The notes: generated by a model from the letters alone, not told the origin. Positions 1 to 64,000 are shown, counted from the first letter of the stretch. The stretch is 64,000 bases of DNA from Methanothrix soehngenii GP6 (GCF_000204415.1 NC_015416.1:1922001-1986000), one strand, 5' to 3'. Numbers and translations are program-made.

Positions 1-2
1 GG

Positions 3-143
3 TTTGATGTCGAGTCTGCCCGGAAAAAGATCCACAAAGGGCAGCAGGATTTCATCGACCGGCTGCTGCATGCCCTGGATCACCCAGATGTGCATCATCC
101 CGAAATTGATCAGGATGAGTTCATCTCTCAAGAGCGCTCTTGA
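3..143 (+). CDS. C-terminal end of an unidentified protein (partial)
   Basis: An open frame enters from the left edge and gives 46 residues before a TGA at 141-143. The peptide is charged and helical-looking (it begins FDVESARKKIHKG and ends with an acidic stretch plus QERS), unlike a random frame. Its stop lies inside the last codons of the convergent mfnB gene, a 23-bp tail-to-tail overlap. Too little is visible to name a family. It is called a real C-terminus because of its composition and because nothing else explains bases 1-120. Confidence 0.55.
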   Translation, partial: FDVESARKKIHKGQQDFIDRLLHALDHPDVHHPEIDQDEFISQERS

Positions 144-825
144 CCTTCACCACCAGTTCTTCTTTCACCGCACTCCTGCGGTCTCCCCCGCAGACGATGC
201 CCCGCACGCCGATGATGTCCGGCTGCAGGCGCAAGAGCGTTTCCAGATGAGGAAATCCGATGCTGCCAGCCAGGGCAACCTCCAGATCATTGCTATGGCC
301 AAGCTCAATGAAATCCGCCAAGTCCTTCTCGCCCATGAAGTCGAATGTCGGCTTTCCATCCTTTATGGCGGTGTCCACCATCACCACATCTGCCCCTGCC
401 TCAGAGGCGGCTGCGGGCAGGAGCATGGGAGATATGCTTCCAACACGAAGGTAGTCAGAGTAGCCTGAAGCCACCACCTTCTTCTTTGGATCGAGGTCTT
501 TTACCGCTCGTACGATGGCTTTGAGCATCTCCTCTGCCTGATCACATGTTTTCACTCCCAATAGGCCCGCTTTGACGTAATCCGCGCCTGAGGACGCTGC
601 GCCCAAAGCTGCCAGGCTCGCTGTTCCCGGCTTGAACTCCATGTCGCCGATGGTCGCACTTACCGGCACCTTGCCTCTTGCCAGGTCTGCTACCGAGCGT
701 ATGACCCAGGGGAAGTTCGCACCTAGGGATCCCTCTTTGGGGTTCTTCACATCCAAAATATCAGCGCCGCCCGCCAGTGCAGCATGCGCCTCTTCCATGT
801 TCATGGGGCTGACCAATAATCTCAT
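121..825 (-). CDS. mfnB: (5-formylfuran-3-yl)methyl phosphate synthase MfnB
   Basis: MfnB makes the furan precursor of methanofuran, the first C1 carrier of methanogenesis, by condensing two glyceraldehyde-3-phosphate molecules through a Schiff-base lysine in a TIM barrel. The 234-residue product has the usual family length. The residues known to matter in the M. jannaschii enzyme are all present: Lys27 in DVKNPKEG, Asp151 and Lys155 in VDTAIKDGK. The ATG at 825 starts the conserved MRLLVSP strand. It is divergent from a HisA-like gene with only 26 bp between the start codons, and overlaps the end of an unknown gene at its 3' end. A later methanofuran gene, mfnF, lies far away at 48.9 kb. Identification is firm. 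Confidence 0.95.
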   Translation of the reverse strand: MRLLVSPMNMEEAHAALAGGADILDVKNPKEGSLGANFPWVIRSVADLARGKVPVSATIGDMEFKPGTASLAALGAASSGADYVKAGLLGVKTCDQAEEMLKAIVRAVKDLDPKKKVVASGYSDYLRVGSISPMLLPAAASEAGADVVMVDTAIKDGKPTFDFMGEKDLADFIELGHSNDLEVALAGSIGFPHLETLLRLQPDIIGVRGIVCGGDRRSAVKEELVVKVKSALER

Positions 826-851
826 ATTCTCTCAATCCCGATTGGGCAAAT

Positions 852-1541
852 GTGAAATGCATCTTCGTCTTCGATATACTTAATGGTGCTGTTGTTCATG
901 CCCTGCGGGGAGAGCGCAGCCGCTATAAGCCTGTTGCTGAATTCAGCCAGGTAATAGAATCCTCCGACCCCCTGCTGATTATGGATGAGCTTCGGCCGGT
1001 TCAGGTATATGTAGCAGACCTGGATATGATCATGGGCCGGGGAAATAATATGGAGCTGATCCAGGAGATATCCAAGCGGGCAAAGACAATGGCGGACACT
1101 GGCGCCTCTAGATCAAGCGATCTGGATCTCCTTCCTCCATCCGTTATCCCGGTTCTGGGGACGGAGACGGCCTCCATCTCCCTGATAGAGGAGGTCTCAG
1201 GCCAAAGGAGGACGATAGCCAGCCTGGATATGTCGAAGCGCAGGGTCCTGTCAAGGGATAAGGCCATGGCGGATCGTAGCCCTCTGGAGGTTCTGGAGGA
1301 GCTGAATCATATCGACCTGGAGGGAGTGATAATCATGGAGCTAGATCGGATAGGGACCTGTGCCGGTCTGGATGGGGAGTTTTTAGAGAAAGCCAGGGCT
1401 CGAAGCCGCCATCCTCTGATCCTGGGGGGTGGGGTAAAGGATGAGATGGATCTGGAGGCTCTGGAAAAGGTCGGCTTTTCCGGGGCTTTGGTGGCCACGG
1501 CGGTTCATAATGGAATGATTCCTCGGAAAAGGATACAGTGA
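852..1541 (+). CDS. HisA/HisF-like TIM-barrel protein next to mfnB
   Basis: This 229-residue protein is a HisA-type (phosphoribosylformimino-AICAR-phosphate isomerase-related) barrel. Both signature ends show: the N-terminal strand FVFDILNGAVVHALRG, with the Asp at the position of the HisA catalytic acid, and the C-terminal phosphate-binding segment LILGGGVKDEMDLEAL followed by GALVATAVHNG. The middle is less HisA-like, so it is probably a paralogue and not the histidine enzyme. Its head-to-head position with mfnB suggests a linked cofactor role, but that is inference. The start is GTG. Just past its stop comes the right end of an IS605-type element, so its terminator region is disturbed. Confidence 0.75.
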   Translation: MKCIFVFDILNGAVVHALRGERSRYKPVAEFSQVIESSDPLLIMDELRPVQVYVADLDMIMGRGNNMELIQEISKRAKTMADTGASRSSDLDLLPPSVIPVLGTETASISLIEEVSGQRRTIASLDMSKRRVLSRDKAMADRSPLEVLEELNHIDLEGVIIMELDRIGTCAGLDGEFLEKARARSRHPLILGGGVKDEMDLEALEKVGFSGALVATAVHNGMIPRKRIQ

Positions 1542-2692
1542 AAGAAGTGACTGCTCCCCGCCCTAAAGAGCGGGGCTTCCACGGCTTCCTGTGCCGACAG
1601 ATTGCAATCCCAATCTGAGAATATTTATCGCTGCGTTCCAATCCCGGTCCCTCGACAGCCCGCACTGAGTGCAGTTATGGACTCTATCAGACAGCGACTT
1701 TTCAATGAGAGTACCACACCTGGAACACATCTTAGACGTATTCCTTGGATCTACCAGGACCACCACCGAACCGGCACTTGCAGCCTTGTAAGAGGTTAAA
1801 GTCACTAGCATGGTCCAAGCTACGTCTGAGATGCTTTTAGCCAGGCAATGATTATGAACCATGCCTTTGATGTTAAGATCTTCAAAAGCTATTAGACCAA
1901 ATCTATCTACCAAGTTATGACTAACCTGATGGGCAAACTCATATCGCTTGTTAGCTATCCGCTCATGGACTCGCTCAACAACCTTAAGAGCTTTCTTGCG
2001 ATCTGGAGTTCCTTTAGGAGCCTTAGAGAGTTTCCTTTGGGCTCTAGCTAACTCGTGTTCTTCTTCTCGGAAGAATCGAGGATTAGCTATCGTCTCACCA
2101 TTGGAAAAGGTGGCGAAGCTCTCAAGGCCGACATCAATACCTACTACAGCCCCATCTTTCCAGGGGGGGAGAGGAACATCTTCCGTTTCGACGGAGAAGC
2201 ATGCAAACCATTTGCCTGTGGCTGTCCTTCTGACGGTCAGCCGTTTGATCTTGCCTTCTATCTGGCGATGGAGCTTGATCTTGATATCGCCTATCTTGGG
2301 AAGACGTACCATGCCGTTAACAAGATTGCCGCCCTTCTCAGGTTGTGGATAAGTAAATGAATCGTACCAACCCTTCCCTCGGAATCTGGGATATCCGGGT
2401 TCTTCTCCCGCCTTAACCCTTCTGAAAAAGGCTTTAAAGGCTAGATCTACCCGCTCCTGAACATTCTGAAGGGTCTGAGCATATACGTCTCTCAGTTCGG
2501 GTTTATCCTCTTTCCAACCAGGAAGAAGAGCGTTCGTTTCATATTTGGAAACTGATTTGCCTTCATTCTCCCAGGCGTTCTTTCTGTATGCTAGAGTCTG
2601 GTTGTATGTCCATCGGCACAAGTTCGGCGTTCGCTCCATCTTGGTTATCTGAGACTTCACATGAAAAACTTAAAAAAACAAGATGCTGCGGA

Positions 2693-3946
2693 TCATCCGC
2701 ATCCCTCCTTCAAATCTTTCTCCACCAAGTATCCTGCCTGACTGATGATCTTTATCATCTCGTCGATATCCATCATTCTTATGGGCGAAACAGAGCTGGG
2801 AATTTTTGGTTTGGTTTTCGTGACCTCTGGTTCTTGATAATTCTCGTGATTCATAAGCAAATGATAGATGATGCAGAGCACTTTTCTGGCGAGCGCAACG
2901 GTTGCAATATTCTTCTTTCCGCACCTTGCCAATATCCTCTGGAAGAATCTCATTAACCTTGAATTCTTCTTGGTCCTGGATATGGCTTTTGCAACTTCCA
3001 CCAAGATCCTTCGCATATGCTTAGATCCCGTCTTAGTGATCTTCCCAGTTCGCAGCTTCCCTGCCGATTGGTAGACCGAAGGCACAATACCGAAGTATTT
3101 TGCCATCTTATCCGCACTCGGAAAGTCCCTGTAATCTCCCATTTCTGCAATAATGGTAGCTGCCGAAATGAATCCAACACCTGGAACAGACAAAATAATT
3201 TTCAAATCATCCTCGAAGGGTTTGACTTTTTCGGCGATCTCAGCTTCCAGAATTTTTATCTTCTTGCTAATATCATCTATGACATCAAGATTTGCCTTGA
3301 TCAAAAATACCTGAACGGGATCTAATCCATTCTTGATGGCTTCTCTGAGTTCGTCTTCCTTTTTCCGAATCCTCTTCGAAGGTATTCCAGATATGATCTG
3401 ATCGATCGTCTTTCCTTCCAGAAGCCTATCAATGATATATCTTCCAGATTTGCCAAAAGAGTCGGATATGACAGAGGAGAGCTTGATGCAGCAGGCCGAA
3501 AGTGATTGATGAATCTGGTTCTTGATTTTGGACCTTGCATTGACCAGTGTCTCACGAGCACGAGTTATGCTTCTTAGATCTCGGTAGTCTTTTGGATAGA
3601 TTCTGGAGGGCGTGATGAGATTATTGAGACAATATATCGCGATTCGTTCCGAATCAAGTTTATCGGTTTTCTTGTGCTCAATATTCCGGATCTGATATGC
3701 ATTGGCCAGGATAAATTCGACATGACCTTCTAGAATGGTGAAGATAGGATACCAAAAACCTCCCGTGGATTCTACAGCCAGCCTCTGGCATCTGTGGTTT
3801 ATTATCCAGGATCTGAATGCCAAGAGGCCATCTTGGTTCATATTAAAACGTTCTTGGAGCTTCAATCCACTTCGGGATATCATTGTAGCAATAAGAAAAT
3901 CCCTGTGGATATCTGCTCCGCAAACTATTTCCTTATCTGAGTCCAT
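2693..3946 (-). CDS. IS110-family serine/DEDD recombinase (copy 1)
   Basis: This 417-residue recombinase has the two IS110 domains. The N-terminal RuvC-like DEDD half shows D12 (GADIH), E59 (AVESTGG) and D95/D98 (KTDKLDSERIA). The C-terminal Tnp_20 half contains the helix-hairpin segment SVPGVGFISAATI and the region around the catalytic serine (VYQSAGK...TKTGSKHMRRIL). The frame is open further upstream, but ATG 3946 is preferred because it begins directly before the conserved IVCGADIH strand, and the extra codons would run into the structured non-coding segment. The protein differs from the 38 kb copy at only two residues (His-Arg versus His-Lys after GADI; Ala versus Thr in SLSACC), so one transposed recently. 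Confidence 0.93.
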   Translation of the reverse strand: MDSDKEIVCGADIHRDFLIATMISRSGLKLQERFNMNQDGLLAFRSWIINHRCQRLAVESTGGFWYPIFTILEGHVEFILANAYQIRNIEHKKTDKLDSERIAIYCLNNLITPSRIYPKDYRDLRSITRARETLVNARSKIKNQIHQSLSACCIKLSSVISDSFGKSGRYIIDRLLEGKTIDQIISGIPSKRIRKKEDELREAIKNGLDPVQVFLIKANLDVIDDISKKIKILEAEIAEKVKPFEDDLKIILSVPGVGFISAATIIAEMGDYRDFPSADKMAKYFGIVPSVYQSAGKLRTGKITKTGSKHMRRILVEVAKAISRTKKNSRLMRFFQRILARCGKKNIATVALARKVLCIIYHLLMNHENYQEPEVTKTKPKIPSSVSPIRMMDIDEMIKIISQAGYLVEKDLKEGCG

Positions 3947-3958
3947 CGTCTCACTTGC

Positions 3959-4101
3959 CTGATATGGGCAGATGATGATCACTCGTGCGTGCAACTTCAC
4001 ATACGCGTTCAAAGACGCATTTGGGCATCCACGAGATCATGGTTGTCTTTGTGTCGAGATCATGTCTCAGGTCACAGATCAACCTTCACTGCCCATATCA
4101 G
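3959..4101 (-). ncRNA. Candidate IS110 bridge RNA (copy 1)
   Basis: A perfect 13-bp stem (3959-3971 with 4089-4101, CTGATATGGGCAG and its complement) closes a segment holding two internal hairpins. Hairpin 1 (about 3983-4036) contains CACAT (3998-4002), equal to the element's left terminus, and CAAAGA (4010-4015), the complement of the right terminus TCTTTG. Hairpin 2 (about 4041-4084) contains CTTTGTG (4047-4053), equal to the right half of the target, and GTCTCAG (4064-4070), the complement of the left half CTGAGAC. Bridge RNAs of the IS110 group lie 5' of the recombinase and have a donor loop and a target loop, as here. The strand is assumed to be that of the recombinase. Confidence 0.75.
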
Positions 4102-4205
4102 CCTTGCCTATGGCTCTATGGGTTTTTCATGCTTTGGGCATGATCCCCGCCTGAGGATCATGGGCTCTTTGTGGGATAAAGCCTGAACTTGCAAGCCTTA
4201 AGCAT

Positions 4206-4386
4206 GTACAGTTCTACGCTGTTATAGTATATTAAGGTTCATAGCGTAGGGCGGGGTACGATTCATCTCCGGCCTGAAGACCGGAGCCCTCTCTACCCCT
4301 GCGCCCCAGCACTGTAGATGCTTTTTTGAGCCTTAATTAGAGGAAAAAAATAGGAGGAAGATATCCGGAGGGCAGAAAGCCATTAT
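4206..4386. other. Stretch upstream of the split tnpB with a right-end-type hairpin
   Basis: No gene is seen. A GC-rich hairpin CTCCGG(4267-4272)/CCGGAG(4281-4286) with loop CCTGAAGA resembles the structures at 35.05 and 35.38 kb, which look like solo right ends of IS200/IS605-type elements. The rest is A+T rich and probably contains the 5' end of the tnpB element. Confidence 0.4.
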
Positions 4387-4544
4387 AGCTCCTCGCGATA
4401 TTGTATGGGTGAACTTGAATCGGAAATTCTCTGTATCTTTTCGCCTCTTGGAAAGCCGCTATTCTTTGACCCAACCACAGAGTCACAGAGGAACAGAGGC
4501 CATATTCTCTGCCTGAAGCCACCTATATAATTCAGCGAAAAGCC
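4387..4544. mobile_element. ISL3-derived MITE, copy A
   Basis: This 158-bp element has imperfect terminal inverted repeats: AGCTCCTCGCGATATTG on the left and, on the other strand at the right end, GGCTTTTCGCTGAATTA. The terminal GGCTCCTCGC motif matches the ends of the ISL3 element at 56.6 kb. Inside it keeps an empty IS110 target (on the complement, GTGACTCTGTGGTTGGG), the site occupied in copies B and D. It has no coding capacity and lies between the split tnpB and mtxX. Confidence 0.75.
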
Positions 4545-4578
4545 AAAAATGTCAAGACCGCATAAAGGCGCTGAAATG

Positions 4579-5386
4579 CTATTTTCCCTCCACCTTTCTC
4601 ATCCCGGCCATTGCCCCGGCCAGCATCACCGGCCCGTCAAATCCGCTTCGAGCCCGGCTTGAATCGATGAATATCTTCTCCATCATAGCTGGAGCGCCAT
4701 AGGACTGAGCCCCGCACAGGAGCATCAGCGTCCTGAAGATCAGGTTGCCTGAGATGCCATCAGGAGCGATGACGATGTCATCTCCCCTGCAATTCTCGAT
4801 CAGAATTCCCTTATGCTCTGCATCAATTCCCGCCTTGAGAGCGCGGGGCGGCGATCTGGTCGCCCTCCAAAAGGCTCCTGTCCACTCGTTCGCACCTTCC
4901 CCGGTCCTCCCTCCGGCCTCCGGAGAGGACCGCAGCCCGGGGCAGGACGCCCATGTTTTGCAGGAGCTTTGAGCCCCCAAGCAGCAGATCCAAACGGTCC
5001 TGGGCTGTCTCGCCCTCATCGATTCCCACCGGCCCTAAAAGAAAGGCCCAGCCGGATAGCTCGATCAGAGCCAGGCGGCGGACGGGCAGGCGGAACTCCT
5101 CGGCCAGGGCGCGCATGGTCCTTCCTGCGGGCAGGTTTCCCCGTACAGCGCCATCGATCACCCCGTTCGCCAGGAGCCCGACCAATTCCCTCCAGGGCTC
5201 ATCTGTGCAAATATGCTCATATGGGCAGCTTTCATCGACGTTGCCCACCACCAGCAGCTCTGCGAACCTCTCCGCCGAGTGCAGGGATGCCATAAGCTCT
5301 CGGTCGGCGTTCCAGATGCCGATTCCTATGCGGGCGTGAGTCTTTTCCGCCCGATCCTGCAGGGATTTTATGAAGCTTGCGTCCAT
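4579..5386 (-). pseudogene. mtxX: MtxX / methanogenesis marker protein 4, frameshifted
   Basis: MtxX is a methanogen-specific protein related to phosphate acyl/acetyltransferase-type folds and of uncertain function. The N-terminal part is read from ATG 5386 (MDASFIKSLQDRAEKTHARIGIG) to LLEGDQIAA, where the frame then runs to an early stop. The C-terminal part (ALKAGIDAEHKGILIENC, then APDGISGNLIFRTL) continues one frame over and ends at 4579. A single extra base in the GGGG run at 4845-4848 explains the shift exactly: three bases would give GDQIAARALKAG. Either the gene is recently dead or the assembly has a homopolymer error. It begins 4 bp after the marker 2 gene on the same strand, so the two are co-transcribed. 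Confidence 0.8.
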
Positions 5387-5389
5387 ATC

Positions 5390-6352
5390 CTAATGAATTC
5401 CGGTCACGCACTCCCGGGCCAGGTCGAAGAGAACAGACTCCTCTTCTCCGCTGCGAATTATCAGCCTTCTTTCGTCTGTCACCCGGCCGATGACCCTGGC
5501 GGTCAGGCCGCGCCTGGTGAAGACCTCCAATACTTTCTCCTGGTTCTCGGGCCTGGTGGTGACCACGAATCCCATTCCCGGATACATCTGCAGCCAGCCG
5601 GCCAGGGTTAGGCCCTCGGGAACCACTATGGCATCCACATCCACCACCGCACCCACCTTGCTCGTCTCCATGAGCATGGCCAGGGTGCCCAGGAGGCCGG
5701 GGTTGCTGATGTCCTTGCCCGCCCGGACCAGGCCGCTTTCGCCCAATTCTCGCATCGCTCCCAGCTGCTGCGCCAGCACACTGCTTTCTTTGAAGCTGGT
5801 GGAGTCGAAGCTCAATTGAAACTGGGGATGGGGCTTTCCGTCGGTATCATAAGCGGCTATGACCACCTCACCCGGCTGCGCTGTGCTGCTCAGGATCACG
5901 GCATTCTTCTTCGCCTTTCCAAGGATGGCAACGTCCAGGGCGCTGTAAGGGGTATCGGGATGGAGGTGGCCGCCGATGATCGGTACACGGAGCTTCTCTA
6001 TTCCCTTTTTCATGCCCTCTAGAACCCTCCTTGATATCTCGGGGTCTCCTGCGGATAGGACGTCCACCATGGCTACAGGCCAGCCGCCCATAGCGGCGAT
6101 GTCGTGCACATTCACCAGCACGGAGCAGTAGCCCGACCACTCGGGATCGGCGTCCATAAGCTTGGACCAGATGCCGTCCGCGGCGAAGAGCATGACCTCA
6201 TCGCCGTCGTCTATCACTGCCGCATCCTCACCGAAGGATGCAATGATCTGCTTGGATTCTATAGGAAAGAATGATATCAGCTCACCAATCTGCTTTTTCC
6301 TGGTGACTCCCACAAATCCGCGCAGCTCAGCTGCCAGAGACTCAAGATTCAT
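5390..6352 (-). CDS. Methanogenesis marker protein 2 (AIR synthase/ThiL-like)
   Basis: The 320-residue protein belongs to the PurM/ThiL/HypE ATP-binding superfamily, in the subgroup conserved in methanogens as marker protein 2. The N-terminal half has the typical FGEDAAVIDDGDEVMLFAADGIW stretch with acidic metal-nucleotide ligands, then VNVHDIAAMGGWPVAMVDVLS. The C-terminal half carries GKDISNPGLLGTLAMLMETS, a glycine-rich segment of the family. The exact reaction is not established; activation of a carboxyl or formyl group with ATP is the family theme. It is the first gene of a two-gene unit with mtxX, and the 500-bp gap upstream should hold the promoter. Confidence 0.85.
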   Translation of the reverse strand: MNLESLAAELRGFVGVTRKKQIGELISFFPIESKQIIASFGEDAAVIDDGDEVMLFAADGIWSKLMDADPEWSGYCSVLVNVHDIAAMGGWPVAMVDVLSAGDPEISRRVLEGMKKGIEKLRVPIIGGHLHPDTPYSALDVAILGKAKKNAVILSSTAQPGEVVIAAYDTDGKPHPQFQLSFDSTSFKESSVLAQQLGAMRELGESGLVRAGKDISNPGLLGTLAMLMETSKVGAVVDVDAIVVPEGLTLAGWLQMYPGMGFVVTTRPENQEKVLEVFTRRGLTARVIGRVTDERRLIIRSGEEESVLFDLARECVTGIH

Positions 6353-6858
6353 CGGAGTATGCTGGGGCTCTGATCAAAAATAGGTGTCGCTAAAACTCGG
6401 GCGAAAAGCTCTTAACCGGTTGACTCCATCAATAAAATGGGTTTTTTGCAGCGGATTTCTGCATTCAGGTTTCCAATGGAAATGATTAATCGAAAAGTTT
6501 GTAATGTTTTTATGGATGCCGCTTTTCGAGAACTATGTAAAGAATAATAATGGATTTTACTGGTTTTTTCTGATAAAAACAATATGCAATAATCCATATA
6601 TGCAATAGAAAAAAAGGGGTTAACTAATAAAATATATGATAAAGTTTGTCCTCTGATAGCCTCGATCGCAGAATCCACGAATCGAAACGCTATTTGCGGG
6701 CAAGCATCTCAAAAGGGATCTAAAGCAACTCCAATCCGACCTCACTGCTAATAATTACCATCTCCATTGAAGTATCATTCAAATGTAGATTCCGGGCGCA
6801 TCCTTCAATAGCCCATGACTCCTGTATCTGATTGGTGAAATGAGATAATGGCTCATGG
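6353..6858. other. Intergenic region between two divergent genes
   Basis: About 500 bp, A+T rich at 6420-6640. A short open frame on the minus strand (6412-6678) has no ribosome binding site or recognisable composition. It should contain the promoters of marker 2 (minus) and of the PPC-domain gene (plus). No other structure was seen. Confidence 0.4.
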
Positions 6859-7320
6859 ATGCATCAGAATAGCGGGAAGGAGAGATCCAGATTGCTGATC
6901 AGGGAATTTGAGGGCGGGCGGCACCTTTTGGCCACGCTGGAGCATGGGGCGGAGATAATCGGCCAGATTACCCGCGTCATAAGAGAGAATGATATCCGAG
7001 CAGGCCACTTGAATGTGATTGGCGCCCTGGACCAGGCGGAGATCGGCTACTACGACCAAGTCTCTCATAGCTACCAGGGCATTCAGATCAATGAGCCAGT
7101 GGAGCTGGCCTCATGCTCCGGTAACATATCCCTTTTGGCCGGCCAGCCATATGCTCATGTTCATGCCGTCCTCTCCGGCATGAAGGGAAAGGTCTGGGCG
7201 GGGCACCTGACCTCGGGCCGGATCTTTGCCGCAGAGCTGTATGTTCAGGAGCTTGTCGGACCGGATCTGATAAGATCTAAAGACTCCATCACCGGGCTTA
7301 ATCTGTGGAGAGAAGAGTGA
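6859..7320 (+). CDS. PPC/DUF296 domain protein
   Basis: The 153-residue protein is a single PPC (plant and prokaryote conserved, DUF296) domain, the fold of AT-hook partner proteins that assembles as trimers. The family's metal-binding-like histidine pattern is visible in [12 protein letters not shown], followed by [15 protein letters not shown]. The N-terminus ([21 protein letters not shown]) is the usual opening strand. Its function in archaea is unknown; DNA or small-ligand binding has been proposed for relatives. The final TGA overlaps a GTG start of the PolD large-subunit gene, so the two are translationally coupled, an arrangement that hints at a role near replication but does not prove one. 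Confidence 0.85.
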
Positions 7321-10300
7321 ACAACCAAGATTATTTCCAGCTTTTGCAGGATGGCCTGGATGATGCCATGGCCATAGCCAAAATGGCTCGCAGACGGGGA
7401 CGGGACCCCACGACTGATGTGGAGATACCCCTGGCGGTGGACCTGGCGGAGAGGGTGGAGAAGCTGATCGGCATCCAGGGAATTGCAGAGAGGATCCGGC
7501 ATCACGAAGCGGAAGGATTGAGCCGGGAGGAGGCCGCGCTTGCCATTGGTATCGACTTCGCTGAGGGCCGGCTGGGTGCGGGGGCCAGCAAGATCGAGTC
7601 GGTGGAGAGCGCCATCCGCACCTCGGTGGCCCTGCTCACCGAGGGCGTAGTAGCCGCCCCCATGGAGGGCATTGCCCGGGTGGACCTGGGAAAGAACGAT
7701 GACGGCACTGAGTATCTGAAGGTCTACTATGCCGGGCCGATAAGGTCTGCCGGGGGTACTGCTCAGGCGCTCTCCGTTCTCGTTGCGGATTATGTGAGGA
7801 GGAGCGTGGGCATCGCCCCCTGGAAGCCGCGCCCGGAGGAGGTGGAGCGCTATGTGGAGGAGATCGGCCTGTACAAGCGAGTGGCGGGCCTGCAGTACTC
7901 CCCCTCGGACGATGAGATCAGAACCATTGTGAGAAACTGCCCCATTTGCATAGACGGCGAGCCCACCGAGGAGGAGGAGGTCTCTGGATACCGGGACCTG
8001 GACAGAATAGAGACCAACCGGGTGCGAGGGGGTATCGCCCTGGTCTCGGCCGAGGGCATAGCCCTGAAGCGGCCCAAGCTCAAAAAGCATGTCAGCAAGC
8101 TAGGCATCTCCGGCTGGGAGTGGCTGGACTCCCTGGCCAGCGGCAAGAAGGATGGCGGGGACTCAACTCCCAAGTTCCTCCGCGACCTTATAGCGGGAAG
8201 GCCGGTCTTCTCCCATCCCTCCCGACCGGGGGGATTCAGGTTGCGCTATGGCCGGGCGAGGAACACCGGGCTTGCTGCTGCAGGTATCAATCCGGCCAGC
8301 ATGCTTTTATTGGGAGAGTTCATGGCAGCGGGAACCCAGATCAAGGTGGAGCAGCCGGGCAAAGCGGCGGCGGTAGCGCCAGTCAGCTCGATTGAGGGGC
8401 CCACAGTGCGGCTGCTCAACGGGGATGTGGTGCGCTTTGACTCCGACCAGGATATACTGGAGTGGATGCCTATCAGCTGCAAAGATCCCAAGACCATCCA
8501 GATCGCCCTCAAGGCCCATGTATCCAGGATCCTGGATCTGGGAGAGATCCTGATCAGCTATGGGGAGTTTTTAGAGAACAACCGACCTTTGGCACCGGCC
8601 TCATATGCCTTTGAGTGGTGGGCGGCGGAGCTACTAAAAGCGGGCGGCGATCCATCGGGCAAAGAGTCTATGGATGGCGAAGAGGCTATTGCCTTGTCCA
8701 GAGAATATAGCGTTCCCCTTCATCCTGCTCATACCCACCTGTGGCATGACCTCTCCATAGAGGATTACGACCTATTGCGGGAGGTTGCGGCATCAAAAGG
8801 CATTCTGGAGTCGGGACGGCTGATTTTGCCTCTGGAGGCCAAGGAGTCCTTAGAGACCCTGCTGGTGCTGCACAAGGTCCGAGATGGAAGAATAATAATC
8901 GAGGACCCTCTGCCCTTCCTGCTGTGTCTGGGAATTGACTGGGAGGGTGGTTCATTGAAGAGGAGGGCTGAGGAGGCTGGGGGCGAGCCGGGTGGGGTCG
9001 ATCAGGCAGAGGACTCGATCCTGGCCAGGGTCAACCGATTCACTGGCATTGTGGTTCGGGCCCGGGCGCCCACTCGCATCGGAGCCCGCATGGGCCGGCC
9101 CGAGAAGTCTGACAAGAGGCTGATGAGGCCGCCGCCTCATGTTCTTTTCCCCGCGGGAGAGGAAGGGGGCAAGGGCCGGTCCATTCAGGAGGCGGCAAAG
9201 CACTCCACCAACAGCTCCTCCGGGATCATCAATGTTCAGATCGAGCGGCGGGTGTGCAAGAGCTGCGGCAAGGAGGGATTCGCCTTCAATTGCGAGTGCG
9301 GCAGCCATACTGAGAAGAAGAGGGTCTGCCCCAAATGCAATATCCCCGCTCCTGAGAAGTGTCCCAAATGCGGCCAGGAGACCAATGCGGTAGCAGATAT
9401 GCAGATCGATGTCAAAAAGCTCTATTTTCAGGCCCTGGAGAGTCTGGGGGAGAGGGAGCCCGAGTCGCTGAAAGGGGTTTTAGGACTCTTCTCCCGGGAC
9501 AAGACCCCTGAGCCCCTGGAGAAGGGAATCCTGAGGGCCAAGCACGGGATTAACATCTTCAAGGACGGCACAGTGAGATACGACCTCACCGATCTGCCCC
9601 TCACCCATTTCCGGCCGGACGAGATCGGCACCAGCCCGGAAGTTCTGCAGAGCCTGGGCTATGGCGTGGATATGCATGGCGATCCTTTAACCCGTCCGGA
9701 TCAGGTCTGCGAGCTGAGGATCCAGGATATCGTCCTATCCCGGGATGCGGGCGAATACCTCCTGAAGGTATCCTGGTTTGTGGACGAGCTGCTGGCCAAG
9801 TTCTATCATCTGGAACCATTCTATAATGCCCAAACCCCCCAGGATCTGATCGGAAAGCTGATGGTGGGCCTGGCCCCCCATACCTCTGCAGGAGTTCTAT
9901 GCCGGCTGATAGGCTACAGCCCGGCATCGGCTGGGTTTGGCCATCCCTTCTTCCATGCGGCCAAACGGAGAAACTGCGATGGGGACGAGGACTGCGTCAT
10001 GCTGCTCATGGATGCCCTGATAAACTTCTCCATGTCCTACCTTCCCGCGAAAAGGGGTGGGAAGATGGACGCCTGTCTGGTCATGACCACCATTCTCAAC
10101 CCGGCGGAGGTGGACAAGGAGGCTCATAACCTGGATCTGACCCCGGTCTATCCCCTGGAGTTCTACGAGGCCACCCTCACCAACACCAGCCCCAAGGACC
10201 TGGAGGGGAGGTTCGATCTGGTGTCCAAGCGGCTGGGCACCGACCAGCAGTATGAGGGGTTCAACTTCAGTCATGCCACCACGGACATCGCCGCCGGGCC

Positions 10301-10727
10301 GAAGAACAGCGCCTACAAGACACTGGAGACCATGATCGATAAGATGGATGCCCAGCTGGAGCTGGCGCGGATGATCCGGGCGGTGGACGAGCAGGACGTA
10401 GCAGAGCGGGTGATCAACTCTCATTTCCTGCCCGACCTTATTGGCAATCTGCATGCTTTCTCCAAGCAGAAGGTGAGGTGCGTGAAGTGCGGAGCCAAGT
10501 ATAGAAGGCCTCCACTGAAAGAGACCTGCCCCAAATGCGGCGGCAGGATGATTCTCACTGTGCATGAGGGCAGCGTGCGGAAGTATCTGGAGGTCTCGAT
10601 CAAGGTGGCAGAGGAGTATGGGGTGAGCAGCTACACCAAGCAGAGGCTGCAGCTTTTGAAGATGGAGATCGACTCCCTCTTCAAGAACGAGAAGGCCAGG
10701 CAGACCGGGCTTGCGGATTTCATGTGA
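7317..10727 (+). CDS. polC: Archaeal DNA polymerase D large subunit DP2
   Basis: PolD is the replicative polymerase of most Euryarchaeota, and DP2 is its catalytic subunit. The 1136-residue product has the normal intein-free length. Visible landmarks are the N-terminal [20 protein letters not shown] motif, a cysteine cluster ([29 protein letters not shown]), the acidic catalytic segment [20 protein letters not shown], and a second C-terminal zinc finger ([12 protein letters not shown] with CPKCGGRM). GTG 7317 is preferred to GTG 7305 because GGAG lies six bases before it and it overlaps the previous stop. The small subunit DP1 is not in the window. No intein is present at the DGDEDC site, a common intein location in this family. 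Confidence 0.95.
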
Positions 10728-10777
10728 GAAAGTCTTATCACATATAAGGCTGCAAATGAACACACTGGGGCCAGATA

Positions 10778-11182
10778 ATGGATAAAAAGAGAGTCCTTGA
10801 GAGCATTGGTTTCATCCTTGATGGATTTGACGAGATCGATCTGGCCTATGTCTTTGGATCATTTCTCAAGAGAGACGACTTTCATGATATTGACTTAGCC
10901 ATTCATCTTTGCAGAGAGAAATCCCCTTATGAAAGGTTCAAGTTTTCTGGGAAGGTTGCGAGGGATCTGGAAGAAGGAGTGGAGCCCAGGATGGAGTTCG
11001 ATGTTCGTATTCTCAATTATGCTCCGGTATATTTTCAGTATGAGGTTATAAGCAATGGGATAGTGGTATTGGAAAGAGATCAAGAGAATAGGATCGATTT
11101 CGAGGCTCATCTAATATCGGAATATCTGGACTTGAAGCATATGTATGACCGCCTTGATAGAGCCTTCCTGGCCAGAGCCTGA
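10778..11182 (+). CDS. MNT-like nucleotidyltransferase-domain protein
   Basis: The 134-residue protein has the minimal nucleotidyltransferase signature: GSFLKRDDFHDIDLAI, that is, GS followed by the D-x-D metal pair, and a third acidic strand (MEFDVRIL). The C-terminal helix ISEYLDLKHMYDRLDRAFLAR is typical of MntA-type proteins that pair with HEPN toxins. No HEPN gene is next to it, so the partner is lost or elsewhere. Similar sequences with the core TTATCACAT lie just before (10734-10750) and just after (11188-11202) the gene, each following a stop codon. Confidence 0.75.
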   Translation: MDKKRVLESIGFILDGFDEIDLAYVFGSFLKRDDFHDIDLAIHLCREKSPYERFKFSGKVARDLEEGVEPRMEFDVRILNYAPVYFQYEVISNGIVVLERDQENRIDFEAHLISEYLDLKHMYDRLDRAFLARA

Positions 11183-11875
11183 AATGAGAGTTTTATCACA
11201 TTTAACCTTAACTCTGCCCATTGGGGAATGGGTCTGCCTTTTTAGACTGGTTCTTAATTGACAGATCACTGTTTTAGCGATATTTTTATCTACTAATATT
11301 CCCCATATGACGAATATGGAATCTTGGGTAGTTGACTGGATTAAAGAGCAAAGAAGTTTGGGAGTTAAGTGCCTTGAGATAAAACAGCGAGGAACGAAAT
11401 ATTATGTTTATCATTCAACTACTCATTGGGATAAAAATATCAAGAAAGCAATAAAGACTTCAAAATATCTGGGACGACTTGATCGCGAAAGGGGGATGGT
11501 AGAATCTCATGAAAACCAAGAAAGCCAGAGATCAGAGGCGCAATCGACAGATGTGCGTAATGTTACCGAGTACGGAAACTCTATCTTGCTTCAGGAGTCC
11601 TTGAAAGACTTAAAACCATTATTGATAGGAGCTTTTCCTGGAAATTGGGAAGAAGTTTACGCTCTATCAAAATTGCGAGTCACTGGAAACGTTCCGTTAA
11701 AAAGAGCTGAAAGTGCGTGGGAGAAATATTATAATATAGAATCAATTAATCCTAACCTCAAACCAAAAAATCTTTCTAAGATGTTGCATGAGGTTGGAAC
11801 AAATCGCGATGGTCTGGAGTGAACCCCTCCGAGTGGACAAAAAGTTAAGCAATGCCGACTCATGGAGGGAAGTGC

Positions 11876-12205
11876 ATGAAGAAGACCAGGCGGCGTTACG
11901 ACCGGGACTTCAAGATATCAGTATTAGCCGAACTTGAGGCAGGCAAGCCACTTGCTCAGATCGCCCGCGAATATGGCATCCATCCGAGTCTTCCTTGCCG
12001 ATGGAAGGCAGAGCTGGCTGAAAATCCCGAAAAAGCATTCATGGGTAACGGAAACAAGTACAAAGATCAGGCGAAGATTGCAGAATTGGAGAGACTTCTG
12101 GGCCAGGCTCATGCTGAAATTGACCTTTTAAAAAAAGCCTTCGCCATGACCCAGAAGAAGGTCCGCGAGGAGAGACGAAAGCCGATGTTGAGGGACGACA
12201 TATGA
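11876..12205 (+). CDS. IS3 OrfA, helix-turn-helix transposase subunit
   Basis: The 109-residue protein starts MKKTRRRYDRDFKISVLAEL, the classic Tnp_8/HTH opening that binds the element ends, and finishes with a leucine-zipper-like helix (IAELERLLGQAHAEIDLLKKAF). ATG 11876 is chosen because upstream codons lie in the inverted repeat. Its ATGA junction overlaps orfB by 4 bp (12202-12205). Expression of an OrfAB fusion by frameshifting is typical of the family but no clear slippery run is seen at the overlap. Confidence 0.9.
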   Translation: MKKTRRRYDRDFKISVLAELEAGKPLAQIAREYGIHPSLPCRWKAELAENPEKAFMGNGNKYKDQAKIAELERLLGQAHAEIDLLKKAFAMTQKKVREERRKPMLRDDI

Positions 12206-13080
12206 TCATTCAGGAAGCTCAATCAGATGGCCTTCTGTTGCCAATATCTCACTCCTGCTTGGCGCTGGATGTGAGTCGCAGCGGTTACTACGAGTGGTTG
12301 AAGCGGTCCGAAAAGTTCACTGCGGAGAATAGCGAATCTTCGGATCTGGTTAACCAGATTCAAGAGATAGCTTTGGAGTTTCCTTATTACGGGTACAGGA
12401 GAATTACAGCAGAACTTCAAAATCGCGGCTATGCGGTCAACCATAAGCGCGTGCTGAGGCTCATGCGCCAGGAGAAGTTGCTTTGCTATAAGAAGAAGTT
12501 CAAGCCGGTAACAACCGATTCCACTCATGGTCTGCCGGTCTATCCTAACCTTCTAAAAGGCAGGGAAATCACGGGACTGAACCAGGCATGGGCTTCTGAT
12601 ATCACTTATGTCCAGCTGCAGCACGAGCATATCTTTCTCGCGGTTATCCTGGATCTCTACAGCAGAAAGTGCATCGGGTGGGAGCTGAGCAGGAGCATAA
12701 GAAGCGATCTGGCCATGAGTGCTCTGGCAAAGGCATTGAAGAACCGTTCCAAGGAATCCCTTGAGGGTCTTATTCATCATTCTGATCAAGGCGTTCAGTA
12801 TGCGTCCAAGGATTATGTAGACTGTCTTAAGGCGCATGACATCCAGATCAGCATGTCGAGAAAAGGAAATCCTTATGACAATGCTTTTGCTGAGAGTTTT
12901 ATAAAAACACTGAAGGTCGAGGAGGTATATCTCAATGAATATGAGACATTTGAAGATGCATTCAGGAACATATGCAACTTTATTGAAAATGTGTACAACC
13001 ATAAGAGGCTGCATTCAGCTCTCAATTACAGATCTCCGGTTCAGTTCGAAGTGGAGGTTGCCTTAAATACCATTGCTTAA
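12202..13080 (+). CDS. IS3 OrfB, DDE integrase
   Basis: The 292-residue catalytic subunit has the HTH_21 segment (FPYYGYRRITAELQNRGYAVNHKRV) and the retroviral-type integrase core. The three acidic residues are in NQAWASDITYVQ, LIHHSDQGVQYAS and AFAESFIKTLKVE. The C-terminal EYETFEDAFRNICNFIENVYNHKRLHSALNY is the usual end of IS3 transposases. Length and motifs look complete. Confidence 0.93.
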   Translation: MIIQEAQSDGLLLPISHSCLALDVSRSGYYEWLKRSEKFTAENSESSDLVNQIQEIALEFPYYGYRRITAELQNRGYAVNHKRVLRLMRQEKLLCYKKKFKPVTTDSTHGLPVYPNLLKGREITGLNQAWASDITYVQLQHEHIFLAVILDLYSRKCIGWELSRSIRSDLAMSALAKALKNRSKESLEGLIHHSDQGVQYASKDYVDCLKAHDIQISMSRKGNPYDNAFAESFIKTLKVEEVYLNEYETFEDAFRNICNFIENVYNHKRLHSALNYRSPVQFEVEVALNTIA

Positions 13081-14063
13081 CTATTTGTCCATTATCAGGG
13101 GTGCAGTCCAGTCAATGTGTTGTTTTTAGGACGCTTCTTGACCGGAGTGAACAGCTTGTTTATGATCTGAGCTATGTTTTTTCGCGGTCGGTGAGTATAA
13201 GCTTGGCCGAAAAGGGCTACAATAAGGACCGAATTCATATCCCTCAAATCAATATTGTTCTGCTTTGTAGCGCTGATACAGGATTGCCGACGATGATAAG
13301 ACCTCTCCCCGGCAGTGTTAAAGATATTAAGACGTTAAGCAACTCACTTCTTGAACTCGATATTCGTGGCAAGGTATTGATTCTTGATAGAGGATTCTTC
13401 TCAGAAGAGATATTTAATTTCCTTGATAAATTGGAGATATCATATCTAATTCCTGCAAGAAGAAATAGCCACTATTATGAGGAACGCATTCATCTTAATG
13501 AACATTTTCGCTATCATAAGCGATTGATAAGATGCGGATGCAAGAAGCTAGGAAACAAATATCTCTATCTCTTCGAGGATCAAGTCCTGATGCTTGAAGA
13601 GCGCGATACCCTTTATGATAAACTGGATGCAGGTAGGATCACAAAGGTAGAACTTCACGAGGAGATGAAAAAATCAGGGCGTATTCTCATCATATCTAAT
13701 CGAAAAATGAATGAACAAGAAGCCTATGAATTATTTAAGAGAAGAGAAAGTGTTGAGAAGATGTTTGACACCTATAAATCAACATTATCAGCTGATAGGT
13801 TATATTTGCATGATGATGAAAGCGTCTTTGGACATGTGTTTATAGCATTTTTATCTCTTTATGCCTACTGCAAACTCGAATTGCTATTAAAGAAGGCTGG
13901 GGCAAATAAAAAAATGACACCTGGCGACTTACTCTTTGAGTTCAGCAAAGTATATCATATTGATTTTGGAGAACATGGGAAAATAATGGAAGTTCCTAAG
14001 AAAATTAGAGATATTGAAGCTAAACTTGGGCTAAACATATTCCCCACGTAGGCGGAGTTTAGG

Positions 14064-15098
14064 TCAAAAGATTCAAAGCGTATTGCAACTCTGTGCTTGA
14101 ATAATCAAATCAAGAGATCTCGGGTTTTTTCCGATGAAGACCGAGAGCTCAGGAACCTAACGCGAGCCAGGTCAGGATATGTCAAGACACGAACTCAGTT
14201 CAAGAATCGGATACACAAATATCTCTCATCAAACGGCATTAAACTCAGCTCTTCTATGGACGACATATTCTGCAAATCAGGAACACATATCATAAGAGGT
14301 CTGGCTGAAGACAAGCCCGTCGAAGAGATCCTGAAAGGCATACCCTCCGGAAAGATCAGGAAAAAGCAAGACGAGATCAGATCAGCACTTGCCAATGAAC
14401 TGAGCGAGACAAATCGAATGCTGATCAGCGATTCTCTTGAAATCATGGACAATGTCGAATCCAAAATAGAGAAGACAAGCCTAAACATTCTGAAAAAGAT
14501 TCAAAATAAGAGCAAGGATCTGGCTATCGTTATGTCCATTCCTGGAATCGCATTTATCTCAGGTTCGGTCATCCTGTCAGAGATCGGAAATTACAGAGAT
14601 TTTCAGACCCCTGAACAGCTGGCGAAATGGTGTGGCCTCAATCCTGGAGAAAATGAATCTGCCGGCAAAAAGAGGAAATGCGGGATCACAAAGCGCGGTT
14701 CCAAGTATATCCGAGTTGTACTTGTCGAGGCTGCCCAGACAATAGCTAATATGAAAAATACAGGGCTGTCCAGATTCTACAAGAGGCTGAGCAAAAAGAA
14801 GGAGCACAATGTGGCAATCGTTGCCGTAGCCAGGAAACTCATCTGTCTGATTTATCATCTTCTGATCAACCAGGAGTTCTATCAAGAGGTTGATTGCAGA
14901 AAGAGGAAAAAAGGTCGAAATGAGTCCTGCCATGAACCTTCTTTGAAGGATGAGCATCTGACGGATAAGGTAGCTGCAATTGTAGATGCCTTTTATGGAA
15001 TGAGCGATAGTAGCCGGAAGAAGGCTCTCTTGCGAGCGCTTGAAGATATTTCTGTGAACAAGCCCGACCAGAAAAGGTCATCTGATGGAGGTGGATAG
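14064..15098 (+). pseudogene. Second, unrelated IS110-family recombinase, 5'-truncated
   Basis: The frame enters at SKDSKRIATLCLNNQIK, which aligns with the DSERIAIYCLNNLIT part of the 2.7 kb recombinase, so the first roughly 95 residues with the D and E of the DEDD site are missing. The rest is complete: SIPGIAFISGSVILSEIGNYRDF, PGENESAGKKRKCGITKRGSKYIR and a charged C-terminal tail. The break coincides with the right end of the IS1634-type element, and the lost part is not found to its left, so the region was deleted and not merely interrupted. Confidence 0.8.
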
Positions 15099-15616
15099 CT
15101 AGCCTCTTGCATTTGATTTTTTTTGGTTTTCCATGGGAAACACCAATGGGAACCAACGCAACCTTCCCCAAAAATAGGGCCTATCCATTTCTGCTAAGAA
15201 GTGGCCCCTGCCCGCCTGTAAAATTCGATGCTAATTATAAAATAATTAAACATTCGCTTTTGCATATGAGTTTTACGTTGCACTTTCATTCTACATACAA
15301 ATAATATTCGTATTGTTGTATCTAAGACCATCAACGGCCAGCTTCGTTTGTACCCAAGCCTCCCGGCGTTGAGGGGGCCCAGGGCATTAGCGCGGGAGGC
15401 CCACAGGGCCGACTCGCGGCGTGCACTAAAAAAACAGTCTGTGTAATTCAAAAGAACCTTGATAACAGCACTTGATTAGGTAAATCATTATATCCAATAT
15501 CCTCCGAGCCTCATAGAAGCAGTTCAAACCTTTGGCCAGGCCCGCCTGGCGAATTTTCTATCGCAATCCAAAACCATCGACGCAGCGAATACAGCCCTCA
15601 AAAAAAATTTGCCGGA
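15099..15616. other. Non-coding gap between the IS cluster and polA
   Basis: No gene is seen. The first 130 bp probably belong to the right end of the truncated IS110-type element. A GC-rich structured repeat lies at 15354-15430 (own entry), standing out from A+T-rich flanks. The 120 bp before the polA stop show nothing. Confidence 0.4.
15354..15430 (+). repeat. GC-rich structured repeat, copy 1
   Basis: It shares with 19461-19533, in the same orientation, the opening CAAGCCTC(T)CCGGCG, TGAGGGGG and the closing GGGCCGACTCGCG. Copy 1 can form an 8-bp stem GCCTCCCG/CGGGAGGC and a hairpin GGCCC-ACA-GGGCC. It is non-coding and far more GC rich than its surroundings. It may be a structured RNA, a transposon end, or a REP-like sequence. 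Confidence 0.55.
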
Positions 15617-17494
15617 TCATTCCGCCAAATTTCTCATCACCTTCGCCTCAGCCTTCACAGGCACTGGATATAGCATCTCGGATCCTATCCTCTCCATGAT
15701 CTCCTTGAGCCTTGCTGCATACTCCTCTGCTCGATCCTCCGGAACCTCCAGGATGATCTCATCATGGATAGAGCCTATTATCCTCGCCTCCTCGTCCGAC
15801 AGCTTCTCATAGACCTCGGCCATCACCAGCTTGATCAGATCCGCTCCCGTCCCCTGGCAGGGGGTATTGTACATCTGGAACTTGCTGGCGGTGATCCCTG
15901 CCCCAAAGCGCGGCCAGATCCGCCTCCGCCCGAGGATCGTTCTGGTGGCTGTCAGTGGCAGGGAGAAGAATCCACGCACGCAGTTATGGAAGTGGTGCTG
16001 CATAGTGTAACTCATCTGGGATAGCTGCATCTTCTGCCACTCTCTCACTCCCGGATAGCTGCAGAAGAACCTCTCCAGGCGCTCTTCCGTCTCATCCAGG
16101 CAGATGAATTCGCCATAATCGGAGAGGATGCGCCACTGTAAGCTCTTCGCCGATCCTCCATAGATGAGAAGGAAGTTCATAGCCTTGGCCGCCTGCCTCT
16201 GCGAATCAGTCACCTCTTCGAAGGGCGTTCCGCTGATCCGGGAAGCAGTCAGGCGGTGCAGATCGATTCCCTTTATAAAGGCCTCCTGCATGGCCTCATC
16301 CCCGGAGATACGGGCCATTATGCGCAGCTCGATATTGGAGAGGTCGGCCTTGACATACCTTTTGCCTGCAGCCGGACGAAATAGCCTCCTAATTGCCGGG
16401 GCATCATCTCCCCTGCGAGGGATCTGCTGGGCGTTGGGATGGCGGGAGCTGATTCTCCCCGTAGAGGAGGGAATCTGGAAGTACTGAGGATGAACCCTGC
16501 CGTCCAGAGGATGAACCTTCTCCAGCCATTTGTTCAGAAACAGCAGATTATAGGAGAGATGCCTGTAGCGCATAAGAGCCTCAGCGAAAGAGCAGCCTGC
16601 GGCAGCAAGGCTCTTCAGGACCTCCGCTTTGGTGTTGGCAGGCCTGTAGCCCCTCTTCGCCAGAAAGGCCATAACATCCTCTTGCCGGTCGGGATTCAGA
16701 TAGCAGCAGAGCCTTTTGCCGTCAAATGAGACTGTGACAAATCCCTTCCTCTCTGCCTCATCCTGCATCCTCCAGATCTGATCGATGATCTCATCCTCCT
16801 CCTGGTCGATGAGATCTCTTGCTCCAGAGGAGTCCAGGCCAATCCCAGAGATCTCCATCTCCACCAGGGCAATAGCTGCGCGAAACTCCAGGTCGGCCAC
16901 CCTCTGCAAATCGTTTTTGGCCAATAAATCTGCCAGGATATCATGAAGCGGCAAAAGGGCGGCCGCTCCTTGGGCAGGGCACCCCTCTTCATCCAGAATG
17001 ATTCCCAGATGCCTTTCCGCCAGGGAGGCCAGGCTGTGATCGACAAGCCTCTTCGTCCAGGGATTTTTGGGATTGCCGGATGGAGTCAGATAGTAGTACC
17101 CAGACCAGCAGATCTGAGAGGCGAGCATGACGTCGAAGATGCTGCAGAAGTTCAGCTTTCGACCGGCTCTTGCCCTGATGAATGAGAGAACGAACTTCGA
17201 GTCGTGCAGAGTCTTCTTGATCCTCCCGTTCTCCAAGAGCCCAGCCAGGTCACCGATAATGCTCTCTTTCAGCTCAGGGCGGTCAGCTATATCGACGGTA
17301 TAGACTGTGCTGCTGCTGGGAGCATTGGGAAGGGCGAGAGAAATGCGCTGGATCTCATGGCAGAGAGGATCGGGGCCGGTGGCGGTCAAATTAAGGCCAA
17401 AGAATTCAGCCATTTCTATCTCTCCTAATATGGATTCCCATTCAGGCAGCGACTGAACCATTGTGATGGATTGGGGCTCAAGGCGATCGATCAT
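15617..17494 (-). CDS. polA: Family A (PolI-type) DNA polymerase with degenerate exonuclease domain
   Basis: The 625-residue protein has the Klenow-type layout without a 5'-3' exonuclease. Polymerase motifs are clear: motif A KADLSNIELRIMARISGD (catalytic Asp about residue 384), motif B RQAAKAMNFLLIYGG (Lys and Tyr kept, but Leu where NFG is usual), and motif C SIHDEIILEVPE (Asp about 578). The N-terminal 3'-5' exonuclease region reads FFGLNLTATGPDP where D-x-E-T-T-G would be expected, so the metal-binding Asp and Glu are lost and proofreading is unlikely. ATG 17494 is chosen over a TTG three codons earlier. Family A enzymes are bacterial, phage or plasmid proteins and unusual in Euryarchaeota; transfer is likely. 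It might act in repair or replicate a mobile element, but no element genes adjoin it. Confidence 0.92.
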   Translation of the reverse strand: MIDRLEPQSITMVQSLPEWESILGEIEMAEFFGLNLTATGPDPLCHEIQRISLALPNAPSSSTVYTVDIADRPELKESIIGDLAGLLENGRIKKTLHDSKFVLSFIRARAGRKLNFCSIFDVMLASQICWSGYYYLTPSGNPKNPWTKRLVDHSLASLAERHLGIILDEEGCPAQGAAALLPLHDILADLLAKNDLQRVADLEFRAAIALVEMEISGIGLDSSGARDLIDQEEDEIIDQIWRMQDEAERKGFVTVSFDGKRLCCYLNPDRQEDVMAFLAKRGYRPANTKAEVLKSLAAAGCSFAEALMRYRHLSYNLLFLNKWLEKVHPLDGRVHPQYFQIPSSTGRISSRHPNAQQIPRRGDDAPAIRRLFRPAAGKRYVKADLSNIELRIMARISGDEAMQEAFIKGIDLHRLTASRISGTPFEEVTDSQRQAAKAMNFLLIYGGSAKSLQWRILSDYGEFICLDETEERLERFFCSYPGVREWQKMQLSQMSYTMQHHFHNCVRGFFSLPLTATRTILGRRRIWPRFGAGITASKFQMYNTPCQGTGADLIKLVMAEVYEKLSDEEARIIGSIHDEIILEVPEDRAEEYAARLKEIMERIGSEMLYPVPVKAEAKVMRNLAE

Positions 17495-17761
17495 ATCAAC
17501 CAATAATTGTGAAGAATCACTATAAATTTTCTGGGGATCTCAATGAAGAGCATCTCTCCTCGATACGGTGGGCGGGATCGCAGGGCCATGCAGTGACAGG
17601 TGGGCCAGGTGGTGGATGTGACGCTTCCGACGGAGAAATAGAGCTACAGGCTTGAACTGCATGCAGGTATACAGTTCTACCGGGGCCGCCTGGAGAATAC
17701 TAACCTTTTTTTAGGCCTGTCGGGCCAGGTTAGATGCTATTGTTCTTTCTCTAGAAGATCC
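17495..17761. other. Gap between polA and the DUF4258/YgiT pair
   Basis: About 270 bp without a supportable gene. The polA promoter should lie near 17505-17540 (AAATTTATAG on the minus strand). A segment at 17650-17690 (GAACTGCATGCAGG...CAGTTCTACC) weakly recalls sequence upstream of the split tnpB and could be a transposon remnant. Confidence 0.3.
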
Positions 17762-17781
17762 TTAATACCAAATAGTATTAA
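17762..17781. promoter_or_regulatory. Palindromic operator candidate of the DUF4258/YgiT module
   Basis: A perfect 7-bp inverted repeat, TTAATAC (17762-17768) and GTATTAA (17775-17781) with a 6-bp spacer, lies 38 bp before the DUF4258 start. MqsA/YgiT-type antitoxins autoregulate through such palindromes, so this is a likely binding site. The function is inferred. Confidence 0.55.
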
Positions 17782-17819
17782 ATGTATCAGTAAATGGTCG
17801 AAAGGGAGGAGGCAGAGGA

Positions 17820-18125
17820 ATGCTGATAGACAAGATCAAGGAGCAAATCTTGCTGAATAATTATATAATAACATTTCATGCCCACAGGAGAATGGATGAG
17901 AGGGGCATTTCTACTGAGGATTTAGTTAATTTGATATTGGATGGAAGTATAATAGAGGACTATCCAGACAGCAGGCCGTGCCCCTCTGCTCTCATAGCTG
18001 GCAGAGCTGGCTGGCGATATTGTCATGCCGTGGTAGCTCTCTGCGAAAACCATCTGCGAATAATCACAGTCTATTGGCCGGAGGATGGAGAATGGAAAGA
18101 CAATATGACGAGAAGAATGAATTGA
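17820..18125 (+). CDS. DUF4258 protein, probable toxin of a type II pair
   Basis: The 101-residue protein has the DUF4258 pattern: ITFHAHRRMDERGISTEDLVNLILDGSIIEDYPD in the first half and an LRIITVYWPEDGEWKDN strand-turn at the end. This family has a RelE/MqsR-like small fold and often pairs with YgiT zinc-finger antitoxins. The downstream YgiT gene starts inside its last codons (18092 versus stop at 18125), confirming the pair. A purine-rich GGAGGCAGAGGA lies directly before ATG 17820. RNase activity is the expected role but is not shown for this family member. Confidence 0.8.
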   Translation: MLIDKIKEQILLNNYIITFHAHRRMDERGISTEDLVNLILDGSIIEDYPDSRPCPSALIAGRAGWRYCHAVVALCENHLRIITVYWPEDGEWKDNMTRRMN

Positions 18126-18379
18126 TTCCTGATATCTGCAACTGCGGTCGAGGAAGATTGCATCGGGGCAAGACAGAGTATCTCACCAGGGTTGATGATG
18201 GAGTATTAGTGATCAAGAATGTACCCGCCCTTATATGCGATATCTGTGATGAGGCTTATCTGACACCAGAATCTTCCAGAGAGATCGACAAGATTGTCAA
18301 GGATTTTCGTGAAGGAAGACTCCTGGCAAAGCCCATTGCAGCGGGTGAGGTCGAACTCAAAATGAAAGAGGTTGCCTGA
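18092..18379 (+). CDS. YgiT-type zinc-finger protein, probable antitoxin
   Basis: This 95-residue protein carries the two CxxC-type pairs of the MqsA/YgiT N-terminal zinc domain: CNCGRGRLHRGKTEY and PALICDICDEAYLTPES. In longer relatives a helix-turn-helix follows; here the C-terminal half is only a helix (SREIDKIVKDFREGRL), so it is the short form. ATG 18092 is chosen because it overlaps the toxin gene in the usual coupled way. It probably binds the DUF4258 protein and the palindrome at 17762. Confidence 0.8.
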   Translation: MERQYDEKNELIPDICNCGRGRLHRGKTEYLTRVDDGVLVIKNVPALICDICDEAYLTPESSREIDKIVKDFREGRLLAKPIAAGEVELKMKEVA

Positions 18380-18697
18380 TTGGAGCACCAATAGTAGAGT
18401 GGCAGGAGGAAGGCCTGGATCTTGGAGGAATGTGAATTGACAGTACACATCATCTACTCCATCGCGGTCTCCTCGCCCATCACTCCCGCCGAGCCGCTGC
18501 CCCCTCTGCCCGACATCCCCAGGGGCTCGCTGCTGATCGTGCAGAGGTGCCATCTAGCGCTATGGCATGGCACTGCACAAATAGCACAGCTCACCCGCTG
18601 CAGCAGCAATCACCTTTTATGATCCTCGCCTGGGGGCGGTGGTGGCGGCCACGCACATAACTACTTTTAAATTCCCTCCGGGAAATAGAGTCATGAT
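18380..18697. other. Gap with a decayed HicB-like start and a hicBA operator candidate
   Basis: At 18436-18470 the plus strand encodes VHIIYSIAV, nearly the same as the opening of the HicB-like protein at 19.2 kb (VPIIYSIAV), after which the frame loses HicB features; this is best read as a gene remnant. A 5-bp inverted repeat TTCCC-TCC-GGGAA (18672-18684), 13 bp before the hicB ATG, could be the autoregulatory site. Confidence 0.4.
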
Positions 18698-18958
18698 ATG
18701 TTCGCAGAATACATTCAGGCATCCTTGGAGCGAGCAGTCTATAAAACGCTTGAAGGAGAAGACGAGCCGATCTTTGTATCGGTCCCTGAGCTTCCCGGCG
18801 CATGGGCAACGGGCAAGACGGTAGAAGAGGCCAGAAAAAGGCTTATTGGAGTTATCGAAGAGTGGATACTTCTAGGTGTCCGGCTGGGGCATCCAATCCC
18901 TCCTATCGGTGGCCATACCATCAGCACCCCGCAGGAGTCGGTGACTGTTGCCGAGTAG
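18698..18958 (+). CDS. hicB: HicB-family antitoxin
   Basis: The 86-residue protein has the HicB partial RNase H-like fold: FVSVPELPGAWATGKTVEEARKRLIGVIEEWILLGVRLGHPIPP, with the VPELPG signature and the following helix. It neutralises HicA, whose gene starts within its final codons (18948). The C-terminal tail lacks an obvious DNA-binding domain, so it is the short HicB type. ATG 18698 follows a small palindrome. Identification is good; activity untested. Confidence 0.85.
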   Translation: MFAEYIQASLERAVYKTLEGEDEPIFVSVPELPGAWATGKTVEEARKRLIGVIEEWILLGVRLGHPIPPIGGHTISTPQESVTVAE

Positions 18959-19172
18959 GCTCACTGCAGTATCTCGTCGGGATCTGATCAAACGATTGAA
19001 AAGCCTGGGATTCTCTGGGCCGTACGCCGGACCGGATCATGCATTCATGGTCAGAGGATTCGCTCGCATCAGAATTCCCAATCCTCATAAACAAGAAATA
19101 GGCATAAGCTTGCTTGTTGAGATACTTCGAGAAGGTGGGATTTCCCGCGAGGAGTGGCTATCGACTAATTGA
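18948..19172 (+). CDS. hicA: HicA-family mRNA interferase toxin
   Basis: HicA is a small dsRBD-like ribonuclease. The 74-residue product shows the family landmarks: SRRDLIKRLKSLGFSGPYAGPDHAFMVRG, where the GPDHAFM segment carries the catalytic His, and IRIPNPHKQEIGISLLVEILREGGISREEWL at the end. The start is probably TTG 18948, overlapping hicB by 11 bp, so production depends on hicB translation. The order hicB-hicA is the less common one. It looks intact. Confidence 0.85.
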   Translation: MPSRLTAVSRRDLIKRLKSLGFSGPYAGPDHAFMVRGFARIRIPNPHKQEIGISLLVEILREGGISREEWLSTN

Positions 19173-19205
19173 TTTGAAGAGTGTAGAAGGCATAAGGGAT
19201 AAAAA

Positions 19206-19397
19206 ATGTGCGTTCCCATCATCTACTCCATCGCCGTTGTACCTGAGCTTCCTGGCTGCTCGGCCTTTGGCGAGACAGAGGAAAGGGCTTTGCAGGAAGT
19301 CAAGATCGCCATGAAACTATGGCTGGAGACTGCAAAAAAGATAGGCAGATCGATTCCCGTTCCTCAGAAGCGAAGCCTGATTGCCAGTCTTGCATAG
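19206..19397 (+). CDS. Short HicB-like protein
   Basis: The 63-residue product reads VPIIYSIAVVPELPGCSAFGETEERALQEVKIAMKLWLETAKKIGRSIPVP, a HicB core missing the strand between the first beta strand and the VPELPGC motif. It lies 33 bp after hicA. It may be a second, shortened antitoxin for the same toxin or a decaying duplicate. The near-identical start of the remnant at 18.44 kb suggests local duplication. Confidence 0.6.
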   Translation: MCVPIIYSIAVVPELPGCSAFGETEERALQEVKIAMKLWLETAKKIGRSIPVPQKRSLIASLA

Positions 19398-19460
19398 GCC
19401 CCAGTTTCACCTCGCAAGTCGCTAGCAAGACATTGTATTTATATCGTCCTTCCTGCCTAT

Positions 19461-19533
19461 TCAAGCCTCTCCGGCGCTGAGGGGGTCTCGTTGGCCGCAG
19501 CCCGGAGGGCCGACTCGCGTCATCCACTGAAAA
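19461..19533 (+). repeat. GC-rich structured repeat, copy 2
   Basis: This is the partner of the repeat at 15354-15430: CAAGCCTCTCCGGCGCTGAG at the start and GAGGGCCGACTCGCG at the end, with the middle changed. The stem arms differ between copies but pairing of GCCTCTCCGG with CCCGGAGGGC is largely kept. It lies in the non-coding gap between the HicB-like gene and the aminotransferase. Confidence 0.5.
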
Positions 19534-19630
19534 GCATGAATAGATCGGACTCCTTTGAAATCATACCGGTGGCTAATGGGATCGATTTGCCGGGCAAGAA
19601 GGGCAATGATCATTAAATTATCTCCAGCTC

Positions 19631-20767
19631 TCATCCCTTCAAATACCTCTCAATCCTATCCAGCCCATCAGCTATCTTCTCTCGAGAGTTGGCATAAGAA
19701 AACCGCAAGTAACCTTCTCCATTGGGCCCAAAGTCAATACCCGGAGTGACTCCCACATGGGCTTTTTCCAGAATATCGAAGGCCAGAGCATAAGAATCTC
19801 CAGATAAATGCCGAGCATTGGCGAAGACATAAAAAGCTCCCGTCGGCTCAACGGTAATTCCAAAGCCCATCTCTCTCAATCGCCGGACCATGAACTTCCT
19901 CCGCTGATTGTAAATCCTCTTCATCTCCGCCACATCCGGGCCGGTCTCCTCTAAAGCAGCAATCCCCGCCCTCTGGGCAAGGGAGCTGGCGCAGATGAAG
20001 AAGTTCTGCTGCATCTTCTGAATGGGCCGAACGAACCTCTCCGGAGCGATCAGATAACCCAGCCTCAGCCCGGTCATGGCATAGAGCTTGGAGTAGCCGT
20101 TCAGCACAAAGGCATGATCTGTGAACTCCAGGATGGAATGCTCCTTTCCCTCATAGACCAGTCCGTGATAGATCTCATCGGAGATGATGTATGGGCCGAG
20201 CCCGGCGATGGCCTTCATGTTCTCCTCAGAGAGGAGGTTTCCAGTGGGATTGGAGGGGGAGTTGATCAGAATGGCCCGGGTCTGGTCCCTGATCCGCTCT
20301 CGGATCGCCTCCGCCCTCGGCTGGAAGCCGTCCTTTTCATAGACCGGAACCCTTACCGGCACTCCCCCCAGAAAGCTTATGAAATTGGGATAACAGGAGT
20401 AGCCTGGATCGGAGAGTACCACCTCCTGGCCCCTCTCCAGGAGAGAGGAAAAGACCAGCATCATCGCCGGCGAGGTGCCTGAGGTCACCACCACCTGCTC
20501 GGGCTTTATAAAAACGCCATAGGTCTTTTCATAATGCCGGCAAATGGCCTCCCTGAGTTCCAGATCCCCCAGGCTGTGGGTGTAGTGGGTTAATCCCAGG
20601 TCCAGAGCCTTTCTCGTCGCCTCCTTGACCGCTAAAGGTACATCGAAATCCGGCTCTCCCACCTCTAGATGGATGACATCCACTCCCTGCCTCTCCAGCT
20701 CCCTTGCCCTCTCTAAAACCTCCATCACAATGAAAGGCGCTATCTCCTCTGCTCTCCTGGCGATCAA
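19631..20767 (-). CDS. PLP-dependent class I/II aminotransferase
   Basis: This 378-residue fold-type I aminotransferase resembles archaeal aspartate/aromatic aminotransferases. It shows LEVGEPDFDVP near the N-terminus, the SNPTGNLLSEENM loop with the PLP-binding Asn, ISDEIYHGLVYEG with the pyridine-nitrogen Asp, the Schiff-base Lys in LNGYSKLYAMTGLRLGY and a C-terminal Arg in YLRFSYANS that binds the substrate carboxylate. The substrate cannot be set from sequence. It is upstream of nothing obvious but is the last gene of a minus-strand run with the amidoligase cluster, 68 bp after the GCS2 gene, so it could supply or modify an amino acid for that pathway. Confidence 0.88.
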   Translation of the reverse strand: MIARRAEEIAPFIVMEVLERARELERQGVDVIHLEVGEPDFDVPLAVKEATRKALDLGLTHYTHSLGDLELREAICRHYEKTYGVFIKPEQVVVTSGTSPAMMLVFSSLLERGQEVVLSDPGYSCYPNFISFLGGVPVRVPVYEKDGFQPRAEAIRERIRDQTRAILINSPSNPTGNLLSEENMKAIAGLGPYIISDEIYHGLVYEGKEHSILEFTDHAFVLNGYSKLYAMTGLRLGYLIAPERFVRPIQKMQQNFFICASSLAQRAGIAALEETGPDVAEMKRIYNQRRKFMVRRLREMGFGITVEPTGAFYVFANARHLSGDSYALAFDILEKAHVGVTPGIDFGPNGEGYLRFSYANSREKIADGLDRIERYLKG

Positions 20768-20835
20768 GATCCTTCTCCCATGCTGTCAGTCCAGTTGTCG
20801 GTTGACCTAAATAACGCCTTTCATTAGCATCTCAC

Positions 20836-22017
20836 TCATCCGCAACGTCCCGGCTCAGCAGAATAAGGGATATTCTCCTTCAAGCACCAGGCCAGCTGAG
20901 AGAGCATGGGCAGGATCTCCTTCTCCTCCTTTTGCCTCTGTACCATGATCTCAGCCAGGCTGCCCTGCTCGATTCTCTTTTCGATCAGGGGAAGATACCT
21001 CTGCTCCTCCCGTGTGGCATTCCTCACCGCCAGGGCATATAGCCTCTCCAGCTCCGGCCTCATAGCGGCGACCCCGCGACGCATGCCATCCTCCAGCATA
21101 GCTAATAGATGGCTTTCACTATCCTCCAGCTCCAAGTCAGTGCGGAGGAGGGCCATGATGAAAGCACAGATCGCCATATCCGAATGCAGACACTCCTGCT
21201 CATCTATGGCCTTGATCTCCAGGCACCTCCTGGTGAAGCGCACGATCTCCCCTCTGGAGTTCACCCACTCGTGGCAAAGTATCTGAGCATGCTGCTTTTT
21301 CAATTCCCGATAGATATTGCGGTTGATCTCGACATAATCTCTGATACCCTCCAGCCTCTCGGGAATCACATTCCGGCAGATCTGGGGGATCTGGGACTGA
21401 TTTCTTCGGTAGTACACCAGCCGGCTGTCCATATAGGAATTGACTTGTCCCTCGACAAAGGGAGAGGAGGCAGTCACCGCCACCAGATAGGGCATGAGCG
21501 AGCGAATCTTGTTGAACATCCCCACCAGCTCCTGCTCATCCCTATAAGGAATATTGATCTGCAGCGCCTGGATGTTCAGCCAGCCATGCTGCTTGATGCC
21601 AAAGAGCCGGTCGTATGCCTGGTAATAGTCCTGCTCATCGTGATCCCAGTAGGTCGTCTGATCCAGGGTTAGCAGGGGATGCATTCCCAGGCCCAGGAAC
21701 TGGTACTCATTTTTCGTCGCCCGGAAAAGCTCTTGCAGTCCCGAAAAGAGATTCTCCTCCAGGCGGCCAAGGTTGCCCGGAGACGCCGGAATCAACTCCA
21801 GGACATGCTTTTGCAGCTCTTTGGACACCCGAATTCCCCCGAAGGCCACCTCATGCTCCACCCTGCCATTTATCCTCTCGATGATCCTGTCGGATATGGC
21901 CAGGGGGCGGAAGATGCTATCGTTTATGGAGTACTCGTGCTCCGTTCCTAAATGAGATTGTGCGGGTTGTGCCCGGTGCATTGCTGCCCTGGATACTCTC
22001 CCGAATTGCAATGGCAT
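20836..22017 (-). CDS. GCS2-type glutamate-cysteine ligase-like amidoligase
   Basis: The 393-residue protein belongs to the GCS2 (YbdK-like) branch of the glutamine-synthetase-fold ligases, which join an amino acid to a carboxylate using ATP. The opening LGTEHEYSIND is the family's GxExE-type metal motif. Further marks are GMHPLLTLDQTTYWDH, WLNIQALQINIPY, the TASSPFVEGQ substrate loop and an Arg-rich VNSRGEIVRFTRRCLEIK. Methanogens are not known to make glutathione, so the true product is probably another amide. It starts 6 bp after the YkgJ-like gene stops and belongs to a four-gene run with RimK-like and RLAN-like proteins. Confidence 0.85.
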   Translation of the reverse strand: MPLQFGRVSRAAMHRAQPAQSHLGTEHEYSINDSIFRPLAISDRIIERINGRVEHEVAFGGIRVSKELQKHVLELIPASPGNLGRLEENLFSGLQELFRATKNEYQFLGLGMHPLLTLDQTTYWDHDEQDYYQAYDRLFGIKQHGWLNIQALQINIPYRDEQELVGMFNKIRSLMPYLVAVTASSPFVEGQVNSYMDSRLVYYRRNQSQIPQICRNVIPERLEGIRDYVEINRNIYRELKKQHAQILCHEWVNSRGEIVRFTRRCLEIKAIDEQECLHSDMAICAFIMALLRTDLELEDSESHLLAMLEDGMRRGVAAMRPELERLYALAVRNATREEQRYLPLIEKRIEQGSLAEIMVQRQKEEKEILPMLSQLAWCLKENIPYSAEPGRCG

Positions 22018-22023
22018 CCTTTT

Positions 22024-22515
22024 TCAGTCCTCCAGCCGGATCTCCGCCACAAGATCAGTCTGGGGCTCATCGATCTGTAGAATCTGGGCCATCTCCTCCT
22101 CAGGCACGCTTCTTATCAGATCCATGATCTTCTCCACAGAGGTCTCGAAGAGGGCATCGTATGCCTTCCGGTTAGCTCTTAGGAATCGAACCATGGGACA
22201 GATGCTCTCCCTCTTGAGGAATATCTGCAGCATATCATCCTCAATATCAAAGGTGAACGGCCCGGCCACGCAGGTCTCAGGCTTGATATCATGGATGCTG
22301 CACTTCCCATCCCGGAAGAGCACACAGAATCCATCCTGCCTGAGGCGGAGCCTCTTATATCCGACAAACTCGATCGCATCCGCGCTGACGCCGTTTTCCA
22401 TAAGTATATCAATCCGCTTCTGGCTCAGGGGAGGCCTGGCCTCAAAGCAGCAGCCACCAGCCAGATGGCAATCGTCGCAGGCCCGGCTCAGGGTCTGGCA
22501 AAGGTCCTCATCCAT
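22024..22515 (-). CDS. YkgJ-family cysteine-cluster protein
   Basis: The 163-residue protein has the CxxC...CC pattern of YkgJ (zinc/iron-chelating) proteins: CDDCHLAGGCCFEARPPLS near the N-terminus and FCVLFRDGKCSIHDIKPETCVAGPF after it. Family members bind metal through these cysteines; their role is unknown, though some sit beside maturation enzymes. It lies 62 bp after the ATP-grasp gene and 6 bp before GCS2, clearly within the same operon. It could be a metal-dependent modifier or a substrate of the ligases. Confidence 0.85.
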   Translation of the reverse strand: MDEDLCQTLSRACDDCHLAGGCCFEARPPLSQKRIDILMENGVSADAIEFVGYKRLRLRQDGFCVLFRDGKCSIHDIKPETCVAGPFTFDIEDDMLQIFLKRESICPMVRFLRANRKAYDALFETSVEKIMDLIRSVPEEEMAQILQIDEPQTDLVAEIRLED

Positions 22516-22577
22516 TCAAATATCATCTCTTAGATAGTGCGAAATCATCATTTAGCCTATTCAATAAAAAAGTTGAT

Positions 22578-23606
22578 CTACCCCTCTTTAGAGTCGATGT
22601 CGCTGGAGTAGATGTCGCTCTCGCCCCATTGGCCGACCTGTGCATAGGTAAATTCAGCTTCCTGCTGATATCTGCCCATCAGACCGGCAGAAGAGATCGT
22701 CCCCATGGAAAGGTCTCGGGCATCGTCCAGAGCCTGGGCGGATACGAGATGAGAGATGATCTGTCCGAACATCTCCGGGTAATGTTCATCCTCTCCCCCT
22801 TCCAGAGAGGGATTGTCGTTCACCTCGATGACGAAGAGCTTTCCGTTGCTCTCTTTTATGTCCACTCCATACAATCCTTTACCGATAGCCCCTGCCGCTT
22901 GCTTTCCCAGATCTATTACCTCTGGCGGCACCTGATCAGCGGGCACGCTCTCCACATCGCAATAGACGATATGGCCGTTGACAGAGGCCTGGATCTTGAA
23001 GGTCTCCGAGGGTATGATATACCGGCAGGCGTAAAGCAACTGGCCATTGATCACCCCCACCCGCCAGTCGAACCGGCTCTCGATGTACTCCTGAACCACA
23101 ATCCAGTCGGATAGCTTGAAGAACCTCTTGGCCACCTTCAAGAGCTCCTCCACATCCGAGACCTTCTCCACCCGCACCGAGAAGGATGTTGACGGCTCTT
23201 TGAGAACCAGAGGGCTGCCCAGCTCATCGAAAAGCTGCCTTGCCTGCTGGTCATCTAATTCCCTCTTCTTCAGAAACCTGGTCTTAGGCATGGAGACGCC
23301 TTCTTTCTGCAGGTGCATGTACATGTTTATCTTGTCGGCGCAGATCCTGATGGATGTGGGGTCGTCTATCACCGGCACGCCGTACATCTCCGCCATCCTG
23401 GCGGCCACGTAGGTGGTGTTCATGGGATCTGTGTCGGCACGGATGAAGAGCGCATCCAGTCGGGGAATCTTTTTCATATCCACGGGAAAGATGAACTCGA
23501 CGGTATGGCCCATGCTCTCTGCCACATCCCGGCACTTCACCAGGGCCATGAGCTGAGAGGAGCTGCTCAATGTCTTTCTATTGACGAAGATTCCAAGTTT
23601 ACTCAA
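22578..23606 (-). CDS. RimK-like ATP-grasp ligase
   Basis: The 342-residue protein is an ATP-grasp carboxylate-amine ligase. After an N-terminal LGIFVNRK strand come the ATP-grasp parts: DDPTSIRICADKINMYMHLQKEGVSMPKT, the ATP-binding LGSPLVLKEPSTSFSVRVEKV, the WIVVQEYIESRFDWRVGVINGQ hinge and the Mg-binding GVDIKESNGKLFVIEVNDNPSLEGG. Such enzymes ligate amino acids to peptides, cofactors or proteins. A 45-residue C-terminal tail is not part of the fold. The RLAN-like gene overlaps its start by 8 bp, so the usual RLAN-ATP-grasp fusion seems split here. Confidence 0.9.
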   Translation of the reverse strand: MSKLGIFVNRKTLSSSSQLMALVKCRDVAESMGHTVEFIFPVDMKKIPRLDALFIRADTDPMNTTYVAARMAEMYGVPVIDDPTSIRICADKINMYMHLQKEGVSMPKTRFLKKRELDDQQARQLFDELGSPLVLKEPSTSFSVRVEKVSDVEELLKVAKRFFKLSDWIVVQEYIESRFDWRVGVINGQLLYACRYIIPSETFKIQASVNGHIVYCDVESVPADQVPPEVIDLGKQAAGAIGKGLYGVDIKESNGKLFVIEVNDNPSLEGGEDEHYPEMFGQIISHLVSAQALDDARDLSMGTISSAGLMGRYQQEAEFTYAQVGQWGESDIYSSDIDSKEG

Positions 23607-24255
23607 AGCGTTTCACCCTCTTGTCCAGAAGGTCCTGGAGCATTTCTTTTTCCTCTTTGGATAATTGAGAGTATTTCACCGGCGCCAGGGAAGAGAGATT
23701 ATAGGTGCCAGAGTTGTCCTTCACCATTACGATCTCCACCAATGGCAGCTTGAAGACCTGGTAGATCTTCTCCGCAATCTCTGCTACCTCTTCACAGCAG
23801 TTCAGGCTTCGGCCGAAAATGGAGACGCATCTGGTAACGGCAGAGGTATCAGCGATCTTCTGGTAGCAGAAAGGATACCTTCCGTGGTTGGTGATGTGCT
23901 TTACCACCTTCTTTGCCTCGTCATGATCATTCACCAGGAAGTACTCACTGGGAGTGGAGAAGTAGTTCAGGCCATAGATGATGGCCGGAAGGGGCACGAA
24001 CTGGTAGGATACAGTCCAGTCGCAGACGGAGATGCCCGCCAGCTTGGCCTTCTCCAGGCATATAGGAACGATATAGGCGTCTAAAACATCCCTGCTGCTG
24101 GGAGTGGTTATGATCCCCTCATTCTCACTCTTGACAATGGCATAGTACGGCTCAGTCTTGTAGAAGTAGCTCTCATTGACGATGTACTGAGAGTCATCTT
24201 CCACTAAGGTGTACATTATATCCTTCTTAGGAATCTGATCCCGTCGTTGGTTCAT
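23599..24255 (-). CDS. RLAN-like protein (partner domain of RimK-like ATP-grasp)
   Basis: The 218-residue protein, from ATG 24255 (MNQRRDQIPKKDIMYTLVEDD), looks like the RimK-like ATP-grasp N-terminal domain family that normally precedes an ATP-grasp module. Features include YYAIVKSENEGIITTPSSRDVLDAYIVPICLEKAKLAG, a CYQKIADTSAVTRCVSIFGRSLNCCEEVAEIAEKIYQVFKLPLVEIVMV segment and a charged end. The frame is open upstream to 24324 but the added codons are poor in family character. It overlaps the ATP-grasp gene by 8 bp. Family assignment rests on context plus general resemblance, so it is moderate. Confidence 0.55.
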   Translation of the reverse strand: MNQRRDQIPKKDIMYTLVEDDSQYIVNESYFYKTEPYYAIVKSENEGIITTPSSRDVLDAYIVPICLEKAKLAGISVCDWTVSYQFVPLPAIIYGLNYFSTPSEYFLVNDHDEAKKVVKHITNHGRYPFCYQKIADTSAVTRCVSIFGRSLNCCEEVAEIAEKIYQVFKLPLVEIVMVKDNSGTYNLSSLAPVKYSQLSKEEKEMLQDLLDKRVKRFE

Positions 24256-24630
24256 TAAATGATCACCGCACGATCTGCGTGTGAGAGAATAGGTCTTTTG
24301 CTTTGGACAGATTTGCGTCCACATTGTCTATATTGTGCTGCCATTCAGGTTTTTTTCCAGACGGTACCCTACGGTGCCTTATGTGACTACGGTGCCGCTC
24401 CGGATCGGATGCAACTTCAATCTCTGAAATCTGAAATCCCCGAAGAGCGTTCTAGTCAGCATGTAGTATTTATCGTTGTCGTCCAGATGCCTTTGAACCG
24501 ATCCCTGAAATCCCCCGTCCGGATCAGATTCGATTTATTCCAACAAGAAATGGAAATCGGCCCCTGGAATTCAGAGATATTTCGCGAGGATATTCCAGAG
24601 CACTCATTCCACCCAATTCAAGGGCGGATG
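24256..24630. other. Upstream region of the amidoligase cluster
   Basis: 375 bp without a gene. It should contain the promoter for the four-gene run and the 3' end of the DUF255 transcript. Codons of an open plus-strand frame here have no ribosome binding site or family resemblance. No clear operator was seen. Confidence 0.35.
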
Positions 24631-26763
24631 CTAATTTTTCTCTAATAGAGCCATCAGCTCTGCCGCATTGGTTGCTGGAAGCTGGCAGACGTGATCCGAG
24701 CAGACATAAGCCGCGGCCTTTCCCTTGACCGGGACCAGATCTCTGGTAAAGGGAGCGAGCATGACGATCTCGCTTCCTGATGCTAAAACCACCGCTTTAT
24801 TGGGCAGGAATCTAATTCTTATCGCGGCCAGCATCTCTTTCAGTCCCCCGTCCTCCAGGCTGCCGACCAGGGCTACCTCATACGTAGGTCCCAGAGCATA
24901 GTCCAGGGCACAGAGAAGCATTGTATACCCCAGGGGCTGGGCGGAGACTGCAGGAAGGGCAGAGCGAGCGAGGAGGGCGGCCTTCTCCTCTAAGCTTGTA
25001 TCTCCCGTCAAATGCAGCAGCCTGAGGAGGTTTAGGAGGGCAATGGAGTTTCCAGAAGGCAGAGCGCCATCGTAGTACTCCTTCTTTCTGACCAGCAGCT
25101 CCTCGCCATCATCCGCAGTGAAGAAAAAGCCCCCTGCCTCCCCATCCCAGAAGTGCTTATCCATGATCTCATTCAGATGGACTGCCGCCTTCAGATACTT
25201 GACATCGAATGTCGCCTCATACAGCTCGATCAATCCCCAGATGAGGAAGGCATAGTCATCCAGGTTGGCCTGAATATCTGCTCCCTGCCGGTAGCGATGC
25301 ATCAGACGCCCCTCAGGGGTCCGCATCACCTCTAAGAGAAAGTCCGCCGCCCTGCTGGCTGCCGTAGCGAGATCGGGGTCCTGCAGGGCTCCTGCCGCCC
25401 GTGCCAGGGCAGCGATCATCAGTCCATTCCAGTCGGTGAGGATCTTGTCGTCCTTGAGGGGATGGACCCTCTTCTCTCTGGCCAAATAGAGTCGGGATAT
25501 CATATCGCTGGAGCGGTGGTACAGCTCCTCCTCCGGGATCTTCAGGACACTAGCAGCATCGCTAAAGCTTGATCGTTGCCTGAGGATGTTTCTTTCCCCC
25601 TCATAGTTCCCGCTCTCATAGACATCGAATAGCCGGATCAATAGCCGGAAATCCTCTTCGCCCAGGGACTCCTTTAGCTCAACTGCGGTCCAGGTGTAGA
25701 ATTTGCCCTCCTCTCCCTCGCTATCAGCGTCCTCAGCCGAGTAGAAGCCTCCCTCGGGAGAGGTCATATCCCTCAGGATGTACTCCAGGATCTCGCGCAC
25801 CGTCTGAGCGTACTCCTCCTCACCCGTGGCCTGATAGGCCTCAGCATAGGCCATGGCCAGGAGCGCCTGGTCATAGAGCATCTTCTCGAAGTGGGGTACG
25901 AACCACTCCGGATCGGTGGAGTATCTGTGAAATCCGAATCCCACATGATCGTAGATCCCTCCCATCCTCATGCCCTGAAGGGTGGTCTTGGCCATCTCCA
26001 GGGGCAGGATGTTTTTGGTTCTCTTCCAGCAGCGCAGAAGGAACAATATGTGATGGGGGGTGGGAAACTTGGGGGCGGTGCCAAAGCCACCATTCTCAGG
26101 ATCGTAGATCGAAGAGAGGGCGCTATAGCCCCGGGAAAGAAGAGAAGAATCGAATGGCGACCCCGAGAGGGAGTCCTTATGAGCCTCCTTCTGCACGCCT
26201 GCTCCCCTGCCGCTCTGCCGTCCCTTCAGATGATCCACGATGATGTTCGCCGAGCTCATGAGGCTCTCTCGATCGTTATCCCACATCTCCTTGACCTGAG
26301 CGATCAGCTCCATCAATCCCGTCAGGCCCATATGCCCTTTTTTTGGTATGTAAGTGGCAGCGAAGAAGGGTTTTTTATCAGGAGTCATCATAACGGTCAA
26401 TGGCCATCCCCCTCTGCCGCTGACAGCTATGGCCGCGGCCATGTAGATCTGGTCTATGTCCGGCCTCTCCTCCCGATCGACCTTGATGCAGATGAAGGAC
26501 TGATTCAGGAGGCGGGCCACATTGGGATCCTCAAAGGACTCGTGGGCCATGACATGACACCAGTGGCAGGTGGAGTAGCCCACAGAGAGAAAGATCGGTT
26601 TATCCTCCCTTCTGGCTGCCTCGAATGCCTCCTCTCCCCAGGGGTACCAGTCCACTGGATTGCAGGCATGCTGCAATAGATAGGGGCTCTTCTCTTTACA
26701 AAGGCGGTTTTGCTGGCAGCTGGATCTTGACGGATCTATGCCGGAGCTGGGATCTTCTGTCAT
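24631..26763 (-). CDS. DUF255/YyaL thioredoxin-domain protein (SPATA20-like)
   Basis: The 710-residue protein starts with the DUF255 thioredoxin-like domain: [22 protein letters not shown] and [20 protein letters not shown] with a CxxC pair, then [19 protein letters not shown]. The rest is a six-hairpin, glycosidase-like alpha barrel ([48 protein letters not shown]). The family is widespread, and its reaction is unknown; a redox or sugar-related role has been suggested. Length is typical. It stands alone between two non-coding regions, with a MITE just upstream. Confidence 0.9.
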
Positions 26764-26876
26764 GGCAACCTTGGATAGCTATTGATGCTCTCTTGTATAT
26801 ATCAGATCGGTATATCAGACGGGATTCTTGATGAGTCGGATCAAATAGAGTCAAACGCATGGCCAAGAGTCAGATT

Positions 26877-27109
26877 GGCTTTTCGCTGAATTAAGTGGGT
26901 GGGCCCAGCAGAGATTATAGCCTTTGTTACTCTGTGTCTCCGCATGAAAAACTCTTAAAGCATACTGGTTTTTCATGCTTTGGGCATGATCGCTGCCTGA
27001 GGATCATGGGCCCTTTGTGGTTGGGTCAGAGCATCGCGTCTTACCACAGATGCGCAAAGATGCAACGAGTTTGCGATTCAGGTTCACCCATACAATATAG
27101 CGAGGAGCC
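26877..27109. mobile_element. ISL3-derived MITE, copy B, carrying a mini-IS110
   Basis: The element has ends GGCTTTTCGCTGAATTAAG and, on the complement at the right, GGCTCCTCGCTATATTGT. It is flanked by a perfect 8-bp duplication, GTCAGATT (26869-26876 and 27110-27117), the size made by ISL3-family transposases. Without the 76-bp mini-IS110 at 26941-27016 it would be about 157 bp, like copies A and C. This copy gives the best proof that the family moved by transposition. Confidence 0.85.
26941..27016. mobile_element. Non-autonomous mini-IS110 (76 bp)
   Basis: It joins about 20 bp matching the left end of the IS110 copies (GCATGAAAAACT) directly to about 54 bp matching the right end (GGTTTTTCATGCTTTGGGCATGATC...GGATCATGGGCCCTTTG), with no recombinase or bridge-RNA segment. 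It lies at the same place in the MITE as the complete IS110 copy 2: after CTCTGTGTCTC and before TGTGGTTGGG. The internal stem CATGATC/GATCATG is kept. Confidence 0.8.
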
Positions 27110-27436
27110 GTCAGATTTGATCCGTCAGATTTGATCAGCGGTCTGAGATCCTGCTCTTCACGTATAATACTAATATTATTTGTATTGTAGATCTGTCAAA
27201 GATTCGCGCCAAAATATTTCTTCTTGTCAATACCACCAAACACCATCTGGTAAGATCTTATGATACTCTTTAATCCAAATCTCTATCAGAATATCATCAC
27301 CATTATTTTTAATATGATTGCTATCATTTCTCCGAATATTCAGATGATACTCCATCTCTACAGTATTCGATATGTTTATATCCTTTTGAGATAAATTGGG
27401 AGTATACTCTTTGGAGTATAGGGGTGAATTTGAAAT

Positions 27437-28324
27437 ATGAAGGGAGTATTAGTTGCGATAGCTATAGTCGTAGCCCAATTGCTTTGCTGCATAGCGATGG
27501 CTAATCCACCGCTTGTGCCTCCTGTACAGTATGAACAGTTTTGTGAGAGCCAAAAGGTATCCGGAACCGGAATCATAGATGTTAGCACATCCATAGTCGA
27601 TAAGAAGATCGCTCTCGAATACTACAATACAATGGCTGGAGATGGCGATTTCGAGCTCGACTCTGAGCATGCTTATTCGCAAAATTCCGATAAGCTGAAG
27701 AGAAATATATCTTCGGTTAATGGTGGTAACAAATCCGGCCTGAACATGTATGAGAGTACGAAATTGACCTATGCTGGAGACACGCCACTGATGGGAGCCA
27801 AGTTCCTCAATTCAAAGGCGTTCTATGGCGGCATAGGAGCCAACGTCCAGGAGACCTTCGCGGTAACAGAGATGGAGAAGGACCAGACGACATTCTTTGT
27901 CTCAACCACGCCATACGATCCCCAGGAGCCCGCTGATCCTCAGTGCGATGACTACTTGAAGCTCCTTCAGACCTATTATCCTCTGGAGTACTCCAAGTAC
28001 ATGGCCGAATCCAAGCATAGCATAACTCCTGAGGAGCTCATAAAAAGGCTGAAGAATGCCGGTAGGGACACCGATGCAGTCGAGAAGCTGATGACCTCCA
28101 AGGATGGTACCTATAACCCTGCCCACCTGATCGGCCTGGAGACCAAGAACTCCTTCAATGGTACCTGGGGCACGGATGCCACATGGCATAGGATATTCTA
28201 CAAGGACATCAAAGCCCACGAGCTGTTCTCCGGAACATTCGAGGCTGAGAAGCTCATAAAGTTCCATGAGAATCCCGTACCCGAAAAGGACCACCAGCCA
28301 CCCTGCGATGGCATAGATTGCTAG
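27437..28324 (+). CDS. Secreted protein of unknown function
   Basis: The 295-residue protein starts with a clear signal peptide (MKGVLVAIAIVVAQLLCCIAMA, cleavage near residue 22). The mature part is polar and rich in short beta-like stretches (GTGIIDVSTSIVDKKIALEYYN) with several NxS/T sequons. A segment QCDDYLKLLQTYYPLEYSKYMAESKHSITPEELI is helical. The C-terminus ends CDGIDC. I do not recognise the family; it may be a cell-surface or sheath protein. A distantly similar layout, signal peptide plus polar repeats, is seen in the protein at 53.0 kb. Confidence 0.7.
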   Translation: MKGVLVAIAIVVAQLLCCIAMANPPLVPPVQYEQFCESQKVSGTGIIDVSTSIVDKKIALEYYNTMAGDGDFELDSEHAYSQNSDKLKRNISSVNGGNKSGLNMYESTKLTYAGDTPLMGAKFLNSKAFYGGIGANVQETFAVTEMEKDQTTFFVSTTPYDPQEPADPQCDDYLKLLQTYYPLEYSKYMAESKHSITPEELIKRLKNAGRDTDAVEKLMTSKDGTYNPAHLIGLETKNSFNGTWGTDATWHRIFYKDIKAHELFSGTFEAEKLIKFHENPVPEKDHQPPCDGIDC

Positions 28325-28431
28325 GTAGCTCCTGGCAATCACCTTTTTTGCTATTTTTATAAGGCATTGCTAAAAAAAGAATTGCAGGATCGGAAGGTCA
28401 CGATCCTTATTATGCGAAAGCTGCTACCGTT
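28325..28431. terminator. Converging 3' ends with T-rich tract
   Basis: Between the stop of the secreted-protein gene and the stop of the convergent acetate transporter there are about 105 bp with T runs (CACCTTTTTTGC and TATTTTTATAAGG near 28342-28366), suitable for archaeal T-tract termination of the plus-strand gene. Confidence 0.45.
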
Positions 28432-29007
28432 TTATACTGGTCCCAGTGGCAAGACCACCTTCTTGTATACCTCATTCAAGACCTGAGCCAGTGCTGCATA
28501 GATTGCAGACAGTCCGCAGATGATGCCTTCATATCCGGCCAGCGTCCCGATGGCGGCGCTTCCGAAGTAGTCTCTGGCCGCCAGCAGGAAGAATAGAATG
28601 GTTAGAGTTAAGAATACTACCTGCAGAGCTCTATTGATCCTCAGGGTTCCGATGAACATCACAAAGGTGAACAGCCCCCACATAAAGAAATAGGCCGCAA
28701 AGGCAACCTTGCTGGTTGCAGTGCCAAGGCCAAGACTTGGCATGAGGAGCAATCCCACAAGAGTGAGCCAGAAGAGGCCGTAGGATGTGAAGGCAGTGGT
28801 CCCGAAGGTGTTGTTCTTCTTCCACTCCATTATTCCGGCGATGATCTGGGCCATGCCGCCATAGAATATTCCCATGGCCAGGATCATTGTATTCAGCTCA
28901 TAGTATCCTGCATTGTGAATATTCAGCAGAACAGTGGTCATACCAAAGCCCAGCAGGCCTAATGGAGCTGGATTTGCGGTGTTATCGATTAGTCGCAGCG
29001 AACTCAT
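28432..29007 (-). CDS. Acetate uptake transporter, GPR1/FUN34/YaaH family
   Basis: This 191-residue membrane protein carries the family signature [18 protein letters not shown] near its N-terminus and six predicted membrane segments (for example [17 protein letters not shown], then [30 protein letters not shown]). The family (SatP/YaaH) moves acetate or succinate with protons. In an acetate-splitting methanogen this is the expected entry route for the main substrate. It is monocistronic, with an A+T-rich 5' region. Confidence 0.9.
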
Positions 29008-30023
29008 CGCTCCTTTCTTAAAATCTTCCGTATTCTTTCCCTCCTAGATTACTGATGCAGCCATCATTATATTACTAAATATTAATCCTTTATCCTTAAA
29101 AATATTAATTGATAATAATGCTAAATGATCGATATCAACCCTACTTAGATATCTTTTTGATAAGTTAATGATAAATAATACACTTACTGGAGGACGATGT
29201 GCTCCTGCAAATCACCCTCGCCATCAGGGCCATTAAATCATTATATCAGCTTTTTTTTTATAAGATATGGGTGGGAGGATCGGCATATCAAAGGTTAAAT
29301 TCGCGTGGATAGCAGCAAATGAAAAGCAGATTCTACTGGCTCTGCATATCCCACAAAGACAAATGGAATCGCAGCCCGAAGCCGCAAACAAACCCATTGT
29401 GCTCAGGAAATGTCAGCCAAGGGCATTTAATTTATATATTAAAATTTTTAATTGACACCGATTTAACTGCAACTGCAAAAATGAATCTCACACCCTGCTT
29501 ATGATAATATCTTATATATGCCAATCCAAAGAGAGCGAGAATGTCAATCTAATTTAAAAAATTTTTATATGTCATGGGGTTTTTTTTAAGCCCCATATCG
29601 TATCTCTTTATCCAGAGAACGTCCAATTTCCATGGTCCCTACCCATTCCAGTACTCTGGGGAGACCGCATACAATGGACTGTTAGATATGATGGTGGATG
29701 CTTTTTTTTATTTTTATTTCATAGTATAGTTTTATCTCGTTTCTTTATCAATTCATCACAGAATGGTGGACTAAAATACTTTGGAATGCAATTCTGTCCA
29801 CCATATACAGTAAAATTTATATATGATGGCCGATAAGTTAGACCAAGGATCCGGGATTCGCTTAAAGACTTTTTAAGTCATCCATCCCCTCAAGATGAAT
29901 ATACCCGGATCCTCCTCTCGAATTATCTGAAAATGATCCGCATTGAGATTATGGGCGGTCTTCTATTGCGATCAACCGGAATTTTGATCTATCATATAGC
30001 ACCTTAATGAACTGTGACTGGCA
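29008..30023. other. 1 kb non-coding region with a series of inverted repeats
   Basis: No supportable gene. Four inverted repeats follow each other: ATGGGG/CCCCAT (29574-29579, 29591-29596), CCAGAG/CTCTGG (29612-29617, 29654-29659), ATGGTGGAC/GTCCACCAT (29763-29771, 29796-29804) and GGATCCGGG/CCCGGATCC (29847-29855, 29904-29912). Long T runs lie between them. It could encode one or more structured RNAs. The first 200 bp should hold the promoter of the acetate transporter. Confidence 0.5.
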
Positions 30024-30422
30024 ATGATCGAGATCGATACAACCAGGCCTACAGAAGCGATAGATATCACATCAAATGTAATATTGGCCCTGCATGAGGA
30101 AGGAATTGAAGAAGGCATTGCTTTTGTCTTCACCCTCCATACCACCACCGCCCTGACGGTAAATGAAGCAGATCCCCCCCTAATGAAGGATATACAAAAC
30201 CTTCTGCAGAGACTGGCACCCGAGAACGGCGGCTATCTTCATGATCATCATGATGGAAATGCCCATGCCCACCTGCGTGCAACGCTCATTGGCAATAGCA
30301 TCACAATCCCTGTCGCAGAGGGCAAGCCGAAATTAGGAACATGGCAGAGAATTCTCTTCTTCGAGTTTGACGGTCCGAGAAGGAGGAGAATTTACATCAA
30401 GACCATCCCGTATAAATTATAA
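30024..30422 (+). CDS. YjbQ-family (UPF0047) protein
   Basis: The 132-residue protein matches the YjbQ/UPF0047 family: FTLHTTTALTVNEADPPLMKDI, then GYLHDHHDGNAHAHLRATLIGNSITIPVAEGKPKLGTWQRILFFEFDGPR. The conserved His-rich loop likely binds a metal. Some members can make thiamine phosphate in vitro, hence the name secondary thiamine-phosphate synthase, but the native role is unclear. Start ATG 30024 gives the usual MIEIDTTRP opening. It is monocistronic and convergent with ilvE. Confidence 0.88.
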   Translation: MIEIDTTRPTEAIDITSNVILALHEEGIEEGIAFVFTLHTTTALTVNEADPPLMKDIQNLLQRLAPENGGYLHDHHDGNAHAHLRATLIGNSITIPVAEGKPKLGTWQRILFFEFDGPRRRRIYIKTIPYKL

Positions 30423-30596
30423 AAATAGCATAAATTAATCTAGTGCTTGGAGAAAGAGATCAAAAGGACGAAAAAGGTAAGAGAGGAAAGATATCCCTTT
30501 TCTTATGCCAGTCCCCTCATCCAATGTACTTTTCTTGTCTTTATTCGCTCGCTTTTTTGCCAGAGCAATTGGCACCTGTCTCGCTATCCTGAGGCA

Positions 30597-31463
30597 TCAG
30601 ATAGGAGTTCCCGAGCTCATTGCCAATTCTCTGAATGCCACCATGAGCTCTTTTGTTATCGGTCCAGGCTTGCCACTGCCTATTATTCTGCCGTCGATTT
30701 TGGTGACGGGAGCAACCTCTGCTGCAGTGCCAGTGACGAAGACTTCGTCCCCAGTGTAAAGGTCGAAAAGGCCCAGATCAGTCTCTATGACCTCAATCCC
30801 ATTCTTCTCCGCCAACTCGAAGACCGCCTCTCTGGTTATCCCTTTCAGGTTATTGAGGGTATGAGGGGTGTATACCTTTTTATTCTTTATGACAAATATA
30901 TTATCCCCACTTCCCTCAGAGATCCTTCCTTGGGAATCAAGGATAATAGCCTCATTTCCCCCTTTGACATTGGCCTCAATCTTGGCCAGGATGTTGTTCA
31001 GATAATTGAGGCTCTTGATATTCGGGGGCAGGGCATCGGGGGCGTTTCTGCGAACAGAGACACTGATGGCGGTCAGGCCGACCTCATAGAGGCTTCCATA
31101 CATCGCCCCCCACTCAACTGCAACGATGATTACCGTGGGCTTCCTGCATTTCAGTGGATCCAGGCCCAGATCTCCATATCCTCTGGTAACTATAGGCCGG
31201 ACATAGGCATCGCGCAGGTTGTTCTTGCGCAGCGTATCTCTGATCGCCAGAGCCATCTCCTCCTGGCTCAGGGGGATACAGAGCATGATGGCTTGAGCAG
31301 AATCAAAGAGCCTCCGGACATGATCCTCCAGCCGGAAGACCCGTCCTCCATATGCTCTTATGCCCTCGAAGACACCATCGCCATAGAGAAAACCATGATC
31401 GAAAACAGAAACCGCAGCGTTTTCAGCTGGAACATATTCACCATCAATATAAATAAGGCTCAT
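30597..31463 (-). CDS. ilvE: Branched-chain amino acid aminotransferase
   Basis: The 288-residue fold-type IV PLP enzyme makes or degrades Val, Leu and Ile. It shows [36 protein letters not shown] at the N-terminus, the Schiff-base Lys in [21 protein letters not shown] before it, and [30 protein letters not shown], with [22 protein letters not shown] at the end. These are the full set for IlvE. It is divergent from ribH, 113 bp between starts. Confidence 0.93.
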
Positions 31464-31576
31464 AGGGAATCCTGTATCTCCATCATTACCAAGGATAAAT
31501 GCATTTTGATTGAATCGATGGGTTTATTATGGAAGGAAGGCAGCTAGGTGCCTACTCTTCATGGGGTTTGGTGTCA

Positions 31577-31987
31577 ATGGCTAAACTTGGTTTCGTCGTC
31601 TCGGAGTTCAATAGGGACATCACCTATCAGATGGAGCTTTTGGGCAGGGAGCATGCCCAGTTCCTGGGAGCAGATGTCGCAGCGGTGGTTTATGTTCCTG
31701 GAGTTTTTGATATGCCGATAGCAGTGAAGAAGATGCTCTGTCGCGAGGACATCGATGCCGTCGTGACAATCGGCTGTGTGATACAGGGAGAGACCGCCCA
31801 TGATGAAGTTGTGGTCAATCATGCAGCCAGAAAGCTGATGGATCTGTCTCTTGAATGCAATAAGCCGGTAACCCTGGGGATCACCGGCCCCAAGATGTCC
31901 CGGGCAGATGCGCAAAAGAGGGTGGACTATTCCAAGAGGGCGGTGGAGGCGGCGGTCAAGCTCCTGCAGAGGCTCGGTGGGGATTAA
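31577..31987 (+). CDS. ribH: 6,7-dimethyl-8-ribityllumazine synthase
   Basis: RibH makes the lumazine precursor of riboflavin; flavin feeds F420 and FMN enzymes in methanogens. The 136-residue protein shows FVVSEFNRDITYQM, VYVPGVFDMPIAVKKML, VTIGCVIQGETAHDEVVVNHAARKLMDLSLE (with the catalytic His) and VTLGITGPKMSRADAQKRV. ATG 31577 is chosen because upstream in-frame codons are not conserved-looking. It is followed 4 bp later by an aminotransferase gene, so the two form an operon. Confidence 0.93.
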   Translation: MAKLGFVVSEFNRDITYQMELLGREHAQFLGADVAAVVYVPGVFDMPIAVKKMLCREDIDAVVTIGCVIQGETAHDEVVVNHAARKLMDLSLECNKPVTLGITGPKMSRADAQKRVDYSKRAVEAAVKLLQRLGGD

Positions 31988-31990
31988 AGA

Positions 31991-33127
31991 ATGGTATCCG
32001 CGCGCATAGCCTCCATTCATGAGTCAACCACCCTGAAGATCTCGGCCACGGCGAAGAAGCTCACTGCCAGCGGCCTTGATATCATCGATATGGGAGTTGG
32101 CGAGCCGGACTTCGACACACCTAAGCATATCGTCGAGGCGGGCTGCAACTCCATCAGGATGGGCGAGACTCATTATGCACCAACCGGCGGCATTCCCGAG
32201 CTGCGGCAGGCGATAGCAGAAAAGCTAAACCGGGAGAATCTGATTCATTCTACCGCTGAGGACGTGATAGTGACTCCAGGGGCTAAGATGGCCGTCTTTG
32301 CCGCCATCCAGGCCCTCTTGCAGGAGGGCGAGGAGTGCATATTGATAGGTCCCTCCTGGGTGAGCTACGAGCCCAGCGTGGCCTTTGCCGGAGGATCGGT
32401 GGTCTGGGGCGAGGTTGATGCCGATTTCATGCCCCGGAACATCGCGGAGAAGATAAGTCCCAAGACCCGGATGATCATAATCAACTCCCCCTCTAATCCC
32501 ACCGGAGCGGTCTTCGAGCGGCCTGTGCTGGAGGAGATCCGCGACCTGGCAATAGATCACGATCTTTTTGTGATCTCCGATGAGATATATGAGAAGATAA
32601 TCTATGATCATGAACATATCAGCATGGGCTCCTTGCCGGGAATGGAAGAGAGAACGGTTACCATAAATGGATTCTCCAAGGCTTATGCCATGACCGGCTG
32701 GCGTCTGGGCTATCTGACCGGCCCCAAGGAGACGATGAAGTGGGTGATCAGGCTTCTGTCACATTCCGTTTCCCAGGCCACCACTTTTGTGCAGCGGGCG
32801 GGGGTTGTCGCCCTGCAGGGGCCCGAGGATGATGTCGATATGATGGTGGCGGAGTTTCGCGCCCGCCGGGATCTCCTGGTCGCAGGCCTGAAGAGCCTGG
32901 GAATTCCCTGCAGCGTTCCAGGTGGCGCTTTTTATGTGTTTCCGGATGTATCAGGCTTTGGGGGAGGAGATCTATTCACCGAGAGGCTGCTCAAAGAGGC
33001 CCTCATTGCCGCCACTCCCGGATCTGCCTTTGGACCAGGGGGAAGGGATTATGTCCGGCTCTCCTACGCCACCAGCCAGAATCGGATCCGTCAGGCTCTG
33101 GAGAGGATAGAGAAGCTTATTATGTGA
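31991..33127 (+). CDS. Aspartate-type class I aminotransferase
   Basis: This 378-residue PLP enzyme is of the AspC/archaeal aspartate aminotransferase group. Key parts: DIIDMGVGEPDFDTP, the THYAPTGGIPELR loop, IIINSPSNPTGAVFERP, VISDEIYEKIIYD, the Schiff-base Lys in TINGFSKAYAMTGWRLGYLTG, and YVRLSYATS with the carboxylate-binding Arg. It starts 4 bp after ribH, so co-transcription is certain but the metabolic link is not obvious. It is only moderately similar to the aminotransferase at 19.6 kb. Confidence 0.9.
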   Translation: MVSARIASIHESTTLKISATAKKLTASGLDIIDMGVGEPDFDTPKHIVEAGCNSIRMGETHYAPTGGIPELRQAIAEKLNRENLIHSTAEDVIVTPGAKMAVFAAIQALLQEGEECILIGPSWVSYEPSVAFAGGSVVWGEVDADFMPRNIAEKISPKTRMIIINSPSNPTGAVFERPVLEEIRDLAIDHDLFVISDEIYEKIIYDHEHISMGSLPGMEERTVTINGFSKAYAMTGWRLGYLTGPKETMKWVIRLLSHSVSQATTFVQRAGVVALQGPEDDVDMMVAEFRARRDLLVAGLKSLGIPCSVPGGAFYVFPDVSGFGGGDLFTERLLKEALIAATPGSAFGPGGRDYVRLSYATSQNRIRQALERIEKLIM

Positions 33128-33216
33128 AAATAAATATAATATTACTTTTCGACGGATGCACCTCATCTTTTTCCTGCTTTTTCTTTTATCTATCGCTATC
33201 TAATAGTTCAATTTTT

Positions 33217-33367
33217 GGCTCTTCGCTGAATTATGTGGGTGATTTCAGGCAGAGAATATGGCCTCTGTTCCTCTGCGGTTGGGTCAAAGCATAGCGTTTC
33301 ACCACATAGGCACCGAGACATAGAGTTTTTGCGATTCAAGTTCACCCATACCAAATGGCGAGGAGCC
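33217..33367. mobile_element. ISL3-derived MITE, copy C
   Basis: The 151-bp element has ends GGCTCTTCGCTGAATTATG and, on the complement, GGCTCCTCGCCATTTGGTATG. It keeps the family's internal tract (CAGAGAATATGGCCTCTGTTCCTCTG then GGTTGGGTC) with an empty, slightly altered IS110 site. No perfect target duplication was seen at its flanks. Confidence 0.7.
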
Positions 33368-33390
33368 GTTAATATGAATGCTGCACCAGC

Positions 33391-33948
33391 TTAACCCTGC
33401 TGCTCCTTCTCTCTTTTCATATCAGCCACTTGGAGCATCAGATCCCAGGCATTTATGGTGGATGATATCATCAACCAAATTACTACCAGAACTATCCAAT
33501 CCAGATAACGTGTATCACCGTGAAGAATTCCTATTGCCAGGAAGACTACAATTGCAAAGCAAACGGTATTGGGAATCAGGAGCCTTCCTAGCATCTGGTT
33601 GGAAGTAAAGGCCCGCCCCCGCGAACTTCTACTTCTCGCGAATTTAAGCCAAAGTTTTCCCGTACGGGCAAGCATCATTAATCCCAGAATCAATAGCGGT
33701 ACTCCGACGCCCATCGGTGTTTCAAACGGAACCATAAATATGAAGGCGAAAGATAGAATCATCAAGAAATCGCCGAAGGTCTGCCTGGCCATGGTATTCA
33801 TGTCGCTATCTTTTCTAACGCTAGCTATGAAGTCTATATGAAGAGAGACTGAGACGAAGATAAGGCCAATTAGGGTTGCGGCTACAGAGCCGGTCAGCAT
33901 GAAGAAGTTCGTCCAACTGTCGATGGTCTCCACGAATGGGTCTGACAT
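33391..33948 (-). CDS. Four-helix membrane protein of unknown function
   Basis: The 185-residue protein has four likely membrane segments: WTNFFMLTGSVAATLIGLIFVSV, DFLMILSFAFIFMVPF with GVPLLILGLMMLA, PNTVCFAIVVFLAIGIL and WIVLVVIWLMISSTINAWDLML. A positively charged loop (KFARSRSSRGRAF) lies in the middle and the tail is cytosolic (DMKREKEQQ). I do not recognise the family. It begins at ATG 33948 and stands alone. Confidence 0.7.
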   Translation of the reverse strand: MSDPFVETIDSWTNFFMLTGSVAATLIGLIFVSVSLHIDFIASVRKDSDMNTMARQTFGDFLMILSFAFIFMVPFETPMGVGVPLLILGLMMLARTGKLWLKFARSRSSRGRAFTSNQMLGRLLIPNTVCFAIVVFLAIGILHGDTRYLDWIVLVVIWLMISSTINAWDLMLQVADMKREKEQQG

Positions 33949-34602
33949 GAAATTTGCTCCTCAGAGTTAGCCTCGTCTTTGACATGCTTTAGTATTATCA
34001 GGAACCACTAACAATATCATCATCTCGCCAATAGTCCAGATCAGATCGGTAATGCCTGCCATAGCTGAAGATCCGGAATCCCATTGTCTTTGATCACTAT
34101 TGGATCTTCTCGCAAGCATTTGAGAGCTCTTCCAAAGCTATAAAGCATATCCTCCTCAACCGAAGCTGATCACATATCCTCTTGGACAAAAGAATGATTG
34201 CTACCCTAATAAGCATACTTGCGATTTTTTCTATTTTCTGAATTGGCTTATCCTTTCCATCCCTGAGAATGGCCCACAATATGCCGCAAGTGGTCGGATT
34301 TCTGAGGATGAACTTCTTAGCTATGATCCCTGCGCGAGAATTGTTCGGGAAAAAATGAGTCGAATAGCAGCGAAAGTTCTCTTCTGAGTGTTCAACTCAT
34401 CCACGATTTAGAGGAGACTTGCGGCCTCGATGATCGATCCGTCATCGGTTATAAGGTAGGGTAGGGGATCAATGAGGTGATACTAATTGGAACCAAGAAA
34501 TTCGATATACGATTTATTCATATTATACAGCGCATAATTATAACAAACCATAAAATCTTCCTTTAAAAAATTTAAACATATTCGGAAATAATCGATAACA
34601 GT
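33949..34602. other. Non-coding region upstream of the His/Cys microprotein
   Basis: About 650 bp with no firm gene. A 60-codon minus-strand frame (34097-34279) has a mixed hydrophobic-charged composition but no convincing ribosome binding site. The last 100 bp are very A+T rich and lead into the palindromic promoter at 34603. Confidence 0.35.
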
Positions 34603-34619
34603 AATGCTTATATAGCATT
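34603..34619 (+). promoter_or_regulatory. TATA box inside a perfect palindrome
   Basis: AATGCT (34603-34608), TATAT, AGCATT (34614-34619) form a perfect 6-bp inverted repeat whose centre, CTTATATAG, fits an archaeal TATA box. Transcription would start about 25 bp downstream, before the GGAGGTG site at 34651-34657 of the microprotein. A repressor bound here would block TBP directly, as metal-responsive ArsR/DtxR-type regulators can. Confidence 0.6.
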
Positions 34620-34664
34620 TTAATTGAAATTATATTGTGAAAGAAAAATCGGAGGTGAAACCAA

Positions 34665-34790
34665 ATGTGCTGTCATACCGCAGAAAAACACATCCATGCT
34701 CATGAGCATGACGGAAAGATGCATGAGCACGAACATGTTCACGACAAAGAGCATCATAACCACACCCATCAATGCTGCCATAAGCATTGA
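34665..34790 (+). CDS. 41-residue His/Cys-rich metal-binding microprotein
   Basis: A short gene with a strong ribosome binding site (GGAGGTG, 7 bp before ATG) encodes 41 residues, of which 15 are His and 4 are Cys. It begins MCCHTAEKHIHAHEHDG and ends THQCCHKH, giving symmetric Cys-Cys-His ends around an HxH-rich middle. Nothing but Met, Cys, His and polar or charged residues is prominent, so it should be unfolded without metal. The composition recalls histidine-rich nickel-storage peptides and metallothioneins, but I recognise no family. Nickel is needed for methyl-CoM reductase and CO dehydrogenase, so nickel storage is a reasonable guess; zinc, copper or cobalt are alternatives. Confidence 0.75.
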   Translation: MCCHTAEKHIHAHEHDGKMHEHEHVHDKEHHNHTHQCCHKH

Positions 34791-35417
34791 GAGCTGATTG
34801 CTCTGGCTCTCAGAGATGAGCAGCATTGCGATTCCTTTTTTTGATAGTTCTTCCGCGGCAGCTTTTTTTAACCATGGAGATGACGGCCTATTGCCCGATG
34901 ATCGGGCAGAGCTTTTGCGACCATTCCTCTGAGAATCGATTATCTCTCATTCGTCCCGTGACGTTTAACTCGTAGGATTGCGAAGGACGAAGCGAGAAGT
35001 CCTAGGAGCATTCACAGATCGCTCCGGGGTGTAGGGGCGGCGGAAGCCTCGGTCTTTAGGCCGGGGAGGAGCGTGCCCCACCCATTACTTTCGCTGTGCT
35101 CTGCATACATATTTAACATGTCAAATCCATCTCCTGTATTGTACTTGGGCATCTTAGGCAACCTCGCGGTAAACCGCTTGATACTGATCCGGTACGGCTC
35201 TGCCAGACTCTTGCCCGAAAGGGTGCGGTCGAAACACGATTTGAAGCCGTCTTTGGCAGATCTGAGGCCAATGTTCCAGCAAGACTGGGACCTCTGCAGA
35301 TCGTCGCTGCATGTAGGCTGGCCTGGAGGTCCGATCTGGTCTCTGATTTTTGGAACAGACCAGATCAGGGCTGCTGAAAGCTCCGGTCTTCAGGCCGGAG
35401 TAGCTTACGTACAGAGT
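34791..35417. other. Non-coding region with solo right-end hairpins and a tnpB-like remnant
   Basis: A T-tract at about 34864 may end the microprotein transcript. CCTCGG-TCTTTAGG-CCGGGG (35047-35066) and CTCCGG-TCTTCAGG-CCGGAG (35374-35393) are hairpins of the type found at IS200/IS605 right ends. Between them a frame (GAVETRFEAVFGR...) could be the tail of a dead tnpB. No intact gene is present. Confidence 0.4.
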
Positions 35418-36161
35418 CTACAATACGATCTCCATCATATCATGCCCTAGCGGCCATTTCTTTAGAGCCTCCTCATGGGGCGGATACAGATGGCTCAGAT
35501 GGGTGAGGATCAGCCTCTTAGTTCCCAGCCTCTCCGCCAGCTCCATGGCTTCGTCTGCGGTCATGTGCTTGCTAATAGTATAGCCCGGCGGGGTTATGGC
35601 ATCGGCCAGCATCAGGTCAGCGTCCCTCATCAGCTCCAGGCTCTCTTCAGGGACCTCCATCTTGGTGTCACTGGTAATGACCACCACCTTGCTTCCATTG
35701 TCTATCCGCACCCCCACGGTCTCAATTGGGGGGTGGTTGACATTGAAGAGGGTGAACTGCATTCCTGCTATCTCGAAGGGCTGGCCAGCTATGACATCAT
35801 GGCGCACTGGGGCCAGGAAGTAGAGGTAATTGAGGATGTAGTCCATAGTATTCTTCAGAGCATAGACGTCCACGTGGCTCTGCACCCGATGGAAGTCTCC
35901 GAAGCCCGCATAATGATCATAATGGGCATGGGTCCAGATCACCCCGTCCACGCTCGCTATATCCTTTTTCAAGAGCTGCCATCGCAGGTCTGGGCTCGAG
36001 TCCACCAGCACCCGGCCGTCCTCCTCGTCCGACTCCAGCAGGATGGAAAACCTCATCCTCCGGCTGCGCCCTCCCCGGAGGGCATCCATGCAGGCGGGAC
36101 ACTTGCAGCCGATCTTGGGGGTGCCAATGGCGTCGCCTGTGCCCAGGAGGGTGACCTTCAT
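35418..36161 (-). CDS. MBL-fold hydrolase, PhnP-like
   Basis: The 247-residue metallo-beta-lactamase-fold protein has the PhnP/LipB-associated pattern: VTLLGTGDAIGTPKIGCKCPACMDAL with the CxCxxC zinc ribbon, VDSSPDLRWQLL, the metal motif WTHAHYDHYAGFGDF, the FNVNHPPIETVGVRI strand and LTHLSHLYPP at the end. PhnP relatives hydrolyse cyclic phosphodiesters such as 5-phosphoribosyl 1,2-cyclic phosphate. The substrate here is unknown. It overlaps the upstream AAA ATPase gene by 4 bp (ATGA type), so they are one unit. Confidence 0.88.
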   Translation of the reverse strand: MKVTLLGTGDAIGTPKIGCKCPACMDALRGGRSRRMRFSILLESDEEDGRVLVDSSPDLRWQLLKKDIASVDGVIWTHAHYDHYAGFGDFHRVQSHVDVYALKNTMDYILNYLYFLAPVRHDVIAGQPFEIAGMQFTLFNVNHPPIETVGVRIDNGSKVVVITSDTKMEVPEESLELMRDADLMLADAITPPGYTISKHMTADEAMELAERLGTKRLILTHLSHLYPPHEEALKKWPLGHDMMEIVL

Positions 36162-37450
36162 GCCTCAATGCTCCGCTTGTAGTCCGAAATCCTCTGGCGG
36201 AAGTCATCTATGGAGTTCAGGAGGTCCTGCTGGCATAGCCCCTTTCTGTTCTCCAGTAGTGCATTGAGCACCGCCTCTCTGATCACAAGCCGCAGATCTG
36301 AGCCCGAGTAGCCATCGGTCATCTTTGCCAGCGTAGCGGTATCCACATTGGCATTGATGGGCTCCAGTATCTTGTCTAAGATCCTCTTTCTCGTCTCCTG
36401 GTCAGGCAAGGGGAAGTTCAGCACCTTGTCAAACCTTCTCCAGGCGGCATAATCCAGCAGCTGGGGGTGATTTGTGGCCGCAAGAAGGAGGACGCCGTGC
36501 TCGACCAGGTTGATCTCGTCTATGGCCTTTAGCAGGGTATTGACCGCCCTTTTCATGGCACCATGCTCGTCTGAGGTTCTGGTCTTGGCCACGAAATCGA
36601 ACTCATCGATGAGAAGGATGCAGGGGCTGAGCCTCTTGGCAAGCTCGAATACCTTGTCTATGTTCTTGGATGTCTCCCCCAGGTACTGGCTGGTGATCAT
36701 GGAGAGGCGGACCTCTACAATTGGGAGAGAAAACCAGCTGGAGAGTGCCCGGGCGGTGGAGGTTTTTCCCGTGCCCGGCGGGCCGACGAATAGTAGCTTG
36801 CCGATCTCGAACAGGCCTATCTGGCGCAGGTATTCTCTGTTCTCCAGCGCCTTTCCCGTCTTTTCGATCTCAGTCTTCTGATCATCGGTCAGGATCAAAC
36901 CGGAGATGCTGTCTCTTACATCCTCTGGCGCTTTGATGTAAGCCAGCTTGAGAAGCTCATCTGCCTCCTTTTGGTCCTTGCACAGCTCTTTTATGCGGGC
37001 GTCGATCCACTCGCGGTCTGCAGAAAGTGGCTTGTTGCCGTTCTTGGCCTCGGAGTAGCTTACCCCCATGGAGTCATAGTTCTCATAAAAGTAGGCAAGA
37101 GCGGGATTGGATCTGATCCTGGCAAGATCCTTCTGATTGGCAAACCACTTCGCGGCCACATCGAATACCGTGAGCCTTAGCTGCGAACCGAACTCCTCGA
37201 AGGATACAAAAGTAAGATCCTTGATGGCCGCTTTGACGTTATCTATGCCGTAGATCTTCTGAACATCGCTGCTGGTTACGTAAATCGGCCGCTTTACGCT
37301 CTTGGTATTCGCATCGAAATAATGCTTGCGAATATTGGGTGGCAGGTCGTCCTCAGTCAGGTTCTCCTTGCGGTTGTATATGTCTGCGGTTAAAAGCAGC
37401 TCTGCAACCTCAATTGCTCCGCACTTATCTAGATCATTCTCTGAGCCCAT
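36158..37450 (-). CDS. AAA+ ATPase with novel N-terminal domain
   Basis: The 430-residue protein has a C-terminal AAA+ module: Walker A LLFVGPPGTGKTSTARAL, Walker B CILLIDEFDFVAKT, sensor 1 LLLAATNHPQLLD, arginine-finger-like WRRFDKVLNFPLPD and a lid ending GYSGSDLRLVIREAV. The first 190 residues (AELLLTADIYNRKENL, VTSSDVQKIYGIDNVKAAIKDL) are unlike FtsH, proteasomal or Cdc48 domains and I do not recognise them. It precedes, and overlaps, the PhnP-like hydrolase. It may be an unfoldase or remodelling ATPase for an unknown partner. Confidence 0.88.
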   Translation of the reverse strand: MGSENDLDKCGAIEVAELLLTADIYNRKENLTEDDLPPNIRKHYFDANTKSVKRPIYVTSSDVQKIYGIDNVKAAIKDLTFVSFEEFGSQLRLTVFDVAAKWFANQKDLARIRSNPALAYFYENYDSMGVSYSEAKNGNKPLSADREWIDARIKELCKDQKEADELLKLAYIKAPEDVRDSISGLILTDDQKTEIEKTGKALENREYLRQIGLFEIGKLLFVGPPGTGKTSTARALSSWFSLPIVEVRLSMITSQYLGETSKNIDKVFELAKRLSPCILLIDEFDFVAKTRTSDEHGAMKRAVNTLLKAIDEINLVEHGVLLLAATNHPQLLDYAAWRRFDKVLNFPLPDQETRKRILDKILEPINANVDTATLAKMTDGYSGSDLRLVIREAVLNALLENRKGLCQQDLLNSIDDFRQRISDYKRSIEA

Positions 37451-37711
37451 CTATTTAACTCCCCGGAACTGAACTAAAGCAGTGGACCATAAAATGAGAT
37501 AAAGCTTTCTGTGGTCTGGCCGCAGAATGGGCCGGACAGGATGCGCCATATGCCCACTGGCCGCAGATCTCGCGATCCTTCGCCAGAAGAAAATCCTGGG
37601 CAAGTGATTGCTCCTGGACCGGCCTTAAGCCAAACGTACAATGCCTGCCTTCTCGCAGGGTGGCAGCGTTGGCGCCTTTTCTTCATCGAGCCCGGATGCA
37701 ATTCTCATGCT

Positions 37712-37897
37712 CTACTCGTCGAGTTTTGCATTACAGGTAGCGCCAAGCCCCGAAAATACAGCCAATAGCAGCACGTCTCCCTTATAATTCCATAGGTCGA
37801 ATCCGAAGCCATCAACTGTGTCTGCCGACTTTTTGTAATCTTTCTCATCCAGAAGACTGATTGCCAGCTTCCTCATGCAATCGTTTCGATCTTTCAC
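37712..37897 (-). CDS. Possible small protein beside MITE D
   Basis: This 61-codon frame has a balanced composition (LAISLLDEKDYKKSADTVDGFGFDLWNY, then a hydrophobic GDVLLLAVFSGLG), more protein-like than random frames nearby. MITE D begins only 13 bp upstream of its start, so its promoter and perhaps N-terminus may be lost. No family is recognised. It may equally be the tail of a truncated gene. Confidence 0.35.
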   Translation of the reverse strand: MKDRNDCMRKLAISLLDEKDYKKSADTVDGFGFDLWNYKGDVLLLAVFSGLGATCNAKLDE

Positions 37898-38010
37898 ATA
37901 AAGTATATTTGGCTCTACGCTGAATTATGTGGGTGAGGTCCGGCAGAGAATATAGCCTCTGTTCCTCTGTGACTCCACATGAAAAACTTAAAAAAACAAG
38001 ATGCGGCGGA

Positions 38011-39264
38011 TCATCCGCATCCCTCCTTCAAATCTTTCTCCACCAAGTATCCTGCCTGACTGATGATCTTTATCATCTCGTCGATATCCATCATTCTTAT
38101 GGGCGAAACAGAGCTGGGAATTTTTGGTTTGGTTTTCGTGACCTCTGGTTCTTGATAATTCTCGTGATTCATAAGCAAATGATAGATGATGCAGAGCACT
38201 TTTCTGGCGAGCGCAACGGTTGCAATATTCTTCTTTCCGCACCTTGCCAATATCCTCTGGAAGAATCTCATTAACCTTGAATTCTTCTTGGTCCTGGATA
38301 TGGCTTTTGCAACTTCCACCAAGATCCTTCGCATATGCTTAGATCCTGTCTTAGTGATCTTCCCAGTTCGCAGCTTCCCTGCCGATTGGTAGACCGAAGG
38401 CACAATACCGAAGTACTTTGCCATCTTATCCGCACTCGGAAAGTCCCTGTAATCTCCCATTTCTGCAATAATGGTAGCTGCCGAAATGAATCCAACACCT
38501 GGAACAGACAAAATAATTTTCAAATCATCCTCGAAGGGTTTGACTTTTTCGGCGATCTCAGCTTCCAGAATTTTTATCTTCTTGCTAATATCATCTATGA
38601 CATCAAGATTTGCCTTGATCAAAAATACCTGAACGGGATCTAATCCATTCTTGATGGCTTCTCTGAGTTCGTCCTCCTTTTTCCGAATCCTCTTCGAAGG
38701 TATTCCAGATATGATCTGATCGATCGTCTTTCCTTCCAGAAGCCTATCAATGATATATCTTCCAGATTTGCCAAAAGAGTCGGATATGACTGAGGAGAGC
38801 TTGATGCAGCAGGTCGAAAGTGATTGATGAATCTGGTTCTTGATTTTGGACCTTGCATTGACCAGTGTCTCACGAGCACGAGTTATGCTTCTTAGATCTC
38901 GGTAGTCTTTTGGATAGATTCTGGAGGGCGTGATGAGATTATTGAGACAATATATCGCGATTCGTTCCGAATCAAGTTTATCGGTTTTCTTGTGCTCAAT
39001 ATTCCGGATCTGATATGCATTGGCCAGGATAAATTCGACATGACCTTCTAGAATGGTGAAGATAGGATACCAAAAACCTCCCGTGGATTCTACAGCCAGC
39101 CTCTGGCATCTGTGGTTTATTATCCAGGATCTGAATGCCAAGAGGCCATCTTGGTTCATATTAAAACGTTCTTGGAGCTTCAATCCACTTCGGGATATCA
39201 TTGTAGCAATAAGAAAATCCTTGTGGATATCTGCTCCGCAAACTATTTCCTTATCTGAGTCCAT
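38011..39264 (-). CDS. IS110-family recombinase (copy 2)
   Basis: The 417-residue protein is identical to the copy 1 recombinase apart from Lys for Arg after GADIH and Thr for Ala in the SLS-CC segment. All DEDD residues (D12, E59, D95, D98) and the C-terminal serine region are intact, so it should be functional. ATG 39264 is used for the same reasons as in copy 1. Confidence 0.93.
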   Translation of the reverse strand: MDSDKEIVCGADIHKDFLIATMISRSGLKLQERFNMNQDGLLAFRSWIINHRCQRLAVESTGGFWYPIFTILEGHVEFILANAYQIRNIEHKKTDKLDSERIAIYCLNNLITPSRIYPKDYRDLRSITRARETLVNARSKIKNQIHQSLSTCCIKLSSVISDSFGKSGRYIIDRLLEGKTIDQIISGIPSKRIRKKEDELREAIKNGLDPVQVFLIKANLDVIDDISKKIKILEAEIAEKVKPFEDDLKIILSVPGVGFISAATIIAEMGDYRDFPSADKMAKYFGIVPSVYQSAGKLRTGKITKTGSKHMRRILVEVAKAISRTKKNSRLMRFFQRILARCGKKNIATVALARKVLCIIYHLLMNHENYQEPEVTKTKPKIPSSVSPIRMMDIDEMIKIISQAGYLVEKDLKEGCG

Positions 39265-39276
39265 CGTCTCACTTGC

Positions 39277-39419
39277 CTGATATGGGCAGATGATGATCAC
39301 TCGTGCGTGCAACTTCACATACGCGTTCAAAGACGCATTTGGGCATCCACGAGATCATGGTTGTCTTTGTGTCGAGATCATGTCTCAGGTCACAGATCAA
39401 CCTTCACTGCCCATATCAG
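39277..39419 (-). ncRNA. Candidate IS110 bridge RNA (copy 2)
   Basis: The same segment as in copy 1, with the 13-bp stem at 39277-39289 and 39407-39419, the donor loop at about 39316-39333 and the target loop at about 39365-39395. The loop contains GTCTCAG immediately followed by GTCACAG. The second is the complement of CTGTGAC, the left half of this copy's own target in the MITE, while the first complements the copy 1 target. Confidence 0.73.
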
Positions 39420-39492
39420 CCTTGCCTATGGCTCTATGGGTTTTTCATGCTTTGGGCATGATCCCCGCCTGAGGATCATGGGCTCTTTGTGG

Positions 39493-39873
39493 TTGGGTCA
39501 GAGAATAGCAGCTCACAACTGAGGCTAAGCTCATGTCTACGGAGATGGAAGGACGGGCTCTGGACGGCAATTCTGGACTGTTGCGGCAGCAACAAGAGAA
39601 TCTTTTTGTGGATATAGTCGTGAAAAATCTCAATGTTCCGCCCAGGGCAATATATAAACTATTAATATAAATTAATTAGATCATGGACATAAGGCCTGGA
39701 AATGAACATAATGTATAATTCTGACCGACATCCTTATAGCTTCGTCATTGCTACGTGCTACCACATGCCATATTGGTCCCTTAACGATCTAAGGGGCTGT
39801 CTGCGCAATCAGGAAATGCAAAAGCTGAAAGGTTCGCTGCATTAGCTCTGCAGCGAGCAAATAGGCTATAACA
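39493..39873. other. Gap between MITE D and the symporter operon
   Basis: About 360 bp after the MITE tail with no gene seen. An A+T-rich box (ATATAAACTATTAATATAAATT near 39650-39670) may be promoter sequence for the symporter operon or for a lost gene. Confidence 0.35.
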
Positions 39874-40080
39874 ATGAGGTTGGTGTTATGCATGCTAGGC
39901 ATTGAGGATCCTTGGATCTGGGGCGTTTATATTCTCTGTATTCTTAGCGCGCTTTTATGCGTGATCTACGGCACCATTAAATGGAATAAGGGCGGTGAGG
40001 AGGAGGCAGGGGAGATCTCCGAGGAAGCCGCCTGGGAATTGGAGGAGGAAGAGATGCAAGAGAAAGAGCTGGGGCTGTGA
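39874..40080 (+). CDS. Symporter small accessory protein
   Basis: The 68-residue protein has one membrane helix (DPWIWGVYILCILSALLCVIYGTIKW) and a highly acidic tail (GGEEEAGEISEEAAWELEEEEMQ). This is the small accessory protein seen just before SSS-family sodium:solute symporter genes in methanogens; here the symporter starts 5 bp downstream. It probably binds the transporter in the membrane. The MLGIEDPW start is conserved in the family; the ATG at 39874 lies six codons earlier. Confidence 0.8.
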   Translation: MRLVLCMLGIEDPWIWGVYILCILSALLCVIYGTIKWNKGGEEEAGEISEEAAWELEEEEMQEKELGL

Positions 40081-40084
40081 TCGG

Positions 40085-41671
40085 ATGAATCTACTTTTAT
40101 TCAACGTCATCATATTAATATACCTTCTGGTCACTCTCTATCTCGGCTATCGTGGATGGAAGGGCACAAAGGACACAGAGGGTTATCTTGTCGCAGGAAG
40201 GAAGGCCCATCCTTATATCATGGCCATGAGCTATGGTGCCACATTCATCAGCACCTCGGCTATAGTCGGATTCGGCGGAAATGCAGGGCTTTTCGGCATG
40301 GGTTTGCTCTGGCTCACGTTTTTCAACATATTTGTTGGCATTTTCATAGCCTTCGTCTTTTATGGCAAGAGGACCAGAAAGATAGGCCACAACCTCAATG
40401 CTATGACCTTCCCAGAGCTATTAGGAAAGAGATTCGACAGCAGATTCGTTCAGTACTTCAGCGGCGTGGTGATCTTTCTTGGAATGCCTCTCTATGCGGC
40501 GGTGGTCTTGATAGGAGCAGCGCGTTTCATGGAGACCACCTTAGCCATAGACTTCCATGTGGCTCTGTTGATATATTCTGTCATCATCGCCGCCTATGTT
40601 ATCTGGGGAGGGCTTCGTGGGGTCATGTATACCGATGCCTTTCAGGGTACCATTATGTTCTTTGGCATGGCTTTTCTCCTTTTCATGACCTATGCTCATC
40701 TGGGAGGAATAACCGTCGCTCATCAGGCACTTACAAACATGGCCCATCTCGTCCCAGAGAATCTCGCTTTGATGGGCCATACTGGATGGACGGAAATGCC
40801 AACTCTCGGCAGCACCTGGTGGTGGACGCTGGTCTCCACCATAGTTTTAGGGGTGGGAATAGGGGTTTTAGCCATGCCGCAGCTCGCAGTCCGGTTCATG
40901 ACAGTCAAGTCCAGCAGGGAGCTGCACCGGGGAACCCTGATCGGTGGGGTATTCATTCTTTTCATGACCGGTGTCGCCTTCACAGTAGGGGCCCTCTCCA
41001 ATGTCTTCTTTTTTAACACCCAGGGTGACATAGCCATCACTGTAGCCAAGGGCAATGCCGACAGCATAATTCCTATCTACATCAATGCCGCAATGCCGGA
41101 GTGGTTCGTCTACCTCTTCATGCTCACCCTCCTGGCAGCAGCGATGTCCACATCAAGCTCTCAGTTTCATACTCAGGGAAGCGCCATTGGTAGGGATATT
41201 TACGAGACGATCAGCCATAAGAAGGGCGGAAGCTCAATAATGGTCACCAGGGCAGGTATAATAGTTGCCATGGTAATTGCCGTCACCCTCGGCTATATCC
41301 TTCCAGATAACATCATCGCCCGGGGCACAGCTATCTTCTTCGGCCTTTGCGCATCCGCATTCCTTCCTATGTATACCGCGGCCCTGTACTGGAAAGGAGC
41401 TACCAAAGCAGGAGCCATTGCCGGCCTGTTGACGGGAACATTTGTAACCATCTTCTGGTATCTGTTTGTCCATAAAGCGGAGGCAGTGCCTTTGGGAATA
41501 AGCAAAATGCTCCTGGGAAGAGATCTGCTGATCACACAGATGCCCTGGCCGGTGGTGGACCCGATCCTGGTCGCTTTGCCTCTGGCGATGCTCGCAACCA
41601 TTGCCGTGAGCTTGATCACCAAGAGAATGGACAAAAAGCACCTAGATGAGTGCTTCAAGGGAATGAGATGA
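40085..41671 (+). CDS. Sodium:solute symporter (SSS family)
   Basis: The 528-residue membrane protein has about 13 hydrophobic segments. SSS landmarks are YLGYRGWKGTKDTEGYLVAGRK after helix 1, MSYGATFISTSAIVGFGGNAGLFGMG, YVIWGGLRGVMYTDAFQG and AAAMSTSSSQFHTQGSAIGRDIYE. These resemble acetate/pantothenate-type members, so acetate uptake with Na+ is plausible, complementing the YaaH-type carrier at 28.4 kb. ATG 40085 is used because it follows the accessory gene by 4 bp, although the frame is open earlier. Confidence 0.88.
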   Translation: MNLLLFNVIILIYLLVTLYLGYRGWKGTKDTEGYLVAGRKAHPYIMAMSYGATFISTSAIVGFGGNAGLFGMGLLWLTFFNIFVGIFIAFVFYGKRTRKIGHNLNAMTFPELLGKRFDSRFVQYFSGVVIFLGMPLYAAVVLIGAARFMETTLAIDFHVALLIYSVIIAAYVIWGGLRGVMYTDAFQGTIMFFGMAFLLFMTYAHLGGITVAHQALTNMAHLVPENLALMGHTGWTEMPTLGSTWWWTLVSTIVLGVGIGVLAMPQLAVRFMTVKSSRELHRGTLIGGVFILFMTGVAFTVGALSNVFFFNTQGDIAITVAKGNADSIIPIYINAAMPEWFVYLFMLTLLAAAMSTSSSQFHTQGSAIGRDIYETISHKKGGSSIMVTRAGIIVAMVIAVTLGYILPDNIIARGTAIFFGLCASAFLPMYTAALYWKGATKAGAIAGLLTGTFVTIFWYLFVHKAEAVPLGISKMLLGRDLLITQMPWPVVDPILVALPLAMLATIAVSLITKRMDKKHLDECFKGMR

Positions 41672-41814
41672 TCGACAACCACCTCATCTCATTCTCCTCA
41701 GAGCTTCCAAGAGCCTCCAGCTCTGCAGTATTTAAGCCTGATTCTAGCTTAGATGTTATAGAAAAGCAGGCAGAAGACCTCTCTCCTTTAGGGAATGAAT
41801 GCCGCAAGTACTGC

Positions 41815-43010
41815 TGTTAAGCTCAAAAACTATATATCATATAACAGCTTAACTATATCTATGTCTATGCTTAAGGCATATAAATTTAGGATCTATCCAA
41901 CCAAGTCCCAAAGGACAAAGATGGAGCGGACTCTAGATCTATGCCGATGGACATATAACGAAACTTTGGAAATCCGCAAGACCGCCTGGGAGGACGAAGG
42001 TAAGTCTCTGAGCAAGTACGAAACAAATAACTTGCTTCCGGAATGGAAAGAAAACAAACCGGAGCTTAAAGAGGTCTTTTCCCAGGTTCTCCAGAATGTC
42101 CATGAGCGTGTGGACCTGGCGCTCAAAGCCTTCTTCAGGCGTGTCAAGGCCGGGGAGAAGCCTGGATATCCCCGTTTCAAGGGCATAGGTCGATATGACT
42201 CTTTCACCTATCCTCAGAAAGGATTCAAGGTCGATTCTGGAAAGTTGTATCTTTCCAAGATCGGGGAGATCAAGATCAAGCTCCACCGGCCCATAGAAGG
42301 CAAGATCAAACGGCTAACTGTTCGCCGGTCAGCAACTGGGAAATGGTATGCGTGTTTCTCAGTAGATCTGGAAGATCTGCCCAAACCACCCTGGAAAGAC
42401 GGCTCTCTGGTGGGCGTAGATGTCGGTCTAGAGTCCTTTGCCACCCTCTCCAACGGCGTGAAGATAGCTAACCCTCGATTCTTCCGAGAAGAAGAGCACG
42501 AGTTAGCCAGAGTTCAGAGAAAACTATCTAAAGCTCCTAAAGGCACGCCAGAGCGCAAGAAAGCCCTTAAGGTTGTTGAGCGAGTCCATGAGCGAATAGC
42601 AAATAAGCGATACGAATTTGCCCATCGGATCAGCAACCAGTTAGTCAATCGATATGGCCTAATCGCATTTGAAGATCTCAATATAAAAGGCATGATGCAT
42701 AACCACAACCTAGCCAAAAGCATTGGAGATGTGGCTTGGAATATGCTTGTGACTTTGACCTCGTACAAGGCTGCAAGTGCTGGTTCGATGGTAGTCCTGG
42801 TAGATCCAAGAAATACGTCAAAGATGTGTTCTAGATGTGGCATTCTGGTTCAAAAAGATCTATCTGAGCGAGTCCATAATTGCACTCAATGCGGGCTTTC
42901 GATGGATAGAGACTGGAACGCGGCAATCAACATACTCAGATTGGGACTACAATCTGTCGGTATTCAATCCGTCCAAGCCCGTCCCCTTTCGAGGGCGGGA
43001 GTAGTCACTG
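41815..43010 (+). mobile_element. IS1341-type (TnpB-only) IS200/IS605 element
   Basis: The element contains an intact tnpB. Its left side has a perfect stem GTTAAGCT (41816-41823)/AGCTTAAC (41846-41853), and its right side a GC-rich hairpin around 42978-42999 ending GGGCGGGAGTAGTCACT, matching the ending GGGCGGGGAGCAGTCACT of the split copy at 1.55 kb. No tnpA is present. The right end abuts the stop codon of the convergent nitroreductase-like gene. Exact ends are approximate. Confidence 0.7.
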
Positions 43011-43015
43011 GCTAG
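41867..43015 (+). CDS. tnpB: TnpB RNA-guided nuclease (intact)
   Basis: The 382-residue protein from ATG 41867 (MLKAYKFRIYPTKSQRTKMERTL is the canonical opening) has the complete RuvC set: GVDVGLESF with the first Asp, FEDLNIKGM with the Glu, and MDRDWNAAINI with the last Asp, surrounding the CSRCGILVQ...CTQCG zinc finger. TnpB uses a right-end-derived omega RNA to cut the empty donor site. The 3' coding end overlaps that RNA, and the guide would be the bases after GTAGTCACT. It is about three-quarters identical to the split copy at 1.6 kb. Confidence 0.93.
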   Translation: MLKAYKFRIYPTKSQRTKMERTLDLCRWTYNETLEIRKTAWEDEGKSLSKYETNNLLPEWKENKPELKEVFSQVLQNVHERVDLALKAFFRRVKAGEKPGYPRFKGIGRYDSFTYPQKGFKVDSGKLYLSKIGEIKIKLHRPIEGKIKRLTVRRSATGKWYACFSVDLEDLPKPPWKDGSLVGVDVGLESFATLSNGVKIANPRFFREEEHELARVQRKLSKAPKGTPERKKALKVVERVHERIANKRYEFAHRISNQLVNRYGLIAFEDLNIKGMMHNHNLAKSIGDVAWNMLVTLTSYKAASAGSMVVLVDPRNTSKMCSRCGILVQKDLSERVHNCTQCGLSMDRDWNAAINILRLGLQSVGIQSVQARPLSRAGVVTG

Positions 43016-44130
43016 ATCAAGACCTCTTCAAGCGGTCTTCGGGGGGTCAATTCGTTGGCGGGCCCAACAACATCCAGGCAGAAGATCTGCTGAACAAAGG
43101 GGCTATTTAGTGCCTCTGATTTCTCTCCTAGCAGTCCATTCACCTCTGATTCCGTCTCCACAGCCTGCAGTGCCTGGTTCATGGGCTGGAGGCTTAAGTT
43201 AGCAGAAGAGCTCAGAAGTCGGATTCGCTCGAATAGCTGCCCGGCCCTCACTTGAGATTCTGGATCATTCATTTGGCTCGTGATAAAGCCCAGATACAGA
43301 GAGCTATTGATGATCTCGGAGTCTTTTTCTATCTGACCAGGAACGCTATCCAGGAAGGCTACCTTTATCTGATCGATCTTAGCCTGAACTCCAGTTGGTC
43401 CCATAGCTCCCCGGGATATCCAGTGGCCCAGCTCGCTTTTGAATTCGATATCGGAGTAGAGGACCTGATCGGCATTCAATGTCAGATTGAGAAATCTACT
43501 CCTAATGTCTGGATCATCTATCAGAAAAACGCGAATATCCTGATCGGTGCTTATGGATTCAATATTAGCAAGATCGATTTGATTTGCAGTCTGCGGCACG
43601 GAATCCTGTTCTCGGAGGACCTCATTTGTTTTTGAGGGGGAGCTTTTCTCAAGAGAGGTGATGGCAGAGAATAGCTGGGGATCCATTGGGGCCTGGGCAT
43701 TGGGCTGCAATGATACTCTGGCTATGATGCTCTCCTCCCCGGGGACGTAGCTTATAGTGTGGTTGTAGCCGAAGTGATCTGCTGCTATGATCAGGTTCTC
43801 CAGTGCGTTGCCAATGCTGATATGCATCTCCCTTTTATTGCCATCGGCAGCCTCAAGCCACCTGGATTCGTCGGCCATGACCATAATCGATCCATCAGAT
43901 ACATTAAACCTCCAGGGCTGGGTATTATAGATGGAAGGAGCGAGTATGGCATAGTTTAGCAGGAAGGTCATCTTCTCCTCTGAGCTTCCATTGCGAGGAA
44001 AGTCGTTCTCCATGATATTCCAGACCTCAAAGGATCCTTTGGGCTGCCAGACAATACCTGGCAGCAGCATTCCCGCTATCAAGAACAGGCTTATCAATAA
44101 CACTTTAGCTGCAGACATTCCCATTTTCAA
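43012..44130 (-). CDS. Membrane-anchored nitroreductase-like protein
   Basis: The 372-residue protein has an N-terminal hydrophobic anchor or signal (KVLLISLFLIAGMLLPGIVW) followed by a nitroreductase-like domain: FLLNYAILAPSIYNTQPWRFNVSDGSIMV is the FMN-binding start typical of Acg-like nitroreductases, and ISIGNALENLIIAADHFGY continues it. The catalytic partner or substrate is unknown. The end DVVGPANELTPRRPLEEVLI is short of a second FMN motif, and the TnpB element ends at its stop codon. A plausible role is a cell-envelope flavoprotein. Confidence 0.75.
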   Translation of the reverse strand: MKMGMSAAKVLLISLFLIAGMLLPGIVWQPKGSFEVWNIMENDFPRNGSSEEKMTFLLNYAILAPSIYNTQPWRFNVSDGSIMVMADESRWLEAADGNKREMHISIGNALENLIIAADHFGYNHTISYVPGEESIIARVSLQPNAQAPMDPQLFSAITSLEKSSPSKTNEVLREQDSVPQTANQIDLANIESISTDQDIRVFLIDDPDIRSRFLNLTLNADQVLYSDIEFKSELGHWISRGAMGPTGVQAKIDQIKVAFLDSVPGQIEKDSEIINSSLYLGFITSQMNDPESQVRAGQLFERIRLLSSSANLSLQPMNQALQAVETESEVNGLLGEKSEALNSPFVQQIFCLDVVGPANELTPRRPLEEVLI

Positions 44131-44448
44131 GCCCTCATTAACTAAATTCTCATTTCAGGCCATTATGAGGCCAGAGAAAATATAGCCTACGGTAGGATAT
44201 AGCCTGTGATAGGAATGAAAAACCGAAAACCGGGGTATATTTAGCAATTATAGCCTAACCAAAGGATTCTAATTATCCGGGCTTGCCCCAAACTGCTATT
44301 GAATAGCAAAAGGGTCGAACATGGCAACTGTGGATATTGCAACGCTGCTAGCAAGAGCGTCCGCTCTTAAAATTTCGCAGTCCTTGCCAATACATTTCCT
44401 TCATTGAGCCATCCTCCTCAATGCCACATCTCAATATCTCAGTATTGC
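44131..44448. other. Gap upstream of the nitroreductase-like gene
   Basis: About 320 bp with no gene seen. It should contain the nitroreductase promoter (A+T-rich TATATTTAGCAATTATAG near 44235-44252). Nothing else was recognised. Confidence 0.3.
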
Positions 44449-44661
44449 CTAAATGGCATTCATTTTCCTGCGCCCTGATGTCATTATCTCTATGTTTTTA
44501 TGCAGGTCGTATTCGAGTTCACAGCTCTCTATCACTGAGATCTTTCGATCTATCTCCTCTGCCTCCGCCATGCATAGCTCTAATTGCTTTAACAGTGCCG
44601 ACCTGCGTTTGAGCAAAGCGGTTTTTTGGTGTGAAAGATCATCTAACACAGACACTTTCAT
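44449..44661 (-). CDS. Possible small coiled-coil protein
   Basis: A 70-residue frame (MKVSVLDDLSHQKTALL, then RRSALLKQLELCMAEAEEIDRKISVIE) forms a continuous helical heptad pattern, followed by a basic tail (TSGRRKMNAI). GGAGGAGG lies just before its ATG. No family is recognised. Its composition supports a real protein, but it is isolated and short. Confidence 0.45.
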   Translation of the reverse strand: MKVSVLDDLSHQKTALLKRRSALLKQLELCMAEAEEIDRKISVIESCELEYDLHKNIEIMTSGRRKMNAI

Positions 44662-45129
44662 CCTCCTCCATTTCAATGCATCTCACCTACTATCTATAAC
44701 TATTAATTATTAAGTATAAGCATAAAAGGATTTCGGTCTCAGAACCAGAGCTCTATCACGGCAATTACAAATAATCTCTCATCTAAAACTGACATTACTC
44801 TTTAGCTGGCGCCGCTTAATTCCCTGAGAGGCGGTTTTCATGCTTGCCGGGACTCATAAAGGGGGTCTCCGATAAGCATGATAGATCAGCATGACTAATA
44901 AGTATGAATAATGAGCATCTCTGATCAGCGTAGTCGCTCAGTGCGCAACCAGAGGTGGCAGAGAAACCTCATCCATAGAATATCATGCCAATCTCGAAAA
45001 GATATTCATAAACTGCTGGGGAATACTTTATCTATTGCAGGACTATAATTCCCTCTATCCTGCATCTAAATCGGAAAAATTTTATTCATCCATAACGGCG
45101 AGGCGATCAATTATTCGGGGGAGATAGAG
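44662..45129. other. Gap upstream of the LUD gene
   Basis: About 470 bp without a gene. A run of near-repeats (ATGAGCAT, AAGCATGA, AGTATGAA) at 44870-44930 is low-complexity. GGGGGAG (45117-45123) is the ribosome binding site of the LUD gene. Confidence 0.35.
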
Positions 45130-45801
45130 ATGGTATACCCAAGCAAATATAGCGCAATTAACCTACTACCTGAGCTTGATCTTGATAAAGAGAAATGGAG
45201 CCAAATACCCAGTGAAGAGTCCATCGCATCAACCATAAAAGCCATCGAAAAGAGAGGCGTGAGAGTGGTGAGATTGCCAGATGGCAATCAGGCTTTGGCC
45301 AAGATCAAAGAGTTGATTCCTCCCGGCTCGGAGGTTATGAATGGTTCCTCGACCACCCTCATCGAGATTGGTTTTCAGGAGCTTATGGATAGCGGCGAGC
45401 ACGAATGGAAGGATATGAAGCTGATGGTGACCGGGGAGAACGATGCTCAGAAAAGAGCCAAGATCAGGCGAAAGACCGTTACCTCCGATTATTTCCTGTC
45501 CGGAGTGAATGCCATAGCCATGACCGGGGAGCTAGTGGGCTGTGATGCCACCGGAAGCAGAGTAGGCGCGTGGCCCTACGGCGCCGGGAACCTGCTGCTG
45601 GTAGCGGGAACGAATAAGATCGTCCCCTCATTGGATGACGCTCTGCGCCGCATAAGAGAGTACACCTTCCCCTTGGAGGATCTTCGCTCCCGGAATGTAT
45701 ATGGCGTTCCGAGCAAGATTGGAAAATGCGTCATCCTTGCCAATGAGTCCCAGCCTGGCAGGGTCACGCTTCTATTGATAGACGAAAGCCTTGGATACTG
45801 A
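45130..45801 (+). CDS. LUD-domain protein (LutC/YkgG-like)
   Basis: The 223-residue protein is a single LUD domain: KIKELIPPGSEVMNGSSTTLIEIGF, then SDYFLSGVNAIAMTGELVGCDATGSRVGAWPYGAGNLLLVAGTNKIVPSLDDALRRI. The family includes LutC of lactate utilisation; the domain relates to CoA-transferase folds and binds small anions. The lutA/lutB partners are absent, so it acts alone or with distant genes. The exact role in methanogens is unknown. Confidence 0.88.
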   Translation: MVYPSKYSAINLLPELDLDKEKWSQIPSEESIASTIKAIEKRGVRVVRLPDGNQALAKIKELIPPGSEVMNGSSTTLIEIGFQELMDSGEHEWKDMKLMVTGENDAQKRAKIRRKTVTSDYFLSGVNAIAMTGELVGCDATGSRVGAWPYGAGNLLLVAGTNKIVPSLDDALRRIREYTFPLEDLRSRNVYGVPSKIGKCVILANESQPGRVTLLLIDESLGY

Positions 45802-45897
45802 TTTGTTATAGAAAAAAATAAGGGGCAATATACTGGCCAAGCAATCATGCCCGGCCAGCCGATCGAGCCCCTCGATTGCTAAACAATCGTTCAATTT

Positions 45898-46407
45898 TTA
45901 ACGCAGCTGGAAAGCCAGGTAGATGGTGGCCATGCCTCCCACAATTGCCAGCACTGCTAAGAGATAGATCAAAATGGCGATACCAACAAATGGAGAGCCG
46001 ATGATCAGCAGCCCAAATATCATGCTCAAGGCTCCCATGATGGCTGCACCCCATCCTTCCCTCATTGCCCAGAATAGGCTCAGCGCTCCGAAACAAATAG
46101 CCAGTATTCCCACCACAATAACAAGCGTCTCTGGCACTAATATGGCACTCCAGTATGGATGGCCTATGACCACCATTCCCGCAATGATTCCCAGGATGCC
46201 GCTCAGAGCTCTCCACATCCAGTCAGTCTTGTCCATGAGGATTGTGGCCAGGGTTAATAGGCCGACGAAAATCCAGTACCATCCCAAGACCTGAACCAGA
46301 TATATCGTGGTCATTATCGGATAAAGGATCAAATAGATTCCGATAATGAGTGCAGCCAGTCCTTGCAGCAGAATCAACCACCAAGGAACGAGATTCCCTT
46401 TAGACAT
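45898..46407 (-). CDS. HdeD-family (DUF308) membrane protein
   Basis: The 169-residue protein has six closely spaced membrane helices in the DUF308 pattern: WWLILLQGLAALIIGIYLILYP, YLVQVLGWYWIFVGLLTLATI, WRALSGILGIIAGMVVIGHPYWSAIL, VGILAICFGALSLFWA and the last pair ending VGGMATIYLAFQL. E. coli HdeD protects against acid; the role in archaea is unknown. It is monocistronic. Confidence 0.85.
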   Translation of the reverse strand: MSKGNLVPWWLILLQGLAALIIGIYLILYPIMTTIYLVQVLGWYWIFVGLLTLATILMDKTDWMWRALSGILGIIAGMVVIGHPYWSAILVPETLVIVVGILAICFGALSLFWAMREGWGAAIMGALSMIFGLLIIGSPFVGIAILIYLLAVLAIVGGMATIYLAFQLR

Positions 46408-46546
46408 GAATTCCTGCCTCCTTTACTGCAAATCGTGTCTATATCGAAAATAATTGGACTAGTTAGAAATATAGGTTATTGATATATAAGCATTTTCTAC
46501 TCTTCTTTTTAAAAAGAAAGAGCGCTTGATAGACCGCCTGCCCCTC

Positions 46547-47722
46547 TCACTTCGTCGAGACGATCTTTATCACGTCCCCGTCCTTAAGCTCGTGTTTTTC
46601 CCCGAGGCGCATCTTGGTCCGGGCATCGATGGCAAATAGGAAGCTCTCGCCTATATCCGAATGCACCCGGAAGGCAAGGTCCCGGGCGGTGCTCCCCCGC
46701 TTCATCAGGAAGGCGTCAGGCAGTATCACTCCTTTGCGGTCGGTGAACTTGTTCTCATCCTCCACCGGATAGAGGACGATGTAGTCCAAAAGCTCGAAGA
46801 TCGCTCGGTTAATGCACTCCTGCACCCCGGTTCCGCCGTATTGCTTCATTAAAGCTCTGATCTTCTCCAGCCCCGTCTTCTGGGCAGGATTGAGATCGCC
46901 TTTGATCTGGAAGTCTGGGTCCCCTGGCCGGTAGCTGATCAGTCCCGCCTTCTCTGCCATACGAAGAGCGATCTCCGCTGCTCCACTGACCGGTATCACC
47001 ACCTCCTCTTTCAGAGCCAGAAGCTTTTTCACGTTCTCCGGGGGGGCAACATCCATCTTATTGGCTGCCAGGATCATGGGCTTGCTGTACCTGCGCAAGA
47101 GAATGGCGAACATCTTCACATCCTCTGCATTCCAGCTTCCCAGGTCCTTTTTCATCTCGGTCAGAGCGCGGCGAATCTGGCTGTCAGAAACTCCCGCTCC
47201 CGCCATCTGCTCGATTAAGACCTGATCCGGCTTGCCGCCCAATGCCCGGAAGTTCCTCATCAATTTTTCCCAGTTGCGATTTAGGATGCCGTTAAGCCAC
47301 ATGCTGATCTCGTATTCCAGGAATTTTACGTCGGAGACCGGATCGTAGTTGCCCGTACCTACCGGGTTTCCTTCGGCATCTGTGCCGCCCGAAGCATCGA
47401 GCACATGAATCACCGCCTCCGCCACTCGCAGGGCATCCAAAAATTCGTTCCCAAGGCCCTTGCCCAGGTGAGCGTCCGGCACCAGGCCGGCAACGTCGAT
47501 CAGCTCGATGGCGATGAACCGCACCCCGTCCTTGCATCTTCCGCAACCCTTCTCAATCCCCAGATCCTTGCAGGGGCAGGGGACGCGCACATAAGAGACG
47601 CCATGGTTGGCGTCGATCGTGGTAAAGGGATAGTTGGCTATATCCACCTCTACCAGGGTCGCAGCCTTGAAAAAGGTGGATTTGCCAGAATTCGGCTTTC
47701 CAGCCAGCCCGACAGAGAGCAT
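46547..47722 (-). CDS. YchF/OBG-type translation-associated GTPase with TGS domain
   Basis: The 391-residue protein carries G1 GLAGKPNSGKSTFFKAAT, G3 ELIDVAGLVPDAHLGKGLGNEFLD, G4 LAANKMD and a C-terminal TGS domain (VILPDAFLMKRGSTARDLAFRVHSDIGESFLFAIDA). A CPCKDLGIEKGCGRCKDG insert near the switch region is typical of the archaeal branch. It is a conserved housekeeping protein linked to ribosomes. It ends close to the FrhB/FpoF-like gene on the same strand (19 bp), which lies upstream and may be co-transcribed. Confidence 0.9.
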   Translation of the reverse strand: MLSVGLAGKPNSGKSTFFKAATLVEVDIANYPFTTIDANHGVSYVRVPCPCKDLGIEKGCGRCKDGVRFIAIELIDVAGLVPDAHLGKGLGNEFLDALRVAEAVIHVLDASGGTDAEGNPVGTGNYDPVSDVKFLEYEISMWLNGILNRNWEKLMRNFRALGGKPDQVLIEQMAGAGVSDSQIRRALTEMKKDLGSWNAEDVKMFAILLRRYSKPMILAANKMDVAPPENVKKLLALKEEVVIPVSGAAEIALRMAEKAGLISYRPGDPDFQIKGDLNPAQKTGLEKIRALMKQYGGTGVQECINRAIFELLDYIVLYPVEDENKFTDRKGVILPDAFLMKRGSTARDLAFRVHSDIGESFLFAIDARTKMRLGEKHELKDGDVIKIVSTK

Positions 47723-47741
47723 ATCAGGTCAGAGTTCCCGC

Positions 47742-48833
47742 TCAGCGAGAGATGTTCTTGACATTCATCTCGACGGACTTGGCCTCAAACCGGGCTGCCT
47801 TATTCCCGGCGAGCTTGCCAGCAAGAGCCAGCCCCTTCTCCGAGACAGCCTTCTCCTGCAGGACACCTGCAGCAAGGGCATCAGAGTAGAGCTTCTCTCC
47901 CTTGTCCGTGCGGGTGAGAACGGTCGACCAGCCATCACCCGATCCCACGCTGCCCACGGAGATGTCCGCCAGTTCGCTGGCAAAGTCGAAGCATGGACCG
48001 CATCCCTTGAAGTTATACTGGTCCGTCTCCTCCAGCTTCACCTCATCGACCTTGCCCTGTTTATCTATCACCCTGAACATACCCTTCTTGATCTCAAACC
48101 GGGCCACATTCTTGGGATCCAGGCCGAACCTGCCCTTCACCAGGCCGTTCATGAGCAGATCGTAGTCGAAGTTCTCCATACAGAACAGGCCAACGAGCAG
48201 AGCGATCTTCTCCTGGCCGATCTGATAGGGCTCTTCCAGCAGCTGAACCTTTCTGAGGCCCTGGATCTGGCAGGGAGTTCCTACAAATCCGATCTTTTCG
48301 AATCCCATGTTTAGGGCTTCAGCCAATGAATTTACGCTATTGTTTATGGTGTACTTGGTGCCAGCGGCAGCCCTGATCTCATCGGCGGTGGTAACAACCC
48401 GAGATACCGTCCTCCACTCATCATCCTTGTCGGTGACGATGGCACAATCGATCATCCCCGACTCCAGCGCAAAAACAAGCAGAGCAGTGGCCACGCCGCC
48501 ATCCTGGGCTAAACCCTCGCGGGAGACAGCCTGAGCGGATATGGCCTTCTTGTATATGCCCAGCTTTTCCTCGGGATTACGAGTCCTCCCCAAGAGCTTG
48601 GACTCCATCTGGCCCATATCCAGGATGTTTCTGGGACAGTAGGTGAAGCACAGGCCGCAGTGGGGATCGTACATCACCAGCTCTGGCTTGTCCTCCACAT
48701 GCTCAATCCTGGGGCAGAGGGCCTCGCATGTGCCACAGCGACAGCATACATCCGATTTTATGACCTTATACTCCAGCTCTCCGAAACCACATTCCAGGTA
48801 AGTGGGCTCTGCAATCTTCTCCTTAGCAGCCAT
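47742..48833 (-). CDS. F420-type FrhB/FpoF-like iron-sulfur flavoprotein
   Basis: The roughly 363-residue protein has two N-terminal 4Fe-4S motifs (CCRCGTCEALCPR and HCGLCFTYCPRN) followed by the FrhB domain: SREGLAQDGGVATALLVFAL, AAGTKYTINNSVNSL, GFVGTPCQIQGLRKVQ, ALLVGLFCMENFDYDLL and the cluster-binding FKGCGPCFDFASELADISVGSVGS. Such proteins oxidise or reduce F420 (FrhB, FpoF) or serve related enzymes. No fpo, frh or fqo genes adjoin it, so it is an orphan. ATG 48833 is chosen since GGAG lies nine bases before it. Confidence 0.85.
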   Translation of the reverse strand: MAAKEKIAEPTYLECGFGELEYKVIKSDVCCRCGTCEALCPRIEHVEDKPELVMYDPHCGLCFTYCPRNILDMGQMESKLLGRTRNPEEKLGIYKKAISAQAVSREGLAQDGGVATALLVFALESGMIDCAIVTDKDDEWRTVSRVVTTADEIRAAAGTKYTINNSVNSLAEALNMGFEKIGFVGTPCQIQGLRKVQLLEEPYQIGQEKIALLVGLFCMENFDYDLLMNGLVKGRFGLDPKNVARFEIKKGMFRVIDKQGKVDEVKLEETDQYNFKGCGPCFDFASELADISVGSVGSGDGWSTVLTRTDKGEKLYSDALAAGVLQEKAVSEKGLALAGKLAGNKAARFEAKSVEMNVKNISR

Positions 48834-48913
48834 GATCATGATCTCCAAAAGTTAGAGGGCTAAATCACCTCCCGACCTAAAGCTTTTATGGTTCGAATGA
48901 GGTTTGAGCGTAG

Positions 48914-49939
48914 ATGATCCTGGGTCTGGATATTGGGGGGGCGAACACCAAAGCGGCGAGTGCGGACAGCAAGTATGCCAAAAGCGTTTATCTTCCCCTC
49001 TGGAAGAACTCGCCCCTGGAGAAGGTCTTAAAGAGGATCAATGCCGAGCAGAAGCCGGAGGCAGTAGCTGTGGTCATCACTGGCGAGCTGGCAGACTGCT
49101 TCTCCTCCAAAAGGGAGGGAGTGGAAAGCATCATGGCCGTGGCATGCCGTGCCTTCTCCTGTCCGGTCTATTTCTGGGGCCATGATGGATTTGCCCGAAA
49201 CGACATCATAAATCCGACTAACTCGACCGGTATAATTGATATGATCAACACGACCGATATTCTGCATGTCGCCGCAGCCAACTGGTCCGCTTCGGCTGCG
49301 CTTCTTGCTCGCGAGATAGGTGATTGCCTCTTTGTGGACATGGGCAGCACCACCACAGACCTGATTCCCATTAGGGCTAGGCCCCTGGCAGCGAAGACCG
49401 ATTTCCTCCGCCTGGCCAGAGGAGAGCTGGTCTATATGGGCCTCCTGCGCACCGGTCTTGCCTGCATTCTGCCCGTGGCCAGGATCAGAGGCCATTATGT
49501 GCCGCTTGCCCCAGAGCTTTTCGCCATCATCGCTGATGCTCGTCTTGTTTTGGGCCATATAGATCTGGATCGGTATGCCTGCGATACTGCAGACGGAAAA
49601 GACAAGGGCCGACATTCTTCCCTCCGCCGGCTGGCGCGCTCCGTCTGTGCCGACCTGGAGGAGATAGGGGAATGCGGAGCTTTGGCCATAGCGGAGCAGG
49701 CCTGCACAGAGCAGAAGAAAGCTCTTGTTGCGGCCATGGAGAGGCAGGCAGAAAGGCAAGGCCTGGAAAGGGTGGCAGCAGCGGGAATTGGAGAATGGTT
49801 GATTGCCGAGGCGGCCAATACGCTGGGCATGGAGTGCATTCTGCTCTCTGAATTGTATGGCAGCAGGATATCGGATGTCTTCCCTGCTTATGCAGCCGCG
49901 AGGCTACTGGAGACATATCCCGTCTATCTTCAGGGATGA
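48914..49939 (+). CDS. mfnF: Methanofuran synthase component MfnF
   Basis: MfnF couples the furan-methylamine and gamma-glutamyl-tyramine parts of methanofuran; older annotations call it an H4MPT-linked C1 transfer pathway protein. The 341-residue ASKHA-fold protein opens with the phosphate-1 loop LGLDIGGANTKAAS and has the second loop CLFVDMGSTTTDLIPIRAR, with VVITGELADCF and ARGELVYMGLLRTG between and after. It lies divergent from the FrhB-like gene. Together with mfnB at 0.1 kb it supports methanogen origin. Confidence 0.92.
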   Translation: MILGLDIGGANTKAASADSKYAKSVYLPLWKNSPLEKVLKRINAEQKPEAVAVVITGELADCFSSKREGVESIMAVACRAFSCPVYFWGHDGFARNDIINPTNSTGIIDMINTTDILHVAAANWSASAALLAREIGDCLFVDMGSTTTDLIPIRARPLAAKTDFLRLARGELVYMGLLRTGLACILPVARIRGHYVPLAPELFAIIADARLVLGHIDLDRYACDTADGKDKGRHSSLRRLARSVCADLEEIGECGALAIAEQACTEQKKALVAAMERQAERQGLERVAAAGIGEWLIAEAANTLGMECILLSELYGSRISDVFPAYAAARLLETYPVYLQG

Positions 49940-50023
49940 TATATGAGATTTGCCACCGTCCTCTATTTTTTAAAATATAAATTAATTTAATATTTAAGAT
50001 CCTTTTCAGTCTCTATTTCTTTT

Positions 50024-51429
50024 CTGTACTTTCCAACTTTTTAATAGATTTATAATATTCTCCTGTTAACTCAAACCATAAATTTCCTATAGAAAATTAA
50101 AGCTTTTATACTTGGATCCGAATCCCTTCTTCGGGAGTAGAATGATCAAAATAGTAAAGGTACCGTTGCAATTGGAGCCGTTTTTAGATAAGTTTAGGGA
50201 TCTCTTCACAAAACCGAGTTACAGATCATTTCGAGATCTGTGTGGCGCGTTGAGCGTATGTGATAAATCCAAGACCGTTTCTAACCTTTGTGATACTATG
50301 GCAGATTGTAGCAAAGGGAAAAAATCACGTTCTTCATACAATTGGTTCTTTAGCGATGCGAATTGGGATGAAAATGAAGTTGCACAACGCAAGGTGGATC
50401 TTTTCATCGATAGTTTATGTTTGAAAGAGAACGATAAACTATTATTAATAATTGATGATACATACAATGAGAAAGAAGGAAATCAAACAGATGGTGTGGG
50501 CAAATTTTACGATCATAGTAAAGAAGCCTATATTTGGGGTAACAATTTCGTTACCTCTGTTGTCCAATCAAAAGGACTATTTATTCCACATAAAGCTAAG
50601 ATGTATATTAAGAATGATGACGAAAATGAGAATTTTAAAACAAAAATGGAGATTGCCTTTGAAGAGATCATCAAACCATTAGTTGTACCAAAAAGCATCG
50701 ATCTTTATATCGTTTTCGATAGCTGGTGGTTTTCTTCTGATCTATTTAGCAAGTGCCTTAAGCTAGGGCATAATATCGTATGCCAAATCAAGTCTGATAA
50801 GAAAGTCGGAATAAATAAGGATATGTATTTCCAAGTCAGAGATCTAGCGAATCAAATTGAAGATAAATTTTTTATTAAGACAACAGTTAGCGTTCGTGGA
50901 AAAAAGAAGACCTATTATGCATTTGAAAAGAAGGTAATCATAGACAAGGTAGGCGAAGTTAAGCTTGTTATCTCCAAGAGAAAAAAAGATAGCACGACAA
51001 AATATATAATCAGCACTAATGGATCGCTTTCATTGAAAGAAATACTCTCAATTTACGAGGACAGATGGGATATAGAAACAGCTCATAGAGAGGCAAATCA
51101 AAAATTAGGATTTAAAGATTACCAATTAAGAGATAAACACTCAATTGAAAGATTTATTCAAATGGTTTTTTCAGTATGGACTGCAATTCTCTTATGGGAA
51201 ATAGATAATCCGCCACCTAAAGATGGCTCAAAATCAAGAACGATGGGCGACATGGTCGATAGAGTAAAAATGCAAGCTGTTGGAGAAACATTTGAATTTG
51301 TCATGACATATTTTAATTTGCCTGTACCTGATGGAGGATTGCTTTATATACTCAAGAGCCTTGGAATGAAGATATGAATAATATGATAAATTAAAAATTA
51401 TAAACAAGGGAGAAACTTGGAAAGTACAG
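50024..51429 (+). mobile_element. DDE insertion sequence with 8-bp target duplication
   Basis: The 1406-bp element has inverted ends CTGTACTTTCCAACTTT and, on the complement at the right, CTGTACTTTCCAAGTTT. It is flanked by a perfect 8-bp duplication TTTCTTTT (50016-50023 and 51430-51437). It contains one transposase gene, much richer in A+T than the neighbours. The family is not certain from the ends alone. Confidence 0.9.
50142..51377 (+). CDS. DDE transposase (IS4/IS701-like)
   Basis: The 411-residue transposase has the three acidic residues in LLLIIDDTYNEKEG, LYIVFDSWWFSS and IYEDRWDIETAHREANQKLGFKDYQLR, the last being the usual YREK-like region. ATG 50142 (MIKIVKVPL) is used, with GGGAG before it; a TTG frame start ten codons earlier is less likely. 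The A+T content and lysine-rich composition contrast with housekeeping genes, showing recent arrival. It looks complete. Confidence 0.85.
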   Translation: MIKIVKVPLQLEPFLDKFRDLFTKPSYRSFRDLCGALSVCDKSKTVSNLCDTMADCSKGKKSRSSYNWFFSDANWDENEVAQRKVDLFIDSLCLKENDKLLLIIDDTYNEKEGNQTDGVGKFYDHSKEAYIWGNNFVTSVVQSKGLFIPHKAKMYIKNDDENENFKTKMEIAFEEIIKPLVVPKSIDLYIVFDSWWFSSDLFSKCLKLGHNIVCQIKSDKKVGINKDMYFQVRDLANQIEDKFFIKTTVSVRGKKKTYYAFEKKVIIDKVGEVKLVISKRKKDSTTKYIISTNGSLSLKEILSIYEDRWDIETAHREANQKLGFKDYQLRDKHSIERFIQMVFSVWTAILLWEIDNPPPKDGSKSRTMGDMVDRVKMQAVGETFEFVMTYFNLPVPDGGLLYILKSLGMKI

Positions 51430-51499
51430 TTTCTTTTATAATTCCCATCAACCATTAACTAGTTATAAAATATGTAATGATCAACCTGCGGGGATTATA

Positions 51500-51934
51500 A
51501 TGCCAAAGATTGCCATTATTTATGCCAGCCAGTCTGGAAAGACGAAGAGGATGGCAGAGGCTATTGCCAATGGAGCGAAGAGCGTTGAGGGTGTGGATGT
51601 ACTATTGAAAAACGTATTTCAGGCGAAGCCTGACGACGTCTTGGACGCCGATGCAGTGGTTCTTGGCGGCTCAACCTATAACAGCAAGCTTATCAAGACC
51701 ATGGACCCATTCCTGGCCCAGCTGGAGAAGCTCGACCTGAAGGGGAAGGTGGGAGTGGCCTTTGGCTCATACGGATGGAGTGGTGAGGGGGTGCCTATCC
51801 TAATCGATCGGATGAAATCTTTTGGCATGTCGGTGATAGAGCCGGGAACAACGGCGGTCCAACTTCCCACTAAAGAGGACCTGGAGAGATGCACGGACCT
51901 CGGAAAAGCGGTAGCCAATGGTTTGTTGAACTAG
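51500..51934 (+). CDS. Flavodoxin-domain protein
   Basis: The 144-residue protein is a short-chain flavodoxin: KIAIIYASQSGKTKRMAEAIANGAKSVEGVDV with the FMN phosphate loop S-Q-S-G-K-T, ADAVVLGGSTYNSKLIKTMDPFL for the isoalloxazine loop and VGVAFGSYGWSGEGVPIL. It resembles the flavodoxin half of FprA-type proteins without the diiron domain. It could be a low-potential electron carrier. It lies alone between the IS and pstS. Confidence 0.88.
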   Translation: MPKIAIIYASQSGKTKRMAEAIANGAKSVEGVDVLLKNVFQAKPDDVLDADAVVLGGSTYNSKLIKTMDPFLAQLEKLDLKGKVGVAFGSYGWSGEGVPILIDRMKSFGMSVIEPGTTAVQLPTKEDLERCTDLGKAVANGLLN

Positions 51935-52092
51935 ATGCTTTCGAAAAGAGAAAATATCAGCGTTTAGGTAAAATCTAGCGTGTATTTGAAATCTATATAG
52001 TTTATGTTTCGATAACTTTGGTAAGGGTAATACTATATTTTATGTTGGATAGGTTTACATATTATCCATGCAAAGCTTCCGCCGGTGAATTG

Positions 52093-52917
52093 ATGAGAAA
52101 GCTATTTGGTGCTCTATTGATAGCCTTGATCGTATGTGCAATCGGCACTACTATGGTTGTGGCTATGGAAGATGTTCGTGTTGCAGGATCAACAACTGTA
52201 CTGCCTCTTGCAGAAGGCGGGGCAGAGGTCTTTAACGCTGAGCAGTCTGATTACAGGGTTACTGTCACTGGAGGCGGCACAGGTGTGGGGATGAAAAACA
52301 TCGCCGAGGGCAACTCCGAGATAGCCATGGCCTCTCGAGAGGTCACTGATGAGGAGCGGGAGAAGTTCGGAGACAAGTTCCAGGAGAACCTCATCGGCTA
52401 TGATGGGATAGTTATCGCCGTCAGCCGGGAGATATATGATGCGGGCGTGACCTCCCTGAGCAAGGAACAGGTCGAAGAGATTTATGCAGGCGAGATCGAC
52501 AATTGGGAGGAGCTCGATGGTCCGGATGAGGAGATACTGGTCATCGGCAGAGAGCAAGGCTCTGGAACCAGGGATACCTTCAATGAGGAGATCATGGGCG
52601 ATAAGTCCGCTGAGACTCCGGGCGTGAGCACAGTTGCTGGCAGCAATGCAGAGATAAAAACCGCTCTGACCGGGAGCGATCAGGCCATTGGATACTTGGG
52701 ATACTCCTATGTTCAGGACGACTCAGTAGGGACCATCAGCCTGGATGGGATTCTACCAACAGAAGAGACCATCAAGGACGGAAGCTATGAGCTGGCTCGC
52801 GAGCTATACTTCTATACCTACGATGAGGCAACTGCTGGCGCGCAGTCCTTCATTGACTTCATGCTGGGCTCCAAGGGACGGGATGTCGCCACAGAGTATG
52901 GATTCATACCGCTCTGA
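52093..52917 (+). CDS. pstS: PstS-family phosphate-binding protein
   Basis: The 274-residue protein has a signal peptide (LFGALLIALIVCAIGTTMVVAM) and the PstS fold: VAGSTTVLPLAEGGAEVFN, GGGTGVGMKNIAEGNSEIAMASREVTDEER, YDGIVIAVS, VIGREQGSGTRDTFNEEIMG and AIGYLGYSYV. It should bind phosphate outside the membrane for a PstCAB importer. No pstCAB genes follow, so it is an orphan receptor. ATG 52093 is preferred because it directly precedes the signal peptide. A TATA-like TCTATATAG lies at 51992-52000. Confidence 0.88.
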   Translation: MRKLFGALLIALIVCAIGTTMVVAMEDVRVAGSTTVLPLAEGGAEVFNAEQSDYRVTVTGGGTGVGMKNIAEGNSEIAMASREVTDEEREKFGDKFQENLIGYDGIVIAVSREIYDAGVTSLSKEQVEEIYAGEIDNWEELDGPDEEILVIGREQGSGTRDTFNEEIMGDKSAETPGVSTVAGSNAEIKTALTGSDQAIGYLGYSYVQDDSVGTISLDGILPTEETIKDGSYELARELYFYTYDEATAGAQSFIDFMLGSKGRDVATEYGFIPL

Positions 52918-53032
52918 GAGACGATAACCCCATTTTTATTTTAGGTGACTGAAGCATAGCAGGCATTACGATTTTGTCTTTTTTAGATGCACGCATGTAC
53001 CTTAAATAGAAGATTGTCCTTCAATCGAGAGG

Positions 53033-53551
53033 ATGATTTGGATTATGAGTCAGATATTCACAAGGCCAATATTCACGAGGCCGGTATTTATGAGCCTGAT
53101 CTCATTGTCCATTGCTTTTCTGCTGGCAGGCCTTGCAGTTTCAGGCATGCCCGCCTCATTTTATCAGGCTATGACCCAGATGAACACCTCAGACTACCTC
53201 TGCGTCAAGAACTATGATGCAGGCGCTAGCGTTACTGAGTCATACTCCGAATTCGACCATCTGGAAAAGGAGACGGAGATCAATAGCAGGTCTTTTCATC
53301 CATCCGGCATCAAGGATGATAGCAGCAGAGGCAATGCTACTCTAGAGGCCAGGATTGCATCCTCTCTTATCGGCAAGGCTCATATCGCCTGGCAGTCCAA
53401 AGATGTAAAATCAGGTCCCTATGGCCGCCATGCGGTTTATGGACTGGTGCAGGAGGACTTGATCGGCGTCCTCAACATTGAGAGGTTCATACATCTGAGC
53501 AGCAACGATTCCTATGGATTTTCAGGACCAGATTGGCTTCCCTGCAGCTAG
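53033..53551 (+). CDS. Secreted protein of unknown function
   Basis: The 172-residue protein has an N-terminal hydrophobic segment (FMSLISLSIAFLLAGLAVSGM) that looks like a signal peptide or anchor. The opening repeats IFTRPIFTRPVF, a short duplication. The mature part is polar (NYDAGASVTESYSEF, HLEKETEINSRSF). An alternative start is ATG 53045. I do not recognise a family; it resembles in layout the secreted protein at 27.4 kb. Confidence 0.6.
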   Translation: MIWIMSQIFTRPIFTRPVFMSLISLSIAFLLAGLAVSGMPASFYQAMTQMNTSDYLCVKNYDAGASVTESYSEFDHLEKETEINSRSFHPSGIKDDSSRGNATLEARIASSLIGKAHIAWQSKDVKSGPYGRHAVYGLVQEDLIGVLNIERFIHLSSNDSYGFSGPDWLPCS

Positions 53552-53643
53552 TGAGAGATAGATACGCTTTAATCGTTCATCGACGTAGCATTCTTCCGAA
53601 TTTGCCGCAAAGTATTCATATCCGATTCTGTGAATAACCGACT

Positions 53644-56556
53644 GTGAGCGCCTTCGATCATCTTCATCATAGGATCAGAGCAATACTGCAAGAGCAGGGC
53701 ATAATCGAGCCGACGCTCCCTCAGGAGAAGGCGATACCAACAATTCTAGAAGGAGAGAACGTTCTCCTCATCGCCCCCACAGGTACAGGCAAGACAGAAG
53801 CTGCAAGCTTGCCCATCTTTCACCAGATATTATCCGGCGAAGGAAAGAGCAACAATACTCCAAAGCATGGCCGGGAGAAGAAAAAAGCAAGCAGGACGAT
53901 GGATTCTGACGGAATGCAATCCAGCGCTATGGAATCTGGAGGTATGGATTCCAACGGCATAAAAGGAATAAGAGCGGTATACATCACACCCCTGCGCGCC
54001 CTGAACAGAGACATGCTTCGCCGCTTTCATGACTGGGGCGAAAGCCTGGGGATCTCAGTGGCGGTTCGCCATGGCGACACCAGCCAGAGCGATAGAAGGA
54101 GGCAATCATTGAGTCCACCTGACATCTTGATCACCACCCCCGAGACTCTGCAGGTCATGCTCACCGGAAAGAGGCTGCGCCTTAATCTCTCCACCGTCAG
54201 GACGGTAGTGGTGGATGAGGTTCATGAGATGGCTTCCTCCAAACGCGGCTCTCAGCTCTCTGTTCTCCTGGAAAGGCTTGTTGAGATCGCCGGAGATTTT
54301 CAGCGCATCGGCCTCTCTGCCACCGTCGGATCTCCGGAAACCGTAGCCAGACTGCTCGTTGGAACAAATAGAGGATACAGGATCGTCTGTGCAGATGTGG
54401 AAAGGGCAAGCAACTACCAGGTGGTCAGCCCTCAGCCCAAAGGCGGGGACTATTCCCTGGCCAGCACATTGGAGTGCGACCCCCGTTTGGCTGCTCAGAT
54501 CCGCTGGATCCGAGATGAGGTGAGAGATAAGAAATGCCTCATCTTCGTCAACACCAGACAGGCGGCCGAGGTTCTGGGCTCAAGGTTCAGACAGCTTGGT
54601 GAGCCCATTGGAGTTCATCATGGCAGCCTATCGAGGGAGGCGAGGGTGGAGGCAGAGGAGGCCTTTAAAGCGGGAGAGCTGCAGGGCCTCATCTGTACTT
54701 CCTCTATGGAACTGGGAATCGATATTGGCGATGTGGATCATGTCATCCAGTACAGCTCTCCCCGAGAGGTCTCCCGGATGCTGCAGAGGGTTGGTCGTGC
54801 CGGACATAAGATAGGTCTCGTCTCATCTGGAAGCATAATCGCAACCTGTGCCGACGATGTGGCTGAGGCCTGCGCCATCGCTAGGAGGGCGGCAGACTCG
54901 AAGCTGGAGGAGATCAAGATCCATGAGAAGCCGACGGATGTCCTGGCCAATCAGATAGTGGGACTGGAGATCGATTTTGGCGATATAAGCCTCCAGAGAG
55001 TCCATCAGATCGTCTCCAGAGCTTATCCTTTCCGGGACCTGACGGTGGAGGAGCTGGAGGGAGTAGTCTCTCAGATGGAGGAGCACAGACTGGTCCGGCG
55101 AGAGGGAGGCATCCTGCAGAGGACTCGCAAGGCACGGGAGTACTATATCGAGAACCTCTCCATGATCCCGGATGAGAAGAGGTACAATGTCTACGACATA
55201 GTGGGACGCAGATCGGTGGGAACCCTGGATGAAGCATTTGTGGTTGGCTTCGCCCAGCCCGGCGCCACATTCGTGACCAAGGGAGAAATCTGGGAGATAA
55301 CCGAGATTGCTGAGGAGGAGATTAAGGTGGTTCCCATTCAGCGAAGCGGAGAGATTCCCAGCTGGACAGGAGAGGAGATTCCCGTCCCCTTTGATGTGGC
55401 CCAGGAGGTGGGCCGGATCCGGAGGGAGATCAGCGAGATGTTCGAGTCGGGCAAGGGAGCGGAAGATGCTGAAGAGTGGCTCCAGAGCTGCTACCCGGTG
55501 GAAGATGAGGCGGCAAGAGAGCTGGTTGATCTCATAATGAGACAGAGGGAAAAGAATCATCCTGTACCAAACGAATCTCTGGTGGTAGTGGAAGGCGGTG
55601 GGGAGGGAGCGATCATAAACTGCTGCTTCGGCCATAAAACAAATGATACTCTGGGCAGGGTTATAACCTCCATCCTATCCGCTCGCTTTGGGAGCAGCGT
55701 GGCCTTGCAGATCGATCCTTACAGAATTGAGCTGACCCTTCCTAAAGCGTTGCTGGCGGAAGAGATCGAGAAGCTGATTGAGGATCTTGATCCGGACTAT
55801 GTTCAGCCCATCCTGGAGATGACCCTGAAGAACACCTCCCTCCTTCGCTGGAAGATGATCCATGTGGCCCGCAAGTTCGGTGCCCTATCCAGGGATGTTG
55901 ACTATCAGAGAGTGAGCATGGCAAAGCTGCTGGCAGTATTCGAGGGCACCCCCATGTACCGAGAGGCCTTGCGGGAGATCTATCACGATCGCCTGGATAT
56001 CGAGCGGACCAGGATGGTTCTGGTGAGGATCAGGGATGGCTCGATGGCCATGACCACCAGCAGCCTCTCGCCTATTGGGACCAGTGGCCGGGGAGGCGGA
56101 AAGGATGTAACCTCTCCGGAGAATGCGGATGCTGCAGTGATCAAACTCCTCAAAAACAGGATTATGAAAGACCGCGTACTGCTATTTTGCGTGAACTGCA
56201 AGAAATGGAAATCCATGCGTCAGGTCGAACGGGTGCCCGACCGACCTGAGTGCCCTCTTTGTGGTTCCAGGATGGTGGCTGCTCTCAAGCCCTGGGAGGA
56301 GGATGAGATCAAAGTGGTCCGAAAGCGGGATAAGAAGACCTCTGATGAGAAGCGCAGGACCAAGAGGGTCTTTCGCAATGCAAACCTGGTCTTAAGCTAT
56401 GGCAAGACCGCAGCCATTGCCCTTGCCAGCCGGGGTTTAGGACCTGAGACCGCAGCGAGGGTGATAGGCAAGCTTCAGAAGGACGAGATCGAGTTTTACA
56501 GGGACATTCTCAAAGCGGAAAAGGAGTATGCTAGGACAAAGAGATTCTGGGGTTGA
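53644..56556 (+). CDS. lhr: Lhr-type DEAD/DEAH helicase
   Basis: The 970-residue protein is a long helicase of the archaeal Lhr group. Helicase motifs: I LLIAPTGTGKTEAASLP, Ia ITPLRALNRDM, II VVVDEVHEMASSKRG, III IGLSATVGS, IV LIFVNTRQAAEVL, V SMELGIDIGDVDHV and VI MLQRVGRAGHK. A winged-helix and Lhr C-terminal region follow, and a zinc ribbon (CVNCKKWKSM and CPLCGSRMV) comes at about residue 860. Starting GTG 53644. An unusual Met/Ser/Gly/Asp-rich insert (MDSDGMQSSAMESGGMDSNG) lies between motifs I and Ia. Its role is probably DNA repair. Confidence 0.92.
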   Translation: MSAFDHLHHRIRAILQEQGIIEPTLPQEKAIPTILEGENVLLIAPTGTGKTEAASLPIFHQILSGEGKSNNTPKHGREKKKASRTMDSDGMQSSAMESGGMDSNGIKGIRAVYITPLRALNRDMLRRFHDWGESLGISVAVRHGDTSQSDRRRQSLSPPDILITTPETLQVMLTGKRLRLNLSTVRTVVVDEVHEMASSKRGSQLSVLLERLVEIAGDFQRIGLSATVGSPETVARLLVGTNRGYRIVCADVERASNYQVVSPQPKGGDYSLASTLECDPRLAAQIRWIRDEVRDKKCLIFVNTRQAAEVLGSRFRQLGEPIGVHHGSLSREARVEAEEAFKAGELQGLICTSSMELGIDIGDVDHVIQYSSPREVSRMLQRVGRAGHKIGLVSSGSIIATCADDVAEACAIARRAADSKLEEIKIHEKPTDVLANQIVGLEIDFGDISLQRVHQIVSRAYPFRDLTVEELEGVVSQMEEHRLVRREGGILQRTRKAREYYIENLSMIPDEKRYNVYDIVGRRSVGTLDEAFVVGFAQPGATFVTKGEIWEITEIAEEEIKVVPIQRSGEIPSWTGEEIPVPFDVAQEVGRIRREISEMFESGKGAEDAEEWLQSCYPVEDEAARELVDLIMRQREKNHPVPNESLVVVEGGGEGAIINCCFGHKTNDTLGRVITSILSARFGSSVALQIDPYRIELTLPKALLAEEIEKLIEDLDPDYVQPILEMTLKNTSLLRWKMIHVARKFGALSRDVDYQRVSMAKLLAVFEGTPMYREALREIYHDRLDIERTRMVLVRIRDGSMAMTTSSLSPIGTSGRGGGKDVTSPENADAAVIKLLKNRIMKDRVLLFCVNCKKWKSMRQVERVPDRPECPLCGSRMVAALKPWEEDEIKVVRKRDKKTSDEKRRTKRVFRNANLVLSYGKTAAIALASRGLGPETAARVIGKLQKDEIEFYRDILKAEKEYARTKRFWG

Positions 56557-56577
56557 TGCGATCCTTTAGAAATTCCA

Positions 56578-57879
56578 GGCTCCTCGCTATTCTCTGTGGG
56601 TAGCTGGTTAAGTCTTTATAGCAACTCATGCTAGAAAATTAGCCGTGTCAATCTCCCAGGAAGCCCTATTTAAGATAGCATTGAATCTTGAAGATCCTTG
56701 GTACATCAAGACGATAGATTTCAGTGCCGAAGGAAAGCAACTTGATATACACGTTGACTTCGAACCAGGCAGCAAATTTCCTTGTGCGAAATGCGGCAAT
56801 CCAGGTTGCAGCGTGCATGATACTATCGAAAGAACCTGGCGACATTTGAACTTCTTTCAGTTTAAAACCTATATCCACTGTCGTGTCCCTCGCACGATCT
56901 GTGAAGACTGCGGAGTGAAGCAGTCAAAGGTTCCCTGGGCAAGAAAAGGTAGCGGTTTCACCTTGCTTATGGATTCTCTGATAGTCCTTATGGCTCAATA
57001 CATGACTGTTACTGCTATTGCTGAAATGATTGATGAACATGATACTCGGATATGGAGAGTCCTGCAACATTATGTCGCAGAAGCTAGATCCAATGAGGAC
57101 TTTTCAATGGTCAAATCAATCGGAGTTGATGAGACATCAAGAGCTAAAGGACATAAATATGTTTCAGTATTTATAGATCTAGATGAGTCGAGAGTTATCC
57201 ATGTATGCGAAGGAAAAGATGCCTCAACTATCGGATCGTTTAAAGATGATCTAGAGCAGCATAACGGATCTAGCGAAAATATTGAAAATTTCTGCTGCGA
57301 TATGTCGCCAGCTTTTATATCTGGTATAGAGAATAGTTTTCCTAATGCATCGATAACGTTTGATAAATTCCATGTTATGAAATTGATGAATGAAGCTGTT
57401 GATAAAGTCAGACGTGAGGAACAATCACACAATGCTTTGCTGAAAAGAACAAGATATATCTGGCTCAAAAATCCCGAGAACCTCACAGCCAATCAGAATA
57501 AGATGCTAACGCCACTAAAAAGCATCCGATTAAAAACGATGAGAGCTTATAATATTAAATTAGCCCTTCGCGACTTTTGGAGCTATGAATATCGGAAATC
57601 CGCCGAGGACTACCTCAAACGCTGGTATTATTGGGCTACGCATAGCAGACTCGATCCTGTGATCGAATGCGCTAAAATGATAAAGAATCACTGGAATGGC
57701 GTGACTAATTATATTAAAACAAAAATCGATAATGGTATCCTGGAAGGAACAAATAGTCTGATTCAGGCTGCAAAGGATAGCGCCAGAGGTTTCAGATCAA
57801 CAAAAAATTTCATTACTATTATTTATATCAGGACAGGGAAACTCAAATTCAATTTACCCACATGAAACAGCGAGGAGCC
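56578..57879 (+). mobile_element. ISL3-family insertion sequence
   Basis: The 1302-bp element has ends GGCTCCTCGCTATTCTC and, on the complement at the right, GGCTCCTCGCTGTTTCATG, with a perfect 8-bp duplication AAATTCCA (56570-56577 and 57880-57887), the size typical for ISL3. One intact transposase is inside. Its ends match those of the MITE family at 4.4, 26.9, 33.2 and 37.9 kb, so it, or a close relative, mobilised them. Confidence 0.93.
56645..57865 (+). CDS. ISL3-family transposase
   Basis: The 406-residue protein has the ISL3 zinc finger (FPCAKCGNPGCSVHD and RTICEDCGVKQ), the DDE residues in KSIGVDETSRAKGHKYV, NFCCDMSPAFISGIE with FDKFHVMKLMNEAVDKVR following, and a C-terminal ILEGTNSLIQAAKDSARGF with the Glu. 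The start is GTG 56645. Length and motifs are complete, so it should be active. Confidence 0.93.
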   Translation: MSISQEALFKIALNLEDPWYIKTIDFSAEGKQLDIHVDFEPGSKFPCAKCGNPGCSVHDTIERTWRHLNFFQFKTYIHCRVPRTICEDCGVKQSKVPWARKGSGFTLLMDSLIVLMAQYMTVTAIAEMIDEHDTRIWRVLQHYVAEARSNEDFSMVKSIGVDETSRAKGHKYVSVFIDLDESRVIHVCEGKDASTIGSFKDDLEQHNGSSENIENFCCDMSPAFISGIENSFPNASITFDKFHVMKLMNEAVDKVRREEQSHNALLKRTRYIWLKNPENLTANQNKMLTPLKSIRLKTMRAYNIKLALRDFWSYEYRKSAEDYLKRWYYWATHSRLDPVIECAKMIKNHWNGVTNYIKTKIDNGILEGTNSLIQAAKDSARGFRSTKNFITIIYIRTGKLKFNLPT

Positions 57880-57942
57880 AAATTCCAGAAGGCCTTATGA
57901 AAAAGATGGGGAATACAATGGGCCATGCGAGCCCACTCTCAC

Positions 57943-58536
57943 TTATGGCAAGCTTTCTTCTTTTTGTACATTTAGATAGCCTTCGATGCGATCGAATCTC
58001 CGATCCAGATGACACTTCATGTCAGACCTCAATTTTTGTATTTCTCCAATAGTGGAGTCCTGCTTGTCTAGCATTTGGTCTTGCTTGTCTAGCATTTGGT
58101 CTTGCTTGTCTAGCATTTGGTCCATCTTTCCATTCAACTCGGCAAAGCCGTTGCCTGTTATCGAAAGAAGCTTTTCCGTGTTTGATGCGATTACTCTGAC
58201 CCCTACGACGAGCTCTTTCAGAATCTCTATACCATCATCAAGGCGTTCACCCACCTCATCCGGCCCAGTCATTTTTCGGAAGGTTGGATAAGCACCCGAA
58301 GCTTCTGAGAACTCAGATTCAATTTCATGCACATCTATGAGGAGATCCTTTATCTTTATAGCTGATGCGAGCTTCTCCAGGTTTTCCCTGCTGCCCTCGG
58401 CAATCAGCAGGACGTGACCATCCGGACGGTTCTGGACAAAACCTGTCAGCCCCAGGTTTTGAGCGGCAGATACTACCTTTGCGCGATAGCCAACCCGCTG
58501 CACCTTGCCCGAGATCATGGCAGTCAATCGCATCAT
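57943..58536 (-). CDS. Acylphosphatase fused to a repeat-bearing coiled coil
   Basis: The N-terminal 90 residues are an acylphosphatase domain: RLTAMISGKVQRVGYRAKVVSAAQNLGLTGFVQNRPDGHVLLIAEG has the catalytic Arg (GYR) and Asn (QNRPDG). After a linker comes a coiled coil with three copies of the heptad DQMLDKQ and a charged tail. The repeats are encoded by three near-identical 21-bp units at 58062-58125, so repeat number may vary. ATG 58536 or 58533 is preferred to the open frame up to 58641, whose extra codons lack the domain. Standalone acylphosphatases are about 90 residues, so the coiled-coil extension, probably for oligomerisation, is unusual. Confidence 0.75.
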   Translation of the reverse strand: MMRLTAMISGKVQRVGYRAKVVSAAQNLGLTGFVQNRPDGHVLLIAEGSRENLEKLASAIKIKDLLIDVHEIESEFSEASGAYPTFRKMTGPDEVGERLDDGIEILKELVVGVRVIASNTEKLLSITGNGFAELNGKMDQMLDKQDQMLDKQDQMLDKQDSTIGEIQKLRSDMKCHLDRRFDRIEGYLNVQKEESLP

Positions 58537-58753
58537 TAAATCGCATATTATGTGCCTTTGAATATAAATCTTTCCAGGGAGGATTGCCACAAATCTGAAT
58601 TTTGCAGAAAAGCTATCTTTAACGATAACGGATTTAGCCACTTGTGCAGGAAATCCGGAGTTTTAGAAATCATAAGGAATCATTCGATCACATGGATTCT
58701 TATACCAGCAATGCTCTGCCAATTTCAGGCCTCATCCTGAAATTGAGAATGAT

Positions 58754-59008
58754 CTATCGTCCATGCGAACGATGCAAAAGCTCAATCTTCGGCTTCCCAC
58801 CCAGAGAATTCCAGCAGCCGAGACATTCGAACTTTTTCTCCAACTCATCTGAGACCCAAGAAGGTACATTGGATTTGCGAACCTCGGCCATGATGATGTG
58901 CTTCATCATAATGCAATCTCTCTGATCTTCAGCACCGCAGGTATGCTCAAAGAATTCGCTTTGGCCATTCTTCGAATCGGATTTCCCTTTTTCTGCAAAT
59001 TCAATCAT
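58754..59008 (-). CDS. Small Cys-containing protein of unknown function
   Basis: The 84-residue frame starts at ATG 59008 with GAGGAG upstream. It has a charged N-terminus, an HTCGAEDQRDC segment, a helix (MKHIIMAEVRKSNVPSWVSDELEKKF) and a CLGCW pair, so it may hold a metal site of four cysteines. No family is recognised. The composition favours a real gene. Confidence 0.5.
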   Translation of the reverse strand: MIEFAEKGKSDSKNGQSEFFEHTCGAEDQRDCIMMKHIIMAEVRKSNVPSWVSDELEKKFECLGCWNSLGGKPKIELLHRSHGR

Positions 59009-59269
59009 GTCCTTCTACTCCTCTAGCCATATTTCGGAACCGGAGATTGGTTTTTGCCGTTAAAGCCGCAGCCTAACGATCCATATCAGGGAACATGCCG
59101 GTGCCGCATATGTCATCACAATATACATCAGGTGCATTACAGGCGCATTGAGATGATGTATATAACTATTAAGAATTATAGACTATATAACTCTTCCCTC
59201 CTGCGATATGTATTTAAAATATTGAAAAAAATGGAGAAAATGTGAGGAAGGCGATTTAGAGCTATACTT
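59009..59269. other. Gap between PaaK and the small Cys protein
   Basis: About 260 bp. A plus-strand frame (59054-59245) with CRCRICHHNIHQVHYRR has no ribosome binding site and is not called. TATATAACTATTAAG near 59158 is promoter-like. Nothing else was seen. Confidence 0.3.
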
Positions 59270-60607
59270 TCAGCTCTTTCCCTTTGCCCTCTCATCCTTG
59301 GCGTAGACGTCTCGCAGGTCCACGACCTTCTTTGACTTACCAGCCGTTCTTGGAATCGACCCTTTCTCCACCAGTTCTATCCTGCTCCGCACATTCAAGA
59401 CCGATTTCAGCTTATCCTCAGTGATCTTCCGGATCCGGGCCAAGTCAGCCAACTCACCGGTAAATGCCTCGTCCTTCAGCTCAACCTGAATGCTGATCTC
59501 ATCCAGACCGTGCTTCTTTCTGTCCACGACCACCTGGAAGTAGTTTCCAATCTCTGGAATGCTCACTAAGACATCCTCGATCTGGCTGGGGAAGACATTG
59601 ATGCCCCGCACAATGAGCATATCATCGGCTCTTCCCAGGAATCTATGCAGCTTTCTGCTGGTGCGACCACAGGAGCATTTCTCTTCCATAATATAGGTCA
59701 CATCGCCAGTATGGTATCTTATCAGAGGCATAGCCTCCTTGGTCAGGGAGGTAACCACCAGCTCGCCGGGCTCACCAGGCGCACATGGCTGCTCGTTATT
59801 ATCCAGGATCTCAATCAAGAAATGGTCCTCCCAGATATGCAGACCGTTCTGCTCCTGACACTCGAAAGCTACGCCCGGACCCATCATCTCAGAGAGACCG
59901 TAAGAGTCGTAGGCTTTGATGTTCAGGGCCTCCTCCAGTTCTTTGCGTGCCTCGTCCGACCAGGGTTCAGCTCCAAAGCAGCCGATCCTCAGCTTGAGTT
60001 TATCCACCACTCCATTGGCCTTGGCGGTCTCTGCCAGGTAGAGGGCATAAGAGGGCGTGCAGTGCAGGACGGTCACCCCGAAATCCATCATGATCTCCAG
60101 CTGGCGATTAGTATTTCCCACACCGGAAGGAACAGCCATGGCACCCATCCGCTCGATGCCATAGTGAACTCCAAGCCCTCCGGTGAAGAATCCGTAATTC
60201 ACCGCATTCTGGAATATGTCTCCCTTTCTTACCCCCGCCATCACAAAGTCTCTGGCCATGAGGTCTGACCAGGTCTCAATGTCTCTGGCGGTGTAGCCGA
60301 CCACGGTGGGCTTTCCCGTCGTTCCGGAAGAGGCATGAACCCGCACAACCTCGTCCAGAGGAACAGCGAAAAGGCCAAAGGGGTAGTTCTCCCTGAGATT
60401 TTGCTTGCGAGTGGTTGGAAGCTTTGACAGGTCATTGAGGCTTTTTATATCATCTGGAGAAACACCTGCCTCCTTGAATTTATTGCGGTAAAATGGAACG
60501 CTATTGTAGACCTTCTCTGCGATGCTCTTGAGCCGCTTGAGCTGCAGCTCTTCCAGCTCACTTCTTTCCATTAACTCCAATTTCGGTTGCCAGTAATTCA
60601 TTTTCAT
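59270..60607 (-). CDS. paaK: Phenylacetate-CoA ligase family protein
   Basis: The 445-residue adenylate-forming enzyme matches PaaK: YNSVPFYRNKFKEAG at the N-terminus, the AMP/ATP loop VRVHASSGTTGKPTVVGYT, IKAYDSYGLSEMMGPGVAFEC, LIRYHTGDVTYIMEEKC with a CSCGRT finger, and GRADDMLIVRGINVFPSQIED with the C-terminal Lys-containing end (RTAGKSKKVVDLRD). In methanogens such enzymes activate aryl acids from amino-acid breakdown or scavenge them. It is monocistronic. The start at M1 or M3 cannot be separated. Confidence 0.9.
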   Translation of the reverse strand: MKMNYWQPKLELMERSELEELQLKRLKSIAEKVYNSVPFYRNKFKEAGVSPDDIKSLNDLSKLPTTRKQNLRENYPFGLFAVPLDEVVRVHASSGTTGKPTVVGYTARDIETWSDLMARDFVMAGVRKGDIFQNAVNYGFFTGGLGVHYGIERMGAMAVPSGVGNTNRQLEIMMDFGVTVLHCTPSYALYLAETAKANGVVDKLKLRIGCFGAEPWSDEARKELEEALNIKAYDSYGLSEMMGPGVAFECQEQNGLHIWEDHFLIEILDNNEQPCAPGEPGELVVTSLTKEAMPLIRYHTGDVTYIMEEKCSCGRTSRKLHRFLGRADDMLIVRGINVFPSQIEDVLVSIPEIGNYFQVVVDRKKHGLDEISIQVELKDEAFTGELADLARIRKITEDKLKSVLNVRSRIELVEKGSIPRTAGKSKKVVDLRDVYAKDERAKGKS

Positions 60608-60976
60608 ACCCTGGTGAATTTGATCTTGCTCGTATGATGCTGCTAATGCTACACGGTGTCATGAGAGAAAACGTCAGGGTATATCAATTCTTCCGCTGCA
60701 AGGAGTTAAAAAGCATACCCAAGGTATCTTATCAACCCGAATTCGGGACCGATTACGCCTTAAGAATGGGAGATGGATCCAAATAGTGGAACAATAGCTA
60801 AATTCTTTGTCGCAAAATCTGAACTCAGCATGCATTAAGCAATTATCTATAACACGAATAAACGCTAAGGATAGATGATAAGGATTTTAATTGCAGCTAA
60901 TTCAGTACAGTTTTTTTTCTGATTAGACATAATCGTCTATAATACAGGCAAGAGATTAGGACCAGAGTGGAGGAAG
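60608..60976. other. Divergent promoter region of paaK and the wHTH gene
   Basis: 370 bp without a gene. The right part holds a T-run at 60911-60918 and the palindrome at 60924-60939 (own entry). The left part should hold the paaK promoter. Nothing else was seen. Confidence 0.4.
60924..60939. promoter_or_regulatory. Palindrome before the wHTH regulator gene
   Basis: TAGAC (60924-60928), six bases, GTCTA (60935-60939) form a perfect 5-bp inverted repeat overlapping a TATA-like CTATAATAC. It lies 38 bp before the regulator's start, so autoregulation is likely. Confidence 0.45.
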
Positions 60977-61258
60977 ATGATGAAACGAAATAGAAATGAG
61001 ATCATCTCAGAGATTCTTAGAATTTGCATAAAAGGAGCACGCAAGACAAAAGTGGTATATCAGGCAAACCTTAACTTCAGAACGGCTGATCCCTATTTGC
61101 AGCTTCTCATTAAGAACGACCTGATAGTCTCCAGCCAAGGACCACACGTGGTCTATAAGACGACTGAGAAGGGAATGAACCTGATGAAAGCGATAGATCA
61201 GGTCCATAGCACTCTGGCCGAATATCAGGATTCGCTCCCCACTCCGACATCGGCCTAA
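60977..61258 (+). CDS. Winged-helix DNA-binding protein
   Basis: The 93-residue protein is a small archaeal winged helix: IISEILRICIKGARKTKVVYQANLNFRTADPYLQLLIKNDLI (helix-turn-helix) and VVYKTTEKGMNLMKAIDQV (wing). Two ATG codons (60977 and 60980) follow GGAGG at 60969. It has no other domain, so any signal is sensed by the same fold or a partner. It may regulate itself through the palindrome upstream, and perhaps pyrD downstream, which starts 108 bp later. Confidence 0.85.
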   Translation: MMKRNRNEIISEILRICIKGARKTKVVYQANLNFRTADPYLQLLIKNDLIVSSQGPHVVYKTTEKGMNLMKAIDQVHSTLAEYQDSLPTPTSA

Positions 61259-61365
61259 ATTCTCATTTTGGGATAACAATCATACGGTAATCATCATATA
61301 AGTACTGCCATCTTTGCAGTATTGCCTATCCCAATGCTTTTATCCTTTTTCTACCATCTCCCACT

Positions 61366-62265
61366 ATGCCATCGCTTTCTGTCCATGCTGGCGGCCTCGA
61401 CCTGAAAAATCCGGTCCTTCTCGCCGCAGGCATCCTGGGCACTACAGGCGCATCCCTCTGCCGCGCATCACGAGCGGGTGCAGGAGGGGTCGTCACCAAA
61501 TCCATTGGCTCTGTGCCAAGAGCGGGCCATCCCGGTCCCTGCATCGTTCATGTGGATTGTGGTCTCATCAATGCCATGGGCCTTCCCAATCCCTCTTATA
61601 AGGATTTTCAGGCCGAGATCGATGCTGCCAGAAAAGGGGGGGTACCTGTCATCGCCAGTATCTTCGCATCCAGCGCAGAGGAGTTTGCTCAGATCTCTCG
61701 AAACCTAGATGCTGATGCTTTGGAGCTTAATTTATCCTGCCCTCATGCCGAGAAGTACGGCAGCGAGCTGGGACGTTATCCCGATCTGGTAGAATCGGTG
61801 ACCGGGGCAGTGAAGGCAGCCTCAAGCGTTCCAGTCTGGGTGAAGCTAACCCCCAACACCGCCGACATCCTAGAGCTGGGGCTCGCCGCCCAAAGGGGAG
61901 GAGCTGATGCCGTGGTGGCCATCAACACTCTGAAGGCCATGGCTATAGATATTGAGACCGGCTATCCCATTCTGGGCAACCGCTTCGGAGGCCTATCCGG
62001 ACGGGCTATAAAGCCGGTGGCCGTTCGTGCGGTGTACGATCTTGCCTCCCGTCTGGAGATCCCGGTGATCGGGGTGGGCGGAATATCCTCCTGGGAGGAT
62101 GCGGTGGAGATGATCATGGCAGGAGCCTCTGCTATTCAGGTGGGGACCGCCCTTTTGCAGGGCTATGGCATATTCGAGGAGATCGCATCCGGCCTGTCAG
62201 CATACCTGGAGAGGAAATCAATAACACTAGATGAGCTGTGCGGCATGGCTGGGAGGTGCTCATGA
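61366..62265 (+). CDS. pyrD: Dihydroorotate dehydrogenase catalytic subunit
   Basis: PyrD (class 1B) oxidises dihydroorotate in pyrimidine synthesis. The 299-residue FMN barrel has LKNPVLLAAGILGTTGASL, GAGGVVTKSIGSVPRAGHPGP, the catalytic region LELNLSCPHAEKYG, VWVKLTPNTADI and the phosphate-binding VIGVGGISSWEDAVEMIMAGASAIQVGTALLQG. The gene shares an ATGA overlap with pyrK, fitting the PyrD-PyrK heterotetramer. Confidence 0.94.
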   Translation: MPSLSVHAGGLDLKNPVLLAAGILGTTGASLCRASRAGAGGVVTKSIGSVPRAGHPGPCIVHVDCGLINAMGLPNPSYKDFQAEIDAARKGGVPVIASIFASSAEEFAQISRNLDADALELNLSCPHAEKYGSELGRYPDLVESVTGAVKAASSVPVWVKLTPNTADILELGLAAQRGGADAVVAINTLKAMAIDIETGYPILGNRFGGLSGRAIKPVAVRAVYDLASRLEIPVIGVGGISSWEDAVEMIMAGASAIQVGTALLQGYGIFEEIASGLSAYLERKSITLDELCGMAGRCS

Positions 62266-63032
62266 GACCTATCGACACCATTATAATGGAAGTCCAATCC
62301 GAAACCCCTCTGATCAAGACCCTACGGCTGGACAGGAGCCTGGATCCTCATCCCGGACAGTATGCCATGGTCTGGATTCGCGGACTGGATGAGGTTCCCA
62401 TGAGCTTCTCTGGACCTGATACCATCACCGTGCAATCGGTGGGTGAGGCCTCCGAGGCCCTCAATTCCCTGGGCGAGGGAAGGAGCATTGGGCTGCGTGG
62501 ACCTCTTGGCAAAGGTTTTACTCTTCTGGGAGAAAGGATTCTGATCATCGGAGGCGGGGTGGGAACTGCGCCTTTGGCCTTCCTGGGCGAGCAGGCTATG
62601 AATGCGGGCATGGAGGTCACATCGCTGATCGGCTATCGCTGCTGTAGCGATATGATATTCCTGAAGAGGTTCCAGAGGCTGGGCAAAACGATCGTCACCA
62701 CTGACGATGGCTCGAGCGGGATCCGGGGCCGGGTGGCCGCGGGCCTTGAGGCTCTGGACCTTGATGATTACGACCAGATCTATCTATGCGGCCCGGAGCT
62801 GATGATGTGGGATGTAATCTCCCGGTCACGAGAGCATGCCAAAAAAACTCAGGCCTGCATCAATCGCTACTTCAAATGCGCTGAGGGCATATGCGGATCA
62901 TGCTGCCTGGATCCGGATGGGCTGAGAGTCTGCGTGGAAGGGCCGGTGATCAGGGCTGATCGCCTTCTAGAGAGCGAGTTTGGCCGGTACCGCCGCGGAC
63001 CGACAGGTGTCAAGGGGCCCTGCAGGGGATGA
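62262..63032 (+). CDS. pyrK: Dihydroorotate dehydrogenase electron-transfer subunit
   Basis: PyrK passes electrons from PyrD to NAD through FAD and a 2Fe-2S cluster. The 256-residue protein has an FAD domain (GQYAMVWIRGLDEVPMSFSG, GLRGPLGKGFTLLG), an NAD domain (ILIIGGGVGTAPLAFLGEQAM) and a C-terminal cluster-binding segment CAEGICGSCCLDPDGLRVCVEGPV. ATG 62262 overlaps the pyrD stop. Together with pyrD it forms an obvious operon. Confidence 0.93.
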   Translation: MRPIDTIIMEVQSETPLIKTLRLDRSLDPHPGQYAMVWIRGLDEVPMSFSGPDTITVQSVGEASEALNSLGEGRSIGLRGPLGKGFTLLGERILIIGGGVGTAPLAFLGEQAMNAGMEVTSLIGYRCCSDMIFLKRFQRLGKTIVTTDDGSSGIRGRVAAGLEALDLDDYDQIYLCGPELMMWDVISRSREHAKKTQACINRYFKCAEGICGSCCLDPDGLRVCVEGPVIRADRLLESEFGRYRRGPTGVKGPCRG

Positions 63033-63069
63033 AAATCATAGGGGTAAAGAAAGGCGATGAAGAAAGGGG

Positions 63070-63810
63070 ATGAAAGAGATGATTGTCAGATTCAAGAAGG
63101 ACGGCCTCGTCCGGGGCGGCTCGTACAGCATTGAGCATGGAATAGTATCGGGAGGAGAGGTAATTCCCCTGGAGGATGCAGAGCTGCTCATACCCTGTCA
63201 GCCATCAAAGATAATCTGCGTGGGCCTGAACTATGTGGAGCACGCCCGGGAATTAAAGATGAAGCTGCCCGAGGAGCCCATCATCTTTCTCAAGCCCCCT
63301 ACTGCCGCGTTGAGCCCTGGGGGCGAGATCATATATCCTCCCTCCAGCCGGCAGGTGGACTATGAAGGGGAGCTAGCGGTGGTGATAGGAAAGAGGGGCA
63401 GGAATATCCCGGCAGATGAGGCGGAAGGTCATATCCTGGGATACACCTGCTTTAACGATGTTACTGCTCGCGATCTGCAGCAAAGAGATACTCAATGGAC
63501 CCGGGCCAAGAGCTTTGATACCTTTGCTCCCTTCGGCCCATGGATTGCGTCGATTGATCCCTCTGGCGTTGACATCGAGACCCGGGTGAACGGCGAGACC
63601 GTGCAAAAGTCCAATACCTCGGACCTGATATTCGGCGTTCCCAGGCTCATCGAGTTCATAAGCGGCATCATGACTCTGCAGCCGGGAGATGTGATAGCCA
63701 CTGGAACGCCGCCGGGAGTGGGACAGCTGCATCGGGGCGATCTGGTGGAGGTCGAGATCGAGGGGATAGGCGTTCTCAAGAACTCTGTGGTGGCTGCCGA
63801 CAGGAGCTGA
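63070..63810 (+). CDS. Fumarylacetoacetate hydrolase family protein
   Basis: The 246-residue protein has the FAH fold: [51 protein letters not shown] with the metal Glu pair, [32 protein letters not shown] and [18 protein letters not shown]. Relatives cleave acylpyruvates or decarboxylate oxaloacetate-like acids. It starts 37 bp after pyrK, so it is likely in the same transcript, though a pyrimidine role is not established. Confidence 0.9.
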
Positions 63811-63866
63811 AGGGATCGTTTAACTGCCAGCATTGTCCAATTTTTTATCCTTCCCGGCGCAAACGC

Positions 63867-64000
63867 TCATGCCGTCGAGTCTAGAACCGCCAGCCAGTCG
63901 AAGTCGGTGAAGCTCTCTGGCCCCAGGGGAAAGTAGGTGGGATTCTTTGCGCTTCCGGATCGGCGCGGAAGAGAGGCGATCTCATCTGCAGGAAGCCCCT
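63867..64000 (-). CDS. C-terminal end of an unidentified protein (partial)
   Basis: A minus-strand frame enters from the right edge and ends at TGA (63867-63869), giving about 43 residues (ASLPRRSGSAKNPTYFPLGP and ending WLAVLDSTA). Codon use is like that of the neighbours and the peptide looks genuine. It is convergent with the FAH gene. The family cannot be identified from this tail. Confidence 0.5.
   Translation of the reverse strand, partial: GLPADEIASLPRRSGSAKNPTYFPLGPESFTDFDWLAVLDSTA

Follow-up and report, generated by a model that had tools for sequence, protein, structure and literature searches.

The closest described counterparts of the locus analyzed here are bacterial operons built around an RLAN domain and a RimK-type ATP-grasp ligase, and Iyer et al. 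are said to have predicted amidoligase operons of this RLAN/ATP-grasp kind in 2009. In Azospirillum and Legionella, RLAN and ATP-grasp form one fused protein, and homology indicates the same fusion in Tistrella and Pseudomonas. The partners observed in bacteria are of two kinds, a GNAT-C39 peptidase and an N-formylglutamate amidohydrolase. In Azospirillum and Tistrella a GNAT-DUF3335 (C39-like) protein is encoded immediately before the fused protein, and in Legionella adelaidensis the fusion is found together with a GCS2 protein and an N-formylglutamate amidohydrolase. The single proteins also have described relatives, namely the ArgX, LysX and RimK ligases, glutamate-cysteine ligase (GCL) and YbdK, and the YkgJ-type CxxCxxCC proteins.

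The genome of Methanothrix soehngenii GP6 (3,026,645 bases) encodes an archaeal form of this arrangement, which we analyzed in a window of 64,000 nt (the whole stretch of DNA under study). Here, in contrast to the bacterial operons, RLAN has a gene to itself, and it is partnered by a YkgJ-like protein. The four ORFs lie on the minus strand between positions 20836 and 24255 (Table 1). An earlier note, made from the sequence alone, had described a tight four-gene run and suggested as its possible product a small peptide, a cofactor tail or a protein tag. The ORFs and their spacing are as it claimed: the RLAN gene stands directly before the ATP-grasp gene and overlaps it by 8 bp, and gaps of 62 bp and 6 bp separate ATP-grasp from YkgJ and YkgJ from GCS2. 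Each protein passes its Pfam cut-off, and all 19 relatives in the RLAN alignment match the RLAN profile.

Table 1. Genes of the M. soehngenii cluster in window coordinates, with Pfam scores and cut-offs in bits.
Product	Position	Strand	Length	Pfam family	Score (cut-off)	Remark
RLAN protein (RimK-like ATP-grasp N-terminal domain as separate gene)	23599..24255	-	218 aa	PF14401	30.9 (25)	match covers profile positions 85-149 only
RimK-family ATP-grasp ligase	22578..23606	-	342 aa	PF08443	45.9 (21)	TTG start
YkgJ-like CxxCxxCC protein	22024..22515	-	163 aa	PF03692	34.6 (23)	
GCS2-family ligase, distinct subfamily	20836..22017	-	393 aa as ORF	PF04107	136.8 (21)	

In the subfamily alignment, relatives of GCS2 start at '(M)xGTEHE' and lack the initial ~22 residues of the ORF, so translation may begin at an internal ATG near 21981. 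A search against Rfam gave no RNA regulator match near the cluster. Directly upstream lies a gene for a DUF255 (thioredoxin-like) protein (24631-26763, minus strand), which recurs at 14 loci of the Methanotrichaceae family and in no other families. Elsewhere in the window, a 628-aa family A DNA polymerase (15617-17503, minus strand; PF00476, 252 bits) is encoded in what is a methanogen genome, with an IS110-type transposase ORF (14097-15098) and a HicA-like toxin ORF (18948-19172) nearby; this region looks like acquired DNA.

The ligase of the Azospirillum fusion is 38% identical to the cluster ATP-grasp over the ligase. The Legionella GCS2, encoded adjacent to the fused RLAN-ATP-grasp, belongs to the same subfamily as the cluster GCS2 (34% identity, E 5e-48), which indicates that the pairing crosses domains. 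A plasmid search with the cluster RLAN as query returned no match, and one with a more canonical RLAN query found Azospirillum. The RLAN/ATP-grasp/GCS2 pairing itself is not new. Archaea have a variant of it with a split RLAN and YkgJ, and the present analysis adds this variant together with the prediction, described below, that RLAN has an ATP-grasp fold.

Distribution of the four genes across Halobacteriota

Of 61 genomes sampled as relatives, 33 contain RLAN. In an alignment-based search that covered 345 Halobacteriota genomes, with thresholds of >190 bits for the GCS2 subfamily and >200 bits for a strong YkgJ, RLAN was found in 48 and the GCS2 subfamily in 43. Both are encoded in 42 genomes, RLAN alone in 6, GCS2 alone in 1 and neither in 296 (Fisher p = 2.5e-46 for co-occurrence, relatedness being ignored). 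The sole genome with GCS2 and without RLAN, G326, is 73% complete. A strong YkgJ occurs in 40 genomes, every one of which is positive for both RLAN and GCS2. The four genes lie together at 36 of the 48 loci examined, and a check of conserved neighbourhoods in archaea found them co-occurring in four Halobacteriota families, as would be expected of the cluster for which the earlier note had taken them.

Absence of the cluster genes is likewise coordinated within families, f1 and f8 among them. RLAN, the GCS2 subfamily and a strong YkgJ are all missing from two f1 genomes (G033 and G252) and from several genomes of f8, a family that we infer to be Archaeoglobaceae-like. Where f8 genomes carry the set, the genes stand in the order RLAN-ATP-grasp-GCS2-YkgJ, or as two opposed pairs, or with GCS2 on a separate contig (G115, G141, G209 and G219). 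The set is thus retained in f8 while order, strand and contig are reshuffled, which argues for function rather than frozen synteny. The four genes behave as a functional unit and are not a chance neighbourhood.

Partial sets also occur. The Methanocella-like family f13, family f5 and genome G114 keep RLAN and ATP-grasp and have neither GCS2 nor YkgJ, so an independent role for the ATP-grasp is possible. The neighbouring genes in f13 are housekeeping genes (S19e and an SRP54-type GTPase) and DUF7411. G103 (L094:10144-11313) has RLAN, ATP-grasp and GCS2, with YkgJ neither between them nor strong elsewhere. At one further locus (G364, L084:8040-9729), RLAN and ATP-grasp are each broken into two ORFs, possibly by frameshifts or decay.

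The two ligases and the RLAN protein

The cluster ATP-grasp shares its fold and catalytic residues with ArgX, RimK and LysX, which are its nearest solved structures. Seven residues (K92, K136, D180, R182, D249, E261 and N263) are invariant in an 18-row alignment, and the ATP- and metal-binding Lys/Glu/Asn residues among them (K92, K136, D249, E261 and N263) are intact. In contrast to these relatives, it falls into a distinct clade and below all equivalog cut-offs: in our tree the RLAN-linked ATP-grasps, bacterial fused forms included, make up a single group to the exclusion of MptN and one RimK (support 100/99, with long outgroup branches). Membership in the same RimK subfamily, with sub-threshold matches to all three models, leaves room for a known cofactor or carrier ligase, acting in the synthesis of tetrahydromethanopterin (MptN), F420 (CofF) or, dependent on LysW, lysine and arginine (LysX/ArgX). 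This is very improbable, and we rejected each assignment. The scores are 68.5 bits against a cut-off of 350 for MptN (NF040720), 77 against 276 for LysX and 38.5 against 300 for CofF; the genome's MptN is a separate gene at position 489133 of the genome (360.7 bits), and a search of the genome for LysW (TIGR01206) gave no match. Furthermore, the 345-genome survey detected neither RLAN nor the GCS2 subfamily in its Methanosarcinaceae-like genomes or in most of the phylum.

We found no mention of the RLAN domain in the literature searched. A confident AlphaFold model of the cluster protein (pLDDT 89.7, pTM 0.85) was compared with the PDB by Foldseek, and 414 structures matched at E <= 0.001. ArgX, PsnB, LysX/ArgX and RimK head the list, and the best 50 of the 414 are ATP-grasp ligases or related enzymes by title. 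The best match is ArgX (3vpb; E 4.6e-10, probability 1.00, TM 0.66). Since the alignment to it runs to 239 columns with a query of 218 residues, RLAN resembles an ATP-grasp module that is whole, if reduced, and more than a pre-ATP-grasp domain. RLAN is therefore predicted, from this single model, to adopt an ATP-grasp fold. The kinship went unseen by profile-profile comparison, where hhalign of RLAN against the neighbouring ATP-grasp alignment gave a probability of 1.2%.

The invariant columns of RLAN are Y30, Y37, E44, P52, P128, P171 and P192, and in a hand alignment by secondary structure none of them matches the catalytic Lys/Asp/Glu/Asn set. In that alignment the strand expected to bear the E-x-N motif reads 'LSSLAP', and there is no conserved Lys. 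We infer that RLAN is a degenerate, probably non-catalytic pseudo-ATP-grasp partner of the active ligase. The earlier note had spoken of an 'RLAN-like' gene beside two different ATP-dependent amide-bond-forming enzymes. That picture needs refining in respect of RLAN itself, now read structurally as a degenerate ATP-grasp. The presence of PsnB graspetide ligases among the fold neighbours of RLAN raises the question of graspetide-type RiPP maturation, in which the ATP-grasp would crosslink a short precursor peptide. We give this almost no credence, given that no conserved fifth ORF accompanies the set across families (the search covered ORFs of at least 60 aa) and that GCS2 would be unexpected in a graspetide locus.

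No second GCS2 protein was detected in the genome. The cluster GCS2 retains the E-x-E, Q-x-N and Arg motifs of glutamate-cysteine ligase and YbdK, and its best PDB match in a profile search is plant glutamate-cysteine ligase (6gmo/2gwc, E 7e-7). It differs from these enzymes in forming its own subfamily and in reaching no equivalog cut-off: among the NCBIfam GCL/YbdK models its best score is 43.6 bits against 176.4 (TIGR02050), and the rest are lower still against cut-offs of up to 463. All 19 rows of the alignment have Glu or Asp where plant GCL has an aligned Arg, and Ile stands at another plant GCL-aligned position; these two plant positions are presumably Arg220 and Thr247, which we take to be donor-pocket residues. 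As far as sequence tells, GCS2 is not a plain glutamate-cysteine ligase, an identity that would have undercut the earlier note's reading of the cluster.

These features bear on a glutathione-like thiol, in which GCS2 would make a gamma-glutamyl-cysteine-like dipeptide and the ATP-grasp would finish an analogue for metal or redox handling with YkgJ. A GCS2 protein combined with an ATP-grasp is the glutathione layout, a Q-x-N motif and an Arg are common to the cluster GCS2 and plant GCL, and YkgJ is rich in cysteine; ArsB models, too, match a transporter found beside the genes in f8, with scores well short of the cut-off. The distance from every GCL model and the altered donor-pocket positions make such a thiol distinctly unlikely in our estimate. 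Both GSH and gamma-glutamylcysteine have, moreover, been reported absent in five methanogens, species unidentified (PMC7278568). In Archaeoglobus fulgidus, AF2307, annotated as a glutamate-cysteine ligase, is up more than 2-fold with CO (PMC4543118); going by its gene number only, AF2307 would be the f8 GCS2 ortholog.

YkgJ, transporters and the candidate product

The cysteine-cluster protein that the earlier note had placed in the run shares the CxxC...CC pattern and further cysteines with its family. Cysteines 16, 22, 23, 64, 72, 82 and 106 are invariant, and C13 is present in 17 of 18 rows. The cluster subfamily differs from other YkgJ/CxxCxxCC proteins in a conserved C-terminal extension. 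Conservation includes the stretch 'EPET.KVAEI' close to the C terminus; the extreme C terminus is variable. The structure model is confident, and a structure search of the PDB found no similar solved structure. A role as a LysW-like carrier was rejected, since the C-terminal end is unconserved.

In two families the genes are accompanied by transporters. A CitMHS/DASS transporter directly follows GCS2 at three f8 loci, with an MFS transporter after it at L083, and a CitMHS transporter directly follows ATP-grasp at the f24 locus L092; the window locus has no such transporters. In the GCS2 operon of one f8 genome, the CitMHS-type transporter and the MFS-type gene flank a second RimK/LysX-like ATP-grasp (L081:14384-15298). 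The association with transporters, seen in two families, speaks weakly for a small molecule rather than a protein tag.

In a protein-tagging system the ligases would attach amino acids to YkgJ or some other protein, much as RimK modifies ribosomal protein S6. Several features speak for this: the nearest relatives of the ATP-grasp are the protein modifiers RimK and ArgX, the bacterial RLAN loci with a GNAT-C39 peptidase or N-formylglutamate amidohydrolase amount to ligase-hydrolase pairs, and YkgJ has the conserved 'EPET.KVAEI' segment. The variable extreme C terminus of YkgJ is, however, unlike a LysW- or S6-type acceptor, and the archaeal genes have no adjacent peptidase. DUF3335 was detected in 3 of 20 archaeal genomes tested, in none of them beside the cluster, and is absent in the other 17; the GNAT matches are generic, and a GNAT-C39 peptidase was rejected as a hidden archaeal partner. 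Together with the transporters, these observations make tagging an unlikely, if still credible, reading.

Our preferred account, which we regard as roughly an even call, is that the cluster makes a peptide-like, probably anionic small metabolite in two ATP-dependent ligations, with RLAN as a dead partner and YkgJ as an accessory. Cooperation of the two amidoligases is well supported by genome comparison, considering their co-occurrence without physical linkage and the bacterial RLAN-ATP-grasp fusions, one of them beside the same GCS2 subfamily. In the order of steps and with the kinds of substrate that we would propose, GCS2 would act first and, like glutamate-cysteine ligases and YbdK, link an amine and a carboxylate, but with an altered donor pocket; the ATP-grasp would then add a further amino acid or similar unit via an acyl-phosphate. 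RLAN, as a degenerate ATP-grasp without catalysis, would be the companion of the active enzyme, with a probable part in forming the acceptor site or the dimer. The cysteine-rich YkgJ may be a metal or Fe-S protein; it could assist the pathway through redox chemistry, metal insertion or the sensing of metals, or it could itself be the eventual user of the product. A bolder and rather improbable version is that RLAN is a pseudo-ATP-grasp subunit and that the set produces a so far undescribed metal ligand or thiol cofactor of peptide-like nature, common to Archaeoglobaceae-like archaea and several methanogen families.

If RLAN is a decayed ATP-grasp, as predicted, archaea and bacteria alike would have a pseudoenzyme paired with an active enzyme. 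The set is widely co-inherited in environmentally important archaea and is small enough to be expressed and assayed as a unit. Its product, if found, could bring a new class of small molecule to archaeal biochemistry.
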